Source: Sandaracinus amylolyticus (GTDB lineage: Bacteria > Myxococcota_A > Polyangia > Polyangiales > Sandaracinaceae). From it: a stretch of DNA of 64,000 nucleotides. Below are positions 1 to 64,000 of this stretch, piece by piece. The notes below the pieces were generated by a model. It did no database searches. It was given only the letters and a program-made list of their open reading frames with translations, and was not told where the DNA came from. Each line of letters opens with the position of its first letter. Position 1 is the first letter of the stretch. The position numbers and the translations under genes are program-made. The stretch covers positions 4,030,001-4,094,000 of the forward strand of contig NZ_CP011125.1 in NCBI RefSeq assembly GCF_000737325.1, written 5' to 3'.

Positions 1-179
1 GCGAGCACCTCCTCGGGGATCGTGTGCTCCTTGTCGATCTTCTTGGAGTCGACGCGCGTCTCGCAGAACTTCTGCACGTTGTCGAGCATCAGCGAGAGGT
101 TCTCGCGCTCGTCGGCCTTGAGCTCCGGATACGGGAAGACGAGGTCCTGCTCGATCACCCCGCCGAAGAGCGACTTCAT
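1..179 (-). CDS. Acyl-CoA dehydrogenase, N-terminal fragment
   Basis: Only the first 59 codons lie in the window; the gene runs off the left edge. The peptide begins MKSLFGGVIEQDLVFPYPEL and continues with a helical stretch (LSLMLDNVQKF) and the segment IDKEHTIPEEVL. That order, an amphipathic helix followed by a D/E-rich turn and an IPEEVL-type phrase, is typical of the N-terminal alpha-helical domain of acyl-CoA dehydrogenases (fatty acid beta-oxidation, FAD-dependent). The ATG lies 10 nt past the stop of the upstream HD-domain gene on the same strand, so the two are probably co-transcribed. No FAD or catalytic residue is inside the window, so the assignment rests on this short stretch alone. 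Confidence 0.5.
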   Translation of the reverse strand, partial: MKSLFGGVIEQDLVFPYPELKADERENLSLMLDNVQKFCETRVDSKKIDKEHTIPEEVL

Positions 180-189
180 GAAGCTGCGA

Positions 190-1950
190 TCAGTGGTGGT
201 CATGGTCGTCGTGATCCTCGGGTGCGTTGTCGGTCGGGCGCGTCTCGCTCTCGGGGGTGGCGTCGGCCTCGCGCTCCTCGGCCTCGGCGCGCGCGCGCAC
301 GACTTCTTCCTCGGTGGCCGCGCCGGGGATGGGGAGCTGCTTCTCGCCCTTGTCCTTCCGGTCCTGCCACGGATAGCGAATGCGCGAGTGGTGCACGTTG
401 CAGAGCGTGTCGACGAGCTGCGTCGTCAGTGTGCGCAGGTCCGCGAGCGTGAGCCCCGACTCGTCGAGCTGACCCTGGCGCAGCTTCACGAAGACGATGC
501 GCTGCACCATCTCCTCGAACTTGTCGCGCTCCGGCGGGTCGATCGTGCGCGACGCGGCCTCGATGGAGTCGACGAGCATGAGGATCGCCGTCTCCTTCGT
601 CCGCGGGCGCATGCCGGGATAGCGGAAGAACGACTCGTCGCGGCCCTTCGGGTTCCCGGCCTCGAGCGTCTTGTGCCAGAAGAACTCGATCACGCTCGTG
701 CCGTGGTGGGTGTACGCGAACTCCACGACGGGCTCGGGCACGCCGCCGCGGCGCAGGATGTTCGTGCCCTCGACGACGTGCGCCATGATCGCGTCGGCGC
801 TCACGTCGGGCTCGTATTGCGCGTGCGGCGTCTGCTCGCCGCGCGTGAGGTTCTCGACGAAGAGCTTCGGCTGAATCGTCTTGCCGAGGTCGTGGTAGTA
901 GGCGCCGACGCGCGTGAGCAGCGCGTCGCCGCCGATCGCGTTCGCGGCGGCCTCCGCGAGGTTCGCCATCGCGCGCGCGTGCTCCCACGAGCCCGGCGCT
1001 TCCTTCGCCATCTTGCGGAGCAGCGGCTGATCGAGATCCGAGAGCTCGAGCAAGCGCTGTCGCGACACCGCGCCGAGCGCGCGCCACGAGAGCGGATGGA
1101 ACCCGACCGCGACGATGCCGGCGAGCGGGCCCGACGCGAGCGCGCCGAGGAAGTCGGAGCGCAGCGGCTGCGCGAGCTCCGCGTCGAGATCGAACTCGCC
1201 GACGAAGAGCACGCGCGCGGCCGCGAAGAGCGCAGCGCCCGCGATGCCGCCGGCGACGCCCGCGGGCAGCATCGTCCACGTCTTCTTGCGATCGCGCACG
1301 AGCAGCACCGGGCTCATGCCGCACGCGAGGAAGACCACCGCGGCGATGGGATCGAAGTCCGCCATCGACGCGACGACGCAGCTCGCGACGAGCGCGATCA
1401 TGAACGCAGTGCGGCGATCGAGATACACGCGCACCCACAGCGAGAGCGCGCCGATCGGGACGAGCGTCGTCGCTGCGTCCGTGAGCAGGAAATAGAGCTT
1501 CGCGTACGAGACGAGCAGCAGCGTGATGCCGAGCAGACCGAGCTGCGTGCGCATCAGCGCGCCGCGCCCCGGGCTCAGCATGCGCAGCCACGTCGCGGCG
1601 AGGAGGCCGAGGAAGAAGTAGACCGCGAAGAGCCCGAGGATCTCGTCGGCGCGCGGCGGGCGGCGCGCTTCCTCGTACGACGTCACGAGCGCTGCGGTGA
1701 CCGGATCCTCGACGATCTCACCGCGCGCGACGCGGGGTGCGATCATGCGGATCGGACGGACGTGGCCGTCCTCGGTCGCGTGGATGCGCGTGGGCGCGAG
1801 GCGCAGCGTGACTGGAGCAGGCTCGCCCGGGACCACGCGGAGCGGCTCCACGAAGACCTCGATGCGCGCGAACATCGTGACGAGCGTCGCGAAGACCAGC
1901 GCGAGCACGATCGACGAGGTCCAGCCGGCGACGACGCGCGTGCGGAGCAT
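190..1950 (-). CDS. 7TM-HD family membrane phosphohydrolase (PgpH-like)
   Basis: A 586-residue protein. One N-terminal membrane segment (about residues 9-30) leads into a short extracytoplasmic stretch (about 31-104). Six or so hydrophobic segments follow (105-285), then a cytoplasmic HD domain with H324, the H353-D354 pair in YYHDLGK, and later conserved His in AYTHHG. This is the arrangement of 7TMR-HD proteins such as Listeria PgpH, which hydrolyse cyclic di-AMP. The outer domain is far shorter than in classical members, where it spans a couple of hundred residues. The C-terminus is an acidic/His tail ending DHDDHDHH, possibly metal binding. It sits just upstream of the acyl-CoA dehydrogenase. 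Family membership is firm; c-di-AMP as the substrate is inference. Confidence 0.85.
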   Translation of the reverse strand: MLRTRVVAGWTSSIVLALVFATLVTMFARIEVFVEPLRVVPGEPAPVTLRLAPTRIHATEDGHVRPIRMIAPRVARGEIVEDPVTAALVTSYEEARRPPRADEILGLFAVYFFLGLLAATWLRMLSPGRGALMRTQLGLLGITLLLVSYAKLYFLLTDAATTLVPIGALSLWVRVYLDRRTAFMIALVASCVVASMADFDPIAAVVFLACGMSPVLLVRDRKKTWTMLPAGVAGGIAGAALFAAARVLFVGEFDLDAELAQPLRSDFLGALASGPLAGIVAVGFHPLSWRALGAVSRQRLLELSDLDQPLLRKMAKEAPGSWEHARAMANLAEAAANAIGGDALLTRVGAYYHDLGKTIQPKLFVENLTRGEQTPHAQYEPDVSADAIMAHVVEGTNILRRGGVPEPVVEFAYTHHGTSVIEFFWHKTLEAGNPKGRDESFFRYPGMRPRTKETAILMLVDSIEAASRTIDPPERDKFEEMVQRIVFVKLRQGQLDESGLTLADLRTLTTQLVDTLCNVHHSRIRYPWQDRKDKGEKQLPIPGAATEEEVVRARAEAEEREADATPESETRPTDNAPEDHDDHDHH

Positions 1951-2021
1951 CGCGTGCGGAGGGTAGCAGGTCTCGCGTGCGCGATGTCACGCGTGTGTGT
2001 CGAGGAGCGAGGAGCGCGCCC

Positions 2022-3080
2022 TCAGCGGAGGAAGCCCGTCAGCACGCAGAGGAAGCTCCCGAGCAGGCACACGCTGCTGAGCAGCACGAGCCCGCCGATG
2101 CCGATCCACATCCCGACCTGGCTGTCCTCGCGCGTGAGGCGCGACGCCGGCGCTGCGGGCCCGGGCGGCGCGACGTCCGCGGCCGGCGGGACGGGCGCAG
2201 GCTGTGGGATCGCCGGCGCGCTCGCGACCTGCGTCGACGGAATCGCTGCCGCGCGCTGGGTGATCGCGCCGAGCAGCGCCGCGAGCTGATCGCCGTCGCG
2301 CGGGCGCTCGTCGGGGTTCTTCGAGAGACAGCGCAGCACGAGCTCGTCGAGCACCTCGGGGATCCCGGGCGCGCGCGTCGAGGGCGGGCGCGGCATCTCC
2401 GAGATGTGCGCGGCGAGCACGCGCGCCGCGTTGTCGTAAGGGAAGGGCACGCTCCCGGTGAGCGCCTCGTAGAGCGTCGCGCCGAGCGAGTACACGTCGG
2501 CGCGCGCGTCGACGCTCGAGTTCTGTGCTTGCTCGGGCGCGATGTACCAGAGCGTCCCGAGCGTCAGCTGCGCTTGGGTGCGTCGCTCTCCGTTCGCGAC
2601 GCGCGCGATGCCGAAGTCGGTGATCTTCGCGACCTCGCTGCCCCCGTCGCGCAGCACGAGGACGTTCGCGGGCTTCACGTCTCGGTGCACGATGCCGCGC
2701 GCATGGGCATGACCGAGACCCGCCGCGACCTGCGTGCACAGCCGAGCCGCGCGCGCCGGATCGAGGCGTCCCGCGCGCTTGATCAGCGATCCGAGGGTCT
2801 CGCCGTTCACGGCGAGCTCCATCACGATCGCCCATCGGTTGGCCTCGCCGACGAAGTCGTGGACGATCACGACGTTGGGATGGTTGAGCTGGGCCATCGC
2901 CTGCGCTTCTTGTCGGAAGCGCGCCGCGATCTGCGCGTCGGAGACGAGGTGCGGGTGCAGCACCTTGAACGCGACGTGACGGCCGAGCACTCCGTCGCGC
3001 GCCGCGTACACGGTGCCGTTGCCCCCTTCGCCCAAGCGGGCCTCGATCACGTACTTGCCGATGCGGGTGCCGGGTTCCAT
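2022..3080 (-). CDS. Membrane-anchored Ser/Thr protein kinase (Hanks type)
   Basis: A 352-residue kinase starting MEPGTRIGKY. The kinase domain has a Gly-rich loop GEGGNGTV (17-24), K39, the catalytic HRDVKPAN (H132, D134, K136), DFG (155-157) and APE (181-183), so it should be active. After a Pro/Ala linker (about 275-315) a single membrane helix lies at the extreme C-terminus, with almost nothing beyond it, so there is no extracellular sensor domain of note. The frame is open further upstream, but those residues are low-complexity Arg-rich and the kinase fold begins right at this ATG. A TATGCT box lies 26 nt upstream. The gene is divergent from the GT-C gene, with 38 bp between the two starts. 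The substrate is unknown. Confidence 0.9.
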   Translation of the reverse strand: MEPGTRIGKYVIEARLGEGGNGTVYAARDGVLGRHVAFKVLHPHLVSDAQIAARFRQEAQAMAQLNHPNVVIVHDFVGEANRWAIVMELAVNGETLGSLIKRAGRLDPARAARLCTQVAAGLGHAHARGIVHRDVKPANVLVLRDGGSEVAKITDFGIARVANGERRTQAQLTLGTLWYIAPEQAQNSSVDARADVYSLGATLYEALTGSVPFPYDNAARVLAAHISEMPRPPSTRAPGIPEVLDELVLRCLSKNPDERPRDGDQLAALLGAITQRAAAIPSTQVASAPAIPQPAPVPPAADVAPPGPAAPASRLTREDSQVGMWIGIGGLVLLSSVCLLGSFLCVLTGFLR

Positions 3081-3118
3081 CGCCGCGCGCGTCGAGGGCC
3101 GGAGCGAGCATACCCGAG

Positions 3119-4588
3119 ATGACGAACGCACCGCTCGATCGGGGGCACGTCGATCGCGCGCGCGCCGCGCCGCCTGCGCTCGCCGCCGCGCTCGTGGTCG
3201 CGATCGGCGCGGCCGCGCTCGACTACACGGTCGACGACGCGTACGTGCTCGCGCGCTACGCGCGACGGCTCGCGCACGGGCTCGGCTGGACGATGATCGA
3301 CGGGCCCGCCACCGACGGCGTGACCGGGCCGCTCGCGATCGTGCCCGGCGTGATCGCGGAGCTCCTCGGGCTCGATGCGCTGATCGCGTCGAAGATCGTC
3401 GGCCTCGCATGCGGCGCGCTCGCCGCCGCGCTCGCGTGTCGCGCGGCGTCGCGGCATGCGCTGGGCGGCCCGAGCGCTTGGCTCGTCGCGCTGATCGCGG
3501 GAAGCGGCGCGACGCTCGGCATCTGGAGCGTCGCGGGGCTCGAGACGGGCATGGCGGCGCTCGCCGCGACGATCGCGTGCCTCGCTGCCATCGCGCGACC
3601 CGCGCCGCGCGGCATGATCCTCGGCGCCGCGATCGCCGCGCTCGCGTGGCTCCGGCCCGAGACCGCGATCCTCGCCGCCGCGCTGATCGCGACGTGCGCC
3701 GCGCGCGATCGACGCGAGGCGAAGATCGCGCTGTCGATCGCCGCGTTGGGTGCGCTCTCGATCGTCGCGTTCCGCATCGCGCTCTTCGGATCGGCGATCC
3801 CGCTCGCGTGGCAGGCGAAGCCCGGCGAGCTCGCGCGCGGGATCGGATACGTGGCGCGCGCCCTCGCGATCGTGACGGGTCTCGGCGGCGGCGCGCTGCT
3901 CGCGTTCCGCGCCGCGCGTCGCGCGCGCACGCTGCGCTTCCTCGGGCTCGCGCTCGTGGCGCACGTCGCCGCGGTGGCGATCGCGGGCGGCGACTGGATG
4001 CCGGGGTTCCGCCTGTTCGCGCCGATCGTGCCTGCGTACGCGCTGCTCGCGGGCATCGGCGGCGCGCGCGCGATCGCGCTGACGCGAGGGCTGCGCAGGC
4101 GGATCGCGATCGCCGCTGTCGTGCTCGCGATCGTCGTGCCCGCGGTCGACGCGCTCGTGCAGATCCCGCGCGCGAGAGAGATCGGAGAGACGCGCGCCCG
4201 CGTCGGCGCGTCGCTCGCGCGGGATCTCGCCAGGCTCGCGGGAGATGGTCCGGTCGCGCTCGTCGACGTGGGCTACCTGCCCTGGACGGGCGGGTTCGAC
4301 GTCGTCGATCTCGGTGGGATCACCGATCCCACCATCGGTCGTCGATCTGGAGCGCATCTCGACAAACCGGTCGAGCCCGAGCTGCTCGCGGCCCGAGGCG
4401 CGTCGGTGATCGTGCTGCGCTCGTTCGTGGCGCCGCGCATCGATCGCGACGGGAGCGTCACGGGGCTCGCTGGCGAGCCCGTCGAGCGTCGCCTCGCCGC
4501 GAGCGCGTGGCTCCACGAGAATTTCCGCGTGGAGCGCGTGGTTCCGTGGACTGACTCGTACTTCTACGTCGTGCTCGTGCGTCGCTGA
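3119..4588 (+). CDS. Polytopic GT-C type glycosyltransferase-like membrane protein
   Basis: A 489-residue protein with about nine hydrophobic segments and a soluble C-terminal part (about 350-489). Near the N-terminus it has TVDDAYVLARYARRLAHG (residues 37-54), a DD-containing first-loop motif. Further on it has GGDWMPGFRLFAPIVPAY. Both patterns recur in polyprenyl-phosphate-dependent GT-C enzymes related to AftB and to mannosyl- and arabinosyltransferases, where the acidic pair in the first loop is catalytic. It probably transfers a sugar from a lipid carrier on the periplasmic face; donor and acceptor cannot be told. It is divergent from the kinase gene. No obvious glycan cluster surrounds it. 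Confidence 0.65.
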   Translation: MTNAPLDRGHVDRARAAPPALAAALVVAIGAAALDYTVDDAYVLARYARRLAHGLGWTMIDGPATDGVTGPLAIVPGVIAELLGLDALIASKIVGLACGALAAALACRAASRHALGGPSAWLVALIAGSGATLGIWSVAGLETGMAALAATIACLAAIARPAPRGMILGAAIAALAWLRPETAILAAALIATCAARDRREAKIALSIAALGALSIVAFRIALFGSAIPLAWQAKPGELARGIGYVARALAIVTGLGGGALLAFRAARRARTLRFLGLALVAHVAAVAIAGGDWMPGFRLFAPIVPAYALLAGIGGARAIALTRGLRRRIAIAAVVLAIVVPAVDALVQIPRAREIGETRARVGASLARDLARLAGDGPVALVDVGYLPWTGGFDVVDLGGITDPTIGRRSGAHLDKPVEPELLAARGASVIVLRSFVAPRIDRDGSVTGLAGEPVERRLAASAWLHENFRVERVVPWTDSYFYVVLVRR

Positions 4589-4713
4589 CGGGGCGACGTG
4601 TCCCGCGCCGTTCCTGCGGGGTCGCACGATGCACCGTGTCGAGAGATGTACGCGTCTTCGGCACTCCGCTTGCGAAGTCCCCCTTCGCGTTTTCACTCGC
4701 GGAGGTCGAAGTG

Positions 4714-5370
4714 GTGGAACTCGAGAACCGGATCGGGCAGCCGACGTCCGGCAGCCTGGGGTCGAGGAGCGACCTCGAGCAGCAGGCGAAGCATCAGGCA
4801 GAGAATGCGAAGGAGCAGATCCGCTCGCTCGCGGAGCTCGGCAAGGATCGACTCGCGGAGCAGCTCGAGCACATCGCGCACGCCGTGCGCGGAGCGGGCG
4901 ACAACCTCCGGAGCGACGAGCAGTCGGCCGAGCTCTCACAGTACGCCGACACGCTCGGGGATCAGATCGAGCGCGCGTCGCGCTACCTGCGCGACCATCG
5001 GGCGATCGATCTCGTCGACGGAGTCGAGCGCTTCGCGCGAACGAAGCCCGCGCTCTTCCTCGGCGGCGCGTTCGCCGTCGGCATGGTGCTCGGGCGCTTC
5101 TTCAAGAGCAGCCCCGGCGGCGTGAACGTCGAAGAGGGCTACGCGACGGGCGGCTACGACGTGGGCACCGGGTATCCGGAGGCCGAGTCGGTCGTCACCG
5201 CGCCGGTGCAGCCCGTGGGCACGCCGGTGACGACGCCCGGCAACACGCCGAGCTCGTCGTTCGGCTCGTCGTACCCGAGCGCGCAGACGCCGAGCACCTC
5301 GTATCCGTACTCGCCTCCGAGCGGCACGTTCGGTGGCTCGTCGGGCGGCGGCGGCGACAACCAGAGCTGA
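4714..5370 (+). CDS. Single-span coiled-coil envelope protein, first of a three-gene set
   Basis: About 218 residues. I chose GTG 4714 because a GGAGG at 4701-4705 sits 8 nt before it; GTG 4711 is the alternative. Residues 15-110 are charged and helical, one membrane helix follows (about 113-130, LFLGGAFAVGMVLG, then RFFKSS), and the tail is Ser/Gly/Pro/Thr-rich and disordered. There are no catalytic motifs. The order anchored helical protein, DUF1469 protein, DUF3618 protein is a common cassette in proteobacteria and actinobacteria, usually annotated as membrane or stress proteins (ElaB/YqjD-like). It is followed after 12 nt by the DUF1469 gene. Function is unknown; a role in envelope or membrane stress is inference. 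Confidence 0.75.
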   Translation: MELENRIGQPTSGSLGSRSDLEQQAKHQAENAKEQIRSLAELGKDRLAEQLEHIAHAVRGAGDNLRSDEQSAELSQYADTLGDQIERASRYLRDHRAIDLVDGVERFARTKPALFLGGAFAVGMVLGRFFKSSPGGVNVEEGYATGGYDVGTGYPEAESVVTAPVQPVGTPVTTPGNTPSSSFGSSYPSAQTPSTSYPYSPPSGTFGGSSGGGGDNQS

Positions 5371-5382
5371 TCGGAGGACGCC

Positions 5383-5829
5383 GTGGAGGTCTACACGCGT
5401 GGGAACGAGACGCGCGAGACGATCACGAGCACCGGCGACGGCGCGGCGATGCACGATCGCTCGCTGCCGCAGCTGCTGCGCGATCTCTCGAACGACTCGA
5501 TGACGTTGATCCGCAAGGAAGCGCAGCTCTTCCGTGCGGAGACCGAGCAGAAGATCACGACCGCGCAGCGTCAGGGCATCGTGCTCGGCGCGGGCGGGAT
5601 GATCGCGTACCTCGGTCTGCTCTCGCTCACCGCCGCGCTCGTGCTGGCGCTCGCGCTGGTGATGCCGGCGTGGCTCGCGGCGCTGCTCGTCGGCTTCGTG
5701 CTGATCGCAGCCGGCGTGACCGCGATGGTGATGGGCAAGAACCGGCTCCAGAGCGAGCAGCTCGCGCCGAAGGAGTCGATCCGGAGTGTGAAGAACGACG
5801 TCCGTATGGTGCGGGAGGCGGTCCGATGA
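5383..5829 (+). CDS. DUF1469 / phage-holin superfamily III (PF07332) membrane protein
   Basis: 148 residues. A helical N-terminal half with LLRDLSNDSMTLIRKEAQLF is followed by two closely spaced membrane helices (about 63-85 and 90-113) joined by a short turn, then a charged tail. This is the layout of the holin-like family PF07332 (DUF1469), of which YqjE is a member. Despite the family name there is no phage gene nearby. The GTG start follows TCGGAGGACGCC, a good ribosome site. Its stop overlaps the ATG of the next gene (ATGA), so the three genes are translated together. Function is not established. Confidence 0.85.
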   Translation: MEVYTRGNETRETITSTGDGAAMHDRSLPQLLRDLSNDSMTLIRKEAQLFRAETEQKITTAQRQGIVLGAGGMIAYLGLLSLTAALVLALALVMPAWLAALLVGFVLIAAGVTAMVMGKNRLQSEQLAPKESIRSVKNDVRMVREAVR

Positions 5830-6911
5830 GCGACAACGAAGAGAACATCGACGACATCCGGAAGGACATCGAGGACACGCGGCAGCGCATCTCCTCGGAG
5901 ATCGACGCGATCGAGGGCAAGCTGACGCCCGAGTACGCGCGCAACGCGGTCCGCGAGACCGTGAAGGAGCGCGCGTACGAGACGCGCGATCACCTGAAGG
6001 AGCGCGCGTACGAGACGCGCGATCACCTGAAGGAGCGCGCGTACGAGACGCGTGATCTCCTCGCGGAGCGCGTCGGCGAGACGGCGACGATGGTCAAGTC
6101 CAACGCGTCGCGCGTCGGGACGGACTTCGGCGCGGCGGTGCGCGCGAACCCGATCCCGGTCGCGATGATCGGGCTCGGCGCGGGCTGGCTCGTGTGGGAG
6201 ACGTTCCGTCCGCTGCGCGCGAGCGAAGAGCTCGACGTGGAGCCGCTGGTCGACCTCGACGTCGACGTCGAGGTGGACGAGACGGTCGACTACGCGACCG
6301 GTGTGATGGGCCCGATCCCGAGCTCGATGCGCGAGTCGACGACGCAGACGACGTTCGGCGAGACGTTCGAGGAGACCACGACCAGCGACGGTCTCAGGTC
6401 CGCGAAGGATCGCGCGCGCATGGCGCGTGACCGCGTGGGCAGCAAAGCGCGCGACATGAAGGGGCGCTTCTCGAGCGCTTCGCACGATGCGCGCGACCGC
6501 GCGTCGCACTACGCGTCGGACGTGAGGGGGCGCGCGTCGCACCTCGCGTCGGACGTGAAGGGGCGCGCGTCGCAGCTCGCGTCGCGGTCGAAGGACCGCA
6601 GCCGCGTGCTCGCGGAGAGCTCGCGCGACCGCGCGTACCGCGCGCGTGACGCGAGCAACGAGGCGTTCGACGCCAACCCGATCGCGTTCGGCGCGATCGC
6701 GCTGCTCGCGGGCATCGGGCTCGGCCTCGCGCTGCCGCACACGCGGCGCGAGGATCGGCTGCTCGGCCAGCGCCGCGAGCAGGTGATCGGTCGTGCTCGG
6801 CGCATCGCCGACGAGGCGCGCCACGTCGCGATCGACTCGGTGAAGGAAGGCGCGAAGGCCGCGAAGGAGCGCGCGAAGACCGAGGCCGAAGAGCGCAACC
6901 TGATCCGCTGA
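5826..6911 (+). CDS. DUF3618 domain protein with 11-residue helical repeats
   Basis: 361 residues starting MSDNEENIDDIRKDIEDTRQ, a DUF3618 signature (helical pair with I..DIE.TR). Three near-identical 11-residue units KERAYETRDHL follow (about 47-79), then a short hydrophobic segment (NPIPVAMIGLGAGWLVWE). An acidic linker comes next (VEPLVDLDVDVEVDE), then a second set of 11-mers (RASHYASDVRG and relatives). A second membrane segment (IAFGAIALLAGIGLGLAL) and a basic tail finish the protein. The 11-residue periodicity predicts hendecad amphipathic helices, as in LEA-type and lipid-binding proteins. Its ATG overlaps the stop of the DUF1469 gene. Probably an inner-membrane protein with membrane-lying helices; its function is unknown. 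Confidence 0.8.
   Translation: MSDNEENIDDIRKDIEDTRQRISSEIDAIEGKLTPEYARNAVRETVKERAYETRDHLKERAYETRDHLKERAYETRDLLAERVGETATMVKSNASRVGTDFGAAVRANPIPVAMIGLGAGWLVWETFRPLRASEELDVEPLVDLDVDVEVDETVDYATGVMGPIPSSMRESTTQTTFGETFEETTTSDGLRSAKDRARMARDRVGSKARDMKGRFSSASHDARDRASHYASDVRGRASHLASDVKGRASQLASRSKDRSRVLAESSRDRAYRARDASNEAFDANPIAFGAIALLAGIGLGLALPHTRREDRLLGQRREQVIGRARRIADEARHVAIDSVKEGAKAAKERAKTEAEERNLIR
5964..6062 (+). repeat. 33-bp in-frame tandem repeat, three copies
   Basis: Three copies of a 33-bp unit starting at 5964, 5997 and 6030. The first two are identical at the base level and the third diverges only near its end. Each encodes KERAYETRDHL or a variant. Near-identity of the DNA points to recent expansion or slippage. 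Confidence 0.95.
6499..6590 (+). repeat. Second 33-bp in-frame repeat block
   Basis: Units beginning gcgcgtcgc recur at 6499, 6532 and 6565, again 33 bp apart, encoding RASHYASDVRG, RASHLASDVKG and RASQLASRSKD. The period matches the first block but the sequence differs. Confidence 0.9.
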
Positions 6912-6932
6912 TCGCGCGCTGAGCACACGAAC

Positions 6933-6971
6933 GCGCGCGGGCGCTCCTCGACACGAGGAGGGCTCGCGCGC
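6933..6971 (+). terminator. Strong hairpin after the DUF3618 gene
   Basis: Arms gcgcgcgggcgctcctcg (6933-6950) and cgaggagggctcgcgcgc (6954-6971) pair at 16 of 18 positions around a 3-nt loop, 22 nt after the stop. There is no T-tract, so if it terminates transcription it does so without the classical U run. Confidence 0.5.
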
Positions 6972-7011
6972 GCTCGACATCCGTCGCGCCGCTCTGGCAG
7001 GATCGCACCTC

Positions 7012-7581
7012 GTGCAGAACGATCTCGCGCCCGGCTTCGTCGTCGCGATGCCCACCCTGCGCGATCCGAACTTCTCGCGCGGCGTCGTCCTGCTGGTCGA
7101 GCACGGGCCCAACGGCTCGCTCGGCTTCGTGGTGAACCGCCCGTCGCCGCTCTCGTTCGGTCAGGTCGTCGACGCGCTCGGTCTGGACTCGTCGAACGGC
7201 GACTCGCTGCCGATCTACACGGGCGGGCCGGTCGCGCCGCAGTCGGGGTGGATCCTCTTCGATCCCCACGACGCGCCGAGCGCCGATCTCGACGACGCGC
7301 TGGTCGTCCACGATCGCCTCGCGGTCAGCGCGTCGCGCCGCCTGCTCGAGCGCATCGCGCGCGAGGGCGCGCCCCGTCGCTCGATGCTCGCGCTCGGCTA
7401 CGCGGGGTGGGCCGAGGGTCAGCTCGACGCGGAGTTCCGTCAGGGCGCGTGGCTGCCGGGTGATCTCGATCCGTCGATCGTGTTCGACGTGGATCCCGAG
7501 CAGCGCTGGTCGCGCGTGCTGACTCAGGCGGGCATCGATCCGGGGCGCATCATCTCGCCGGCGGGCGGCGACTTCTGCTGA
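7012..7581 (+). CDS. YqgE/AlgH family protein (UPF0301)
   Basis: 189 residues, the usual length. It opens LAPGFVVAMPTLRDPNFSRG and continues VVLLVEHGPNGSLGFVVNRP, the diagnostic N-terminus of the YqgE/AlgH family, with GGPVAPQSGWILF and the C-terminal segment around LGYAGWAEGQLDAE also in place. The fold is a soluble alpha/beta domain. AlgH was named as a transcriptional regulator of alginate in Pseudomonas, but the biochemical role is not settled. The start is GTG; no clear Shine-Dalgarno is seen, and a CAGGAT box lies 8 nt upstream. It converges with the CBM9-like lipoprotein gene, 4 bp apart. Confidence 0.92.
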   Translation: MQNDLAPGFVVAMPTLRDPNFSRGVVLLVEHGPNGSLGFVVNRPSPLSFGQVVDALGLDSSNGDSLPIYTGGPVAPQSGWILFDPHDAPSADLDDALVVHDRLAVSASRRLLERIAREGAPRRSMLALGYAGWAEGQLDAEFRQGAWLPGDLDPSIVFDVDPEQRWSRVLTQAGIDPGRIISPAGGDFC

Positions 7582-7585
7582 GCGC

Positions 7586-9010
7586 TCACTCCGGCAGCGG
7601 CTCGAACCCGTGCCGGCGCACGACCTCGGGCGACGGACGCGAGCCCGCCGCGATCGCGCGCCGCAGCTGACGCTGCGCGTCGGGCGAGATCTGGATGACG
7701 CGACCCGCCGCTACCGGCGCTTCTTCGGCCGGGGGCTCGACCGCGGCGACCGGCGCCGGTCCGAACGTCACGCGACCGAAGCGCGCGGGCACGTGGAAGT
7801 CGCGCTCGAGCGTCGGCGACCAACCGGACGAGCGCGATCCGCTGCGCGTCGTGTCCATCACGTAGAAGTTCATGCGCCACGTGCTCTCCGCGGGCGGCGC
7901 GGTCATCGCCGTCCCGTCGGCGGTGACGAAGCTGCTCCACGGGATCGCGATCTCGACGCTGTAGCCCTCGTCGTCTCCGTCGTCGTTCGCGGTGCCGCGC
8001 GTCGCGACGGCCGCTTCGATCGCCGCGTTCCAGTCGGCGTGACCGATCGGACCGGGGACACGACGGCTGTCGTAGCGCGTGTCGAACACCTCGCCCGTCG
8101 GCGAGACCTGGAGCTCGAAGTAGTTCCGCCCGTCGCCATCGGGATCGACCATGATCTCGACCGCGTCCTGCTCCCAGAGGTGCGCGTCGCGACCCTCGAG
8201 CGTGTTGCGCAGGAACGTGTCGTCGACCTCGAACGCGACGTAGAGCTTCTGCGCGTCCCAGAGCGTGCGCACCGTCGCGGGCACCTCGCCGCGCGCGCCG
8301 GTGACGGTGTTCACGAACGCCGTCGACGCGGGCACCCGCCACGCGGCGTCGTCGAGCCGACCGTCGATGCGCACCGGCGTGCTCGCGTGCTCCGCGCGGA
8401 TCGACGGCGGCGGCGGCGCGGGGCGCTCCTCGGGCGCGGCCTGCGCGGTGGGACCGGCCGCGACGCTCAGCTGCGCCGCGCGCGCGCGGTTCTCGCCGTC
8501 GCTCGGTCCGCGCGAGATCGACAGGCGGTGCGGGCCGTTCCACAGCCCGAGGTAGAAGACGATCTGATCCGAGCCCCAGTCGGCCGGCAGCGTGATCGTC
8601 TGCGGGTCCTCGATGTACTCGCCCTCGCGCCAGCGCCCCGGCTGGTAGAGCTGGCGCACGACGCCGTTGGTGTCCTCGTTGACGCGGTTCTCGCCGCGTC
8701 CGTCCGCGAGGTGCGTGAAGATCTGCCAGCCGCCGTCGAGCTGACGCTGGGCGTGCCAGTACCACGTGATCGTGAACGCCTGGCCCGGCGTGACCGTCTC
8801 GGTGCTGACGTCGTAGCCGATCAGCCGCACGCGGTTCTCGAAGTTGATGTCGAGCTCGTGCTGCGGATGCGGCGCCTCGCGCGAGATGTTCTCGCGCAGC
8901 TGCTCGCGCTCCGCCGCGCTGAGCTCGGGCGCTTGCTCGACGCACGCCTGCATCGCGAGCGAAGCGATCGCGAGCGAAGCGACAAGGAAGACGAGGACGC
9001 TCTTCTTCAT
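7586..9010 (-). CDS. Lipoprotein with CBM9-like domain
   Basis: 474 residues from MKKSVLVFLV. The signal peptide ends in a lipobox (LASLAMQAC), so the mature protein should be lipidated at that Cys. Residues about 60-190 form a beta-rich domain (FTITWYWHAQ, WREGEYIEDP, DQIVFYLGLW). Residues about 220-430 match the DOMON/CBM9-like fold: IDGRLDDAAW, YVAFEVDDTFLRN, DAVEIMVDPDGDG, YSVEIAIPWSSF. CBM9-like domains bind sugar ends or haem; the ligand here is unknown. The frame extends 17 codons further upstream, but the signal peptide fixes this ATG. It lies 47 bp downstream of ffh on the same strand. Confidence 0.85.
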   Translation of the reverse strand: MKKSVLVFLVASLAIASLAMQACVEQAPELSAAEREQLRENISREAPHPQHELDINFENRVRLIGYDVSTETVTPGQAFTITWYWHAQRQLDGGWQIFTHLADGRGENRVNEDTNGVVRQLYQPGRWREGEYIEDPQTITLPADWGSDQIVFYLGLWNGPHRLSISRGPSDGENRARAAQLSVAAGPTAQAAPEERPAPPPPSIRAEHASTPVRIDGRLDDAAWRVPASTAFVNTVTGARGEVPATVRTLWDAQKLYVAFEVDDTFLRNTLEGRDAHLWEQDAVEIMVDPDGDGRNYFELQVSPTGEVFDTRYDSRRVPGPIGHADWNAAIEAAVATRGTANDDGDDEGYSVEIAIPWSSFVTADGTAMTAPPAESTWRMNFYVMDTTRSGSRSSGWSPTLERDFHVPARFGRVTFGPAPVAAVEPPAEEAPVAAGRVIQISPDAQRQLRRAIAAGSRPSPEVVRRHGFEPLPE

Positions 9011-9057
9011 CGTGATCTCGATTTCCCTGCGCGGAGCACGCGGCCCCGCGCTCACAA

Positions 9058-10650
9058 TCACTTGCGCGACTTCTTGCGCGCCTGCTTCTGAAGCTTGCGC
9101 AGGTGCTTCTTCTTGTTCTTGTCGCCGGGCTTGATCGCCTTCGGCGCGCCCTGGCCGCGCATCATCGCGGCCATCGGGCCCTCGCCCGCGACCGCCGCCT
9201 CGAGCAGCTGATCGGCGAGCGACGACATCATCGGGTTCGTCTCGAGACCGGTGGTGCGCACCATCTCGTTCAGGCGCTTGGCCATCGCCATCTGCTTCAT
9301 GCCCGGCAGGCGCTGGAGCAGCCCGGCCTGCTGGCCGATGTCGCCCATCATCTGCTTCATGAACGAGAAGCGCTGGAGCAGATCGACGACGTCCTTGTCG
9401 CTGCGCCCCGAGCCCTTCGCGACGCGCTGGATGCGGCCCTTGTCCTTCGTGAACAGCTCGGGCTCGATGCGCTCGCGCTTCGTCATCGAGCTGACGATCG
9501 CCTCGGCGCGCTTGAGCTCCTTCTCGTCGACCTGGAAGCCCTCGGGCACGCTGTCGGCGAAGAAGGGCAGCTTCTCGAAGAGGTCCTGCAGCGGGCCCAT
9601 CTTCTGGAGCATGCGGATCTGCTCCAGGAAGTCGTGGAGCGTGAAGCGCCCCTCGAGCATCCGCTTGGCGTCCTGCTCGGCCTTGTTCTGGTCGACGACG
9701 CCTTCGAAGTCCTTCATCAGGCCGACGACATCGCCGAAGCCGAGGATCCGGCTGGCCATGCCCTCGGGGCGGAACTCCTCGAGCTTGTCGAGGCCCTCGC
9801 CCATGCCGACGAACTTCACGGGCGCGCCCGTGACCTCGCGGATCGACAGCGCGGCGCCGCCGCGCGCGTCGCCGTCGAGCTTCGTCATCACGACGCCGGT
9901 GAGGCCGAGGCGCTCGTGGAACGCGGCCGCCGTCTTCACGGCGTCCTGACCGATCATCGCGTCGACGACCATGAAGACGTTGTCCGCCTTCGTGTTCGTC
10001 TTGATCTGCTGGAGCTCGACCATCAGCGGCTCGTCGACCGCGAGACGGCCCGCCGTGTCGTAGATGATCACGTCGCGCTTGAGCTTGCGCGCGTGGTCGA
10101 TCGCCTTCGTGCAGATGTCGACGGGGCGACCGCCGGGGATCGAGAACACCGGGATCGAGAGGCGCTCGCCGAGCACCTTGAGCTGCTCGATCGCGCCCGG
10201 GCGCTGCACGTCGGCCGCGACGAGGAGCGGCTTCTTCCCCTGCGACTCGAGAAGACGCGCGAGCTTGCCCGACGTGGTCGTCTTACCGGAGCCCTGGAGG
10301 CCGACCATCATGATGCCGGTCGGCTGCGGGGCCTTGGCGTGCACGAGCGCCGGGCCCTCGCTCTTCATCATGCCGACGAGCTCGTCCTGGCATGCCTTGA
10401 TGAAGCGCTCGGCCGGGCCGATCTTGATCTTCTTGCCCTTGGCCTCGACCTCGTTGGTGATCGTCTCGCCGATCACCGACTCCTTCACGCGGCCGAGGAA
10501 ACGCTTCACGACGCCGAATTCGACGTCGGCCTCGAGCAGCGAGAGGCGCACGTCGCGGAGCGCCGGCTCGAGGTTCTCCTCGTTCAGCTCGGTCAGGCCC
10601 GCGAGACGGTTCCGCGCGGCGCGGAACCCCTTGGTCAAGGTCTCGAACAT
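9058..10650 (-). CDS. ffh: Signal recognition particle protein Ffh
   Basis: A 530-residue SRP GTPase that with 4.5S RNA targets nascent membrane proteins to FtsY and SecYEG. It has the N-terminal four-helix domain (1-100), the G1 loop GLQGSGKTTT (117-126), DVQRPGA, DTAGR, TKLDGDARGG, and a methionine-rich M domain (about 325-490) with the RNA-binding helices (GSGRSDKDVVDLLQRFSFMK, then MMGDI). The C-terminus is a Lys/Arg-rich tail (KNKKKHLRKLQKQARKKSRK), which makes it longer than the usual 450-500 residues. I did not find the SRP RNA gene in the window. The start ATG begins MFETLTKGF, as in most orthologues. Confidence 0.97.
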   Translation of the reverse strand: MFETLTKGFRAARNRLAGLTELNEENLEPALRDVRLSLLEADVEFGVVKRFLGRVKESVIGETITNEVEAKGKKIKIGPAERFIKACQDELVGMMKSEGPALVHAKAPQPTGIMMVGLQGSGKTTTSGKLARLLESQGKKPLLVAADVQRPGAIEQLKVLGERLSIPVFSIPGGRPVDICTKAIDHARKLKRDVIIYDTAGRLAVDEPLMVELQQIKTNTKADNVFMVVDAMIGQDAVKTAAAFHERLGLTGVVMTKLDGDARGGAALSIREVTGAPVKFVGMGEGLDKLEEFRPEGMASRILGFGDVVGLMKDFEGVVDQNKAEQDAKRMLEGRFTLHDFLEQIRMLQKMGPLQDLFEKLPFFADSVPEGFQVDEKELKRAEAIVSSMTKRERIEPELFTKDKGRIQRVAKGSGRSDKDVVDLLQRFSFMKQMMGDIGQQAGLLQRLPGMKQMAMAKRLNEMVRTTGLETNPMMSSLADQLLEAAVAGEGPMAAMMRGQGAPKAIKPGDKNKKKHLRKLQKQARKKSRK

Positions 10651-10756
10651 CGTCGGTCGGGCTGCCTAGCACGGCGCTCGCGCGCGCCGCAAGGGCGCGC
10701 GCGGCGGATTCAGCGAGGAATTGTCCGCTGGTTCGCGGACCGATCGCCGCGCGCTC

Positions 10757-12352
10757 TCACCAGCGGACGCGCACCGGTCCGTCGTGCGCCGCGCCGTCGC
10801 CCTGCGCGAGCTGACCCGCCGAGTTGTCACCCCAGCAGAGCACGTCTCCGCCGCTCACCACGCACGCCGTCGCGCCGTCGGTCGCGACCTGCGAGACGTC
10901 GCCCAGCATCGACGGCCACATCGCGACCGCGCGCGTCGTGTCGACGGTGCCCGCAGGATAGAAGCTCGGCGACGAGGGGCGCCCCCAGCAGTACGCGCGC
11001 GACGGGCTCGTTTCGCTGCGCGCGCACGTGAGCTGGTGATCGGCGCTCGACGCGCTCGCGAGATCGCGCAGCACGGCGCCGCCGGTGATGACGCGCGCAG
11101 GCACCGCGAGCGTCGGCGACGCGTCGCGCGAGTGGCCCCAGCACGTGATCACCGCGTCCGCGTCCTCGGCGCACGCGTGCTGACCCCCGACCACGAGATC
11201 GACCACCGCGCCGATCCCGATCGACTCGACGGGCGACGGCTGCGGATCGAACGCGCCCTCCGCCGGCATCGGCTCGGCGCGACCGAGCTGACGGAAGCGG
11301 TTCGATCCCCAGCACGACGCGACGCCGCTCTCGACCGAGCAGCTGAAGAACGCGCCCGCTGCGAAGCGGCTCGACGTCGGACGATCGTCGATGCGCACCG
11401 GCGTCGGCCCGTCCGCGCCCTGCAGCTCGCCGCGCGTTCCTTCTCCGGCGCCGTAGATCCCCTCGGCGAGCTCGAAGAGGAGATGACGCCGTCCCGCGCG
11501 GATCGCGATCGCGTCGCGCACGGGCTCCCCGTTGGGCGGAAGCTCGACGAGGGCGGGCGTGCGCGTGAGCGCTTCGGGCGTCGGTCGCGCGCCGCCCCAG
11601 CACTGGATGCTCCCGTCCTCCATCAGCGCGCACGAGTAGCTGTCGCCGAGCGCGACATCGACGGCGCCGCGCCCTTCTTCGAAGGGCAGCACCTCAACCG
11701 GTCGCGCGCGGCAGTACTCGATCCCGCACTCGGGCGCGTCGGGGCGCACGCCCGAGGCCTCGGCGGCGACGTCGCGTCCCCAGCACCACAGGCGGCCCGA
11801 CTCGGTCACCGCGCACGCGTGCTGCCATCCCAGCGCGACGCGCCGCACCGGATCGCACGCCGGCCCTCGGCACGTTCCGCCGTCGATCCCGGCGTCGCTC
11901 GGCCCGCCGTCCACGCCCGCGTCGGGCACCTCCGCGCCCCCGTCGAGCTCGACGGGCATACCGGCCTCCGGCCGCGCGCGCGGGTCCACGCAGATCGCCA
12001 TGTCGAGCGAGGGCACGCTCCAGCACTGATCGCCCTGCGCGCAGTCGCCGTCGACCTCGCATGCGTCGACGCACCGCCCGAGCGCGCACCGCAGGCCCCC
12101 CTGGCACTGCTCGTCGCGCTCGCACACGTCCTCGACGACCGAGCACGATCCCACGCCCATCTCGTCGACGAGGCACATCGCGCCCGGGTCGCAGTCCACG
12201 CTCTGCCGGCACTCCGCGCGGCACCGCCCGAAGCCACACACGAGCCCGGAGGGACAGTCGCTGTCGTACGCGCAGAGCCCACCCAGCTGGAGATCCTCGG
12301 TGCAGCCGAGCGCGAGGACGAAGAGAACGAGCGCGCCGAGCCGGGAGATCAT
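10757..12352 (-). CDS. RCC1-repeat lipoprotein with Cys-rich N-terminal region
   Basis: 531 residues. Lipobox LVLALGC near residue 17 predicts a lipoprotein. Residues about 20-125 contain paired-Cys modules (DSDCPSGLVCGFGRC, DEQCQGGLRCALGRC, DGDCAQGDQCW) typical of myxobacterial surface lipoproteins. A Gly/Asp/Ala linker follows (about 130-165). The rest holds RCC1-like blades, each with a WCWG or CWG core (HACAVTESGRLWCWG, SYSCALMEDGSIQCWG, VLCWGDNSAGQL), forming a likely seven-bladed propeller. Such proteins are abundant in Polyangia; the ligand is unknown. A TACCCT box 8 nt before the ATG and the lack of a ribosome site suggest a leaderless mRNA. Confidence 0.85.
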   Translation of the reverse strand: MISRLGALVLFVLALGCTEDLQLGGLCAYDSDCPSGLVCGFGRCRAECRQSVDCDPGAMCLVDEMGVGSCSVVEDVCERDEQCQGGLRCALGRCVDACEVDGDCAQGDQCWSVPSLDMAICVDPRARPEAGMPVELDGGAEVPDAGVDGGPSDAGIDGGTCRGPACDPVRRVALGWQHACAVTESGRLWCWGRDVAAEASGVRPDAPECGIEYCRARPVEVLPFEEGRGAVDVALGDSYSCALMEDGSIQCWGGARPTPEALTRTPALVELPPNGEPVRDAIAIRAGRRHLLFELAEGIYGAGEGTRGELQGADGPTPVRIDDRPTSSRFAAGAFFSCSVESGVASCWGSNRFRQLGRAEPMPAEGAFDPQPSPVESIGIGAVVDLVVGGQHACAEDADAVITCWGHSRDASPTLAVPARVITGGAVLRDLASASSADHQLTCARSETSPSRAYCWGRPSSPSFYPAGTVDTTRAVAMWPSMLGDVSQVATDGATACVVSGGDVLCWGDNSAGQLAQGDGAAHDGPVRVRW

Positions 12353-12360
12353 CGCGCGCG

Positions 12361-12366
12361 AGGGTA
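12361..12366 (-). promoter_or_regulatory. Leaderless-type -10 box of the RCC1 lipoprotein gene
   Basis: TACCCT on the minus strand ends 8 nt before ATG 12352. No Shine-Dalgarno lies between. Confidence 0.45.
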
Positions 12367-12441
12367 GCGAGCGAGACGCGGACCGTCACGACGAGTCGTC
12401 TGGACTCCCAGTCCTGGGTTCCGCGCGCACGGACTGCTCAC

Positions 12442-12920
12442 GGCTTCGGCGAAGCTGCTCGACCCGTAGGGTGACCGATGGCGAGCTTGGCGAAGCTGGC
12501 CGAGCGCTGAGATCAACGGATTGCGAGCTTGGCGAAGCTGGCCGAGCGCTGAGGTCAACGATCGCGAGCTCGGCGAAGCTGGCCGAGCGCTGAGATCAAC
12601 GATCGCGAGCTCGGCGAAGCTGGCCGAGCGCTGAGATCAACGATCGCGAGCTCGGCGAAGCTGGCCCAGCGCTGAGATCAACGGATTGCGAGCTCGGCGA
12701 AGCTGGCCGAGCGCTGAGATCAACGGATTGCGAGCTCGGCGAAGCTGGCCGAGCGCTGAGATCAACGATCGCGAGCTCGGCGAAGCTGGCCGAGCGCTGA
12801 GATCAACGATCGCGAGCTCGGCGAAGCTGGCCGAGCGCTGAGATCAACGATCGCGAGCTCGGCGAAGCTGGCCGAGCGCTGAGGTCGACGGATCGCGAGC
12901 TCGGCGAAGCCTTCGGACAT
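12442..12920. repeat. 41/42-bp tandem repeat array, about ten full copies
   Basis: This holds most of the 760-bp gene-free stretch between the RCC1 lipoprotein and the inositol phosphatase. Units beginning gcgagctcgg start at 12481, 12523, 12564, 12605, 12646, 12688, 12730, 12771, 12812, 12853 and 12895, spaced 41 or 42 bp. Diverged half-copies flank both ends. Each unit carries CTCGGC and GCCGAG arms around gaagctg, so each RNA or single strand can fold into a hairpin. Because 41- and 42-bp units alternate there is no common reading frame, so it is not coding. Units are joined directly with no unique spacers, so it is not CRISPR. From 12921 to 13112 I see nothing recognisable. Confidence 0.95.
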
Positions 12921-13112
12921 GCGAAGTGCGAAGCACGCTGCGCGCTTGTGCGTAGCGCGTTTCGCGTGTGACAGGCTCCACGTCGCCGCCGTTTCACACT
13001 GTGGACCCCGCGCTTCGCAGGGCGACGGACCGATTTCCGGCCGATCAGCCGAAAAAGGGACCCGCCTCCGAGCACTGTACGCGTGTCCGGATCGCTGGCC
13101 CGCCCGTTGCTG

Positions 13113-13994
13113 ATGAGCGCCGCGACCTCCCCGATGACGCTCGACGCGAACGACCTCGACACCATCCTCCGCGACGCCCTGCCCGTGGCCCGCGCCGCGG
13201 CGAAGGTGCTCGCCGACCGATGGCGTGGCACCCCCGAGGTGCGGTCGAAGTCGCGCAGCGATCTCGTCACCGACGCCGATCTCGCGAGCGAGTCGCTCAT
13301 CCGCGAGCAGCTGACGGCGCGCTTCCCCTCGCACGCCATCGTCGGCGAAGAGGGCGGCGGGGAGGGCGGCGCGCTCGCGTGGTTCGTCGATCCCCTCGAC
13401 GGCACCACGAACTTCGCGCACGGGCATCCTTTCTTCTGCGTCTCGATGGCGCTGGTGCACGAGGGCGAGCCGGTCGTCGGCATCGTGATCGCGCCCGCGC
13501 TCTCGCTCGAGTGGTCGGCCACGCGCGGCGGCGGCGTCACCCGCAACGGCGCGCGCTGTCAGGTGTCGCAGACGACGCTCCTCGACGACGCGCTGCTCTC
13601 GACGGGATTTCCCTCCTGGCGCGCGAGCCGCGGCGACAACAACTACCGTGCGTTCCTCGCGCTCGACGCGGCGACGCACGGCGTGCGACGTTGCGGCGCC
13701 AGCGCGATCGAGATCGCGATGGTCGCCGACGGATCGTACGACGCGTTCTGGGATCTCGGGCTGAAGCCGTGGGACGTCGGCGCGAGCACGCTCTTCGTGC
13801 GCGAAGCGGGCGGTCTCGTCACGGACTTCGACGGGTCACCGGTCGCGCTCGACGCCGGTCGCATCCTCGCGAGCAACGGTCGGCTGCACGCGCGTCTGTC
13901 GCGCGCGCTCGCGGGCGACGTGTCGCTCCCGCCGATCGACGGTGTCGAGCATCGGGCGGGGCCGCACTTGCGGCGGCCCGGAGAAGTGGGATAG
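13113..13994 (+). CDS. Inositol monophosphatase family protein
   Basis: 293 residues from ATG 13113; GTG 13083 and ATG 13134 are alternatives. The family's metal-binding motifs are intact: IVGEEGGGEGG (Glu pair), WFVDPLDGTTNFAHG, and GLKPWDVGA. It should dephosphorylate inositol-1-phosphate, or a related sugar phosphate such as histidinol-phosphate or fructose bisphosphate, with Mg2+. Its place 2 kb upstream of a myo-inositol-1-phosphate synthase on the same strand favours inositol phosphate: together they convert glucose-6-phosphate to myo-inositol. A GCCCGC...GCGGGC hairpin lies immediately after the stop. Confidence 0.9.
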   Translation: MSAATSPMTLDANDLDTILRDALPVARAAAKVLADRWRGTPEVRSKSRSDLVTDADLASESLIREQLTARFPSHAIVGEEGGGEGGALAWFVDPLDGTTNFAHGHPFFCVSMALVHEGEPVVGIVIAPALSLEWSATRGGGVTRNGARCQVSQTTLLDDALLSTGFPSWRASRGDNNYRAFLALDAATHGVRRCGASAIEIAMVADGSYDAFWDLGLKPWDVGASTLFVREAGGLVTDFDGSPVALDAGRILASNGRLHARLSRALAGDVSLPPIDGVEHRAGPHLRRPGEVG

Positions 13995-13996
13995 TC

Positions 13997-14027
13997 GCCC
14001 GCTTTCTTGCGGGCCTGATTCTTGGGA
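13997..14027 (+). terminator. Possible terminator after inositol monophosphatase
   Basis: GCCCGC (13997-14002) and GCGGGC (14009-14014) enclose tttctt, followed by a mixed T-rich stretch ctgattcttgggatttt. Confidence 0.45.
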
Positions 14028-14151
14028 TTTTCGCTGATCGCTCGTGGTTCGAGCGCGGCGTCGAGAGGACCGAGACGGTTGGCGCGTTCGCGCCGGTGAG
14101 GCTAGACCCGCGCGCCGCCCGGGCCTGGAGAGAGCAAGCCGAGAGGGCCAG

Positions 14152-15894
14152 ATGGAAGCACGCAGCACGATCGATTCGAGCTCGGTGTCCGGTTCGAGCA
14201 CGGTGTCGGATCCGAGCGCGGTGTCTAGTCCGAGCGCCGTCTCGGCCTCACTGCACGGGACGACGACGGTGAGCAACGGCCACCACCTGGGCACGCGATC
14301 GGTCGATCACCAGGGGTCGCGCACGCTGAAGCGCAGCGCGTATCCCCGCAGCGTCGGTCAGGCGCTCCTCATGGCCGCCCGCGTGCGCGTCGCGCTGTGG
14401 GATCGCGCCCTGCGCAACGTCGAGGAGGTGCAGACCAAGCAGCTGCGCCGCATCGTCGACCACGCGCGGAACACGACGTTCGGTCGTCGCCACGGCTTCG
14501 CCGACATTCGCTCGTGGGAGCAGTTCGCGGCGCGCGTGCCGGTCGGCGACTACGACTCGCACTCGCCGGCGTTCGAGGCGATGCGCACGGGCGAGACGGG
14601 CATCCTCGTCCCCGAGAAGATCAAGTACTTCGGCAACTCGAGCGGCAGCTCGACCAAGGGCAAGCCGAAGTTCCTCCCGATCGCCGAGCGTCAGGTCGCG
14701 TTCCAGCGCGGCAGCGCGGCGGACTCGATGTACCGCTACCTCGTCTGGCGCGGCGAGGACGACTTCACGAGCGGCTACACGCTCGGGCTCTTCCCGCCGA
14801 CGACGATGCGCAAGGAAGGCCCCGTCTTCATCACGACGAACCCGTCGCTGCAGTCGGTGAAGATGCCCGCCTTCACCAAGGTCTGTCAGATCCCCGAGCC
14901 CGAGATCCGCGAGATCGCGGACTACGACTACAAGCTCGAGCGCATCGCGGACCGCTATCTCGATCACGACGTGCGCGCCGTCGCGGGCACGACCTGCTGG
15001 TTCTCGATCCTGTTCGACAAGCTGCTCGCGGCGGCGGCGCGTCGCGGTCGCAAGGCCGACTCGGTGCGCGACCTCTGGCCGAACCTCCGCGTGCTCGTCG
15101 GCGGCGGCGTGAGCGCCGATCCGTACATGCCCGTCATCCGCGAGCGCATGGGCCGCGACGACGTGGTGCTCGTCGACACGTACAACGCGACCGAGGGCGG
15201 CATCTTCGCGTGCAGCGATCACAGCGGTGAGCGCGGCATGCTGATGATCCCGGATCGCGGCGTGTTCTACGAGTTCGTTCCGGTCGAGGACGCGAGCGAC
15301 CTGACGAACATCGGGCCGTGGGCGCGCCGCGTGCCGCTGTGGGGCGTCGAGAAGGACAAGCTCTACGCGATCCACGTCACGACGGTCTCGGGGCTCTACT
15401 CGTATCGCCTCGGCGATCTCGTGCGCTTCACGTCGACCGATCCGTATCGCATCGAGTTCGCGGGCCGCGTGAGCGGCTGTCTGTCGACGACGCAGGAGCT
15501 CACGACGCACGTCGAGATCCAGCGCGCCGTCGAGCACGCGCTCACCGCGATCCCCGCGACGACCGTCGACTACGGCTGCGCCGCGGACGTCGGCGTGAAC
15601 GGCACCGCGCGCTCGCGCTACGTGCTGTTCGCCGAGTTCGAGCCGGGCCACGCGCCCGCCGATCTCGCGGCGTTCGCCCGCGCGTTCGACGAGGGGCTCT
15701 GCCAGCAGAACCGCGTCTATCGCGAGCACCGCAAGGACGACGTCGGCATCTTCGCGCCGGAGCTCGTCGCGCTGCCGCCCGGCTCGGTGAAGCGCTTCAT
15801 GAAGGACATCGGGAACACGAGCGTGCAGAGCAAGTTCCCGCGCATCCTCGACGACGAGCGCAAGCAGCTCCTGCGCACCTACGTCCAGAGCTGA
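14152..15894 (+). CDS. GH3 family acyl-acid-amido synthetase-like protein
   Basis: 580 residues from ATG 14152. From about residue 80 it matches the bacterial GH3 family (acyl-adenylate/firefly-luciferase superfamily): a helical lead-in ending TTFGRRHGF, then KIKYFGNSSGSSTKGKPKFL (phosphate-binding Ser/Gly loop), VLVGGGVSADPY, VDTYNATEG (adenylate motif), and YSYRLGDLVRF. GH3 enzymes adenylate a carboxylic acid and couple it to an amine, usually an amino acid. The first 60-70 residues are Ser-rich low complexity built on an 18-bp DNA repeat. ATG 14371 (MAARVRVALW) is a plausible later start. It lies between the inositol phosphatase and inositol-phosphate synthase genes. The natural acyl and amine substrates are unknown. 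Confidence 0.85.
   Translation: MEARSTIDSSSVSGSSTVSDPSAVSSPSAVSASLHGTTTVSNGHHLGTRSVDHQGSRTLKRSAYPRSVGQALLMAARVRVALWDRALRNVEEVQTKQLRRIVDHARNTTFGRRHGFADIRSWEQFAARVPVGDYDSHSPAFEAMRTGETGILVPEKIKYFGNSSGSSTKGKPKFLPIAERQVAFQRGSAADSMYRYLVWRGEDDFTSGYTLGLFPPTTMRKEGPVFITTNPSLQSVKMPAFTKVCQIPEPEIREIADYDYKLERIADRYLDHDVRAVAGTTCWFSILFDKLLAAAARRGRKADSVRDLWPNLRVLVGGGVSADPYMPVIRERMGRDDVVLVDTYNATEGGIFACSDHSGERGMLMIPDRGVFYEFVPVEDASDLTNIGPWARRVPLWGVEKDKLYAIHVTTVSGLYSYRLGDLVRFTSTDPYRIEFAGRVSGCLSTTQELTTHVEIQRAVEHALTAIPATTVDYGCAADVGVNGTARSRYVLFAEFEPGHAPADLAAFARAFDEGLCQQNRVYREHRKDDVGIFAPELVALPPGSVKRFMKDIGNTSVQSKFPRILDDERKQLLRTYVQS
14179..14250 (+). repeat. 18-bp minisatellite in the 5' part of the GH3 gene
   Basis: Four degenerate 18-bp units (14179, 14197, 14215, 14233) encode S-[STA]-V-S-x-[SP] hexapeptides. 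Confidence 0.85.
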
Positions 15895-16049
15895 TTTTCG
15901 AGCCAAGCACGGGGCCGCAGCCGACCCAAAGGCTGCGCCCGGGCCTTCGCGAGCACGCCGCTCGCTCTCCCGGTGACCGCGGTCTTCGCGAAGACTCGAC
16001 GCCGCGAACACGAACGAAGTACGCGAGAGAAGGAACAGAGGAAGAAGAC

Positions 16050-17261
16050 ATGGGTAAGAAGCTCGGAGTCGTGATCGTCGGCGTCAACGGCGCCGTCGCC
16101 TCCACCGTCATCGCGGGTGTGGAGCTGATGGTCCGCGGCCTCGCGCCGCGCGTCGGCATGCTCACGGAGCCCGGCAACCCCGCGCCCGGCGAGCAGATCC
16201 TCGATCACCTCTCGTTCACGGCGCTCGAGGACATCGTCTTCGGCGGCTGGGACCTGCAGTTCTCGGACGTCTACGCGGCCACGAAGCACCACGGCGTGCT
16301 CCCCGACGCGCAGCTCGATCAGGTCAAGGACAAGCTCCAGGCGATCAAGCCGTGGCCGGCCGTGTTCAGCGGTGAGTACGCCGCGAACGCGAAGGGCGAC
16401 AACGTCGTCAAGGTGAAGAACTTCCGCGAGGAGCTCGCCCACATCGAGAAGACCATCACGGACTTCAAGAAGGCGAACAACTGCGAGACCGTCGTGATGG
16501 TCAACCTCGCGTCGACCGAGCGCTACCAGGAGCTCCTCGACGTCCACAAGACGCTCGCGGCGTTCGAGAAGGGCCTCGACGAGAACCACTCGGCGATCGC
16601 GCCCGCGATGCGCTACTTCTACGTCGCGAACAAGCTCGGCGTCCCGTACTGCAACTTCGCGCCGTCGCTCACGAACATCCCGGCGCTGCAGGAGCAGGCG
16701 AACGAGCTCCGCAATCCCTATTGCGGCATGGACGGCAAGACCGGCCAGACGCTGCTCAAGACGGCGCTCGCGTCGATGTTCCGCCTGCGCAACCTGAAGG
16801 TCGTGGGCTGGTACTCGGTCAACTTCCTCGGCAACAACGACGGTCTCGTGCTGGACAACCCGGCGTCGAACAAGACCAAGGTGCTGTCGAAGGCGGCGGT
16901 GCTCGACTCGATCGTCGGCTACCGCGTCGAGAACCACCAGGTCCACATCCACTACTACAAGCCCCGCGGTGACGCGAAGGAAGCGTGGGACAACATCGAC
17001 ATCGGCGGCTTCTGCGGCGTGCCGATGCAGATGAAGATCAACTTCCTCTGCCAGGACTCGATCCTCGCGGCGCCGCTGGTCCTCGACATGGTCCGGCTCG
17101 TCGAGGTCGCGAAGGCGCGCGGCGAGAAGGGCATCCAGCGCCAGCTCTCGATCTACTTCAAGTCGCCGTACACCGGCGAGGGCGAGAAGGCGGAGCACGA
17201 CGTCTTCGAGCAGGAGCGCATGCTCATGAAGTGGTGCCGCGAGCACGCGGACAAGAAGTGA
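16050..17261 (+). CDS. ino1: myo-Inositol-1-phosphate synthase
   Basis: 403 residues, the compact prokaryotic form. The NAD-binding loop VGVNGAVAST is at residues 10-19. The catalytic domain shows the family motifs NFAPSLTNIPALQEQA, GMDGKTGQTLLKTALA, VGWYSVNFLGNNDG and NKTKVLSKA. The enzyme converts glucose-6-phosphate to 1D-myo-inositol-3-phosphate (same as L-1-phosphate) using bound NAD+. The ATG follows cagaggaagaagac, an AGG-rich ribosome site. A hairpin with a weak T-rich tail follows the gene. In bacteria the product feeds inositol lipids, mycothiol-like thiols or compatible solutes. Here the neighbours (phosphatase, GH3, aminotransferase, lipid transporters) favour a lipid or aminocyclitol. 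Confidence 0.95.
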   Translation: MGKKLGVVIVGVNGAVASTVIAGVELMVRGLAPRVGMLTEPGNPAPGEQILDHLSFTALEDIVFGGWDLQFSDVYAATKHHGVLPDAQLDQVKDKLQAIKPWPAVFSGEYAANAKGDNVVKVKNFREELAHIEKTITDFKKANNCETVVMVNLASTERYQELLDVHKTLAAFEKGLDENHSAIAPAMRYFYVANKLGVPYCNFAPSLTNIPALQEQANELRNPYCGMDGKTGQTLLKTALASMFRLRNLKVVGWYSVNFLGNNDGLVLDNPASNKTKVLSKAAVLDSIVGYRVENHQVHIHYYKPRGDAKEAWDNIDIGGFCGVPMQMKINFLCQDSILAAPLVLDMVRLVEVAKARGEKGIQRQLSIYFKSPYTGEGEKAEHDVFEQERMLMKWCREHADKK

Positions 17262-17398
17262 TCGGATTCCCTGCCGGAGCTCCGCTCCGGTGTCTCCTCG
17301 TACCGCCGCGCGGGATCCTCGCTCCGGGCTGAACGTCGATCCCAGAGCGAGCATCCCGTCAGCGCTACGAGGCGAGCTCTCCGCAGCTCGCCGTGAAT

Positions 17399-17439
17399 TA
17401 CGGGCCCGTCTGCGTCATCGTGGACGGGCCCGTTCGTCT
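17399..17439 (+). terminator. Hairpin between ino1 and the aminotransferase gene
   Basis: Perfect 11-bp arms acgggcccgtc (17399-17409) and gacgggcccgt (17422-17432) enclose a 12-nt loop and are followed by tcgtctct. A smaller CCGGAGC-tcc-GCTCCGG hairpin lies at 17274-17290, just after the ino1 stop. The aminotransferase therefore probably has its own promoter or depends on read-through. Confidence 0.6.
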
Positions 17440-17464
17440 CTCCAGCCCGGAACGAGGTCTCTCG

Positions 17465-18787
17465 ATGAGCAGCAAGTTGGCGGTTCTCGGTGGGTCGCCG
17501 GTGATCGATCGGAGTCGACACGGCAAGTGGCCGGTCGTCGACGACGACTGCCGCAAGGCCGTCATGGCCGTGCTCGATCGTGGTGTGATGAGCGGCTCGG
17601 AAGCGCCCGAGGCCCGCGCATTCCAGGAAGAGTTCGCCGCGTTCCAGGGCGCCAAGCACGCGCTGCTCACGCACTCGGGCACGAGCGCGCTGCAGGTCGC
17701 GATCGGCGCGCTCGGCATCGGCGAGGGCGACGAGGTGATCATCCCCGCGTACTCGTTCGTCGCGACCGCGCTCGCGATCGTGACGCAGGGCGCGATCCCG
17801 ATCTTCGTCGACGTGGGTGAGGACGGGAACCTCGACGCGTCGAAGCTCGAGGCCGCGATCTCGCCGCGGACGAAGGCGATCATGCCGGTGCACGTGCACG
17901 GCATGCCCGCGGATCTCGACGCGATCGCCGAGGTGGTGAAGCCGCGCGGCATCGCGATCATCGAGGACGCGGCGCAGGCGCACGGCGCGACCTACGGCGG
18001 CAAGAAGGTCGGCACCTACGACGCGGGCAGCGGCTTCTCGCTGCAGTCGAGCAAGAACCTGTCGGCGGGTGAGGGCGGCGTCTACGTCACGAACGACGAG
18101 GACGCGCTCGATCGCGCGAACAAGATCCGCAACTTCGCGCAGAACCTCGCGCGTGTCGGCACCGGCAAGTGGAACGCGGAGCGTCCGCTCGACGGCAGCA
18201 CGCACGTGTCGACGGGCATCGGCTCGATGTACCGCGGCAACGAGATGATGGCGGCGTTCGCGCGCGCGCAGCTGCGCAAGCTGCCCGAGCGCACCGCGCG
18301 TGCGCAGGAGAACGGGCTGCGGCTCGGCAAGGCGCTCGCGCAGCTTCCGGGCGTCACGCCTCCCATCGTTCCCGCGAATCGAACGACGGTGTTCCATAAG
18401 TACCGCGTATGGATCGACCCCGTCGCGGCGGGCGTCGATCTGAGCCCGACCGAGATGCGCGACGCGGTGCGCAAGGCGCTCGCGGCCGAGGGCGCCGAGG
18501 TCGTGATGTGGCAGAGCGATCCGATGCCCGCGTACCCGGTGTTCCAGGATCTGCGCGGCTACGGGAAGGGCTTCCCGTGGAGCGCGGGGGACGTCGATCG
18601 CGTGAAGGCGAACTATCGCCCCGAGAATTTCCCGACGTCGCGTCGCCTGCTCGACTCGTCGATCGTGCTCTTCTCGCAGACGTGCCCGCTGATCGCGCAG
18701 GACGCGGCGACCGTCGATGCGTACGCCGACGCGTTCCGCAAGATCTGGGAGCACCGCGCCGATCTCGTGCAGGTCGCGAAGGGCTGA
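17465..18787 (+). CDS. DegT/DnrJ/EryC1/StrS family PLP aminotransferase
   Basis: 440 residues. Class V-like aminotransferase of the sugar/cyclitol family. Visible are HSGTSALQVAI (phosphate-binding turn near 70-80), EDAAQAHGA (D168 facing the PLP ring nitrogen), and SLQSSKNLSAGEGG with the Schiff-base Lys at 197. The last phrase is closest to the QQ(S/T)K..(T/S)AGEGG of scyllo-inosose and AHBA-type aminotransferases rather than to the SFH.TK of sugar-nucleotide members. That would fit a keto-cyclitol substrate next to ino1, but no inositol dehydrogenase is present here. Start ATG 17465 has gaggtctctcg upstream. It is followed after 10 bp by the membrane-protein gene. Confidence 0.88.
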   Translation: MSSKLAVLGGSPVIDRSRHGKWPVVDDDCRKAVMAVLDRGVMSGSEAPEARAFQEEFAAFQGAKHALLTHSGTSALQVAIGALGIGEGDEVIIPAYSFVATALAIVTQGAIPIFVDVGEDGNLDASKLEAAISPRTKAIMPVHVHGMPADLDAIAEVVKPRGIAIIEDAAQAHGATYGGKKVGTYDAGSGFSLQSSKNLSAGEGGVYVTNDEDALDRANKIRNFAQNLARVGTGKWNAERPLDGSTHVSTGIGSMYRGNEMMAAFARAQLRKLPERTARAQENGLRLGKALAQLPGVTPPIVPANRTTVFHKYRVWIDPVAAGVDLSPTEMRDAVRKALAAEGAEVVMWQSDPMPAYPVFQDLRGYGKGFPWSAGDVDRVKANYRPENFPTSRRLLDSSIVLFSQTCPLIAQDAATVDAYADAFRKIWEHRADLVQVAKG

Positions 18788-18797
18788 CGACGTCACG

Positions 18798-19868
18798 ATG
18801 AGCGCGCCCGACTCGGATCCCGCCGCTGCGCCCTCGATCACCTCCGGCTCGACGGAGAAGGAGGGGAGCGCGCGCTGGCGTTGGATCAAGCGGATCGGGC
18901 GCGCGTTGCTCTTCGTGCTCGGCGTGACCGCCGTCGTGCTGCTCGTGCGCGAGGCGGGTCCCGATCGTGTGCTCGAGACGCTCGTGCAGGCGGGTCCGTG
19001 GATCCCGCTGATCGTGCTGCTCGAGTGCTGCTTCATGGGCATGGACGTCGTCGCGCTGCGCGGGCTCATGGGCGAGCGCGGACGGCGGGTGCCGACCGCG
19101 GTCTGGGTGCGCACCGCGTTCCTGCAGTACGGCGTGATGCAGCTCCTGCCGGCGGGGCGCGCGGGCGGTGAGGTCGCGCGCGCGGCGGGGCTCTCGCCGT
19201 ACGTCGGGGGTGCGGCGCGCGCGGCCGCGGCCGCGACGCGCCTGCAGGCCGCGACGCTGCTCGGCAACACGATCATCTCGATCCCGTGCGCGATCGGCGT
19301 CGCGCTCGCGGTCGACATGCCCGTCGCGGAGAGCCCGCTGTTCTGGGCGATCGTCGGCAACGGCCTGATCACCGCGGTGATCGGCGGCGCGATCGTGCTC
19401 GCGAGCCGCAAGTCGTCGCTCGGCGAGTGGCTCGGGCGTCGCGTGCCGATGCTCGCGGCGCACGGCACGAGCTTCGACGCGGCGCTGCGTCAGGACACGC
19501 CGTGGTCGCCCGCGATCGTCGCGACCGCGATCGGTCGCGTGTTCCAGACGCTGCAGTACGGGCTCATCCTGCTCGCGGTCGGCGGCTCGCTGACGATCGT
19601 GAGCGCGCTCGTCTCGCAGGGCATCCACCTCGTCGGCGCCGGCATGGGCGACATGGTGCCGAACCAGGTGGGCATCACCGAGGGCGCGTATCGCTTGTTC
19701 GCGCCTGCGCTCGGGCTCGAGAACGAAGCCGCGCGGGCGATCGGCATCGCGCTCGTCGCGCGCATCTGCCAGTTCTCGCTCGCTGGGACGTGCCTGATCG
19801 TGAGCGCGCTCTGGAAGGCGAGCCCGGCCGACGTCGCCGTCGACGACGGCGCGACGGTCGAGCCTTGA
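18798..19868 (+). CDS. LPG-synthase transmembrane family protein (PF03706/UPF0104)
   Basis: 356 residues with about eight membrane segments. It begins with a charged cytoplasmic N-terminus and shows the family patterns LQYGVMQLLPAGRAGGEVARA and GAGMGDMVPNQVGITEGAYR (conserved P..G..E...R elements of PF03706). The family includes the flippase half of MprF and several lipid or glycolipid translocases; the soluble aminoacyl-transferase half is absent here. It lies 10 bp after the aminotransferase gene and 7 bp before the MMPL gene, so all three are almost certainly one operon. A role in flipping a lipid made by the upstream enzymes is inference. Confidence 0.8.
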   Translation: MSAPDSDPAAAPSITSGSTEKEGSARWRWIKRIGRALLFVLGVTAVVLLVREAGPDRVLETLVQAGPWIPLIVLLECCFMGMDVVALRGLMGERGRRVPTAVWVRTAFLQYGVMQLLPAGRAGGEVARAAGLSPYVGGAARAAAAATRLQAATLLGNTIISIPCAIGVALAVDMPVAESPLFWAIVGNGLITAVIGGAIVLASRKSSLGEWLGRRVPMLAAHGTSFDAALRQDTPWSPAIVATAIGRVFQTLQYGLILLAVGGSLTIVSALVSQGIHLVGAGMGDMVPNQVGITEGAYRLFAPALGLENEAARAIGIALVARICQFSLAGTCLIVSALWKASPADVAVDDGATVEP

Positions 19869-19875
19869 GGGCGCC

Positions 19876-22410
19876 ATGAGCTGGGCGCGCCTCGCGCGCG
19901 CGCAGCACGCGCGGCCGTGGGCGTTCGCGGTCGTCGCGCTGCTCCTGTCGCTCGGCGCGCTCCCGCTCGTCTCGGAGCTCGAGCTCGACAGCGACTTCCA
20001 GGCGCTGCTGCCCGAGCACGCGCCCGCGGTGCGCGACCTCGACGAGATCCGCGCGCGCTTCGGGGGCACGTCGACGCTCGCGCTCGCGATCACGGCGAGC
20101 GAGGGCACCGACGTGCGCGAGGCGCGCGAGCTCGCGCGCGCGCTCGCGCCGCGCATCGAGGCGATGGACGCGCTCCAGGTCGCGTCGGTCGACTGGAACG
20201 TCGCGGACTTCGAGCGCTTCGTCTCGGAGCATCGCCATCTCTATGCGGACCTCGACGATCTCGTGGCGATCCGCGACGCGCTGCAGGAGCGGCTCGATTG
20301 GGAGCGCGCGCGCGCGAACCCGTTCTTCATCGATCTCGGCGACGACGCGCCGCCGGATCCCGAGGCGGTCATCGAGCGCATCGAGCGCGACGCGGACGAG
20401 GCGCGGCGCGCGATGGATCGCTTCCCCGAGGGCTTCTACCAGCACCCCGAGGAGCCGATCGTCTTCGTCTTCGTGCGCACAGGGATCCGCGGTGGCGAGA
20501 GCGGCGCGATCGATCGGCTGATCGCGGCGATCGAGCGCGAGGCCGACGACATCCGAGGCACGCGCGCGAGCGCGTCGCGCAGCGCGGGTACGAGTGTGGG
20601 ATGGGAGTCGGACGCGCTGCGCATCGACTACGGCGGCGACCTGATGGACGTCCGCGAGGAGAACGAGGCGCTCGAGGAAGCGGTGCGGAGCTCGACGATC
20701 GTCACGATCGTCCTGATGCTCGCGGCGATCTTCGTCTTCTTCATGCGGTGGCGCGCCGCGGTACTCCTGCTGCTCACGCTCGTCGCGCCGACGCTCGTGA
20801 CCTTCGCCGCGGCCGAGCTCGTCGTCGACTACCTCAACGCGTCGAGCGCGTTCCTCGGCTCGATCATCGTCGGCAACGGCGTGAACTCGAGCGTGATGTG
20901 GCTCGGTCGCTACTTCGAGGAGCGGCGCGCGGGTCGCGACGTCGTCGGCGCGATCCGCGCCACGCACGAAGGCACGTGGGCGGGCACCTTCGCGGCGGCG
21001 CTCGCGGCTTCGCTCGCGTACGGCTCGCTGCTCGTCACGGACTACCGCGGCTTCCGCGACTTCGGCTTCATCGGCGCGCTCGGGATGCTGCTCTGCTGGG
21101 TCGCGGCGTACGCGATCCTCCCGGTGCTCGTCGTGATCAGCGAGCGCTGGCGTCCGATGGTGTTCCGCGACCGCGAGAAGCGCCTCAAGGGCGTGTACGG
21201 GGTGCTCTTCGCGAAGCTCGCGCTCGATCGGCCGCGCGCGACGCTGGTCGTGTGCGTGCTGCTCTCGCTCGTCTCGGCGATCGGCGTCGGGCTCGCGATC
21301 GCGGGCGATCCGCTGGAGTACGACTTCCGCAATCTTCAGGCGGAGCGCGGCGAGGAGAGCCGCGTCGCGCAGATCAACGCGTGGATGGGCGAGACCGTGG
21401 AGGAGACGCGCACCGGCAGCGCGCTCGCGATCCTCGCGCCCACCCGCGACGACGTCGCGTCGCTCCGCGCGCAGCTCGAGCGCTACGGCGAGAACCATCC
21501 GAACGTGATCGGCGCGGTGCGCACCATCGAGGACCTGATGCCGCGCGATCAGGACGCGAAGCGTCCGGTGATCGCCGAGCTGCGGCGCCTGCTCCTCGAC
21601 GTGCGGCCCCACGTGAGCGCGGATCGACAGCGTCAGATCGACGAGCACGTGCCGCCCGAGCGCATCGCTCCGGTGCGCCCCGAGGACCTGCCCACGAGCG
21701 TGTCGCGTCCGTTCATGGAGCGCGACGGCACGCTCGGTCGCCTGGTGTTCGTCGAGCACGCGGAGGGGCGCGACACCTGGGACGGTCGCTACATGATCGC
21801 GTGGTCGACCGCCGTGCGCTCGGTGCGCACCGAGCGCGGCGCGCGCCCCGCGGTGGCCGGTGTCGCGGTGGTGTTCAGCGATCTGCTGCAGACGATCTTC
21901 GAGGACGGCCCCCAGGCGATCGGCGCGTCGTTCGTCGCGACGATCGTCCTGCTGCTCTTCACGTTCCGGCGTCAGCGCGAGCGCGCGCTCGCGCTCGTCT
22001 CGATGTTCGCGGGCGTGCTGTGGATGATCGGGCTGCTCGCCGCGACCGGCGCGCGCCTCCACTTCCTGAACATGATCGCGTTCCCGATCACCTTCGGGAT
22101 CGGCGTGGAGTACGGCGTGAACTACGTGAAGCGCTTCCTCGAGGAGAAGGAGGCGCACGGCGGCGACGGTGTGGTCGCGGCGCGCGCGGCGCTGGAGGGC
22201 GCCGGCGGCGCGGTGATCCTCTGCTCGCTCACCACGCTCATCGGCTACGTGTCGCTCTACACGTCGGCGAACCGCGCGCTCAACTCGTTCGGCCTCGCGA
22301 TGTCGCTCGGCGAGGTGACGTGCGTGATCTCCTCGTTGCTCGCGCTGCCGGCGATCTTGCACCTCCTCGAGTCGCGCGCGCGCGCAAAGGCGACGATCGG
22401 TGCGGAGTAG
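19876..22410 (+). CDS. MMPL/RND family lipid exporter (HpnN-like)
   Basis: 844 residues. Two repeats, each with a lone membrane helix, a periplasmic domain and a bundle of about five helices (first bundle about 270-430, second about 680-840). The motif GSIIVGNGVNSSVMWLGRYF and its counterpart FPITFGIGVEYGVNYVKRFL mark the MMPL helix-4 equivalents. Conserved acidic residues occur in the first periplasmic segment (ELDSDFQALLPE). The arrangement is that of MMPL exporters such as HpnN, which moves hopanoids to the outer membrane. It is 7 bp after the flippase-like gene and 27 bp before an MCE gene, linking it to lipid movement across the envelope. The cargo is unknown. Confidence 0.85.
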   Translation: MSWARLARAQHARPWAFAVVALLLSLGALPLVSELELDSDFQALLPEHAPAVRDLDEIRARFGGTSTLALAITASEGTDVREARELARALAPRIEAMDALQVASVDWNVADFERFVSEHRHLYADLDDLVAIRDALQERLDWERARANPFFIDLGDDAPPDPEAVIERIERDADEARRAMDRFPEGFYQHPEEPIVFVFVRTGIRGGESGAIDRLIAAIEREADDIRGTRASASRSAGTSVGWESDALRIDYGGDLMDVREENEALEEAVRSSTIVTIVLMLAAIFVFFMRWRAAVLLLLTLVAPTLVTFAAAELVVDYLNASSAFLGSIIVGNGVNSSVMWLGRYFEERRAGRDVVGAIRATHEGTWAGTFAAALAASLAYGSLLVTDYRGFRDFGFIGALGMLLCWVAAYAILPVLVVISERWRPMVFRDREKRLKGVYGVLFAKLALDRPRATLVVCVLLSLVSAIGVGLAIAGDPLEYDFRNLQAERGEESRVAQINAWMGETVEETRTGSALAILAPTRDDVASLRAQLERYGENHPNVIGAVRTIEDLMPRDQDAKRPVIAELRRLLLDVRPHVSADRQRQIDEHVPPERIAPVRPEDLPTSVSRPFMERDGTLGRLVFVEHAEGRDTWDGRYMIAWSTAVRSVRTERGARPAVAGVAVVFSDLLQTIFEDGPQAIGASFVATIVLLLFTFRRQRERALALVSMFAGVLWMIGLLAATGARLHFLNMIAFPITFGIGVEYGVNYVKRFLEEKEAHGGDGVVAARAALEGAGGAVILCSLTTLIGYVSLYTSANRALNSFGLAMSLGEVTCVISSLLALPAILHLLESRARAKATIGAE

Positions 22411-22437
22411 AATAGAGTTGCCCCGCTTCCTTCCCGC

Positions 22438-23928
22438 ATGCGCGATCAGCTGAAAGCCGCCCGTGTCGGGGCGCTCGTCGTCGCCGCGCTCGTCGCCGCG
22501 TTCCTCGTCTATCGCGCCGTCGACGAGTCGAGCACGCGTGGCGGCGGCTACCGCGTCTACGCGCTCTTCAACGACGCCCAAGGGCTCATCACGAAGTCGC
22601 GCGTGACGATCGCGGGCATCACCGTCGGTCGCATCGAGCGCATCACGCTCCAGGGCGCGCAGGCGCGCGTCGACATGGTCATCGACGACGAGGTCGAGCT
22701 CTACGAGGACGCGAGCGTGCGTCGCGTCTCGGCCTCGCTGCTCGGCGAGTACCTGCTCGCGATCCACCCCGGCACCGCGACCCAGCCGCGCCTCGAGGAC
22801 GGCGACCAGATCATGGTCGTCGAAGAGACGCCGGGGATGGGCGACATCATGACCGACGTCGGCGCGATCGCGAGCTCGGTGCGCGCCGTGTCCGCGCAGC
22901 TCGAACGGAGCTTCGGCACCGACGAAGCGGGCCAACAGATGGCCAGCGCGCTGCGGAACCTATCCGAGGCCCTCGAGGCGGTGAACCGCACGATCCGCGC
23001 GAACGAGGAGTCGGTCGGCGCGACGCTGCAGAACATCGAGGCGATCACGGCCGACGCGCGCCCGCTGCTCGAGGAGATCCTGCGCGACATCCAGCGCGTC
23101 ACCGAGGACATCCGCGAGGTCGTCGAGGCGAACCAGGCCGACATCGATCAGGGCGTCGGCGAGGTCGACGACACGATCGCGTCGATCCATCGCGCGAGCG
23201 AGCAGCTCGAGCTGGTGCTCGCGGACGTGGGCGAGATCACCGAGCGCACCGCGGCGGGCGAGGGCACGCTCGGTCGTCTCACCACCGACGAGCACCTGAT
23301 CGACGAGGTCGAGACGACGGTCGAGGGCGTCAGCGACGTGCTCGGCAGCTTCGTCCGCCTGCGCACGATCATGGAGCTGCGCAGCGAGTACAACTTCCTC
23401 GCGAACACGTTCAAGAACTACTTCTCGATCCGCATCCTCCCGCGAGAGGGCCGCTACTTCCTCGTGCAGCTGATCGACGATCCGCGCGGGCGCACGCAGA
23501 TCACCACGACGCAGGTGCGGCGCAGCCCGCCGCCCGACGGCGAGCCCGAGTTCTACGAAGAGACGCGCATCACCACGACCGAGCAGCTCGTCTTCACGCT
23601 GATGCTCGCGCAGCGCGTCTACTTCGCGACGTTCCGCTTCGGCATCCTCGAGTCGAGCGGCGGCCTCGGCGTCGACCTCAACTTCTTCGACGAGCGGCTC
23701 GAGATCAACGCCGACATCTTCCAGTTCGGGTACTCGCAGTTCCCGCGCGTGCGCGTCCGCGCGTCGTTCGAGCTGGTGTCGAGCCTCTACATCCTCGGCG
23801 GTGTCGACGACTTCCTGAACGAGAGGACGGTCGACATCTTCCTCGGCGCGATGCTGCGCTTCGACGACGAGGACCTCGCGAACCTGTTCCCGTTCTTCGG
23901 CGGCGCCGTCGGCGGCCTCGGGAACTGA
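22438..23928 (+). CDS. MlaD/MCE domain protein with C-terminal beta-barrel-like domain
   Basis: 496 residues. One N-terminal membrane helix (about 10-26), an MCE domain (about 38-127, NDAQGLITKSRVTIAGITVG and LLGEYLLAIHPGT), and a long helical segment (about 140-300). The C-terminal 180 residues alternate hydrophobic and polar positions in many short strands (YFLVQLIDDP, LVFTLMLAQRVYFATFRFGI, LGVDLNFFDERLEINADIFQ, RVRVRASFELVSSLYILGGV). I read this last part as an outer-membrane or lipid-binding beta domain. MCE proteins form tubes or needles that carry lipids between the membranes. It is 27 bp after the MMPL gene. A TAGAAT box overlaps the MMPL stop and may give it its own promoter. Confidence 0.85.
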   Translation: MRDQLKAARVGALVVAALVAAFLVYRAVDESSTRGGGYRVYALFNDAQGLITKSRVTIAGITVGRIERITLQGAQARVDMVIDDEVELYEDASVRRVSASLLGEYLLAIHPGTATQPRLEDGDQIMVVEETPGMGDIMTDVGAIASSVRAVSAQLERSFGTDEAGQQMASALRNLSEALEAVNRTIRANEESVGATLQNIEAITADARPLLEEILRDIQRVTEDIREVVEANQADIDQGVGEVDDTIASIHRASEQLELVLADVGEITERTAAGEGTLGRLTTDEHLIDEVETTVEGVSDVLGSFVRLRTIMELRSEYNFLANTFKNYFSIRILPREGRYFLVQLIDDPRGRTQITTTQVRRSPPPDGEPEFYEETRITTTEQLVFTLMLAQRVYFATFRFGILESSGGLGVDLNFFDERLEINADIFQFGYSQFPRVRVRASFELVSSLYILGGVDDFLNERTVDIFLGAMLRFDDEDLANLFPFFGGAVGGLGN

Positions 23929-24096
23929 GCGGCCAAGACCGCGGTCGCTCGCGGGTCCGATGAATCACGTCCGCGTGTGCCTCGTCGCAGGCCCGACGCG
24001 GGCACGGGACTGTTTCACGCGCGCGACGGCGTGTATGCTGCCGCGCCCAGGTGTTTGCGGCTCGCGGACTCACCGCCGCGAGCGACGGAGGACGGG

Positions 24097-25161
24097 ATGC
24101 GGTCGCATCGTCGAAAGCTTCTGGTCGGTCTCGCGCTCGTCAGCTGCGTCGCGAGCATCGCGGCATCGCTCTTCGTGGCGGAGGACGCGGAGGCGCAGCG
24201 CGGGCGTCGAGGTCGAGGCAGCCGTCGCGGCGCGGCGGCGGCAGCGCCCGAAGAAGCACCGCAGAGCGCGGCCATCGCACCGGCGCTCGGTGACCTCCGC
24301 TGGGGCATGACCCCCGAGGAGACGTTCAACCACCTCAAGGGACAGGTGGAGACGGGCTACCGCGAGCGCCTCCAGAAGGCGGCGCGCACCGACGCGATCC
24401 AAGAGGATCGCCTGCGCGGTCAGATGCAGGAGGAGACGCGCCGTCTCCGCTCGAGCTACGTGCGCTTCCGCGGTCAGGCGAGCGGCTGGGACACCGCCTT
24501 CATCCGCGACGAGTTCACGCACGGCAACAACGAGTCGATGATGCTCTGGCGCGACGAGGCCACGCACTCGCAGCGCTTCTACTTCTTCATCAACGATCGC
24601 CTGTGGAAGGTGTACCAGGCGTTCGACGCGGCGGTGTTCGCGGGCGCGACGTTCGATCAGTTCTCGGAGGCGATCCAGGGGCGCTTCGGTCGCGGCGTGC
24701 AGCGCAGCGGCGCGCTCGTCGAGGGCAGGGCGCCCTCGCAGTGGATCGAGTGGCAGGACGCGTCGACGCGCCTTCGCGCGATCGATCAGACGCGCTTCTA
24801 CGGCTTCTTCTGCCTGGTGTTCGAGGACAAGGCGACGCTGCAGCAGCTCCCGCAGCTGCGCACGCACACCGTGCAGCGCGGTGGCGAGGGCCACGCGCTC
24901 GTCGAGTCGGTGACGCGCGAGGAGGATGCGCAGCCCGGCGGCAGCGAGAGCGCGAGCGATCGCCACGCCGACGTCGCGGATCGCATCACCGGTCAGATCC
25001 GTCGTCGTCAGGACGCGCCCGCCGAAGGCGCGGCGACGACCGCGTCGACGACGTCGTCGAGCGGATCGGGGTCGTCGAGCTCGGGCTCGTCGTCGAGCGG
25101 ATCGAGCTCGTCGCAGCGCCGTGGGGATCCCGACGATCCGTTCGCCGGCATGGATCTCTGA
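24097..25161 (+). CDS. Secreted protein of unknown function with Ser-rich tail
   Basis: 354 residues. Signal peptide: basic start MRSHRRK, hydrophobic core (LLVGLALVSCVASIAASLFV), likely cleavage after AEDAEA. The mature part begins with Arg/Gly/Ala low complexity, then a soluble domain (about 65-270: LGDLRWGMTPEETFNHLKGQ, YFFINDRLWKVYQAF, FDQFSEAIQGRFG). It ends in a Ser/Gly-rich tail and the phrase DPFAGMDL. The segment LRWGMTPEE resembles the start of small periplasmic domains that bind outer-membrane partners, but I cannot name the family. The ATG follows acggaggacggg, a clear ribosome site. A strong terminator follows. Confidence 0.75.
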   Translation: MRSHRRKLLVGLALVSCVASIAASLFVAEDAEAQRGRRGRGSRRGAAAAAPEEAPQSAAIAPALGDLRWGMTPEETFNHLKGQVETGYRERLQKAARTDAIQEDRLRGQMQEETRRLRSSYVRFRGQASGWDTAFIRDEFTHGNNESMMLWRDEATHSQRFYFFINDRLWKVYQAFDAAVFAGATFDQFSEAIQGRFGRGVQRSGALVEGRAPSQWIEWQDASTRLRAIDQTRFYGFFCLVFEDKATLQQLPQLRTHTVQRGGEGHALVESVTREEDAQPGGSESASDRHADVADRITGQIRRRQDAPAEGAATTASTTSSSGSGSSSSGSSSSGSSSSQRRGDPDDPFAGMDL

Positions 25162-25187
25162 CGCGACGCATCAGAGCGAAGAACGAG

Positions 25188-25217
25188 ACCCGCGCGGTGT
25201 TCCGCGCGGGTTTTCGT
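25188..25217 (+). terminator. Rho-independent terminator
   Basis: Stem acccgcgcgg (25188-25197) with ccgcgcgggt (25202-25211), loop tgtt, then tttcgtcttt. It ends the secreted-protein transcript. Confidence 0.85.
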
Positions 25218-25219
25218 CT

Positions 25220-25248
25220 TTACCCCTGAAGTCGCGCTGCACTATCCT
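25220..25248 (+). promoter_or_regulatory. Possible promoter of the FHA-zinc ribbon gene
   Basis: TATCCT (25243-25248) is 17 bp after TTACCC (25220-25225), a weak -35. It lies directly after the terminator and 22 nt before the start codon. Confidence 0.35.
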
Positions 25249-25270
25249 GCAGGCCGCGCTCGAGGTGCTT

Positions 25271-26125
25271 GTGCCCCGTTTTCGGCTGCGATTCCTACTA
25301 CAGGAGTTCGATCTCGTCGGCCCCGAGGTGGTGATCGGCCGCAGCCCGGATTGTCACATCACCATCGAAGATCCGCTGATCTCGCGTCGTCACGCGCGCG
25401 TCGTGATCCACGACGACACCGCGACGGTGCAGGACCTCGGGAGCCGCAACGGCGTGCGCGTGAACGGTCGCCTCATCAAGGGCGAGCAGGTCCTGCGCGA
25501 GGGCGATCGGATCCGCATCGGCACGCAGGAGCTCGTCTTCGCGGTCGTGCGCGCGGAGCAGCGCGCGGCGCGTCCGACGGGCTACATGCGCGTCTGCCAC
25601 TCGTGCAACACGCCGTACCCCGAGGGCTCTCCGCAGTGCCCGCACTGCGGTGCGCCGCCCGCGAGCGAAGAGGACACGATGAGCGGCGTGATGGTCGAGC
25701 CGAAGCGCAGCTGGACGTTCCAGCTGCTCGGCGAGGTCATCGAGCGCGCGCTCGCGTCGGGCAAGGCGCTCGAGGCCGAGCGGCTCATGCGTCGCGCTGC
25801 GAAGGAGGTCGACGAGCGACTCGCGGCGGGCGAGCGCCTCGATCCCGCGCACGTGTCGATGATCGCGCAGTTCGCGGTGCGCCTCGCGCGGCTCGTCGGC
25901 GGCTCGGAGTGGGTCGCGTGGGTGCTCACGCTGCATCGCCGCCAGGGCATGATGCTGAGCGACGACGTGATCGATCGGATCGAAGAGGTCGATCTCGATG
26001 CGTTCCCCGACGCGAAGGCGGTGCTCGACGGCTACCTCGCGTGGTTCCGATCGCAGCACGCGGGCGCGGGCCCGAGCCCCGACTTCGCGCGCCTGACGCG
26101 TCTCGAGCAGCTCCGCAGAGGCTGA
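25271..26125 (+). CDS. FHA domain protein with zinc ribbon
   Basis: 284 residues from GTG 25271 (GTG 25265 is the alternative). The FHA domain fills residues about 1-95, with GRSPDCHI, SRRHARV and DLGSRNGVRVNG, the phosphothreonine-binding loops. A zinc ribbon follows: C109-x2-C112 and C123-x2-C126 (CHSC, CPHC). The C-terminal 150 residues are helical (LGEVIERALASGKALEAERL, VSMIAQFAVRLARLV) and match nothing I recognise. FHA domains read Ser/Thr-kinase signals, fitting the two kinases in the window. It heads a run of three close genes (FHA-ZnR, CPBP protease, FHA-EAL). Confidence 0.88.
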   Translation: MPRFRLRFLLQEFDLVGPEVVIGRSPDCHITIEDPLISRRHARVVIHDDTATVQDLGSRNGVRVNGRLIKGEQVLREGDRIRIGTQELVFAVVRAEQRAARPTGYMRVCHSCNTPYPEGSPQCPHCGAPPASEEDTMSGVMVEPKRSWTFQLLGEVIERALASGKALEAERLMRRAAKEVDERLAAGERLDPAHVSMIAQFAVRLARLVGGSEWVAWVLTLHRRQGMMLSDDVIDRIEEVDLDAFPDAKAVLDGYLAWFRSQHAGAGPSPDFARLTRLEQLRRG

Positions 26126-26152
26126 GCACGGGTCGATCGGGCCGCGTGGGTC

Positions 26153-26158
26153 TATGCT
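26153..26158 (+). promoter_or_regulatory. Leaderless-type -10 box of the CPBP gene
   Basis: TATGCT ends 7 nt before GTG 26166. The in-frame ATG at 26154 lies inside the box itself, which argues for the GTG as the true start. Confidence 0.45.
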
Positions 26159-26165
26159 CGCGCGC

Positions 26166-27137
26166 GTGTCCTTCCTCGCGCGTGCGGCGTGGCCGATCTG
26201 GAACGCCGAAGAGCGACGCTTCCGCGCGCTCGTGCGCCTCGCGATCTTCGCGGTGCTCGTGCTCGTCGTGCTCTTCGCGACCTCGATGCTCGGGTCGTGG
26301 CTCGGCGGGTCGCTCGGCGCGCGCGCAGTCGGCTTCTCCGCGCAGGTGCTCGGCGTGATCGCGGTGGGCGCGTTCTGCGCGTGGGCGCTCGATCGTCGAC
26401 CGATCCGCGACATCGGGCTCTCGCCACGGCGCGGGTACCTCGTCGACGTGCTGTTCGGCGTGGTGCTCGGCGCGATCTGCATGGGCGCGATCGCTGGGCT
26501 CGAGCTCGCGCTCGGCTGGGGCGCTTACGCGCTCCGACACGAGACCGACGACGCGCTCGTCGCCGCGGCGCCGGCGTTCGGCTCGACGCTCACGGTGTTC
26601 GTGGCCGTCGCGCTGATCGAGGAGGTCGTGTTCCGCGGCTATCCGGTGCCGAACCTGCGCGAGATGTTGCCGCGCGCGGTGCGACCCGACGTCGCGATCA
26701 CGATCGCGGTCGTGATCTCGTCGCTCGTCTTCGGCGTCGCGCACGCGATGAACCCCAACGCGAGCGTGATCGCGACCGCGTACATCGCGTTCGGCGGGCT
26801 CTTCCTCGTGCTCGGGCTCGTGGTGCAGGGCGATCTCGCGATCCCGATCGGCGCGCACCTCGGGTGGAACCTGTTCCAGAACCTCTTCGGCATGCAGGTG
26901 AGCGGGCAGACGTGGCTCGACGAGGGGGCGATCCTGCGCCGCGACGAGCTCGGCCCCGACGTCGCGACCGGCGGCGCGTTCGGGCCCGAGGCCGGCCTCG
27001 AGGGGCTCGGCGCGATGATGCTCGGCATCGTGCTCACGCTCGCGTGGCTGCGCGTGCGCGGCGGTCCTCTGCGCATCCATCCGACGTGGGTGTCGGGGCG
27101 CGTCACGGTGGCGACGTCCACCCGGAAAACGCACTAG
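26166..27137 (+). CDS. CPBP family intramembrane metalloprotease
   Basis: 323 residues from GTG 26166 (ATG 26154 would add four residues). About eight membrane segments. CPBP/Abi motifs are complete: EEVVFRGY (E152, E153, R157), FGVAHAMNP (H193) and GAHLGWNLFQ (H231, N235), the glutamates and histidines that hold the metal. The family includes Rce1 CAAX-type proteases and bacterial bacteriocin-processing or immunity proteins. It sits between two FHA-domain genes, 28 nt and 1-10 nt from its neighbours, so it may serve their pathway. The substrate is unknown. Confidence 0.88.
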   Translation: MSFLARAAWPIWNAEERRFRALVRLAIFAVLVLVVLFATSMLGSWLGGSLGARAVGFSAQVLGVIAVGAFCAWALDRRPIRDIGLSPRRGYLVDVLFGVVLGAICMGAIAGLELALGWGAYALRHETDDALVAAAPAFGSTLTVFVAVALIEEVVFRGYPVPNLREMLPRAVRPDVAITIAVVISSLVFGVAHAMNPNASVIATAYIAFGGLFLVLGLVVQGDLAIPIGAHLGWNLFQNLFGMQVSGQTWLDEGAILRRDELGPDVATGGAFGPEAGLEGLGAMMLGIVLTLAWLRVRGGPLRIHPTWVSGRVTVATSTRKTH

Positions 27138-27140
27138 AAT
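27135..27140 (+). promoter_or_regulatory. Leaderless-type -10 box of the FHA-EAL gene
   Basis: TAGAAT overlaps the stop codon of the CPBP gene and ends 7 nt before GTG 27148, the start chosen here. Confidence 0.45.
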
Positions 27141-27147
27141 GGGCCGC

Positions 27148-28266
27148 GTGAGCGACGCTGAGGCGGACGACACGGGCGAGTCGGTGCCCTGGCTCGAGCA
27201 CCGCGCGGCGGAGGACGAGGATCCGATCCGCATCACGCTCGAGCGGCTGCCGTTCCGCATCGGGCGCGCGTCCGAGGCCGACTTCGTGATCCACTCGACG
27301 CGCGTCTCGAAGGAGCACGCGGAGATCGATCGTCGCCGCAACACGTGGGTCGTGCGTGATCTCGGCAGCCGCAACGGCACGTTCGTCAACGGCGAGCGCG
27401 TGACCGAGCCCCGGAGGCTGCGACCCGGCGACGTGGTGCACGTCGCGAACCGCTCGTTCTCGTTCCACCTCGGGCGCGCGACGTCACAGCGCGACGATGC
27501 GACGGTCCTCGGCACGAGCGGCGGTGAGCTCGTGGGCGTGCGCGACCTGGCGCTCGCGATCTCGCAGCGTCGCGTCCACGCGGTGTTCCAGCCGATCGTC
27601 GATCTCGCGACCGGCGCGCTGCGCGGCTACGAGTGCCTCGGTCGTAGCGACGTGCCGCGCGAGATCGGTGAGCCGCCACGATCGATCGGCGAGCTCTTCC
27701 GCAGCGCGGAGGCGCAGGGACGTGCTGCGGAGCTGAGCCGTCTGCTGCGCGAGGTGCAGCTCGCGGATGCGCCGTTGCTCGCGGGCGACGGGCTGCGGTT
27801 CTTCCTCAACGTGCATCCCGCGGAGCTCGAGGACGACTCGCTGATCGACGCGCTCGCGGAGGCGTCGCAGCGCGTGGGCCGGGGGCGGCTGACGGTGATC
27901 GAGATCCACGAGAGCACGATCACCGATCTCTCGGCGATGGGCCGGCTGCGCGAGCGACTGCGCGAGCGCGCGATCGAGATCGCGTACGACGACTTCGGCG
28001 CGGGGCAGTCGCGCTTGCGCGAGCTCGCGGAGGTGCCGCCCGACTTCATCAAGCTCGACCTCTCGCTGGTGCGCGACATCGATCAGAGCCCGGCGCGTCG
28101 CGACCTCGTGGCGGCGCTCACGCGCGTGATGCGCGACCTCGGGATCCGAGTGCTCGCCGAGGGGATCGAGACGCAGGGCGAGCGCGACGTGTGTCTCGAG
28201 ATCGGGTGCGAGCTGGGGCAGGGCTATCTGATCGCTCGGCCTGCTCGCGTGTCTAGTGGACCGTAG
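27148..28266 (+). CDS. FHA-EAL cyclic di-GMP phosphodiesterase
   Basis: 372 residues from GTG 27148; ATG 27139 would add three residues. FHA domain at about 25-108 (IGRASEADFVI, SKEHAEI, DLGSRNGTFVNG). EAL domain at about 130-370. The EAL triplet reads ECL (ECLGR, E162 and R166), but the metal and catalytic residues all appear present: N221 in FLNVHP, E252 in IEIHES, D281-D282 in YDDFGAG, K302 in FIKLD, E338 in LAEGIET, Q358 in GQGY. It should hydrolyse c-di-GMP to pGpG under control of a phosphothreonine ligand. No GGDEF is attached. Its last 14 bp overlap the converging RpoC-like gene. Confidence 0.9.
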   Translation: MSDAEADDTGESVPWLEHRAAEDEDPIRITLERLPFRIGRASEADFVIHSTRVSKEHAEIDRRRNTWVVRDLGSRNGTFVNGERVTEPRRLRPGDVVHVANRSFSFHLGRATSQRDDATVLGTSGGELVGVRDLALAISQRRVHAVFQPIVDLATGALRGYECLGRSDVPREIGEPPRSIGELFRSAEAQGRAAELSRLLREVQLADAPLLAGDGLRFFLNVHPAELEDDSLIDALAEASQRVGRGRLTVIEIHESTITDLSAMGRLRERLRERAIEIAYDDFGAGQSRLRELAEVPPDFIKLDLSLVRDIDQSPARRDLVAALTRVMRDLGIRVLAEGIETQGERDVCLEIGCELGQGYLIARPARVSSGP

Positions 28267-29152
28267 CGACCCCAGAGTCGCTAGGCGGCTCCGCCACGAT
28301 GTCGATCATCAGCGCGAGCCCTCGGAGCTGCCACAGCACCAGCAGGCTCCGCTTCGCCAGCGGCGGCGCCAACGTGCGCACCACGCCGCGCGCGACCATC
28401 CCGTCGAGCTCCGCGAGCGTCCCCCACAGCGGTCGTGACGGATGCGCGAGCATCCCGAGGATGCCCATCAGCGGCCGGCCCGCCGGGCCGAGCTTGGGCG
28501 TCGTCGTCGACGCGTTGTCGAAGAGCTGCGCGATCGCGACCGCGAGCCTCCCTTGCTCCACCTCGAGCACGCTCGGCGGCACCCGCAGCTGCTTCACGCG
28601 CGCGAGCCGCGCGTTCGCCTGGATCACCTCGCGGTAGAGCTCGTGCAGATCGCTCACCGCGAAGCGCATCCGCTCGCCGCCCTCCACCGGCACCACCGCG
28701 CGCAGATCGGGCGGCAGCACCGGCAGCACCTCGAGCGGCCACGACTCGAGCCCCGCCTCGCCGAGCAGCTCGCTCCACGACGCGCGCGTGAGCAGCGGAT
28801 GATCGATCGGCTCCGCCAGCGTGATCCGTCCGAAGCGCTCGAGGCGCTCGCGCGGCGGCAGCACGTCGTCCTCGCGCGCGCGGATCAGCGGCGGCTCGAG
28901 CACGCTCAGGTACGCCGCGCGAGTCGGCTCCGCCGCGCCGAGCGAGCCGAAGATGCGCTCGCAGAAGAGGCCGCCCTCGATCGGCGCGAGCGTGTCCGCC
29001 GCGAGGCTCTCGCCGAGCATCACCTCGCCCGTCGTGCTCTCGCGCAGCTCCTCGGCGGTCGCAGGACGGATGCGCAGCGCGGCCAGCGGCGGTGTCCCTT
29101 CCGGTCGTCCGAGCAGCACCTGCAGCGCGTCGTCGATCGCCTCCGCCGACAT
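28253..29152 (-). CDS. Stand-alone RpoC (beta-prime) N-terminal-like protein
   Basis: 299 residues. Four blocks line up in order with the N-terminal quarter of bacterial RNA polymerase beta-prime. They are LRIRPATAEELRESTTGEV (26-44; RpoC I.IASPE.IRSWS.GEV), PIEGGLFCERIFG (57-69; KDGLFCARIFG), VLPVLPPDLRAVVP (142-155; same words in RpoC before the lid), and SDLHELYREVIQANARL (167-183; SDLNDLYRRVINRNNRL, the clamp coiled coil that binds sigma). A weaker match continues past the rudder (GRPLMGILGML). The zinc-finger cysteines between blocks 2 and 3 are absent. The switch-2 motif is not conserved, and the NADFDGD catalytic loop is missing because the protein ends first. It cannot be a polymerase subunit on its own; it may bind sigma, DNA or polymerase. 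ATG 29152 leaves 82 bp to the divergent DUF3604 gene. Confidence 0.75.
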   Translation of the reverse strand: MSAEAIDDALQVLLGRPEGTPPLAALRIRPATAEELRESTTGEVMLGESLAADTLAPIEGGLFCERIFGSLGAAEPTRAAYLSVLEPPLIRAREDDVLPPRERLERFGRITLAEPIDHPLLTRASWSELLGEAGLESWPLEVLPVLPPDLRAVVPVEGGERMRFAVSDLHELYREVIQANARLARVKQLRVPPSVLEVEQGRLAVAIAQLFDNASTTTPKLGPAGRPLMGILGMLAHPSRPLWGTLAELDGMVARGVVRTLAPPLAKRSLLVLWQLRGLALMIDIVAEPPSDSGVATVH

Positions 29153-29234
29153 GGGAGTCACCGGTGTACCACGATCCGATCGCGCGACCTGACGGGAAGT
29201 GGACGTGCTCGGGCCCGCGTGACATCGGAGACAC

Positions 29235-31148
29235 ATGGCCCTCTGGACGCACGGCGAAGGGCGCTACCTGCGCGATCCGCGGCTCGTCGCGCCGGGCGCG
29301 AGCTCGGTCGCCGACCTCCACGTGCTGCGCTGGGACGAGCAGGGCGAGGCCCACGTCGTCGTCGCGCTCGAAGCGCACGGCGAGCTCGCGTCCGAGCCGC
29401 GCGAGCTGCTGCGCTCGAGCGCGCTCTCCGGCCTCACGCACGACGCATCGTCGCCGCGCGTCGCCGACGCGCCGAGCAGCGAAGAAGAAGCGCGCGACGG
29501 CGCGTGGCGCGTGCGCATCGTGCGCGAGGGCGCGCGTGGAAGCGTGATCGTCGAGGGCGCATCGCGCGGCCCGGTGATCGCGTGGGACGCGAGCGCGATC
29601 GTCGCCGCGCCCGCGATCGTCGCGACGGACGACGGAGCGTGGATCGCGTTCCACCACGACCTCCGCGAGGACGACGGCGCGCCCGACGTCGTGAAGTGGA
29701 TCGCGCTGCGCTTCGTGACGCGCGAGGGCGAGGTCCTCGAGCCCGCCGCGCCGATGCGCGAGCGCGATCGCGACCGCGAGGGCGAGGAGCAAGGCTTCGA
29801 GCTCCCGTCGATGCTCGTCGGCGACGACGGAGCGATCGCGCTCTTCGGTCGCGGCTCGCATCGCTTCTACCGTCAGGATCTCGACGCGAGCGGCTGGGGC
29901 CCCCGCGTCGCGCTGGGCGCCGACGAAGGCTGGGGATGTCGCGGGCGTCGCGTCGCGGTGCGCGCGATCGGCGCCGGGCGCGCGCTCACCGCGCGACGCG
30001 AGAAGCAGGGCATCGTGATCGAGGCGATCGACGCGCCGCGCGGCGGACGACCCGCGCTCGTGCCCGCGCGCGTCGTGCACGAGGGATCACGCCCGCGCCG
30101 CGACGCGCCGCGTCGGCCCGACGCCCCCGATCCCGCGGCGCGCTGGTCGCGCGCCACGCTCTTCGGCGACATCCACCAGCACAGCGCGCACTCCGACGGA
30201 TGCGGCGTCGCCGACGAGCCCTATCTGCGCGCGCGCTACGGCTACGGCGACGACTTCGTCGCGCTCACGGATCACGAGTCGTTCCTCGGCAAGCGCATCG
30301 GGCCCGGCGAGTGGGGCTATCTGCAGTCGGTCGCGGATCGCCACGACGATCCCGGATCGTTCGCGACGCTGATCGCCTACGAGTGGACCGGTCGACGTCA
30401 TCCGGGCCCCGGCCACAAGGTCGTGTACCTGCCGTGCACCGGCCTGCCGATCGTGTCGCGCGACGTGGTGCCCGAGGGCAAAGCGCTCGTCGACGCGGTG
30501 AAGGCGCTCGGCGGGTTCGCGGTGCCGCATCACGTCGGATGGACCGGCGCCGACGAAAGCGCGCACGATCCCGACGGCCAGCCGGTCTGGGAGATCTGCT
30601 CCTGCCACGGCTGCTACCTGACCGCGGATCATCCGCTCGGCGCGCGCGGCGATCTGCGTGATCAGATGGTCGAGGAGGTGCTGCGGCGCGGTCATCGCTT
30701 CGGCTTCATCGCGTGCAGCGACGGACACGGCCTGCTCTGGCATCACGGCGTGGCGCGAAAGCGCGATCCGTTTCGCACCGGGCTCACCGCGGTGCAGGCG
30801 AAGGCACGCACGCGCGACGCGATCCTCGACGCGATTCGAGAGCGACGCTGCTACGCGACGAGCGGCGTGCCGATCCTGCTCGACGTGATCGCGAACGGCT
30901 CGCTCCCGATGGGCAGCGAGGTCCGCGCGAGCGCGCCGGTGCGCATCGAGGCCGAGGCGATCGGGACGAGCACGATCCGCGAGCTCTCGATCGTGAGCGC
31001 GCGCGGCGTGATCGCGACCGCGCGTGGTGCGAACGCACGCGCGCGCGTCGAGTGCGAGCTCGAGGCGGGCTGGGCGTACGCGAAAGTCGTGCAGGACGAC
31101 GGCGAGATGGCCTGGTCGAGCCCGATCTTCGTCGATCGCGACGCGTAG
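29235..31148 (+). CDS. DUF3604 / PHP-superfamily metallohydrolase-like protein
   Basis: 637 residues. The N-terminal 280 residues are beta-rich with alternating Asp/Glu and hydrophobics, likely a propeller. From about residue 310 a PHP-type metal domain appears: GDIHQHSAHSDG (His/Asp ligands), ALTDHES, VPHHVGW, IACSDGHG, and a late RCYATSG. PHP-type domains cleave phosphoesters or related bonds with two or three metals; DUF3604 members lack an assigned reaction. No signal peptide is visible, so it is probably cytoplasmic. The ATG follows atcggagacac, a fair ribosome site. It is divergent from the RpoC-like gene. Confidence 0.82.
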   Translation: MALWTHGEGRYLRDPRLVAPGASSVADLHVLRWDEQGEAHVVVALEAHGELASEPRELLRSSALSGLTHDASSPRVADAPSSEEEARDGAWRVRIVREGARGSVIVEGASRGPVIAWDASAIVAAPAIVATDDGAWIAFHHDLREDDGAPDVVKWIALRFVTREGEVLEPAAPMRERDRDREGEEQGFELPSMLVGDDGAIALFGRGSHRFYRQDLDASGWGPRVALGADEGWGCRGRRVAVRAIGAGRALTARREKQGIVIEAIDAPRGGRPALVPARVVHEGSRPRRDAPRRPDAPDPAARWSRATLFGDIHQHSAHSDGCGVADEPYLRARYGYGDDFVALTDHESFLGKRIGPGEWGYLQSVADRHDDPGSFATLIAYEWTGRRHPGPGHKVVYLPCTGLPIVSRDVVPEGKALVDAVKALGGFAVPHHVGWTGADESAHDPDGQPVWEICSCHGCYLTADHPLGARGDLRDQMVEEVLRRGHRFGFIACSDGHGLLWHHGVARKRDPFRTGLTAVQAKARTRDAILDAIRERRCYATSGVPILLDVIANGSLPMGSEVRASAPVRIEAEAIGTSTIRELSIVSARGVIATARGANARARVECELEAGWAYAKVVQDDGEMAWSSPIFVDRDA

Positions 31149-31215
31149 ATCGCGCGTTTCTCCTGGCATTTCGCGCATCCGCGCCGACCGTCTACGAGCT
31201 GGGAGGGTGGTGCGG

Positions 31216-31303
31216 TCCGCGCTCGACCACCGTGCGATCCGCGCTCGTCCTGCGCGCGGTCCGCGCTCGTCCTGCGCGCGGTCCGCGCTCGTCCCCTCGA
31301 GCG
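31216..31303. repeat. 22-bp tandem repeat, four copies
   Basis: Inside the 365-bp stretch between the DUF3604 gene and the histidine kinase. Units beginning tccgcgctcg start at 31216, 31238, 31260 and 31282, exactly 22 bp apart; the second and third are identical. The rest of this stretch (31149-31215 and 31304-31513) holds nothing I recognise. Confidence 0.9.
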
Positions 31304-31513
31304 ATCCTCGCGAGCGCTCGGTGTGATCCCCGGACTCCCACCGAGGGAGTCGGCATGGTCCTCGGTGGACCACCGGCGCTCGCGCGACCCACCGCTCGCG
31401 ATCGCGACGACCACGAGCCGGTCGTCATCCGCGCGCGACCGGGTGGAACACCCGAGACGACGTCACGAGCATCGCGAGGAGAACGCGTGAGCGACCCCGC
31501 TCGAGAGGTGACG

Positions 31514-33001
31514 TCAGGAGAACGAGCCCGGCAGCGCCAGGGAGACGCGCTGGCGCGGCAGCACGAGCGTCACCGTGGTGCCCTGGCCGTGGCGGCTCTC
31601 GATCTCGACCCGCCCGCCGTGCACGCGCGCGACGCGATCGACGATCGCGAGGCCGAGGCCGGTGCCGGTCTGTCTCGTGGTGAAGAACGGATCGCGCGCC
31701 TTGCTGCGCACGAGCGTGTCCATGCCCTCGCCCTCGTCGTGGAAGTCGATCGCGACGGCGGGGCGCCCGTCGAGCTCGGTCGCGCGCACGCGCACCGAGA
31801 CCGTGCCGCCCTCGGGCATCGCCTGGATCGCGTTATCGGCGATGTTGATCAGCGCGTGGCGCAGCAGCGCGGCGTCACACTCGATGCTCGCGACGGTCTC
31901 GTCGAACTGCAGCTCGAACTCGATGTTCTTGCGGTGCGACTGGCCCTCGCGCGCGAGCTCGACGGCGCGCTCGAGCATGCGCGGCAGCTCGATCGACTCC
32001 GGCGTCGGCTCCGCGGGCCGCGCGTACGCGAGGAGGTCCTGCACGAGGCGGTTCAGGCGATCCGCTTCTTCGTCGAGGATCACGAGCAGCGTCTCGACGT
32101 CGGCCGCCTTGAGCTCGGGACGGCGCAGGCCCGACACCGCGTTGCGGATCACCGCGAGCGGGTTGCGCACCTCGTGCGCGATGACCGCGGAGAGCTCGCC
32201 CACCGCGGCGAGCTGCTCCTTGCGCACGAGCTCCTGCTGCGCCTCGCGCACGCGGTCGTAGCTCGATGCGAGCTCCTCGGTGCGCGCCGCGAGCTCGGTC
32301 TCGACGCGCCCCATGCGCCCGAGCAGCGCCCACGTGATCCCGACGACCGCGGTGAGCGGCGCGAGCGCGCTCGCGATCGACGTGCCCGGTCCGTACGCGC
32401 GCTCGACCGCGTCGGCGATGCCGACGAGCACCGGCAAGCAGGCCGCGATGAAGGTCGATCGCAGATCGCGATCGGCGAGCGCACGGCGCCCGAGCCGCGC
32501 GACGGCGATGGTGGTCGCGGCGAGCCCTCCGACGAGCCCGGCCCAGCCGAGTGGTAGGAGCTGCGGGATCGCGTGGCCGCCGTGCGAGGTGAGGCGCCCG
32601 TCCCAGTGCACCGAAGGCACCGCGGGATCGAGCGAGAGCCCGGAGAGCGTGATCGCGGCGCCGATGCCGCCGACGACCCACGCGAGGCGCTCGACCGGGG
32701 TCGGCGTGGGCACCGCGAGGCCGCGCCCGCCGACCTGCTCGCAGAACGCGGCGTACGCGGCCATCGCGAGCGAGACCGACGTGAAGATGAGCATCTGCGC
32801 GGGCACGGCCTCGGCGACGGTCTGCGTCGTGCGCTGCCACGCGACGCCGAGCGCGAACGCGGCGAGCACGACGCAGAGCACCGCGAAGAGGCCGTGCTCG
32901 CGCGTGTTGCGGCGCATCGCCCAGAGCCCGCCGAAGTGCGCCGCGACGAAGAGGTAGACGCCCGCGGTGGCGAGGCAGACGACGGCGCTCGTGGGGATCA
33001 C
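31514..33001 (-). CDS. Membrane histidine kinase (second of a tandem pair)
   Basis: 495 residues from GTG 33001, whose GTGA overlaps the stop of the upstream kinase. About seven membrane helices fill residues 5-230. A coiled linker follows, then HisKA with H276 in SAVIAHEVRNPL, then the HATPase domain with NIADNAIQAM (N box), DEGEGMD (G1) and TGLGLAIVDR (G2). The core is very like that of the neighbouring kinase, so the pair arose by duplication. No response regulator is encoded beside them; the nearest in the window is 27 kb away. It lacks PAS or HAMP domains, so the membrane part is probably the sensor. Confidence 0.92.
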   Translation of the reverse strand: MIPTSAVVCLATAGVYLFVAAHFGGLWAMRRNTREHGLFAVLCVVLAAFALGVAWQRTTQTVAEAVPAQMLIFTSVSLAMAAYAAFCEQVGGRGLAVPTPTPVERLAWVVGGIGAAITLSGLSLDPAVPSVHWDGRLTSHGGHAIPQLLPLGWAGLVGGLAATTIAVARLGRRALADRDLRSTFIAACLPVLVGIADAVERAYGPGTSIASALAPLTAVVGITWALLGRMGRVETELAARTEELASSYDRVREAQQELVRKEQLAAVGELSAVIAHEVRNPLAVIRNAVSGLRRPELKAADVETLLVILDEEADRLNRLVQDLLAYARPAEPTPESIELPRMLERAVELAREGQSHRKNIEFELQFDETVASIECDAALLRHALINIADNAIQAMPEGGTVSVRVRATELDGRPAVAIDFHDEGEGMDTLVRSKARDPFFTTRQTGTGLGLAIVDRVARVHGGRVEIESRHGQGTTVTLVLPRQRVSLALPGSFS

Positions 33002-34443
33002 GCGCTCACCGCCGGGAGCGTGAGGGTGACGGTGGTGCCGGCGCCGGGCGCGCTCTCGATCGAGAGCGTGCCGCCGTGGTTCTTCACGACGCGATCGACG
33101 ATCGCGAGGCCGAGGCCGGTGCCCGCGGGGCGCGTGGTGAAGAAGGGATCGAGCGCCTTCGCGCGCACGAGCGTGTCCATGCCCTCGCCGGTGTCGGTGA
33201 ACGCGAGCGAGATCGCCGGGCGCGCGTCGAGCGCGGTGGGCGTGGCCTCGACGCGCAGGCGACCGCGGGGCCCCATCGCCTGCAGCGCGTTGTCCATCAC
33301 GTTGACGATCGCATGGCGCAGGAGCTCGGCGTCGCCGAGCACCGCGGACGGCGCGCCGTCGAGCTCGAGCTCGAGGTGCACGTCGGTGTGCTCGCGACGT
33401 CCGCCGCACGCGAGCTCGAACGCGCGCGTGACCAGCGGCTCGACCTCGACCGAGCTGCCCTTGGGCGCAACCGGGCGCGCGTACGCGAGGAGATCGCGGA
33501 CGAGGCGGTTGAGGCGATCGGTCTCCTCGTCGAGGATCGAGAGGAGCACGCCGCGATCGACGTGCGTGAGCGTCGGGCGGCGCAGGCTCGAGACGGCGTT
33601 CTTGAGGATCGCGAGCGGGTTGCGGACCTCGTGCGCGATCACGGCGGAGAGCTCGCCGACGGCGGCGAGCTGCTCCTTGCGAACGAGCTCTTCCTGCGTC
33701 TGGCGGAGCTCGTCGTAGCTGCGCGCGAGCTCGTCGGTGCGCTGCTCGAGCTCGCGCGCGGCGCGCACGAACCGACGCATGAGCACGATGCCGACGGCGA
33801 TCGAGGGCGCGAGGCCCGCGTGCTCGGCGACGTACTGGCTGCCGAGCCCGAGGCCGTGCACGACCATGTCGTGGATGCCGGCGGCGAACGTGATGACGAC
33901 GCCGACGAGCACGAGGCGCGCGTCGGCATCGCGTCGCGCGGAGCGCACGAGCGCCGCGACCGCGACGAGCCCGAACGCGATGCTGACGACCAGCACGACG
34001 ATGCCCTCGACGCGCAGCGACGGCTCGATCGCGACGCGCGGCAGATCGGTGGCCATCGGCGCGTGCAGCGTGGAGCGCGCGGGGTCGACGAGGCGTCCGG
34101 TGACGTCGAGCAGGAGGCCGAGCGCCGCGACCGCGTACGCGGCGAGCACGACGCGCCGGCGCGGGCGCTCGACGAGGTGCGAGGTGAAGTCGACGAAGAA
34201 CGCGCTCGCCGCGATCGAGCCTGCGTACTGCAGGCGCACCGCGAGCGTGCCCGCGGAGAGCGTGGCGGCGTCGCAGAGGAGCGCCGCGCCTGCCGCGTGG
34301 ATCGCGAGCCCTGCGCAGATGCACGCGTACGACGCGTGCTCGGGATCGCGGCGATGCGTGCGCGCCCAGAGCGCGAGGTAGTACACGGCCGCGAATCCGT
34401 AGATCGCGCACCACGTCCACCGCAGCGCCGCGTCGGCCGACAT
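32998..34443 (-). CDS. Membrane histidine kinase (first of a tandem pair)
   Basis: 481 residues. Seven predicted membrane helices (about 8-225), linker EELVRKEQLAAVGELS, phospho-acceptor H271 in AVIAHEVRNPLA, then NVMDNALQAM, DTGEGMD and TGLGLAIVDR. All catalytic boxes are intact. Its stop overlaps the start of the second kinase by 4 bp, so the two should be made together and could form heterodimers. A TACAGT box ends 7 nt before the ATG with no Shine-Dalgarno, suggesting leaderless transcription. It is divergent from the secreted-protein gene at 34514. Confidence 0.92.
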   Translation of the reverse strand: MSADAALRWTWCAIYGFAAVYYLALWARTHRRDPEHASYACICAGLAIHAAGAALLCDAATLSAGTLAVRLQYAGSIAASAFFVDFTSHLVERPRRRVVLAAYAVAALGLLLDVTGRLVDPARSTLHAPMATDLPRVAIEPSLRVEGIVVLVVSIAFGLVAVAALVRSARRDADARLVLVGVVITFAAGIHDMVVHGLGLGSQYVAEHAGLAPSIAVGIVLMRRFVRAARELEQRTDELARSYDELRQTQEELVRKEQLAAVGELSAVIAHEVRNPLAILKNAVSSLRRPTLTHVDRGVLLSILDEETDRLNRLVRDLLAYARPVAPKGSSVEVEPLVTRAFELACGGRREHTDVHLELELDGAPSAVLGDAELLRHAIVNVMDNALQAMGPRGRLRVEATPTALDARPAISLAFTDTGEGMDTLVRAKALDPFFTTRPAGTGLGLAIVDRVVKNHGGTLSIESAPGAGTTVTLTLPAVSA

Positions 34444-34450
34444 CGCGCGT

Positions 34451-34456
34451 ACTGTA
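34451..34456 (-). promoter_or_regulatory. Leaderless-type -10 box of the tandem kinase operon
   Basis: TACAGT on the minus strand ends 7 nt before ATG 34443. Confidence 0.5.
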
Positions 34457-34501
34457 ACAGCCGCCGGTGCACGTTCTTTGCGCCGATGGTGAGCGCTCGC
34501 C

Positions 34502-34507
34502 TACGAT
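34502..34507 (+). promoter_or_regulatory. Leaderless-type -10 box of the secreted-protein gene
   Basis: TACGAT ends 6 nt before GTG 34514; TTGCGC at 34478-34483 is a possible -35 with an 18-bp spacer. It is back-to-back with the kinase promoter. Confidence 0.5.
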
Positions 34508-34513
34508 CGTTCC

Positions 34514-35194
34514 GTGCGACGCCTCCTCCGTCTCGCGCTCGCGTGCGCGCTGCTGCTGGTCGTGCCCGCGGCGGCGCGCGCCCAGGAGCGTCCGGCCTCG
34601 GGCTACGAGGGCGTGGTGCCCGGTGGGGCGCAGCCGCCGCCGGCCGCGGGGCGTCTGGCGCGGCGTGGCGCGGCGCGGCGGGCGCGCGCGGCGATCCTCA
34701 CGTGGCCCGGGTTCCAGATGCAGGCCGACGGGAGCTCGCGCTTCTTCGTGCAGACGACCGCGGCGGTGACGACGCGCGTGCACACGACGCCGGAGCGCGT
34801 GGAGATCGTGTTCCCGAACACCGGGATCCACCTGGCGAACTCCGCGCGTTGGCTGGAGACGCAGCACTTCCAGACGCCGGTGCGGCGCGCGCGCCTCGAG
34901 CGCCGCGGGCGCGACATGGTGCTCGTGATGTACATGCGCGCGTCGGTGGCGCCGCAGGTCACGAGCGGCGTGGGCGACGGCTACCACTACACGTACGTCG
35001 ACTTCGCGCCGGGCGAGTACGCGCCGCCGCAGCCGGCGCTCGCGCCGGCGCCGCAGGGTGGGGTGAGCATCGTCAGCGGCGGGGACGCGCCGCCGACCGC
35101 GCCCAGCGAGGCGCCGCCGACGATGACGCCGGAGCAGGAGCGCGCGCTCGACGAGGAGCGCCCTCCGGTGCGCGGCCCGACGCCGAAGCGCTGA
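34514..35194 (+). CDS. Secreted AMIN-like domain protein
   Basis: 226 residues. Signal peptide with core LLRLALACALLLVVPAAARA and cleavage before QERP. A Pro/Ala/Arg-rich stretch leads to one beta-rich domain (about 62-165: SRFFVQTTAAVTTRV, VEIVFPNTGIHL, RDMVLVMYMRASVAP, YHYTYVDFAPGEY). Its strand pattern resembles AMIN domains found in secretins and amidases. The tail is Pro/Glu-rich and disordered. GTG 34514 is supported by the signal peptide and the upstream TACGAT. It is divergent from the tandem kinases, converges with the PP-repeat gene, and is probably periplasmic or bound to peptidoglycan; function unknown. Confidence 0.7.
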   Translation: MRRLLRLALACALLLVVPAAARAQERPASGYEGVVPGGAQPPPAAGRLARRGAARRARAAILTWPGFQMQADGSSRFFVQTTAAVTTRVHTTPERVEIVFPNTGIHLANSARWLETQHFQTPVRRARLERRGRDMVLVMYMRASVAPQVTSGVGDGYHYTYVDFAPGEYAPPQPALAPAPQGGVSIVSGGDAPPTAPSEAPPTMTPEQERALDEERPPVRGPTPKR

Positions 35195-35231
35195 CGTCCG
35201 CGCACGCCCGACGCGAACGATCGGGCGCCCG

Positions 35232-37150
35232 CTACTGCAGCGTGTACGTCGGGATCGACAGCGCGCTCTCGCTCGCGGGCTCGGGGCGCGGCTCCGCGGG
35301 CTGGATCGGCGCGTGGCCGAAGTCGATCGGGATGTAGAAGAGCCACAGGCGGTCGTGGCGATTGCGGTGCTCCCAGCCCACGAGGCCGTAGAGCACGCGC
35401 CACCAGTGCTCACCCGCGCTGGTCTGGCCGTAGTCGAAGAGCGGCGCGAAGTGGAACTCGTACTCCCAGCGCTGCTCGTTGCGCCACTCGCGACGGCGGA
35501 AGTACGTGTTCAGGAAGAGCTGCGTCTCGGTCACGCCCTCGCGGAAGCGCCAGTAGAACGGGAACGCGACGGTGTAGCGATCGCCACGCTCGTACTGCTC
35601 GAAGTCGAACCAGAACGGCGCGAACACGTAGTGCCGGTGCGACGGGACGTGCTCGTAGTACCAGAGCGGGTGGATGTTGAACGCCTCGCCGTCGCGCCAG
35701 CGCGAGATCTGGACGGTCGGCGCGATCCACGTGGTCTCGTCGCCGTGCTCGAGGTCGCGCGTGTTCGCGACGAGCGGCGTGATCCACGTCTGATGGCGCC
35801 CGTACTCGTCGAAGTGCGCGAAGAACGGGAAGACGATCGTGTTGGCGTACGCGGGGCTCGTCCATCGCGCGAAGAGCAGCGGCGGGATGACGAGCGTCTC
35901 GCTGCGATCGCGCGGATCGCGGATCCAGAAGAAGAGCGGGGCGACCATGTCCGCCTCGGTCGCGCCGCGATGCATCTGGTACAGCCAGGTGACGAGCGTC
36001 TCCGAGTCGCGCTCGCGGATGTACGCGAAGAGCGGCGTCGTGAGCCGGAACGCGTTCGGATCCTCGCTGAAGTGGAAGAGCAGCGGCGGGATCGTCGTGG
36101 AGTGGAAGCCCGGGCCCTCGTCGTGATGGAGGAGGCCGGCGATGCCCCACCAGCTCTCGCGCGGCTGCTCGCTCAGATAGAACAAGCCGGGCGGGACGAT
36201 CGTGAGCGTCTGCTCGGTGCGCGCGTTGTGGTGGCGGAACACGAACGGCGCGACGAACTGGTACTGCTCGTTCGGCGTGTCGTTCCACCAGAGGAACGGG
36301 AAGACGCCCCAGCGCTCCTCGTCGCGCATGCGCAGTCGGTAGAAGAGCGCGCCGGCGAAGAGGTAGTCCTCGTCCTCGTCCCCCCAGCCGACCGTCAGGA
36401 GCGGCGGGATGACGTGGTAGTACGAGCGCTGGTGGCGCCCCGACATGAAGAGCGGCGCGACGCCGATGTCGTGGCCCTCCGGCGAGTCGTGGTGCCAGAA
36501 GGGCGGGATGATCAGCGTGTGCCACTGCGGCCCGCGGAACCACCAGAACGCGGGGAACACGACGTCGCCCTGCTCGACGCCCTCGCGGTGGTAGATCGGC
36601 GGGATCACGAGCTCCGACGTGTCGGGTGACTCGCGCAGATAGAAGAGCGGGAACACGGCGGTCGTCGCGATGCCGCCGCGACGCTCGACGAGCACCGGCG
36701 GGATCGCGAGCTGGAAGTCGCCCTCCGCCGGGACCGGGGGCTCGGTGACGAAGCGCGTGGTCTGCGGCTCGGGGATCGAGTCGTCGCCCTCGGTCTCGGC
36801 CCCTTGTTCCGCTTCCTCTTCGGCCTCGGGCTCTTCCGCTTCGCCGGCCTCTTCCGCGGCCTCGCCTTCGGCGGTCTCGTCCTCGTCGCCGTAGGCCTCG
36901 CGGAACCCCTCGCCTTCTTCTTCCTCGGCGGCGGGCTCTTCCTCGGCCTCGGCCGCGGGCTCTTCGTCCTCTTCGAGCGCGGCCTCGTCCTCGACCTGCT
37001 CCTCGTCGACGCCCGCGTCCTGCGCGCGCGCGCATGGAACGACGCCGAGCATCGCGCACGCGAGCGCGATCACGAGCAGCGCTCGCGCTGGAGCGCAGCA
37101 CCGGCCTGGGCGGCACCCCAGTGCCGCGACGTCGGCGCGCGTCGCGTCCG

Positions 37151-37154
<4 letters not shown>
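35232..37154 (-). CDS. Secreted PP-repeat beta protein, likely outer membrane
   Basis: 640 residues. A long leader with a signal-peptide core (LLVIALACAMLGVVPCARA) is followed by an 80-residue acidic segment rich in Glu/Ala. Then about 20 repeats of roughly 20-25 residues follow, each centred on an aromatic/hydrophobic strand containing PP or P[FL]: LAIPPVLVER, ELVIPPIYHR, TLIIPPFWHH, HVIPPLLTVG, TIVPPGLFYL, LVIPPLLFAR, IVFPFFAHF, AFPFYWRF. The regular strand-turn pattern suggests a large barrel or solenoid. I know no named family for it. GTG 37154 overlaps the hisS stop by 4 bp (GTGA), so it is translated from the hisS message. Confidence 0.7.
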
Positions 37155-38419
<1,265 letters not shown>

Positions 38420-38442
38420 CGGTCGGTACGCTGGAGAGACGG

Positions 38443-38466
38443 AAAACCGCGGAGAGAGGCGGTTTT
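38443..38466 (-). promoter_or_regulatory. Hairpin in the hisS leader
   Basis: Perfect arms AAAACCGC and GCGGTTTT around an 8-nt loop, 24 nt upstream of the hisS ATG. It looks like a compact bidirectional terminator. The gap to the ATG is too short for a promoter, so hisS transcripts probably start upstream of it and cross it. Confidence 0.55.
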
Positions 38467-38615
38467 GCGAGGGCGGTACCTACCCGATGCGCGTGAGGGG
38501 CGCAAGCGTGGGACGCCGTAGGATCCGCGCGCGGATCACGATCCGCCGCGCACCTCGCGGTGGACGTTCGCTCCCGGATCGCGATCCCGTTCCCGAGCCG
38601 GATCGGCGACCCGCT

Positions 38616-39815
<1,200 letters not shown>

Positions 39816-39865
39816 GGCTCGAAGTCTCCCTCGCCGGCGTGCTGCACGCCAACGGTGCACGAGGA

Positions 39866-39958
39866 GAAGAGGTCGCTGAGGAGAGCAGGAATCCAGGAGG
39901 AAAGAGAACGGCTGCTTCTCTCCTGCCTTCCTGCTTTCCTCAGAGGAATTTCCTCGTC
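39866..39958. repeat. Dispersed hairpin element, copy 1
   Basis: Lies between the MoxR stop and the VWA start, touching the MoxR stop. Arms ctgaggagagcagga (39876-39890) and tcctgctttcctcag (39929-39943) pair at 14 of 15 positions. A near-identical core recurs at 47876-47951. On the minus strand the hairpin is followed by a pyrimidine-rich tract, so it could attenuate transcription. Confidence 0.8.
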
Positions 39959-40798
39959 TCAGGACCGGAAGCGACGACCGCCCGCGAGCTGATCGGCGAG
40001 CGTCGCGAGGTCCTGCTCCTTCTTCAGCAGCGTGCCGAGGAAGGGCACCTTGCCCTCGAGGCGCACGTCGCTGAGGCCCGACGCGCGCAGCACCGCGATC
40101 CAGTCGATCAGCTCGCTCGTGCTCGGGCGCTTGCGCAGGCGCTTCATGTCGCGGAGCTCGTAGAAGACGCGCAGCGCGTGATCGACGAGCTGCGTGTCGA
40201 CGTCGGGGTGGTGCACCGCGACGATGCGCTTCATCAGCTCCTGGTCCGGGAAGTCGATGAAGTGGAAGACGCAGCGACGGAGGAACGCGTCCGGCAGCTC
40301 CTTCTCGTTGTTGCTCGTGATGATCACGACCGGGCGGTGCGACGCGGCGATCTCGTCGTCGGTCTCGTTCACCCGGAAGCGCATGCGATCGAGCTCGTGG
40401 AGCAGATCGTTCGGGAACTCGATGTCCGCCTTGTCGACCTCGTCGATCAAGAGGACCACGCGCTCCTTCGACGCGAACGCCTGACCGAGCGGGCCGTACT
40501 TGATGTAGCGGCGGATGTCCTTCACGTCGCCGTCGCCGAAGCGCGAGTCGTAGAGGCGCTGCACGGTGTCGTAGACGTAGAGGCCGTCCTGCGCGCGCGT
40601 CGTGCTCTTCACGTGCCACGTGAGCAGGCGAAGACCGAGCGCGGCGGAGATCGCCTCCGCGAGCAGCGTCTTGCCGGTGCCGGGCTCGCCCTTCACGAGG
40701 AGCGGCCGCTGGAGCACCAGCGCGCAGTTCACGGCGGCCTCGAGGGCCTCGTTGGTCAGGTAGCTGTCGGTCCCGTGGAAACGCAGGAACTCGCTCAT
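39959..40798 (-). CDS. MoxR family AAA+ ATPase
   Basis: 279 residues. Walker A GEPGTGKTLL (37-46), Walker B VVLLIDEVDKAD (D119, E120), sensor-1 VVIITSNNEKELPDAFLRRC with the Arg finger, and an AAA lid. The N-terminus MSEFLRFHGTDSYLT is short. ATG 40798 is the first with the complete domain. Divergent from the TIGR02265 gene with 66 bp between starts; followed by the VWA gene after a repeat element. Confidence 0.9.
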   Translation of the reverse strand: MSEFLRFHGTDSYLTNEALEAAVNCALVLQRPLLVKGEPGTGKTLLAEAISAALGLRLLTWHVKSTTRAQDGLYVYDTVQRLYDSRFGDGDVKDIRRYIKYGPLGQAFASKERVVLLIDEVDKADIEFPNDLLHELDRMRFRVNETDDEIAASHRPVVIITSNNEKELPDAFLRRCVFHFIDFPDQELMKRIVAVHHPDVDTQLVDHALRVFYELRDMKRLRKRPSTSELIDWIAVLRASGLSDVRLEGKVPFLGTLLKKEQDLATLADQLAGGRRFRS

Positions 40799-40851
40799 TT
40801 CGCGGGCCAGCCTGACTCGATGCCAACCCTCGCGCCACCGAACGATTCGGC

Positions 40852-40857
40852 TACCAT
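40852..40857 (+). promoter_or_regulatory. Leaderless-type -10 box of the TIGR02265 gene
   Basis: TACCAT ends 7 nt before GTG 40865. Confidence 0.45.
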
Positions 40858-40864
40858 CGACGCC

Positions 40865-41509
40865 GTGAACGAGGTCGACGAGCGCGCGATCGCTGGGCTC
40901 ATGGAGATCCCGTGGCCGCCCGGCCAGTCGCCTTTCCACATCAAGGGCGTCGCGTACCGCGGTCACGTCGAGTACTGCGATCGCATCGTGCCCGGCGGGC
41001 ACGCGGCGGTGCTCGCCGCGCTCGGCCGGCCCGACGTCACGAAGTTCTTCTCGCAGCCGTTCCTCGCGTCGACGCGCTACGACGTGTTCCCGCTCGCGAT
41101 GGTCGGCATCGGCGCGGCGCGCGTGATGCGCACGGGGTACCTCGAGTTCGTGCGCGAGCGGACGCGCTGGCAGGCGAACGAGGACGTGAAGGGCGTCTAT
41201 CGCTGGCTGCTCGGCTTCACGACGCCCGAGATGATCGGCGGGCGGCTGCAGCGCCTGATCGCGCAGTACTTCGACTTCGGCGACGTGATCGTCGAGGAGA
41301 GCTCGAAGGGCTACATCCGCACGCTGCGTCGCGGACTGCCGCGCCCGCTGACGGACTGGTACGCGGCGGTGTCCGAGCCGTACGTCGAGGTGCTGCTCGG
41401 CATGGCGGGCGGCAAGAACGTGCGCTGCACGTCGCTCGCGCCGAGCCCCGAAGGGCGCGCGCACGGCGTGGACATCGTGAGCCTGCCGTTCGAGGCGCGC
41501 TGGGCGTGA
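40865..41509 (+). CDS. TIGR02265 / DUF2378 family protein
   Basis: 214 residues. The family is a paralogous group largely confined to Myxococcota. Recognised from the compact helical pattern with VAALGRPDVTKFFSQPFLAS-like wording, YDVFPLAMVGIGAARV, RWLLGFTTPEMIGGRLQRL and the late EESSKGYIRTLRRG. Function is unknown. GTG 40865 follows a TACCAT box by 7 nt; ATG 40901 is a fallback. Its stop overlaps the GTG of the kinase gene (GTGA), so kinase and TIGR02265 protein are translationally coupled, suggesting that this protein works with or is a target of the kinase. Confidence 0.8.
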   Translation: MNEVDERAIAGLMEIPWPPGQSPFHIKGVAYRGHVEYCDRIVPGGHAAVLAALGRPDVTKFFSQPFLASTRYDVFPLAMVGIGAARVMRTGYLEFVRERTRWQANEDVKGVYRWLLGFTTPEMIGGRLQRLIAQYFDFGDVIVEESSKGYIRTLRRGLPRPLTDWYAAVSEPYVEVLLGMAGGKNVRCTSLAPSPEGRAHGVDIVSLPFEARWA

Positions 41510-42711
41510 GCGACGTGCTCCCGGTCGGGCGCATCGGCCGCTACGAGGTGCTCGGGCGCCTCGCGAGCGGCGGCATGGCCGAGGTGTTCGTCGCGCGCGC
41601 GACCGGTCCGCGCGAGGTCGCGCGTCGCGTGGTCGTGAAGCGCCTGCTCCCGCACGTCGTGTCGGATGCCGCGAAGGTCGAGGCGTTCGTGCAGGAAGCG
41701 CGGCTCACGTCGCGCCTCTCGCACCCGAACCTCTGCGCGGTGCACGACTTCGGCGACGAGGGCGGTGCGTTCCACCTCGTGCTCGAGTGGGTGCGCGGGC
41801 CCTCGCTGCGCCGCGTGATCGCGCGCGCGAAGGAGACGCGGAGCGCCGTGCCGATCGCGATCACGGCGCGCATCGTCGCGAGCCTCGCGAGCGCGCTGCA
41901 CCACGCGCACGTCGCGACGGATGACGCGGGGAGGCTGCTCGGGATCGTGCATCGCGACGTCACGCCCGAGAACGTGATCGTCGGGTGGAACGGCGTGCCC
42001 AAGCTGATCGACTTCGGCATCGCGAAGTCGGTGATCGATCCGCGCAAGACCGAGGTGGGCGTGCTCAAGGGCAAGCTCGCGTTCATCTCGCCCGAGCAGT
42101 ATCGCGGCGAGACGCTCGACGGGCGCAGCGACGTGTTCGCGCTCGCGCTCTGCGCGTTCGAGCTGCTCACCGGCGAGTCGCTCTACGAGCGCGACTCGGA
42201 GTTCGAGACGGTCGCGGCGATCGTGGTCGATCCCAGCGTGCCCTCGGTGCGGGAGCGACGCGCGGACGTGCCGATCGAGCTCGAGCAGATCGTGCAGCGC
42301 GGGCTCGCGAAGGATCGCGCGGCGCGCTACGCGAGCGCGGACGAGATGGCGCGCGCGCTCGACGCGTGGCTCGCGACGCGCGGCGAGCCGATCGGCGAGC
42401 GCGAGATCGCGGCGTGGCTCGGCGCGCTCTTCCCGGGCGAGTCGAGCAAGGAGCCGGCGCTCGACCGGACGCCGCTCGACGCGCGCCCCACGCCGGCGCG
42501 GATGCGCACCCGCAGCGAGGAGATGCACGCGCTGCAGCTCACCGCCGACGCCGAGCTCGACGCGGAGGAGATGGCGAAGACCGAGCGTGCCCGGCGCGCG
42601 CGGATCGTCGTCGCGATGCTGCTCGCGGCGCTCGCGGCGCTCGGGGTCATCGCCTGGGCGGTCGCGCGGCCGCGCGCGGCGGCTCCCGTCGTGTTGGAAA
42701 GCGGGGGCTGA
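41506..42711 (+). CDS. Ser/Thr protein kinase with C-terminal membrane helix
   Basis: 401 residues from GTG 41506. Gly-rich loop LASGGMAEVFVA, K45, HRDVTPEN (H149, D151, N156; Thr in place of the usual Lys, a common variant in myxobacterial kinases) and DFGIAKS (169-175) are present. A linker follows the kinase domain, and one membrane helix near the end (ARIVVAMLLAALAALGVIAW) leaves only about 15 residues outside. It is coupled to the TIGR02265 gene by a 4-bp overlap. A perfect inverted repeat follows the stop. Confidence 0.9.
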   Translation: MSDVLPVGRIGRYEVLGRLASGGMAEVFVARATGPREVARRVVVKRLLPHVVSDAAKVEAFVQEARLTSRLSHPNLCAVHDFGDEGGAFHLVLEWVRGPSLRRVIARAKETRSAVPIAITARIVASLASALHHAHVATDDAGRLLGIVHRDVTPENVIVGWNGVPKLIDFGIAKSVIDPRKTEVGVLKGKLAFISPEQYRGETLDGRSDVFALALCAFELLTGESLYERDSEFETVAAIVVDPSVPSVRERRADVPIELEQIVQRGLAKDRAARYASADEMARALDAWLATRGEPIGEREIAAWLGALFPGESSKEPALDRTPLDARPTPARMRTRSEEMHALQLTADAELDAEEMAKTERARRARIVVAMLLAALAALGVIAWAVARPRAAAPVVLESGG

Positions 42712-42714
42712 GCG

Positions 42715-42745
42715 AGCGACCCATCACGCTGCGTGATGGGTCGCT
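42715..42745. terminator. Bidirectional hairpin between converging genes
   Basis: Perfect 15-bp arms agcgacccatcacgc and gcgtgatgggtcgct around a single t, 3 nt after the kinase stop and 29 nt from the stop of the DUF2325-like gene on the other strand. No T-tract. Confidence 0.6.
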
Positions 42746-42774
42746 GCCGATGCATCAGCCGTGTCGATGGGCCA

Positions 42775-44571
42775 TCAGCCCGCCGCGCGCTCTTCTTCGC
42801 CGTCGTCGGTGCGGATGCCGAGCTCGCGCGCCAGAGCGCGCGCACAGGCCGCCGCGCGACCGCGGTTCACGCGCACGTAGAGCGTGTTGCTCGACTGCGC
42901 CGCGCGCGCGAGCGCGATGTCGGTCGAGTGATCCTGGAAGCCGGTCGCGCTGAGCACGACGCGATACTTCCCGCGCCCGATCGCGCCGGCGATGGCCGCG
43001 ACGCGGCGCGGCTCGGCGGTCGACCACTCGATCTGCCATCCGAGCGCCTTCTCGAGGCGCTCGCGCAGCATCGGGTCCTCGCGGTTGCTCACGAAGAGCG
43101 CGGCCGCCTCGGGCAGCTTCGCGCGCACGCGCGTGAAGATGCGCTCGTCGTGGGTGGGACGCGCGGCGGCGGCCTCGTCGTCGACGTGGAGGACGGGCTG
43201 CTCGCCCGTGCTCGTCATCTCCTGCGTCGAGGTGGTCGACTCACCTGCCTTGCCGCCGGTCATCAGCGCGTGGAGCTGACGCAGGCGACGGCGCAGACGG
43301 CGATCGCCGGCCGGGAGGTCGCCCTCCTGGATCGACAGGATCAGAGGCGCCGCCGGGGCCCCGGAAACCGTCTTTTGCTCGCGCAATCGGCTCGCCAGCG
43401 TCGGACCGTCGATCGCATCGAAGGTCGCCGTGAGCCATTTCATGAGCTCGGGGCCACTATCGGGAGGGGGAGTCAGTGCGACCAGACGCGAACGAGCAGC
43501 GCCGGCCTCGTGATCCCAGCTCGGGCGCGGGACGAATCCCGGGTCGAGCAAGCGCGCGAGGCGCTGGCTGCCGCGCTTCTGCGCGACGAGCCAACGCAGA
43601 CGCCCGATCGCGGCGCCCCAGCGCTCCGGGTCGGGCGCGACGTGGCGGGCCCAGCGGAGGCGCGCAGCCGCGTCCTCGAGCTGCAGCTCGTCGTTCGACG
43701 CGAGCGGCCGGGGCGCGTCGTTGCCCGGCGGGGTGTCGATCGGGCCGACGAGGCGCTCGATGATGCGGATCGCCAGCGCGATCTCGCGGCTCGCGTCGTC
43801 GGGCGGCGCCGAGAGGGCCGCGGTGTCGCGCCATCCGTCGTCCGAGGGGGGCTCCGCGATCAGCTGCTCGAGGCGCGCTTCCGCGGTCTCCGCGACGTCG
43901 AGCCACTTGGTCGCGGGCGGGAGGCCTTGCTCCCGCGTGGCGCGCTCGGGCGTCGCATCGAGCTGGAGCGCTCGCACCGAGCCGGGCCACCACGTCTTGC
44001 ACAGCGTCGTCAGCCGCCGTGCGATGGCCCCGGTCGCGTCCGAGGCCGAGCGGTTGCGGTTGGCCTCGTGCTCGAGCGCGCGTGCGCGCGAGATCCACGC
44101 GAGCACGTGCAGCTTCTGGAGCGGCGGCGCCATCAGCGCGGCCTCGGGGATGCCAGCCTCGACGCGCGCCGCGACCGTCTGCAGGTCGCTCAGGATCGCC
44201 TTGAGGTCGCGCGGTCCGCTCGGGGGCGCCGGGGTGTGCTCGAGCTCCAGCCGCGGCATCAGATCGGGGCGCGGTGTGACCTGCACCTCCGCGCTTCCCG
44301 CGGCGCGTGGCATCTGCGACGCGGCGCGTTCGATCAGCGCGCGCGCGATCTTCGACGGCGCGAGCCGGGCGAGCGCTTCCTCGAAGGCCTTGCGGTCGTC
44401 TACGCCGCGTCCCTCAAACGTCTCGTCCGGGTCACTCACGATGCAGAGCCGCGACCCTGGTTCCCCGTGCCACTCGATCGAGTAGCCGAAGCGCAAGAGC
44501 GCCTTGATGATCGGGTGGGTCTCCACCGGCTCGCTGCCCAATAGCGAGTTCGTGTCAGCGTGCATGTTCAT
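42775..44571 (-). CDS. Uncharacterised protein with DUF2325-like C-terminal domain
   Basis: 598 residues, no signal peptide, mostly helical. The C-terminal 100 residues (about 495-590) begin AALFVSNREDPMLRERLEKA and run through ALGWQIEWST, VVLSATGFQDHSTDIALARA and LYVRVNRGRAAACARALARE. The alternation, the DH pair and the final Arg-rich helix fit the DUF2325 domain, a small alpha/beta fold of unknown function found in many proteobacteria. The N-terminal 480 residues I cannot place; they contain helical blocks and a Ser/Thr-rich linker near 455-480. A second ATG lies at 44565. Confidence 0.6.
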   Translation of the reverse strand: MNMHADTNSLLGSEPVETHPIIKALLRFGYSIEWHGEPGSRLCIVSDPDETFEGRGVDDRKAFEEALARLAPSKIARALIERAASQMPRAAGSAEVQVTPRPDLMPRLELEHTPAPPSGPRDLKAILSDLQTVAARVEAGIPEAALMAPPLQKLHVLAWISRARALEHEANRNRSASDATGAIARRLTTLCKTWWPGSVRALQLDATPERATREQGLPPATKWLDVAETAEARLEQLIAEPPSDDGWRDTAALSAPPDDASREIALAIRIIERLVGPIDTPPGNDAPRPLASNDELQLEDAAARLRWARHVAPDPERWGAAIGRLRWLVAQKRGSQRLARLLDPGFVPRPSWDHEAGAARSRLVALTPPPDSGPELMKWLTATFDAIDGPTLASRLREQKTVSGAPAAPLILSIQEGDLPAGDRRLRRRLRQLHALMTGGKAGESTTSTQEMTSTGEQPVLHVDDEAAAARPTHDERIFTRVRAKLPEAAALFVSNREDPMLRERLEKALGWQIEWSTAEPRRVAAIAGAIGRGKYRVVLSATGFQDHSTDIALARAAQSSNTLYVRVNRGRAAACARALARELGIRTDDGEEERAAG

Positions 44572-44657
44572 CCGATAGTCGCGTAATCGTACGCCCTGGG
44601 GAAGGCCCTAGGTAGAAAACCCTGTACTGGTGAGAGGACAAGTGTCTAGGCGGGGCC

Positions 44658-46514
44658 TCATCGATAGCCCTGGGCCTGTAGCGTGAACAGACGGGCATAG
44701 CGACCGCCGAGGGCCATGAGCTCGTCGTGCGATCCGTGCTCGATCACGACGCCGCCCTCGATGACCGCGATGCGATCCGCCATACGCACCGTGCTGAACC
44801 GGTGCGAGATCAAGACGGCGGTCCGCTGCTCGGTGAGCGCACGGAAGCGGGCGAAGATGCGCGCCTCCGCCTCTGCGTCCATCGACGCCGTGGGCTCGTC
44901 GAGCACCAGGATGTCCGCGTCGCGGCGCATGAACGCGCGCGAGAGGGCGATTTTCTGCCACTGCCCGAGCGAGAGCTCCTGGCCGTCTTCGAACCAGTGG
45001 CCGAGCTGGGTGTGGAAGCCCTTCGGGAGCGAAGGGACGAAGTCGCTCGCGGAGCCCTTCTCGGCGGCTTCCTTCCAGCGCGCCTCGTCGTCGAACGCGC
45101 TCACGTCGCCGACGCCGATGTTCTCGCCGACGAGCCACTGGTACTGGACGAAGTCCTGGAAGATGACGCCCATGCGACGGCGCAGCGCGCGCTCGTCCCA
45201 CTCGTCGAGCGGCAGGCCGTCGAGCGTGATGCGGCCCTCGGTCGGGCGATAGAGCCGCGTCAGGAGCTTGATGATGGTCGTCTTGCCCGCGCCGTTCTCG
45301 CCGACGAGCGCGAGCTTGCGACGCGGCGGCAGGTGCAGGCTGACGCCGCGCAGCGCGGGCTCCTTCGCGCCGGGGTACGTGTACCAGACGTTCTCGAAGC
45401 GGACTCCGTCGCTCGGGTCCGGGCCGCTCGTCGCGGTGCCGCGCGGGGCCTCCTCGTCGCGGTGATCGAGGAACTCCCAGAACGCGTCGAGGTAGAGCAG
45501 GTCGTCGTAGAGCGTGGAGGCGCCCGAGAAGACGTTGCGCAGCGTGTCCTGGCCCTGGCGGAACACGAGCAGGTACATCGTCATGTCCGCGAGCGAGATC
45601 GCGCCCTGCGCCGCCTGCCACGCGATCCACGCGTAGATGCCGTAGAACGCGAGCGTGCCGAGCGCGCCGATCGCGAGGCCCCACGCGCCGCGGCGGATCG
45701 TCTGGTCGCGGTCTTCCTTCCAGAGCTTCCAGAAGATCGCGCGGTACTTCTCGAGCAGCATGTCGCCGAGCCCGAAGAGCTTCGTTTCCTTCGCGTGATC
45801 GGCGCTCGCGAGGACGGTCTCGAGGTAGTTCTGCTTGCGCGTCTCCTCGGAGCGCCAGCGGAAGAGCCGGAACGCGTCGCGGCTGAAGCGCGTCTCGACG
45901 ACGAACTGCGGGATCGCGGCGACGATCAGCACGAGCACCGCGAGCGGCGAGAGCGGGATCAGCAGCGCGGCGAGGCCGAACAGCGCGAGCACGCTCTGCG
46001 CGAGGCTCAGCACGTTCATGACGTGCCCGAGCGGGTAGTGCGACGCGCCTTGGCGGGCTTGCGAGAGCGTGTCGTAGAAGCTCGGGTTCTCGAAGTCGAC
46101 GAGCTCGAGGTCGAGCGCCTTCTCGAGGATCATCTCGTTCGCGCGCTCCGCGACGAGCGCGCGGAGGAGGCCGTGGACGACGCTCTGCACGCGCTTGATC
46201 GCGTTCGAGGCGAGGACGAGCGCGAGCTCGACCGCGACCGCGATCAGCACCTCGCGGCGCGCCTCGGGGTGCTCGACCGCGCGCTGGATCGCGTCGACGA
46301 TCCAGTGGCCCGTCCACGCGATCCCGGCTGGAAGCGCGGCGCCGAGCGCGCCGAGCGCGAGCAGCGCGGCGCCGAGCGGGCGGTGTGTGCTCCAGACGAG
46401 GCCGAACGTGCGCGCCGAGTGGCGCAGCGCGGCGAGGAGCTGCTCGCGGTCGCGGAGGAGCGAGGCGAGGTCTCGCTGCTCCTGCTTCATCCACCAGGGT
46501 TTCTTGCGCGCCAC
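44658..46514 (-). CDS. ABC exporter, fused permease and ATPase
   Basis: 618 residues from GTG 46514. Six membrane helices (about 40-340) followed by an ATPase. Walker A GENGAGKTTI (about 404-413), Q-loop IFQDF, signature LSLGQWQK in place of LSGGQ, Walker B ILVLDEPTASMD, H-loop ISHRFST. Half-size exporter that should act as a homodimer. Substrate unknown. Divergent from the MEST-like hydrolase gene; its stop lies 87 bp upstream of the DUF2325-like start. A TAGGCT box ends 9 nt before the GTG. Confidence 0.93.
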   Translation of the reverse strand: MARKKPWWMKQEQRDLASLLRDREQLLAALRHSARTFGLVWSTHRPLGAALLALGALGAALPAGIAWTGHWIVDAIQRAVEHPEARREVLIAVAVELALVLASNAIKRVQSVVHGLLRALVAERANEMILEKALDLELVDFENPSFYDTLSQARQGASHYPLGHVMNVLSLAQSVLALFGLAALLIPLSPLAVLVLIVAAIPQFVVETRFSRDAFRLFRWRSEETRKQNYLETVLASADHAKETKLFGLGDMLLEKYRAIFWKLWKEDRDQTIRRGAWGLAIGALGTLAFYGIYAWIAWQAAQGAISLADMTMYLLVFRQGQDTLRNVFSGASTLYDDLLYLDAFWEFLDHRDEEAPRGTATSGPDPSDGVRFENVWYTYPGAKEPALRGVSLHLPPRRKLALVGENGAGKTTIIKLLTRLYRPTEGRITLDGLPLDEWDERALRRRMGVIFQDFVQYQWLVGENIGVGDVSAFDDEARWKEAAEKGSASDFVPSLPKGFHTQLGHWFEDGQELSLGQWQKIALSRAFMRRDADILVLDEPTASMDAEAEARIFARFRALTEQRTAVLISHRFSTVRMADRIAVIEGGVVIEHGSHDELMALGGRYARLFTLQAQGYR

Positions 46515-46581
46515 GTGCGAGACAGCCTACCGCAGCGCGAGCAGCACGGGCCCTGACCATTGGGCGAGGAGAGCGACAGCG

Positions 46582-47427
46582 ATGCGATACGAGGCGTGGC
46601 GCGCGAGCGGGCGCGAGATCGAGCTCGACGGGATGCGGGTCTTCTTGCGCGAACGCGGGGAAGGGCGCGCGCTCGTCTTCCTCCACGGGTTCCCGACGAC
46701 GAGCTTCGACTGGGCGGACGTGATCGCGCGATTGGAGACGCGCTTCCGGTGCGTCGCGTTCGATTTCCTGGGGTTCGGTGGGACGCCTCCGGTCGCGCGC
46801 ATCGACTACGCGGCGCAGTGCGATCTCGCGGAGCGTGTGATGCGCGCGAGCGGGATCACGCGGTGCGTGATCGTCGCGCACGACTACGCGGTGTCGGTCG
46901 CGCAGGAGCTGCTCGCGCGACGGCGCGAGGGCGCGCGCTCGGGGATCGAGATCGACGGCGTCGTCTTCATGAACGGCGCGATCGAGCCGACGCTGCATCG
47001 CGCGCTGCCGGTGCAGAAGCTGCTCGCGGGGCCGCTCGGTCCGTGGCTCGCGCCGGTGCTGGTGACCAAGCGGACGTTCGCGCGATCGATGGCGCGGCTG
47101 ATCACGCGGATGGATCGCTTCGACGTCGACGAGCACTGGCGCGGGGTGCGCGCGCACGCGGCGCGCGCGCCGCGGCTCTTGCACTACATCGCCGAGCGGA
47201 GGGTGCACGCGGAGCGATGGCGCGCCGCGTTCCGCGATCGCTCGGTGCCGATCGCGCTGGTGTGGGGGACGCGCGATCCGGTGTCGGGAGGGCACGTGCT
47301 CGCGTGGGCCCGTGAGGCGCGACCGGACGCGGAGATCGTCGCGCTCGACGTCGGGCACTACCCGCAGGTCGAAGCCACCGAGGACTGCGTCGCGGCGATC
47401 GAGCGCTTCGTGGCGCGCGTCGGTTGA
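46582..47427 (+). CDS. MEST-like alpha/beta hydrolase
   Basis: 281 residues. The nucleophile elbow reads IVAHDYAVSVAQELL, with Asp in the position of the usual Ser, as in epoxide hydrolases and haloalkane dehalogenases. The oxyanion region is LVFLHGFPTTSFDW. The following text VVFMNGAIEPTLHRALPVQK resembles vertebrate MEST (LNGGIFPETHRP, then LLLQK), and ALDVGHYPQVE carries the catalytic His. The acid is in VWGTRDPV. Probably cleaves an epoxide or C-halogen bond, or is a hydrolase of unknown substrate. ATG 46582 has a gaggagagc site upstream. Converges with a lipoprotein gene, the two stops sharing TGATCA. Confidence 0.82.
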   Translation: MRYEAWRASGREIELDGMRVFLRERGEGRALVFLHGFPTTSFDWADVIARLETRFRCVAFDFLGFGGTPPVARIDYAAQCDLAERVMRASGITRCVIVAHDYAVSVAQELLARRREGARSGIEIDGVVFMNGAIEPTLHRALPVQKLLAGPLGPWLAPVLVTKRTFARSMARLITRMDRFDVDEHWRGVRAHAARAPRLLHYIAERRVHAERWRAAFRDRSVPIALVWGTRDPVSGGHVLAWAREARPDAEIVALDVGHYPQVEATEDCVAAIERFVARVG

Positions 47428-47868
47428 TCAATCGCAGAGCGCTTCGGCGGTGCAGCGGTCGCTCGCGCACTCCCAGCCGAACGTGCACGGGCTCTCGGCG
47501 GGCGCGAGGCCGATCAGCATCGCGTCGCAGCTGGGCTCGGCGCCGCCGTTCCACAGGCGATCGCACTGCACGGAGTCGACGTAGGCGCGGCACGCGGCGC
47601 TCTCGTCGGCGTCGTAGCGCGTGCGCTCGTCGGTGATCGCGTCGCCCGCGATGCGCGCGACGATCTCGTTCGTCGAGCCGCACTCGGCGAGCGTATTGCC
47701 GTAGACGTTCATGAAGGGCGGCGTGCCCGCGTACGAGTCGCGGCAGCGATGCGCGGCCTCGCAGATCGAGTCGAGGGTCACGAGGAGATCGCTCTCCGCG
47801 GCGCTCGGCCCATCGGCCCCGTTGCACGCGGAGAGCAAGAGAAGGAGCGCGATGAGGAGGAAGCGCAT
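47428..47868 (-). CDS. Small Cys-rich lipoprotein
   Basis: 146 residues. Lipobox LLLLSAC near residue 15, mature part with eight or more Cys in pairs (ICEAAHRC, CRAYVDSVQC, CTFGWECASDRC), typical of small secreted lipoproteins of Polyangia. No enzyme motif. A copy of the dispersed hairpin element lies between it and the upstream ALDH16 gene. Function unknown. Confidence 0.75.
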   Translation of the reverse strand: MRFLLIALLLLLSACNGADGPSAAESDLLVTLDSICEAAHRCRDSYAGTPPFMNVYGNTLAECGSTNEIVARIAGDAITDERTRYDADESAACRAYVDSVQCDRLWNGGAEPSCDAMLIGLAPAESPCTFGWECASDRCTAEALCD

Positions 47869-47875
47869 GGGGGCT

Positions 47876-47951
47876 CGAGAAGAAGACGAAGGGCCGCTGA
47901 GGAGAGCAGGAGAGACTCTCCTGAATTCCTGCTCTCCTCAGAGGAAATTCT
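47876..47951. repeat. Dispersed hairpin element, copy 2
   Basis: Touches the stop of the ALDH16 gene. Perfect 15-bp arms ctgaggagagcagga (47897-47911) and tcctgctctcctcag (47927-47941), with an inner palindrome caggagag-a-ctctcctg giving an alternative fold. Homologous to 39866-39958. Confidence 0.85.
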
Positions 47952-50399
47952 TCACTCGCCGTAGGGAACCCAGATGTTCTTCACCTGGGTCGCCTCGCGC
48001 AGCAGCTCGCGGCCTGCGCCCTGCGCGTCGTCCATCCAGTCGCGCTCACCGCAGAACGTGCGCTTCATGTTGCCCGCGCTCGCGCTCTCCACTGCTGCGA
48101 CCAGCGGGCCCTCGTCCGAGAGGCACCAGATCGAGTCGACTCCGTCGTGCGCCGCGAGCACCGGCGCGAGCTCGTCGCGCGTGCCGGTGACGATGTTCAC
48201 CACGCCGCCCGGCAGATCGCTCGTGTCGAACACCTGATAGAGGTCGGTCGCCGCGAGCGGCGCGCGCTCGCTCGGCACCACGACCACCGTGTTGCCCATC
48301 GCGATGCACGGCGCGACCGCGCTCACGAAACCGAGCAGCGGCGACGCGTCGCCACACACGATGCCGATCACGCCGATCGGCTCGTTCATCGCGATCGTCA
48401 CGTTGCGGTGCGGCGTCGCGTGTACGAGCCCGTCGTGCTTGTCGGCCCACGCGCCGTACGTGAAGAGGCGCTCGACGCTCTTCTTCACCTCGGCCTGCGC
48501 GCGCTTGCGATCGCCGGTCATCGCCGCGATGCGATCCGCGAGCTCCGCGCTGCGCGCCTCGAGGTTCTCCGCGAGGTAGTAGAGGACCTGAGCGCGCAGG
48601 TGCGCGGTCTGCTTGGCCCATCCGCTCGCGGCGTGCGCGGCCTCGACCGCGTTGCGCACGTCCTTGCGGTTGCCCTGGCCGACGTGACCGACGACGCGGC
48701 CCTTCGGATCGAGCACCGGCAGCACGTACGACCCGTCGGGGCGCGCTTGCTTGCCGCCGATGTAGAGCTTCGCGGTGCGATCGATCGCGGGCAGACCGTT
48801 GTCGCCGGGCTGCGGCGCGGGCGCGAGGCCGGTCGCGGCGGGCGAGAGCTTCGCCGCGCTCTTCGCGTCCTTCTTCGCCCGCTTGGTCTCCGCCATCCAG
48901 CGCGGCTTCACGTACTCGTAGAGGCCTTCCTTGCCGCCTTCGCGCCCGTAGCCGCTCTCGCGATAGCCGCCGAAGCCGCTCGCCGCGTCGAACACGTTGG
49001 TGCAGTTGATCCACACCGTGCCCGCCTTGATCTTCGGCGCGACGTCGAGCGCGAGGTTCAGGCTCTCGGTCCACACGCTCGCGGCGAGGCCGTACGTCGT
49101 GTTGTTCGCGAGCGAGACCGCTTCCTCCGGCGTGCGGAACGTCATGAACACGACGACCGGGCCGAAGATCTCGACCTGCGCGACGGTGCTCGCGGGCTGC
49201 ACGTCGCTCAGCACGGTCGGCGGATAGAACACGCCGTCGGTCGGGCAGCTCCAGCTCGGCTGCCACAGCGACGCGCCCTCGTCGACGCCCTGCTTCACGA
49301 GCTCCTGGATGCGCTCGAGCTGCACCGGCGCGACGATCGCGCCGATGTCGATCGCCTTGTCGAGCGGATCGCCGACGCGCAGCGTCTCCATGCGCGCGCG
49401 CAGCTTCGCGAGCAGCTCGGGCGCGACGCTCTCCTGCGCGAGGATGCGCGAGCCCGCGCAGCACACCTGACCCTGGTTGAACCAGATCGCGTCGACGACG
49501 CCCTCGACGACGCTGTCGAGATCCGCGTCCTCGAAGACGACGAAGGGCGACTTGCCGCCGAGCTCCATCGAGAGCTTCTTGCCGGTGCCCGCGGTCGCCT
49601 TGCGGATGATGCGACCGACCTCGGTCGATCCCGTGAACGCGATCTTCGCGACGCCCGGATGTGCGGTGAGCGCGGCGCCGGTGCGGCCGTCGCCGGTCAC
49701 GATGTTCACGACGCCGGGAGGCAGCCCGACCTCGTGGCAGATCTCGGCGAAGAGCAGCGCGGTGAGCGGCGTGAACTCCGCGGGCTTCAGCACCAGCGTG
49801 TTCCCCATCGCGAGCGCGGGGGCGATCTTCCACGCGAGCATGAGCAGCGGGAAGTTCCACGGGATGATCTGACCGACGACGCCGATCGGCGCGCTGTCGG
49901 GCAGCTCGGTCTCCATCAGCTGGGCCCAGCCCGCGTGGTGATAGAAGTGGCGCGCGACGAGCGGCACGTCGACGTCGCGCGACTCGCGGATCGGCTTGCC
50001 GTTGTCGAGCGACTCGAGCACCGAGAGCAGGCGCGCGTGCTTCTGCACGTGGCGCGCGATCGCATACAGATAACGAGCGCGGCCGTGACCGCCGAGCTTC
50101 TGCCATGCGGGCAGCGCCTTCGTCGCGGCCTGCACCGCGGCGTCGACGTCGGCGTCGGTGCCTTGCGCGACGTCGGCGAGCTTCGCGTTTTTGCGGCCCG
50201 GCGCGTTCGTCGCGAAGTATTCGCCTTTTCGCGGACTGTCCGCCGCGAAGTGCTCGTTCGCCGCGCGCCAGCTGCCGCCGATGTAGTGCCCGAATCGACG
50301 CTCGTGCCGATCGAGCCACTCCTTCGCGGGCCCGTCGGCCTCGGGCGCAGGTCCGTACTCCATCGTCTCGAACACTCGCTTGATGAGATTCCCGTCCAT
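47952..50399 (-). CDS. ALDH16-type double aldehyde dehydrogenase
   Basis: 815 residues. The first domain (about 40-505) is a complete NAD(P)-dependent aldehyde dehydrogenase: IIPWNFPLLMLAWKIAPALA, VLKPAEFTP, FTGSTEVGR, MELGGKSPF (Glu), GQVCCAGSR with catalytic Cys near 312, and FGPVVVFMTF. The second part (about 560-815) repeats the cofactor half (GVIGIVCGDASPLLGFVSAV) but has VVPSERAP where the first has LKPAE and lacks a catalytic Cys. This is the ALDH16 design: one active and one inactive dehydrogenase domain. It lies directly after deoC, whose product acetaldehyde is a plausible substrate. Confidence 0.9.
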   Translation of the reverse strand: MDGNLIKRVFETMEYGPAPEADGPAKEWLDRHERRFGHYIGGSWRAANEHFAADSPRKGEYFATNAPGRKNAKLADVAQGTDADVDAAVQAATKALPAWQKLGGHGRARYLYAIARHVQKHARLLSVLESLDNGKPIRESRDVDVPLVARHFYHHAGWAQLMETELPDSAPIGVVGQIIPWNFPLLMLAWKIAPALAMGNTLVLKPAEFTPLTALLFAEICHEVGLPPGVVNIVTGDGRTGAALTAHPGVAKIAFTGSTEVGRIIRKATAGTGKKLSMELGGKSPFVVFEDADLDSVVEGVVDAIWFNQGQVCCAGSRILAQESVAPELLAKLRARMETLRVGDPLDKAIDIGAIVAPVQLERIQELVKQGVDEGASLWQPSWSCPTDGVFYPPTVLSDVQPASTVAQVEIFGPVVVFMTFRTPEEAVSLANNTTYGLAASVWTESLNLALDVAPKIKAGTVWINCTNVFDAASGFGGYRESGYGREGGKEGLYEYVKPRWMAETKRAKKDAKSAAKLSPAATGLAPAPQPGDNGLPAIDRTAKLYIGGKQARPDGSYVLPVLDPKGRVVGHVGQGNRKDVRNAVEAAHAASGWAKQTAHLRAQVLYYLAENLEARSAELADRIAAMTGDRKRAQAEVKKSVERLFTYGAWADKHDGLVHATPHRNVTIAMNEPIGVIGIVCGDASPLLGFVSAVAPCIAMGNTVVVVPSERAPLAATDLYQVFDTSDLPGGVVNIVTGTRDELAPVLAAHDGVDSIWCLSDEGPLVAAVESASAGNMKRTFCGERDWMDDAQGAGRELLREATQVKNIWVPYGE

Positions 50400-50413
50400 T
50401 TGCGATCTCGGAC

Positions 50414-51409
50414 TCACGCCATGGGATGACGGTTGAACGCGGAGTAGCGGCCGGTGAGGTGGAATTCGAGCTGGCGCTCGATGTCGCTCAGGAGCGCGCT
50501 CGCGCCGAAGCGGAAGAGGTCGGGCTCGAGGTAGTCGCGGCCGAGCTCTTCCTTCATCAGCGCCATGTACTCGAGCGCTTGCTTCGCGGTGCGGATGCCG
50601 CCGGCGGGCTTGTATCCGACGACGTGGCCAGTGCGCTCTCGATACTCGCGGATCGCGCGCACCATCACGAGCGAGAAGGGCAGCGTCGCGTTGACGCCCT
50701 CCTTGCCGGTCGACGTCTTGATGAAGTCGGCGCCCGCCATCATGCAGACCATCGACGCCTTCGCGACGTTGCGCAGCGTCGCGAGCTCGCCCGTCGCGAG
50801 GATCGCCTTCATGTGCGCCGCGCCGCACGCGGCGCGCATCGCGCGGACCTCGTCGTAGAGCGTGCGCCAGTCGCCGGTCAGCACGTTCGCGCGGTGGATG
50901 ACGATGTCGATCTCCTTCGCGCCGTCGGCGACCGAGCGACGGATCTCCTCGAGCCGCACGTCGAGCGGCGTGAGGCCCGCGGGGAAGCCCGTGCTCACCG
51001 CCGCGACCGGGATGCTCGTGCCCTCGAGCGACTCGACCGCGGTGCGCACGAGGTCGTGATACACGCAGACCGCGCCGGTCGTGATCGGCAGATCCGCGAC
51101 GCCGAGCCCCTCGAGCAGATCACGACGGACCGGCTGGCGCGCCTTCGCGCAGAGCCTTCTCACGTTGCCGGGGGTGTCGTCGCCCGCCAGCGTGGTCAGA
51201 TCGATCAGCGTGATCGCCTTGAGCAGCCACGCGATCTGCCACTCCTTCTTCACGGTGCGCCGGCCCGGCAGCGTCGCGCAGCGTCGCTCGACCGCGCTCT
51301 TGTTGACGCGAACGTCCTCGACCCAGTCGAGGTGCAGCTCGGTGCCCGGGTTTCGCTCGTGGGAGTGGGTTGCGCTCGTCTCGGGCGCAGTACGAAGGCC
51401 GTCGTCCAT
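50414..51409 (-). CDS. deoC: Deoxyribose-phosphate aldolase
   Basis: 331 residues, longer than the common 220-260 residue form through an N-terminal extension (ELHLDWVEDVRVNKSAVERR) seen in the longer DeoC class. Catalytic residues: MKAILATGEL (Lys) and FIKTSTGKEG, with the Schiff-base Lys near 229. It splits 2-deoxyribose-5-phosphate into glyceraldehyde-3-phosphate and acetaldehyde. Co-directional with the ALDH16 gene (14 bp gap), which may oxidise the acetaldehyde. Start ATG 51409; no strong ribosome site. Confidence 0.95.
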   Translation of the reverse strand: MDDGLRTAPETSATHSHERNPGTELHLDWVEDVRVNKSAVERRCATLPGRRTVKKEWQIAWLLKAITLIDLTTLAGDDTPGNVRRLCAKARQPVRRDLLEGLGVADLPITTGAVCVYHDLVRTAVESLEGTSIPVAAVSTGFPAGLTPLDVRLEEIRRSVADGAKEIDIVIHRANVLTGDWRTLYDEVRAMRAACGAAHMKAILATGELATLRNVAKASMVCMMAGADFIKTSTGKEGVNATLPFSLVMVRAIREYRERTGHVVGYKPAGGIRTAKQALEYMALMKEELGRDYLEPDLFRFGASALLSDIERQLEFHLTGRYSAFNRHPMA

Positions 51410-51476
51410 GGGAGAACGGCCAGTGTCGCGCGACGTGGGCACGCGCGGCAAGCGCGCCGAGTGGTAGAACGCGCGC

Positions 51477-52928
51477 GTGGGGGAGGGGCTCGATCTCTCG
51501 TGGTCGCACGTCGTGTCGACCATCGCGACCGCGGCCGAGGTGCTCGCGATCGCGTTCGTGCCGATGGTGCTCCTGCGCAAGAAGGAGCCCGCGGCGACGT
51601 TCGCGTGGATCTTCGTGCTGCTCTTCGTGCCGGTCGCCGGCGTGGTGCTCTTCTGGTACCTCGGCCGTGATCGCATCCGCCGTCCGATGCGGCGTCGCGT
51701 CGCGGAGACCGCGCCGATGCGCGAGCGCATCGAGGACCGCATCGCGGGCGCGTTCCCGGCGCAGGAGGAAGAGCGCGAGCGCGTGATCGGCTCGCAGCCC
51801 GAGGAGCAGCAGGGCGTGATGCGGCTCGCGGCGCGCATGGGGCGCGGCGAGATCCGCGCGGGCAACGACGTGCGCGTGCTGGTCGGCGCGCCCGCGACGT
51901 ACGACGCGATGATCGAGGCGATCGCGGCGGCGCGCGATCACGTGCACCTCGAGTACTACATCTTCCGGCCGGATCGCACGGGACGGCGCGTGCTCGACGC
52001 GCTCGTGGAGGCAGCGAAGCGCGGCGTGCGCGTGCGCCTGCTCTACGACGGATACGGCAGCGTGGGGCTCGGGCCCGCGTGCCGCGCGCTGCGTCGCGCG
52101 GGTGGGATCGCGAAGCCGTTCTTCCCGCTCGATCCGATCCGGCGCGCGGCGACGATCAACCTGCGCAACCACCGCAAGCTGATGATCGTCGACGGAGTCG
52201 TCGGGTTCTGCGGCGGGCTCAACGTCGGCGACATGTTCCTCGACTGGCGCGATCTGCACCTGCGCGTCGACGGGCCCGCGGTGACCGACCTGCAGAAGAT
52301 CTTCGTCGAGGACTGGTTCTTCGCGGCGCGACAGGACCTGACGCTGCCCGCGTTCTTCCCGGAGATCCCGAAGCGCGGCGAGGCGATCGTGCAGATCGTG
52401 GAGTCCGGGCCCGACGAGCGCGTCGAGCAGATCCATCGCCTCCTCTTCGCGGCGATCGCGTCGGCGCGGCGCACCGTGTGGATCGCGACGCCGTACTTCG
52501 TGCCCGATCGTGCGGTGCTCGTCGCGCTGCAGACGGCGGCGCTGCGCGGCGTGGACGTGAAGGTCATCGTGCCGCGCGAGTCGAACCATCGCGTCACGTT
52601 CCACGCGGGGCGCAGCTTCTACGACGAGCTGCTCGCGGCGGGCGTGCAGATCCACGAGTACCTGCCGGGCATGCTCCACACGAAGGCGATGATCGTGGAC
52701 GGGCGCATCGCGACCGTGGGCAGCGCGAACCTCGACGTGCGCAGCTTCCGCCTGAACTTCGAGCTGATCGCGGTGCTCTACGACGCGGACATCGTGCGCG
52801 CGCTGCAGGTGATCTTCGAGGAGGACCTCGCGCGCACCGAGCGGGTGAGCTTGGTGACGTGGCGCGGGCGCCCGGTGATCACGCGCATCAAAGAGGGCAT
52901 GGGCCGCCTGTTCTCGCCTTTGCTGTGA
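51477..52928 (+). CDS. cls: Cardiolipin synthase (PLD family)
   Basis: 483 residues from GTG 51477. Two N-terminal membrane helices, then two phospholipase-D HKD motifs, HRKLMIVDGVVGFCGG near 231 and HTKAMIVDGRIATVGSANLD near 400. It joins two phosphatidylglycerol molecules into cardiolipin and glycerol, or uses phosphatidylethanolamine, at the inner membrane. TAGAAC 6 nt before the GTG suggests a leaderless message. The AraC gene starts close behind. Divergent from deoC. Confidence 0.93.
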   Translation: MGEGLDLSWSHVVSTIATAAEVLAIAFVPMVLLRKKEPAATFAWIFVLLFVPVAGVVLFWYLGRDRIRRPMRRRVAETAPMRERIEDRIAGAFPAQEEERERVIGSQPEEQQGVMRLAARMGRGEIRAGNDVRVLVGAPATYDAMIEAIAAARDHVHLEYYIFRPDRTGRRVLDALVEAAKRGVRVRLLYDGYGSVGLGPACRALRRAGGIAKPFFPLDPIRRAATINLRNHRKLMIVDGVVGFCGGLNVGDMFLDWRDLHLRVDGPAVTDLQKIFVEDWFFAARQDLTLPAFFPEIPKRGEAIVQIVESGPDERVEQIHRLLFAAIASARRTVWIATPYFVPDRAVLVALQTAALRGVDVKVIVPRESNHRVTFHAGRSFYDELLAAGVQIHEYLPGMLHTKAMIVDGRIATVGSANLDVRSFRLNFELIAVLYDADIVRALQVIFEEDLARTERVSLVTWRGRPVITRIKEGMGRLFSPLL

Positions 52929-52934
52929 GCCTGC

Positions 52935-52940
52935 TAGCGT
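52935..52940 (+). promoter_or_regulatory. Leaderless-type -10 box of the AraC gene
   Basis: TAGCGT ends 7 nt before ATG 52948, the start chosen here over GTG 52939. Confidence 0.4.
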
Positions 52941-52947
52941 GAGTCGT

Positions 52948-53700
52948 ATGGGCTCGCGCTTCGCGCCTCGAGCGGCGCTGCGGAATCGCGTCGCGACGAT
53001 CGACGTGATCGCGAGCGACGCGCCGGAGGTCGAGATCCCGCCGAGCACGCACGTCGTGCTGGGGCTGCAGTTTCGCGGGCGCGTGCACGCGGAGGAGGGC
53101 CCGCTCACGCTCGCGGGCGTCACCGGGCTGCAGCATCGGGTGCGCCGCTACGCCTATGAGCCGGGCACCGGCTCGGTGCTCGTGCGCTTCACGCCGACGG
53201 GCGCGAGCTGCGTCGGCGTGCCGGTCGGGGAGCTCACGGGGCGCAGCGTCGCGCTCGACGCGCTGCTGCCGCGCGCGCGCGTCGCCGAGGTCACCGAGCG
53301 CCTCGCCGAGGCCGTCGACGATCCCGCGCGCGTCGCGGTCGTCGAGGACCTGATCGCCGGGCTGCACGCGGCGCGCGATCCGCTCGTGAGCGCCGCGCTC
53401 GCGCTGATCGAGCGCGGCGCGGATCCCGGCGACGCGCCGCTCGTGTCGCGGCTCGCGACGACGCTGCGCACCAGCGAGCGCCAGCTCGAGCGGCGCTTCG
53501 CCGCGGTCGTGGGCCTCTCGCCCCGGCGCTACGCGTCGCTCCGCCGCTTCGAGCGTGCGCTGTCGGCGGCGTCGGCCGGCACGCGCTTGACCGAGGTCGC
53601 GCTGGACGCCGGCTACTACGACCAGGCGCACTTCAACCGCGACCTCCGCCGCTTCCTCGGCACCTCTCCGGGCGCGTGGCTGCGGGGTCGCGCGCGCTGA
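52948..53700 (+). CDS. AraC family transcriptional regulator
   Basis: 250 residues from ATG 52948. The C-terminal 110 residues hold two helix-turn-helix units of the AraC type: LVSRLATTLRTSERQLERRF and LTEVALDAGYYDQAHFNRDL, followed by RRFLGTSPGAWL. The N-terminal domain is beta-rich, of the group with FRGRVH and VLVRFTPTGA wording. The hemerythrin gene follows on the same strand after 63 bp and may be a target. Effector unknown. Confidence 0.9.
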   Translation: MGSRFAPRAALRNRVATIDVIASDAPEVEIPPSTHVVLGLQFRGRVHAEEGPLTLAGVTGLQHRVRRYAYEPGTGSVLVRFTPTGASCVGVPVGELTGRSVALDALLPRARVAEVTERLAEAVDDPARVAVVEDLIAGLHAARDPLVSAALALIERGADPGDAPLVSRLATTLRTSERQLERRFAAVVGLSPRRYASLRRFERALSAASAGTRLTEVALDAGYYDQAHFNRDLRRFLGTSPGAWLRGRAR

Positions 53701-53763
53701 CACGTCGGATCCGTCCAAGTCGGCGCGCTCGGGACGGCGCACGTTCGCTCGCGGAGGCGAACG

Positions 53764-54339
53764 ATGGCGACCGACACCGCACCGGACCTGTTCACCCACG
53801 TCCACAAGGGAATCCGGAAGGCGCTCTTCGAGCTCGCGCTCGCGCTCGGCCGCGCCGCCGACGCGCCCGCGGCGTCACGGCCCGAGCGTGGGCTCGCGCG
53901 GGACGTCGTCCGCTTCCTCCGCCAGCACGGCGACAACGAGGACACGCTCGTGCTCCCTCTGCTCGAGACGCGCGCACCGGACGTCTTCGATCGCATGCGG
54001 CGCGCGCACGCCGAGATCGACGCGATGATCGACGCGTTCTCGACCGCGATCGACGACGCGCCGAGCTCGGCGCTCTACACGGCGGCGTGCCAGCTCACCG
54101 CGAGCTACCTCGAGCACACCCGCGTCGAGGAGCTCGAGCTCGAGCACCGGATCCGTGCGGTGGTGAGCGACGCCGAGCTCCGCGCAATCGGCGCGGCGTC
54201 GGTGACGCGCACGCCCGAGGATCAGCGGGCCATGATGACGGCGTTCGTCCTCGCGGCGATCCCGCGCGTCCAGGTCGAGGCGCACCTCGCGAAGCTGCCG
54301 CGCGAGCTCGCGTCCTCGCTTCGCGCACGCGTCGGCTGA
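53764..54339 (+). CDS. Hemerythrin HHE domain protein
   Basis: 191 residues. Four-helix domain with ligand candidates H12/H14, H55 and E59 (RQHGDNEDTLVLPLLE), H82 (AHAEID) and H118/E122 (YLEHTRVEELE), the pattern of diiron hemerythrin-like proteins that bind oxygen or nitric oxide or sense them. ATG follows gcggaggcgaacg. It lies downstream of an AraC regulator. Function in oxygen or stress sensing is inference. Confidence 0.85.
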   Translation: MATDTAPDLFTHVHKGIRKALFELALALGRAADAPAASRPERGLARDVVRFLRQHGDNEDTLVLPLLETRAPDVFDRMRRAHAEIDAMIDAFSTAIDDAPSSALYTAACQLTASYLEHTRVEELELEHRIRAVVSDAELRAIGAASVTRTPEDQRAMMTAFVLAAIPRVQVEAHLAKLPRELASSLRARVG

Positions 54340-54424
54340 GCCTCGGGTGACCGCCGACGTGCTGGATCGCCGTGACACGGTGCCGGCACGATCGCGATCG
54401 TCCGGCGGCGGCGTCAGGGCGTCG

Positions 54425-54623
54425 CGAGGCGACCGAAGTCGTCGAAGTCGATCGGACGGCCGAGAGGCGACGATCGCGATCGCCCTCGACCGATTCTGAG
54501 GCGTCGCTGGACGATCGAAGTCGTCGAAACTGGATTCTGGGTCCAGGGATGGGCAACTCGGGTCGCCGAAACTGGATTTCAGGTCCAGGAGCGACGATCG
54601 AAGTTCTCTCAGGTCGATTTCAG
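54425..54623. repeat. Degenerate repeats with CTGGA...TCCAG hairpins
   Basis: Fills most of the 308-bp gap between the hemerythrin and pcm genes. Two 17-nt hairpin units start at 54530 and 54572 (42 bp apart), each CTGGA-7 nt-TCCAG, with related sequence (cgatcgaagtcgtcgaa) before and after. Two diverged relatives flank them at about 54430 and 54594. Not coding. Confidence 0.75.
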
Positions 54624-54647
54624 CTCGAGCCCGGCCGACCGCGGCGC

Positions 54648-55283
54648 TCAGCCGGCGATCAGCGGGACGAAGCGCACCGGCTCCATGCGCGTCTCGTGGA
54701 GCGCGCCCTCGCGATCGCGCTCGACCTTCACGAGCCGCTGCTCGTCGCCGCCGACCGGCATCAGGAGACGTCCGCCGGGCGCGAGCTGATCGAGCAGCGC
54801 CGGCGGGATGCGCGGTCCACCCGCCGACACGAGGATCGCGTCGAACGGCGCGTGCTGGGAAAGGCCGCGCGTTCCGTCGCCGCGCTGCACGTGCACGTTC
54901 GCGTAGCCGAGGTGCTCGATGCACACGCGTGCCTGCTCCGCGAGCGAGGCGATGCGCTCGAGCGCCCACACCTCGCGCGCGCACTTGCCGAGCAGCGCCG
55001 CCGCGTAGCCCGAACCCGCGCCGATCTCGAGCACCTTCTCGTCGCCGCGCAGATCGAGCGCCGCGAGCATCGCCGCGACGACGTAGGGCTGCGAGATCGT
55101 CTGGTCCTCGCCGATCGGCAGCGGCCCGTCGGCGTACGCGCTCGCGCGCTGCGCGGGCGCGACGAACTCCTCGCGCGGCACCGCGCGCATCGCGGTGATC
55201 ACGCGGATGTCGAGCACGCCGCGCCCGAGGATCTGGGCGCGCACCATGCGCTCGCGCGCGTCGTGGAAGGCGTCGGGGCTCAT
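54648..55283 (-). CDS. pcm: Protein-L-isoaspartate O-methyltransferase
   Basis: 211 residues, the usual length. RMVRAQILGRGVLD and VPREEF near the N-terminus, SQPYVVAAMLAAL, SAM-binding EIGAGSGYAAALLG, then GDGTRGLSQHAPFDAILVSA. It methylates L-isoaspartyl residues in damaged proteins to start their repair. 6 bp after the alcohol dehydrogenase gene, same strand, so probably one operon. Confidence 0.95.
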   Translation of the reverse strand: MSPDAFHDARERMVRAQILGRGVLDIRVITAMRAVPREEFVAPAQRASAYADGPLPIGEDQTISQPYVVAAMLAALDLRGDEKVLEIGAGSGYAAALLGKCAREVWALERIASLAEQARVCIEHLGYANVHVQRGDGTRGLSQHAPFDAILVSAGGPRIPPALLDQLAPGGRLLMPVGGDEQRLVKVERDREGALHETRMEPVRFVPLIAG

Positions 55284-55289
55284 GCGTGC

Positions 55290-56297
55290 TCATTGGAGCA
55301 CGACCACCGCGGCGCCGCGCACCGCGTCGTGCTTCAGCGCGATCAGCGCGTCGTTCACGCCTTCGAACGGGTAGCGCTGGACGTGGGTGCGCACCGGGAG
55401 CGCAGCGGCCTCGCCGAGGAACGCGCGGCCGTCGTCGCGCGTGTTGTTCGCGACGCTGCGGATCACGCGCTCGCGGTCGATGCGCGAGTACGGGAGCGAC
55501 GGGATGTCGCTCATGTGGATCCCGCCGAGGACCAGCGTGCCGCCCGGCTCGAGATGCGCGAGCGCCGCGGGGACGATCTCGCCCGCGGGCGCAAACACGA
55601 TCGCGGCGTCGAGCGGTACCGGCGGCGCGTCGAGCGTGTCGCCGACCCACGACGCGCCGAGCACGCGCGCGAGCGCTTGGTGGCGCGCGCGATCGCGCGT
55701 GCACACGAAGACCTCGGCGCCACGGCCTCGCGCGATCTGGATCGCGACGTGACCTGCTGCGCCGAAGCCGTAGATGCCGAGGCGCGCGCCGTCCCATCGC
55801 TCGATGCCGGTCGTGCGCAGGCATCGATGGCCGATGATCCCCGCGCAGAGCAGCGGTGCGGCCGCGAGATCGTCGAAGCGATCGGGGATCGGGTAGACGA
55901 AGTCGGCGGGCGCGATCGTGTGCTCGGCGAACCCGCCGTCGACGGTCCATCCCGTGAAGTCGGCGCGCTCGCAGAGGTTCTCGCGCCCGCGCACGCAGAA
56001 GCGACAGCCACCGCAGGTGCGATGCAGCCACGCGACACCGACGCGCGCGCCGCGCATCGTCGCGTCGACGTCGGGGCCGATCGCGTCGACGACGCCGACG
56101 ATCTGATGGCCCGGCGTGATTCGAGGCCGACGCGCGGGGAGCTCGCCTTCGACGACGTGGAGATCGGTGCGGCAGACGCCGCACGCGCGGACCTTCACGC
56201 GCACTTCGCCGCGACCGGGCTCGGGCGTGGGCACGTCGCGCGCGTGCAGCGGACGATCGAGCACGGGCGCGGCGTGGTCGAGGACGAAGGCGCGCAT
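55290..56297 (-). CDS. Zinc-dependent alcohol dehydrogenase family protein
   Basis: 335 residues. MDR fold: catalytic-zinc Cys39 in [11 protein letters not shown]64 in TPGHQIVG (Gln in place of the usual Glu), structural-zinc cysteines in [18 protein letters not shown], and nucleotide fold [14 protein letters not shown]. It should oxidise an alcohol or reduce an aldehyde with NAD(P). Start ATG 56297 begins [10 protein letters not shown]. Divergent from the lipoprotein gene at 56353 and upstream of pcm in the same operon. Confidence 0.9.
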
Positions 56298-56352
56298 GAT
56301 CGATTCAAGTAGGCGCCTCGGGAGTGGCATCCTCGTGCTCACGAGGTGGACG

Positions 56353-56979
56353 ATGCGCGTGCGGACGATCGCGGTCTGGCTGGTGCTCGCTGTCGCGTGC
56401 AGCGAATCGCACGAGGGTGGCGACGACGCGGGCTCGACCGCGATGGACGCGAGCGCGCGCGTGGACGCGAGCGCGCGCGCGGACTCCGGTGCTCGTCCCG
56501 ACGCGAGCGTGTCCGGCGAGTGCGACGTGCCGTCGGAGTGCGTGCTCCTGCCCGAGAGCTGCTGCGGCACGTGCGGCGCGCCCACGCCCGACGACATGAT
56601 CGCGGTGCACCGCGACGACGTGGACGAGCACCAGGCGATGGCATGCGCGGATCCCGTCGCGTGCCCGGGCTGCGTGATGGAGCTCGACCCGTACTTGATC
56701 GCGACGTGCCGCGCGGGCGAGTGCGTCGCGCTCGATCTGCACGTCGAAGCGCTCACCGAGTGCACGGGCGACGACGAGTGCACGCTCGCGCCCGCGCAGT
56801 GCTGCGCGTGCGGCTTGCTCGGCGTCGGCGAGACGATCGCGTTCAACCCGGAGCGCGGCTCGCTGAACGCGCTGGTGTGCGATCCCGTGCTGACGTGCCC
56901 GCCGTGCGCGCCGGTGTTCGAGGGCCTCGAAGCGCGCTGCGAGAGCGGGCGCTGCATCGTCGCGACGACCGGCGGGTGA
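56353..56979 (+). CDS. Cys-rich lipoprotein
   Basis: 208 residues. Lipobox LVLAVAC near residue 16, then an Asp/Ala/Ser-rich linker and two repeats of a Cys-rich module ([19 protein letters not shown] and [18 protein letters not shown]), each ending in CRAGEC or CESGRC. A surface lipoprotein of the type common in Polyangia; function unknown. ATG has an aggtgg site upstream. Confidence 0.8.
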
Positions 56980-57030
56980 GCGCGCATCGAGGTCCGAAAG
57001 CGGCCGGATGCGGGCGCACGTTCGCGCTAC

Positions 57031-57840
57031 GTGCACCGCATGACGAGCACACAGCGTGATCTCGCGCGGACGTTTCGCGCGCTCCACCACGGGCGGGACC
57101 TGCTGGTCCTGCCGAACGCATGGGACGCCGGCAGTGCGCGTCTCGTCGAGCAATGCGGCGCGGCTGCGATCGCGACGAGCAGCGCCGCGATGTCGTGGGC
57201 GCACGGCGTGCCCGACGGAGAGCACCTCGAGGTCGACGTGCTCGTGTCGACCGTGCGCGAGATCGTGCGCGCGGTGCGCATCCCGGTGAGCGTCGACGTG
57301 GAGCGCGGCTACGGGAACGTGCCCGAGCTGATCGACGCGGTGATCGACGCGGGCGCGATCGGGATCAACCTCGAGGACGGAAGCGATGCGCCCGACGTGC
57401 TCGCCCGCAAGATCGATGCGGCGCGCGAGGTCGCGGCGCGGCGCGGGGTCGAGCTCTTCGTGAACGCGCGCACCGACGTGTACCTGCGCGGGCTCGTGCC
57501 GAGCGATCACGCGGTCGACGAGGTGATCCGCCGCGGCACGGCCTACGTCGCCGCGGGGTGCGACGGGCTCTTCGTGCCGCGGCTCGTCGACGCTGCGCAC
57601 ATCGCGGCGATCGCGGCCGCGGCGCGCGCTCCGCTGAACGTGCTCGCGATGCCCGAGCGCGCGCCGATGAGCGAGCTCCACGCGCTCGGCGTGCGCCGCG
57701 TGAGCGTGGGGACGGGGCTCGCGCAGGCCGCGCTCGCGACGGTGCGCAGGGCGACGACGGAGCTGCTCGGGCACCGGACGTCCGCGATGTTCGCGGAGCG
57801 GATCCCGGTGCCCGAGCTCAACGCGCTCTTCGCGCGCTGA
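57031..57840 (+). CDS. Isocitrate lyase/PEP mutase superfamily enzyme
   Basis: 269 residues from GTG 57031; ATG 57040, which follows TACGTG by 6 nt, is equally likely. TIM-barrel motifs: LVLPNAWDAGSAR, AIATSSAAMSWAHG, VSVDVERGYGN (metal-binding Asp/Glu), GINLEDG, FVNARTDVYLRG. The KKCGH active-site loop of true isocitrate lyases is absent, so it is more like oxaloacetate decarboxylase, 2-methylisocitrate lyase or phosphonopyruvate enzymes. The substrate is open. Its stop and the valS stop together form TGATCA. Confidence 0.85.
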   Translation: MHRMTSTQRDLARTFRALHHGRDLLVLPNAWDAGSARLVEQCGAAAIATSSAAMSWAHGVPDGEHLEVDVLVSTVREIVRAVRIPVSVDVERGYGNVPELIDAVIDAGAIGINLEDGSDAPDVLARKIDAAREVAARRGVELFVNARTDVYLRGLVPSDHAVDEVIRRGTAYVAAGCDGLFVPRLVDAAHIAAIAAAARAPLNVLAMPERAPMSELHALGVRRVSVGTGLAQAALATVRRATTELLGHRTSAMFAERIPVPELNALFAR

Positions 57841-60543
57841 TCAGGTCGCTTCCTTCGGCTCCTTCGGCGCGATCGCGATCTCGCCGATCTCGAAGCCGTC
57901 GCCGGGGCGCGTGACGATGCGATGCGACTTCACGCGCGCGCTCGCGAGCACGTCGTCGAGCACGCTGTTCACGCGCCCCGCCGTCTCCTCGTTCATGCGC
58001 AGCTCGAGCTGATCGACCACGCGTCCGACGCTCGCGCCGCGCTCGGTCTTCGCCTTGTTGATCGCGGTGAGCGCGTCGATCGCGCACTGCAGCGCGCCCG
58101 CGTCGCTCGGCATCCCGACGTCGCCGAGCTCCGCGATGGTCGGCCACGGCGCGCGGTGGATGCTCGCGTGCCCGCTCTCCTCCGCGAAGGCCCAGCTCCA
58201 GACCTCTTCCGTGATGTACGGGAGCGCCGGCGCGAAGAGGCGCAGCAGCACGTTCAGTCCGAGCCGCAGCGTCGCGACCGCGCTGGTGCGGCCCGCCGCA
58301 TCACCCACGTCACCGCGCGCGCGGATCTTCGCGAGCTCGAGGTACGTGTCGGTGAAGCGCGACCAGAAGAACTGCTCGGTCGCGTGCAGCGCGCCCGCGT
58401 AGTCGAATTCCGCGAAGCTCGCGCTCGTCGACTCGATCAGCGCGCGCAGCTCGGCGACGAACGCGCGATCGAGCTCGTGGGTGATCCCGAGCCCGCTCGC
58501 GGGCGCGTCCGCGCTCTGCTGCAGGACGAACTTGCCCGCGTTGAAGAGCTTCGTGACGAGGCGCTTGCCCTCGAGGCCGGAGCGCCACTTCTTCGTCTTG
58601 ATCTCCTGCTCGCTCGCGAACGCGGTGTCGGTGCCGAGCCGCGCGCTCACGGCCCAGTGGCGCACCGCGTCCGCGGTGTAGTCCTCGATGAGCGGGACGG
58701 GCGTGACCGCGTTGCCCTTCGACTTGCTGATCTTCTTGCGGTCGGGATCGAGGATCCAGCCGCTGATCGCGACGTGGTGCCAGGGCACCGTGCCCTCGTG
58801 GAGGAGCGCCTTCGCGATCGTGTAGAACGCCCAGGTCCGGATGATCTCGTGGCTCTGCGGGCGCAGATCCGCGGGGAAGAGCTTCGCGTGGCGATCGGGC
58901 TCGAGCAGCCAGCGCGAGCCGATCTCCGGCGTCAGCGACGACGTGAACCAGGTGTCGAACACGTCGGGATCGCCGGTGAAGCCGCCCGGCTGGTTGCGCT
59001 GCGACTCGTCGTAGCCCTTCGGCGCGTGCGAGAGCGGATCGACCGGCAGCTGCTCGCGCGACGGCAGGATGGGGCGGTCGTAGTCGACGGCGCCGTCGGC
59101 GCCGATCGGATACCAGCAGGGGATCGGCACGCCGAAGTAGCGCTGCCGCGACACGCACCAGTCGAGCCCGAGGTTCTCCGTCCAGTTGCGATAGCGCGAG
59201 CGCATGAACTCGGGGTGCCACTGGATCGCGTCGCCCTTCTCGAGCAGCGCGTCCTTCTGCGCCATCAGCTTCACGAACCACTGGCGCGAGATGACGAGCT
59301 CGAGCGGGCGATCGCCCTTCTCGTAGTGCTTCACCGCGTGCTGGATCGGCTTGGGATCACCCTGGAGCGGCGCGCCGCGGCCGGTCGCGGAAGCCGAAGG
59401 ATCCTTCAGCTTCTCCACGACGAGCTTCTGCGCCTGGGTGACGTTCTTGCCGACGAGCTCGGCGTACGCCGCGTTCGCCGCGTCGGGATCGAGCGAGGGG
59501 AACTCGTCGGTGCCGAAGGTGACCGGGCGCAGCCGTCCGTCGCGCTGCACGATCACGCGCAGCGCGAGGCCCTGCTCGCGCCACCACTGCACGTCGGTCT
59601 GATCGCCGAACGTGCAGACCATCAGGATGCCGGTGCCCTTCTTCGGATCCGCGAGCTCGCTCGGGAAGATCGGGACGGGCGCCTTGAAGATCGGGGTGAT
59701 CGCGCGCTTACCGAAGAGGTTCTTGAAGCGCTCGTCGTCGGGGTGCGCGGTCACCGCGACGCACGCCGGCAGGAGCTCGGGGCGCGTCGTCGCGATCACG
59801 AAGCGATCGTCGCTGCCCTCGACGCCGAACTCGATCTGGTGGAACGCGCCGGGCTTGTCGCGATCCTCCATCTCGGCCTGCGCGACCGCGGTCTGGAAGT
59901 CGACGTCCCAGAAGGTCGGCGCCTCGATGCTGTAGAGGTGGTTCTTCTCGAAGAGGTCGAGGAACGAGAGCTGCGCGAGCGTGCGCGAGCGGTCGTCGAT
60001 CGTCGCGTAGGTCTGCGTCCAGTCGACGCTGAGCCCGATGCGGCGGAAGAGCTCCTCGAACTTCTTCTCGTCCTCGTGGGTGACGCGCTGACAGAGCTCG
60101 ATGAACGCGCGGCGCGACACGATCGCGGGGCGCTCCTTCTTCGACTTCTCTTCGCTCGCCTGCTCGAGGCTCGCCGCGAACGCCTCGCCCTCGTAGGGCA
60201 GCGCGGGATCGCAGCGCACGTGGAAGTAGTTCTGGACGCGACGCTCGGTGGGCAGGCCGTTGTCGTCCCAGCCCATCGGGTAGAAGACGTTCATCCCGCG
60301 CATGCGGCGCTGGCGCACCAGGATGTCGGTCTGCGTGTACGAGAACACGTGACCGACGTGGAGCGAGCCCGAGACCGTCGGGGGCGGCGTGTCGACGACG
60401 AAGGTCTCGTCGCGGCCGCGCGAGGGGTCCCAGCGGTAGATGCCCGCCTTCTCCCAGACACCGTCCCAGCGCGCCTCGGCGGCGCCGGCGTCGAAGTGGG
60501 GAGGAAGCGTCTCGGGATCGATGGTGCGGAAGGGCTTGCTCAT
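57841..60543 (-). CDS. valS: Valyl-tRNA synthetase
   Basis: 900 residues from ATG 60543. Class I motifs HVGH (62-65, the HIGH box) and KISKSKGN (near 606, the KMSKS box). Editing domain with VIATTRPELLPACVAVTAHP, and a C-terminal anticodon domain. Extra residues relative to common ValS lie in the middle, and the C-terminal coiled coil is short. It attaches valine to tRNA-Val. Downstream of a response-regulator gene on the same strand (69 bp). Confidence 0.96.
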   Translation of the reverse strand: MSKPFRTIDPETLPPHFDAGAAEARWDGVWEKAGIYRWDPSRGRDETFVVDTPPPTVSGSLHVGHVFSYTQTDILVRQRRMRGMNVFYPMGWDDNGLPTERRVQNYFHVRCDPALPYEGEAFAASLEQASEEKSKKERPAIVSRRAFIELCQRVTHEDEKKFEELFRRIGLSVDWTQTYATIDDRSRTLAQLSFLDLFEKNHLYSIEAPTFWDVDFQTAVAQAEMEDRDKPGAFHQIEFGVEGSDDRFVIATTRPELLPACVAVTAHPDDERFKNLFGKRAITPIFKAPVPIFPSELADPKKGTGILMVCTFGDQTDVQWWREQGLALRVIVQRDGRLRPVTFGTDEFPSLDPDAANAAYAELVGKNVTQAQKLVVEKLKDPSASATGRGAPLQGDPKPIQHAVKHYEKGDRPLELVISRQWFVKLMAQKDALLEKGDAIQWHPEFMRSRYRNWTENLGLDWCVSRQRYFGVPIPCWYPIGADGAVDYDRPILPSREQLPVDPLSHAPKGYDESQRNQPGGFTGDPDVFDTWFTSSLTPEIGSRWLLEPDRHAKLFPADLRPQSHEIIRTWAFYTIAKALLHEGTVPWHHVAISGWILDPDRKKISKSKGNAVTPVPLIEDYTADAVRHWAVSARLGTDTAFASEQEIKTKKWRSGLEGKRLVTKLFNAGKFVLQQSADAPASGLGITHELDRAFVAELRALIESTSASFAEFDYAGALHATEQFFWSRFTDTYLELAKIRARGDVGDAAGRTSAVATLRLGLNVLLRLFAPALPYITEEVWSWAFAEESGHASIHRAPWPTIAELGDVGMPSDAGALQCAIDALTAINKAKTERGASVGRVVDQLELRMNEETAGRVNSVLDDVLASARVKSHRIVTRPGDGFEIGEIAIAPKEPKEAT

Positions 60544-60612
60544 GCGCGTGCTCGTGTGCGCTCCGAATGCCATCGGAGCGGACGCGACGCATAGCACGCG
60601 CGCGCGCAGCGA

Positions 60613-61572
60613 TCAGGACGTGAGCCGACGGATCTCTTCGCGGATGATCGTCTCCGCGAGATCGGGGACCACTTCCCACACCACGCGCTCGATCACCTCG
60701 CGCGAGAGCGCGAGCACGCCCTGCACCTGATCGGGCGTGAGGCCCATGCCCTCGAGCTTGCCGGCCATCTCGCCGTTCGCCGCGGTCGCCGCGGTCGCGG
60801 CGGCAGCGGGCGCCGCCGGACGCGCCATCACGGGCGCTGCGGGCGCGGGCGCCGGCGTGGGCGCGGAAGACATGAGCGCGTCGTCGTCGGCGAGCTCGAG
60901 CGCGGGCTTGCGCGCCGACACCGGGCCGGGCACGGGCGCGGCCGCGGGGATCGGTGCAGGACGCGCAGGCGCGACGGGCGCGACCGGCGCGGCGGTCGCG
61001 GGACGCGCGCCCGAGGTGGCGGGCGGGCCGAAGGCGACGGTCGCGCGCTGCTGCGGCGGACGCTGGGCCGGCGGCGCGACGACGCCGGGCACGCCGGGCG
61101 ACGGCGGGCGCGGAGGCGAGGGCGCGGCCACGGGCGCCGCCGGCGCCGCAGGGCGCGGCGCGGCGGGTGCGGCGGCGACGGGACGGGCGGCCGCTGCGGC
61201 GCGCGGACGGCCGAGCACGTCGCGCACCTTGTCGAGGAGCGCCTGCGTCTCGAACGGCTTCAGCACGTGATCGTCGACGCCGGCCTGACGGCCCTTCTCG
61301 GCGTCGTAGGGCGAGTGCTGGCTCGCGAGCACCACGACGGCGACGTTCTGGGTCGCGGGGTTCGCGCGCAGCGCGCGCGCGACCTCGTAGCCGTCGGTGC
61401 CGCTCATCGACACGTCCGCGAGCACGAGATCCACGCCCTGCTCGGTGGCCCAGCGGATCGCCGCGTCTCCGTCGTCCACGGTCGAGATCGACGTCGACGG
61501 ATCGCCTCCGAACGTCATCTCGAGGATGCGGCGCATCGTCACGCTGTCGTCGACGCCCAGGATCTTCGGCAA
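60613..61572 (-). CDS. Response regulator with Pro/Ala linker and helical tail
   Basis: 319 residues from TTG 61572, chosen because GGAGG lies 5 nt before it; GTG 61590 is an alternative. Receiver domain at 1-120: D8-D9 pair in GVDDSVTM, phospho-acceptor D53 in VLADVSMSGTDG, Lys in VLKPFETQ. A 110-residue Pro/Ala/Val linker follows, then a short helical end (LTPDQVQGVLALSREVIERV and ETIIREEIRRLTS) like the C-terminal helix of several Myxococcota regulators. No DNA-binding domain, so it probably acts by protein contact. A promoter lies at 61620-61649. Confidence 0.85.
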   Translation of the reverse strand: MPKILGVDDSVTMRRILEMTFGGDPSTSISTVDDGDAAIRWATEQGVDLVLADVSMSGTDGYEVARALRANPATQNVAVVVLASQHSPYDAEKGRQAGVDDHVLKPFETQALLDKVRDVLGRPRAAAAARPVAAAPAAPRPAAPAAPVAAPSPPRPPSPGVPGVVAPPAQRPPQQRATVAFGPPATSGARPATAAPVAPVAPARPAPIPAAAPVPGPVSARKPALELADDDALMSSAPTPAPAPAAPVMARPAAPAAAATAATAANGEMAGKLEGMGLTPDQVQGVLALSREVIERVVWEVVPDLAETIIREEIRRLTS

Positions 61573-61619
61573 GCGAGCCTCCGAGAGCACACGAGAAGCG
61601 ACGAGCTGTCGCCGCGACT

Positions 61620-61649
61620 TGGATACGACCGTTTCGGCCTCGGGGTCAA
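61620..61649 (-). promoter_or_regulatory. Sigma-70 type promoter of the response regulator gene
   Basis: On the minus strand TTGACC (61649-61644), 18-bp spacer, TATCCA (61625-61620), 47 nt before TTG 61572. Confidence 0.5.
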
Positions 61650-61737
61650 GAACGCAGCGTGCACGGGCGTTTGCGCGCCGTCGGGGGGCGCGAATGGAGT
61701 TGCGGAGGGGCGCGCCCCGTCGTACCTCGCGCCCGCC

Positions 61738-62343
61738 GTGACCACGCCGCCTCCGATTCGCTACGGACTGATGGCGCGCACCGTGCCCGACGGGGACGTC
61801 GATCTGCGCACCCTCGTGCCCGGCGAGGGCCCGCTCGAGCTCGAGATCGGGTTCGGCCGCGGGCGCTTCCTGATGGAGCGCGCGCGGGCCGCACCGGGGT
61901 CGCGGATCATCGGGATGGAGATCAAGGCGAAGTGGGCGCACCTCGTCGAGGAGCGCCGGGCGCGCGAGGGGATCACGAATGCGGTCGCGCTGCGCGCCGA
62001 CGCGCGAGCCGTGCTCCCGCGGTGCGGGCCCGACGGATGTCTCGCGCGGGTGTTCGTGCTGTTCCCGGATCCGTGGTGGAAGAAGCGCCACGAGAAGCGG
62101 AAGGTGGTCGACGAGACGTTCCTCGATCACGTCGCGCGGCTGCTCGCGCCGGGCGGCGAGCTCTTCGTGGAGAGCGACGTCGAGGATCGCGCCGAGGGCA
62201 TGCGCGAGCGCATCGCGGCGCAGGGCTCGTTCGTGATCGAGCCGTGCGAGGCGAACCCGTATGGGGCGCGCTCGAACCGCGAGGTCCGCGCCGACGAGGA
62301 CGGGCTGCCGATCTACCGCGTGCTCGGTCGCAAGCGCGCCTGA
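61738..62343 (+). CDS. trmB: tRNA (guanine-N7-)-methyltransferase
   Basis: 201 residues from GTG 61738 (ATG 61771 is possible). SAM-binding LELEIGFGRGRFL, then GMEIKAKWAHL, and the signature FVLFPDPWWKKRHEKRKVV. It methylates G46 in the variable loop of many tRNAs. Divergent from the response-regulator gene; the converging membrane-protein gene stops 3 bp away. Confidence 0.95.
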   Translation: MTTPPPIRYGLMARTVPDGDVDLRTLVPGEGPLELEIGFGRGRFLMERARAAPGSRIIGMEIKAKWAHLVEERRAREGITNAVALRADARAVLPRCGPDGCLARVFVLFPDPWWKKRHEKRKVVDETFLDHVARLLAPGGELFVESDVEDRAEGMRERIAAQGSFVIEPCEANPYGARSNREVRADEDGLPIYRVLGRKRA

Positions 62344-62346
62344 CGA

Positions 62347-63141
62347 TCAGAACGACGCACGCGTGAGCGCGGACGCACACGCGTGCAGCGCGATCACGAT
62401 CGCGAGCACGGTGGACCAGCGGAAGCGCGAGGGCGCGCTCGTCGACGGGGCTCGCACCGGGCGCAGGCGGGACCACGCGATCGGCGCGGCCAGCGCGAGG
62501 GCGGGGAGGGCGGCGATCGTCCAGAGCACGGCCTGGATCGGACCCAGGATCTCGCGCCCCCAGCGCGCCTCGACGCACGCGCCCACGATGGCGAGCGCGG
62601 CGACCGCGATGCCGAGCAGCACGCCGGCCGCGCGCAACCGCAGCACCAGCAGCGCCGAGGCGACCAGCCCGGACGCGATCACGATCGACACCACGCCCTC
62701 GACTTGATCGGACGAGCTCGAGATCGTTCCCACCGCGAGGACTCCTTGGACCATCGCGACTGCGAACGACGCGGTGGTCGCGGCGAGGAATGCGCGACGA
62801 TAGGCGATGGGCTCGAAGCCCGCGGCGCTCGCGCGAGACTCGTGCGCGTGGGCGCCGAGCGCAGCGAGCGCGACTGCGCCGAGCAGCGTCACCCCCGCCG
62901 CCTCGGCTCGGCCGCCCAGGATCGCGACCAGCCCCGCGAGCACGACGTGGAGCCACGCCACCGCGCGCACCGCCACGTGAGCGCCGAGCCACGGCGCGTG
63001 ACACGCGAACGCCGCGAGCGCCGGGCACGCGACGAAGAGCGCGTCCGTCGCGCGCCATTCGTACCGGACGTTGCACGCATGCAACGCGGCGAGGGCGAGG
63101 AACGCGAGCGAGGCGATCGACGGGCGGATGCGCGCTTTCAT
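62347..63141 (-). CDS. Hypothetical multi-pass membrane protein
   Basis: 264 residues, about seven hydrophobic segments, mostly Ala/Val/Leu, no charged motif or known signature. MKARIRPSIA start. It lies downstream of the sigma-factor gene on the same strand (63 bp), so it may be an anti-sigma or target gene; this is inference. AATGCT 6 nt before the ATG resembles the leaderless pattern. Confidence 0.65.
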   Translation of the reverse strand: MKARIRPSIASLAFLALAALHACNVRYEWRATDALFVACPALAAFACHAPWLGAHVAVRAVAWLHVVLAGLVAILGGRAEAAGVTLLGAVALAALGAHAHESRASAAGFEPIAYRRAFLAATTASFAVAMVQGVLAVGTISSSSDQVEGVVSIVIASGLVASALLVLRLRAAGVLLGIAVAALAIVGACVEARWGREILGPIQAVLWTIAALPALALAAPIAWSRLRPVRAPSTSAPSRFRWSTVLAIVIALHACASALTRASF

Positions 63142-63204
63142 CCGACGAGCATTGCGCGCGAGATCGGGCGTGCTCTTCTCGACGCCGAGGAGATTTCGTG
63201 GCGG

Positions 63205-64000
63205 TCAGCGCCCCATGCGCGCGTCGAGGCGCTCGAGCTTCTCGGGCGCGACGAGGTTGTGCAGCACCGCGATGCCGCCCTCCGCGTCGAGCTCGGCCCA
63301 CATGACGACGCGATTCGCGATCGGCGGCGGGCGCGGTGGCAGGCGCGCGTCGAGCGCGGGCGTGTGGTTGAGCTCGATCCAGCGCGTCTCGATCGGCGGC
63401 GGCGTGATCTTCGCGAGGTTGAAGAGGAACGTGAGGACCTTCTCGATGCCGACCACCGGGACGAGCGCAGCGCGAACGCGCCCCGCGCCGTCCTGCACGA
63501 TGCGCACGTCCACCGCGAGCAAACGACGCGTCGCTTCGACGTCGCCGCGCGCGAGCGCCTCGAGCAGCGCCGCGAGCGCGACGCCGTTCTGCACGCGCGT
63601 TTCGCGCGAGAGCGTGTGCGCGGGCGCGTGCTCCGCGATCGTCTTCCGCGCGCGGTGCAGCGCGACCTTCACGCTCCCGACGGTGGACTCGAGCGCCTCC
63701 GCGGTCTCCGCCTCGCCGAGCTCGAGCACGTCGCGCAGCACGAGCACCGCGCGCTGGTGCGGCGTCAGGTGCTCCATCGCGACGAGCAGCGCGTACGACG
63801 CGATCTCGCGCCGCTCGACCTCGTCGATGCTCGCGTCGGTGAGCGCGGGCTCGGGCAGCCACGGGCCCACGTAGGCCTCGCGCTTGCGGCGTCGCAGCGC
63901 GTCGCGCGCGAGGTTCACCGCGACGCGCACCAGCCACGGCCGCAGCGGCGCGTCGAGATCCGCAGGCGGGCGCTCCAGCGCGCGCACCAGCGTGTCCTGC
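63205..64000 (-). CDS. ECF41-type sigma factor, C-terminal part
   Basis: At least 265 codons in the window; the gene runs off the right edge, and the frame is open through QDTLVRALERP, typical of the end of sigma region 2. WLPEP (in YVGPWLPEPALTD) links sigma-2 and sigma-4, a mark of ECF41. Region 4 contains LTPHQRAVLVLRDVLELGEA and VGSVKVALHRARKTI. A C-terminal NTF2/SnoaL-like domain of about 120 residues follows with NLVAPEKLERL, matching the conserved NPDKL motif that controls ECF41 activity. Such factors usually lack a classical anti-sigma and are regulated by this own domain. Confidence 0.88.
   Translation of the reverse strand, partial: QDTLVRALERPPADLDAPLRPWLVRVAVNLARDALRRRKREAYVGPWLPEPALTDASIDEVERREIASYALLVAMEHLTPHQRAVLVLRDVLELGEAETAEALESTVGSVKVALHRARKTIAEHAPAHTLSRETRVQNGVALAALLEALARGDVEATRRLLAVDVRIVQDGAGRVRAALVPVVGIEKVLTFLFNLAKITPPPIETRWIELNHTPALDARLPPRPPPIANRVVMWAELDAEGGIAVLHNLVAPEKLERLDARMGR

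Follow-up and report, generated by a model that had tools for sequence, protein, structure and literature searches.

A conserved myxobacterial gene module predicted to make and export an N-acyl aminoinositol lipid

Introduction

What does a bacterium make with a locus in which an inositol phosphate synthase lies beside an aminotransferase, an amide-forming enzyme and proteins of lipid-handling families? To our knowledge, bacterial inositol lipids are rare, and those that are known use CDP-alcohol chemistry. Lipids made by GH3-type enzymes have recently been described, and their head group is ornithine. The locus considered here lies in a window (the whole stretch of DNA that was analysed) of 64,000 nucleotides from Sandaracinus amylolyticus, whose complete genome consists of one contig of 10,327,335 bases. 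The initial annotation of this DNA proposed that the locus builds and exports an aminocyclitol or inositol lipid, possibly N-acylated; in the present analysis this proposal is supported in part: the conservation of the module speaks for one pathway and an amide lipid is favoured, but the motif evidence once offered for a cyclitol enzyme falls away.

In this report, we consider the chances about even that the locus is a biosynthesis-and-export operon for an amide-linked amino-polyol lipid, most likely an N-acyl aminoinositol, whose ketone precursor arises by a separate oxidation; we infer every substrate, the order of the steps and the direction of transport. The product is predicted from the genes, and its head group is absent from the literature searched, since a search for inosamine or aminocyclitol lipids in bacteria found none. 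The locus thereby points lipid chemists to a specific compound to look for, an inosamine amide, and suggests what bacterial GH3 enzymes may do beyond ornithine lipids; it also combines an MCE protein and an MMPL pump, where an ABC transporter would be usual.

Results

Positions 13113-23928 of the window hold seven intact co-directional open reading frames on the + strand, each assigned to a family by ORF calling and HMM matches:

13113..13994, + strand: IMPase, inositol monophosphatase family phosphatase (PF00459, 5e-66; DPLDGTTN and WD motifs)
14152..15894, + strand: GH3-type acyl-acid amido synthetase, ATP-dependent amide former (GH3 N, M and C domains)
16050..17261, + strand: myo-inositol-1-phosphate synthase (Ino1), clade A (PF07994 and PF01658)
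17465..18787, + strand: DegT/DnrJ/EryC1/StrS aminotransferase (PF01041, 4e-78)
18798..19868, + strand: flippase-like membrane protein of MprF/HpnL type (NCBIfam HpnL and MprF, both sub-cut-off)
19876..22410, + strand: HpnN-like MMPL (RND) putative lipid exporter (PF03176, 8e-31, in two stretches)
22438..23928, + strand: MCE (MlaD-like) protein (PF02470, 2e-14; transmembrane segment 10-28)

In gene order from IMPase to MCE, the intergenic gaps are 157, 155, 203, 10, 7 and 27 bp. The aminotransferase, flippase, MMPL and MCE genes are thus tightly packed, and the gaps after IMPase, GH3 and Ino1 could leave room for promoters. Both the seven families on one strand and the 7-27 bp spacing of the last four genes had been proposed earlier, and the HMM matches and measured gaps agree.

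The seven genes are not together by chance, because the cluster recurs across families, across orders and in a second class. The gene order GH3-Ino1-aminotransferase-flippase is kept in five Myxococcota families, and pieces or a remnant of it are found in two more. Of 21 clade-A genomes, 19 have GH3 as the next gene upstream of Ino1. On the downstream side, the next gene is the aminotransferase in 18 of the 19 whose contig extends beyond Ino1, and after it comes the flippase in 16 of the 17 that could be checked. An IMPase gene was located no more than 10 kb from clade-A Ino1 in 15 genomes, and MMPL belongs to the cluster in 12 of the Ino1-A genomes, which come from several families. The MCE gene adjoins the cluster in all of the Sandaracinaceae genomes sampled (10/10) and in none of the other genomes examined. 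Across 379 Myxococcota genomes, Ino1-A, GH3 and the aminotransferase are present in 14, 13 and 10 genomes, respectively, as nested sets; their co-occurrence gives Fisher p-values of 3e-23, 7e-17 and 2e-17, which are inflated by the kinship of the genomes, although the set nonetheless covers several families. The genes also evolve in step, as pairwise protein distances for Ino1, GH3, aminotransferase and flippase are correlated at r = 0.85-0.94, with none of 2000 permutations as high. There are a few incomplete cases. Four Ino1-A genomes lack an aminotransferase match: G026, G104 and G253 have contigs that stop at the cluster or within it, and the fourth, a 77% complete genome (G329, locus L055), lacks GH3 as well. 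In G113 the GH3 gene lies on a different contig. Had the genes scattered in related genomes, the idea of one locus as one pathway would have suffered; comparative genomics instead bears it out, with GH3-Ino1-aminotransferase-flippase kept together in three orders and two classes. Membership holds for the synthesis and transport core, whereas that of MCE is restricted to Sandaracinaceae. We are nearly certain that the seven-gene set is one functional module.

The Ino1 protein matches PF07994 (2e-68, 231 bits against a cut-off of 25) and PF01658 (1e-34, 119 bits against 27), and its Lys277, 281, 310 and 371 align with K274, K278, K306 and K367 of Archaeoglobus Ino1, which we take to be the four catalytic lysines of that enzyme. 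Across 116 genomes of the order, homologues divide into a close group (at least about 61% identity) and an ordinary group (41-52%). In a maximum-likelihood tree the close group is a single clade (clade A, support 100/95), apart from ordinary myxobacterial and Bacteroidota Ino1, and the second Ino1 of this genome (G000:C1:1419750-1420964) falls in the ordinary clade. The locus protein is 87% identical to a homologue in an uncultured Sandaracinus record, several clade-A residues agree with archaeal Ino1, and the best solved match to the clade-A enzyme is the structure 7nwr, Inositol-3-phosphate synthase. From these matches, clade-A Ino1 is a predicted inositol phosphate producer. The 22 ordinary Ino1 loci from the order, each covered over 20 kb or as far as its contig reached, contain neither GH3 nor the aminotransferase, and neither was found near the next Ino1 relatives, those of Acidobacteriota. 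A scan of contigs with Ino1 beyond Myxococcota, which a more distant form could escape, found clade-A-like genes only in Myxococcota-like records and in one unassigned bacterium.

A dedicated Ino1 starts the known bacterial inositol lipid pathways (PMC9246714), and it could be argued that the product of the locus is simply phosphatidylinositol or inositol phosphoceramide, both ordinary inositol lipids, with the aminotransferase and GH3 serving another purpose. Bacteroides thetaiotaomicron BT_1522-1526 likewise has a dedicated Ino1 within a lipid cluster, and its pathway uses a CDP-alcohol phosphotransferase and a lipid-acting phosphatase (PMC9246714); neither of these is present here, and that Ino1 is in a different clade. 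The known Bacteroidota inositol lipids are made via this phosphotransferase (PMC9246714), and its motif occurs in many Bacteroidota loci and, within the order, in 9 of 22 ordinary Ino1 loci, but in none of the 19 clade-A loci. The missing CDP-alcohol transferase pointed out in the initial annotation is therefore a real and conserved gap, and because of it an ordinary phosphatidylinositol pathway is unlikely. Moreover, the genome has its second, ordinary-clade Ino1, and GH3 and the aminotransferase accompany Ino1-A almost without exception. Overall, we regard an ordinary inositol lipid as scarcely probable; the absent CDP-alcohol motif, together with the GH3 gene next door, favours an amide lipid as the better reading than an inositol phospholipid. 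IMPase scores below every NCBIfam equivalog cut-off, and we infer the phosphate ester that it cleaves.

The aminotransferase has an invariant PLP lysine, K197, and E167-D168 and Q171 are invariant as well. Residues 191-205 (FSLQSSKNLSAGEGG) had been considered a cyclitol-like motif that marks a cyclitol enzyme, but the same Gln is common to AHBA synthase and Fic25, and the motif was rejected as proof of cyclitol specificity. The closest solved structure to the aminotransferase model (pLDDT 85, with residues 225-258 unreliable) is Fic25 (Z 50, 38% identity over 410 residues in a full-length alignment), an enzyme that presumably aminates a polyhydroxy keto amino acid, in keeping with its PDB title. 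Further structural neighbours are a Serratia enzyme (Z 48), AHBA synthase (Z 46), DesV and PerA (Z 45) and BtrR and RbmB (Z 44-45). Because the cyclitol enzymes BtrR and RbmB and the nucleotide-sugar enzymes DesV and PerA tie behind Fic25, the modelled structure does not decide the substrate, and sequence scores likewise mix cyclitol and sugar aminotransferases. BtrR and RbmB, cyclitol aminotransferases of aminoglycoside pathways, have the DegT fold and the PLP lysine in common with the enzyme studied here; however, they are not its nearest relatives, and no aminoglycoside genes lie near the locus. StsC is also a cyclitol aminotransferase of an aminoglycoside pathway. Fic25 itself, although nearest in structure, belongs to ficellomycin biosynthesis (PDB 8gyh, 8gyi and 8gyj), a different pathway with a different substrate (an amino-acid chain), and is a structural neighbour alone.

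The failure of structural scores to separate sugar, cyclitol and other aminotransferases, with Fic25 nearest, is compatible with an aminotransferase whose substrate is a nucleotide sugar or a ketone derived from an amino acid; GH3 would then acylate the resulting amine, and inositol would be a further head group or an osmolyte. Yet no nucleotidyltransferase, dehydratase or glycosyltransferase was recognised in the clusters, and the aminotransferase gene directly adjoins Ino1 in 18 of 19 genomes, which makes such a substrate very unlikely in our estimation.

An aminoinositol formed in this way would need a ketone. No IolG-type inositol dehydrogenase scored over cut-off in the complete genome (the best match has 105 bits against 355), and the earlier observation that an inositol dehydrogenase is lacking thus stands genome-wide for IolG, but the clusters of other lineages contain GMC oxidoreductase and aldehyde dehydrogenase candidates. 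In another order, locus L154 has eight genes on one strand, encoding aldehyde dehydrogenase, GH3, Ino1, aminotransferase, flippase, IMPase, MMPL and GMC oxidoreductase, and L153 has the same genes with the aldehyde dehydrogenase and IMPase reversed and at the ends. One or both of the two oxidoreductases lie beside parts of the cluster in L018, L019, L024, L132 and L136. The best homologues in the S. amylolyticus genome are unlinked to the locus (GMC at 2492348, 48%; aldehyde dehydrogenase at 10115241, 56%). The GMC protein matches choline-oxidase-type proteins weakly, which gives no substrate. Because the aldehyde dehydrogenase pairs with GH3 in L133 and L134, where Ino1 and the aminotransferase are missing, supply of the acid for GH3 is its likelier role, and the role of GMC is ambiguous. 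Both are candidates for the missing oxidation steps, and the options that remain for the ketone are the GMC oxidoreductase, an unrecognised dehydrogenase or a ketone intermediate taken directly from Ino1.

The last of these options follows from the Ino1 mechanism, of which myo-2-inosose-1-phosphate is the last ring intermediate. If clade-A Ino1 released this compound, the aminotransferase could aminate it directly and IMPase could then take off the phosphate, so that a dehydrogenase would be unneeded and the product would be the same as in our main reading. The adjacency of Ino1 and the aminotransferase (18 of 19 testable genomes), the distinctness of the Ino1-A clade and the lack of an IolG over cut-off are all consistent with this route. 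However, it would leave NADH needing re-oxidation, several related clusters have a GMC oxidoreductase, and clade-A Ino1 keeps the four catalytic lysines along with archaeal-like residues and shows no sign of a lost final reduction. Ketone release through lost catalytic residues was accordingly rejected, as the four lysines are intact, and we judge direct amination of the Ino1 intermediate quite unlikely.

The GH3 protein matches the N, M and C domains (3e-31, 4e-15 and 2e-13, all over the Pfam cut-off), and its SSG, YxAxEGG and GD nucleotide-binding motifs are invariant in 16 aligned GH3 sequences. Plant GH3 enzymes, which use small acids such as jasmonate and auxin, are its only PDB matches. 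Its best NCBIfam model is OlsH (NF052613), at 240.9 bits, below the equivalog cut-off of 620. OlsH is a GH3-like enzyme that couples ornithine to a free fatty acid, with ATP, to give N-acyl-ornithine, and the authors of that study anticipate that further bacterial GH3-like enzymes take different amino acids (PMC12493201). The OlsH/OlsI ornithine-lipid pathway of Singulisphaera (PMC12493201) thus has in common with the locus a GH3-like enzyme, which there condenses a free amine and a free fatty acid into an amide lipid at the expense of ATP; in contrast, Ino1 and the aminotransferase stand beside GH3 in the locus and point to a different head group, and neither an OlsI-type O-acyltransferase nor any other second acyltransferase was recognised there. 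An aminoinositol is not necessarily the substrate of GH3 in every case, because paralogues in G012 and G018 occur together with an aldehyde dehydrogenase but with neither Ino1 nor an aminotransferase.

The flippase has at least six predicted transmembrane segments and no Pfam match, and its only NCBIfam matches, HpnL (TIGR03476, 51 bits) and MprF (25 bits), are both below cut-off; its relative in L136 has a weak LPG_synthase_TM match. The MMPL protein scores 207 bits against HpnN (TIGR03480) and does not reach the cut-off of 752. The hopanoid transport genes HpnN and HpnL are therefore the best-scoring families for MMPL and flippase, but the scores are well below cut-off and no hopanoid biosynthesis genes were recognised in the locus, and the two proteins are distant HpnL/HpnN relatives. 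The model of the MCE protein has MCE strands at 37-129, helices at 134-307 and about 12 strands at 309-475, and hydrophobic alternation in the C-terminal strands is 3.41, compared with 1.66 +/- 0.37 for shuffled sequences. Because the mean pLDDT of this model is 46, a C-terminal outer-membrane barrel is only a suggestion, and the Sandaracinaceae MCE protein is possibly a trans-envelope protein that reaches the outer membrane. The predicted arrangement of transmembrane helix, MCE domain, long helical stretch and C-terminal strands is similar to that of the long trans-envelope MlaD of Veillonella parvula (PMC10665443), but that protein occurs with MlaE and MlaF, whereas here the MCE gene follows an MMPL gene and the barrel is a low-confidence prediction.

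MCE systems are mostly thought to be lipid importers, and the MMPL and flippase proteins are what suggest an outward direction here. RND/MMPL proteins also export small molecules, and together with a GH3 that resembles plant small-acid enzymes and an aminotransferase nearest to the antibiotic-pathway enzyme Fic25, this raises the possibility of a natural product, a small secreted aminocyclitol conjugate in which GH3 joins a short or specialised acid and MMPL exports the result. We find this unlikely, although not negligible: HpnN/HpnL-like transporters and MCE are lipid-handling families, none of the genes was recognised as a regulator, resistance gene or tailoring enzyme, and the set is found in every Sandaracinaceae genome sampled with its genes evolving in step, unlike most natural-product clusters, which are patchy. 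Highly improbable, in our view, is a composite in which N-acyl aminoinositol, as a new class of bacterial membrane lipid, is made without any inositol dehydrogenase, the aminotransferase takes a ketone from a specialised Ino1, and MMPL and a one-piece trans-envelope MCE protein deliver the lipid to the outer membrane.

Discussion

For the N-acyl aminoinositol lipid that we prefer, the genes suggest the following pathway. Clade-A Ino1 would convert glucose-6-phosphate to inositol phosphate, and IMPase would remove the phosphate at some stage. Oxidation would give an inosose (keto-inositol), in other lineages perhaps through the GMC oxidoreductase of the cluster, and the DegT aminotransferase would turn the ketone into an amine. 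GH3 would then use ATP to join a free fatty acid to this amine, the acid perhaps coming from the aldehyde dehydrogenase and GMC pair. The flippase would move the lipid to the periplasmic leaflet and MMPL would extract it; in Sandaracinaceae, MCE, perhaps reaching the outer membrane, would carry it onward.

The phylogeny also suggests that the cluster moved between lineages as a unit, because sequences of a family from another class (f27) branch inside those of Polyangiales (support 96/90 at one fork and weaker at the next). In an alphaproteobacterial locus (L124), an aminotransferase gene lies 6.5 kb away from a distant Ino1, but it looks unrelated, at 37% identity and with different neighbours. 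In G064, the N-terminus of GH3 is fused in frame to the C-terminus of the aminotransferase, and the fusion is flanked by aldehyde dehydrogenase and flippase genes, a structure that would result if Ino1 had been lost in an internal deletion (or in an assembly collapse).

Exceptions and paralogous loci

Among the 379 Myxococcota genomes, the co-occurrence of clade-A Ino1 (the Ino1 type of the cluster), GH3 and the aminotransferase has a sole exception, in a genome (G329 / G116) that is 77% complete and in which neither GH3 nor a close aminotransferase was found.

L055 (G329 / G116), 10001-11188: clade-A Ino1, 60%

At one further locus, the C-terminus of the aminotransferase is joined in frame to the N-terminus of GH3 and Ino1 is missing, with the rest of the cluster familiar; the fusion and the loss of Ino1 would reflect either an internal deletion or an assembly error.

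L136 (G064:C55), about 9600-10350, minus strand: in-frame GH3/aminotransferase fusion

Paralogues of the cluster genes occupy other settings.

L133, 9118-16077, and L134, 4881-10454: GH3 paralogue loci, 49-50% identity
L129, 9285-10598, and L130, 3099-4427: second aminotransferase paralogue, 45-46% identity
L005 (G000:C1:1419750-1420964): second Ino1 of the S. amylolyticus genome, ordinary clade

Both GH3 paralogue loci lack Ino1 and the aminotransferase and perhaps serve another amide product. The paralogue is accompanied there by an aldehyde dehydrogenase, another GMC oxidoreductase and one further protein without a match in Pfam or NCBIfam, and L133 additionally carries a P450-like ORF (judged by eye). 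The second aminotransferase paralogue, present in G002 and G036, lies apart from Ino1 and GH3, and glycosyltransferase-, radical-SAM- and sugar epimerase-like ORFs were recognized by eye near the second Ino1.

Within the window, a 41-bp tandem repeat (12476-12910; ~10.5 copies, 95% matches) separates the IMPase gene from a divergent RCC1-like gene.
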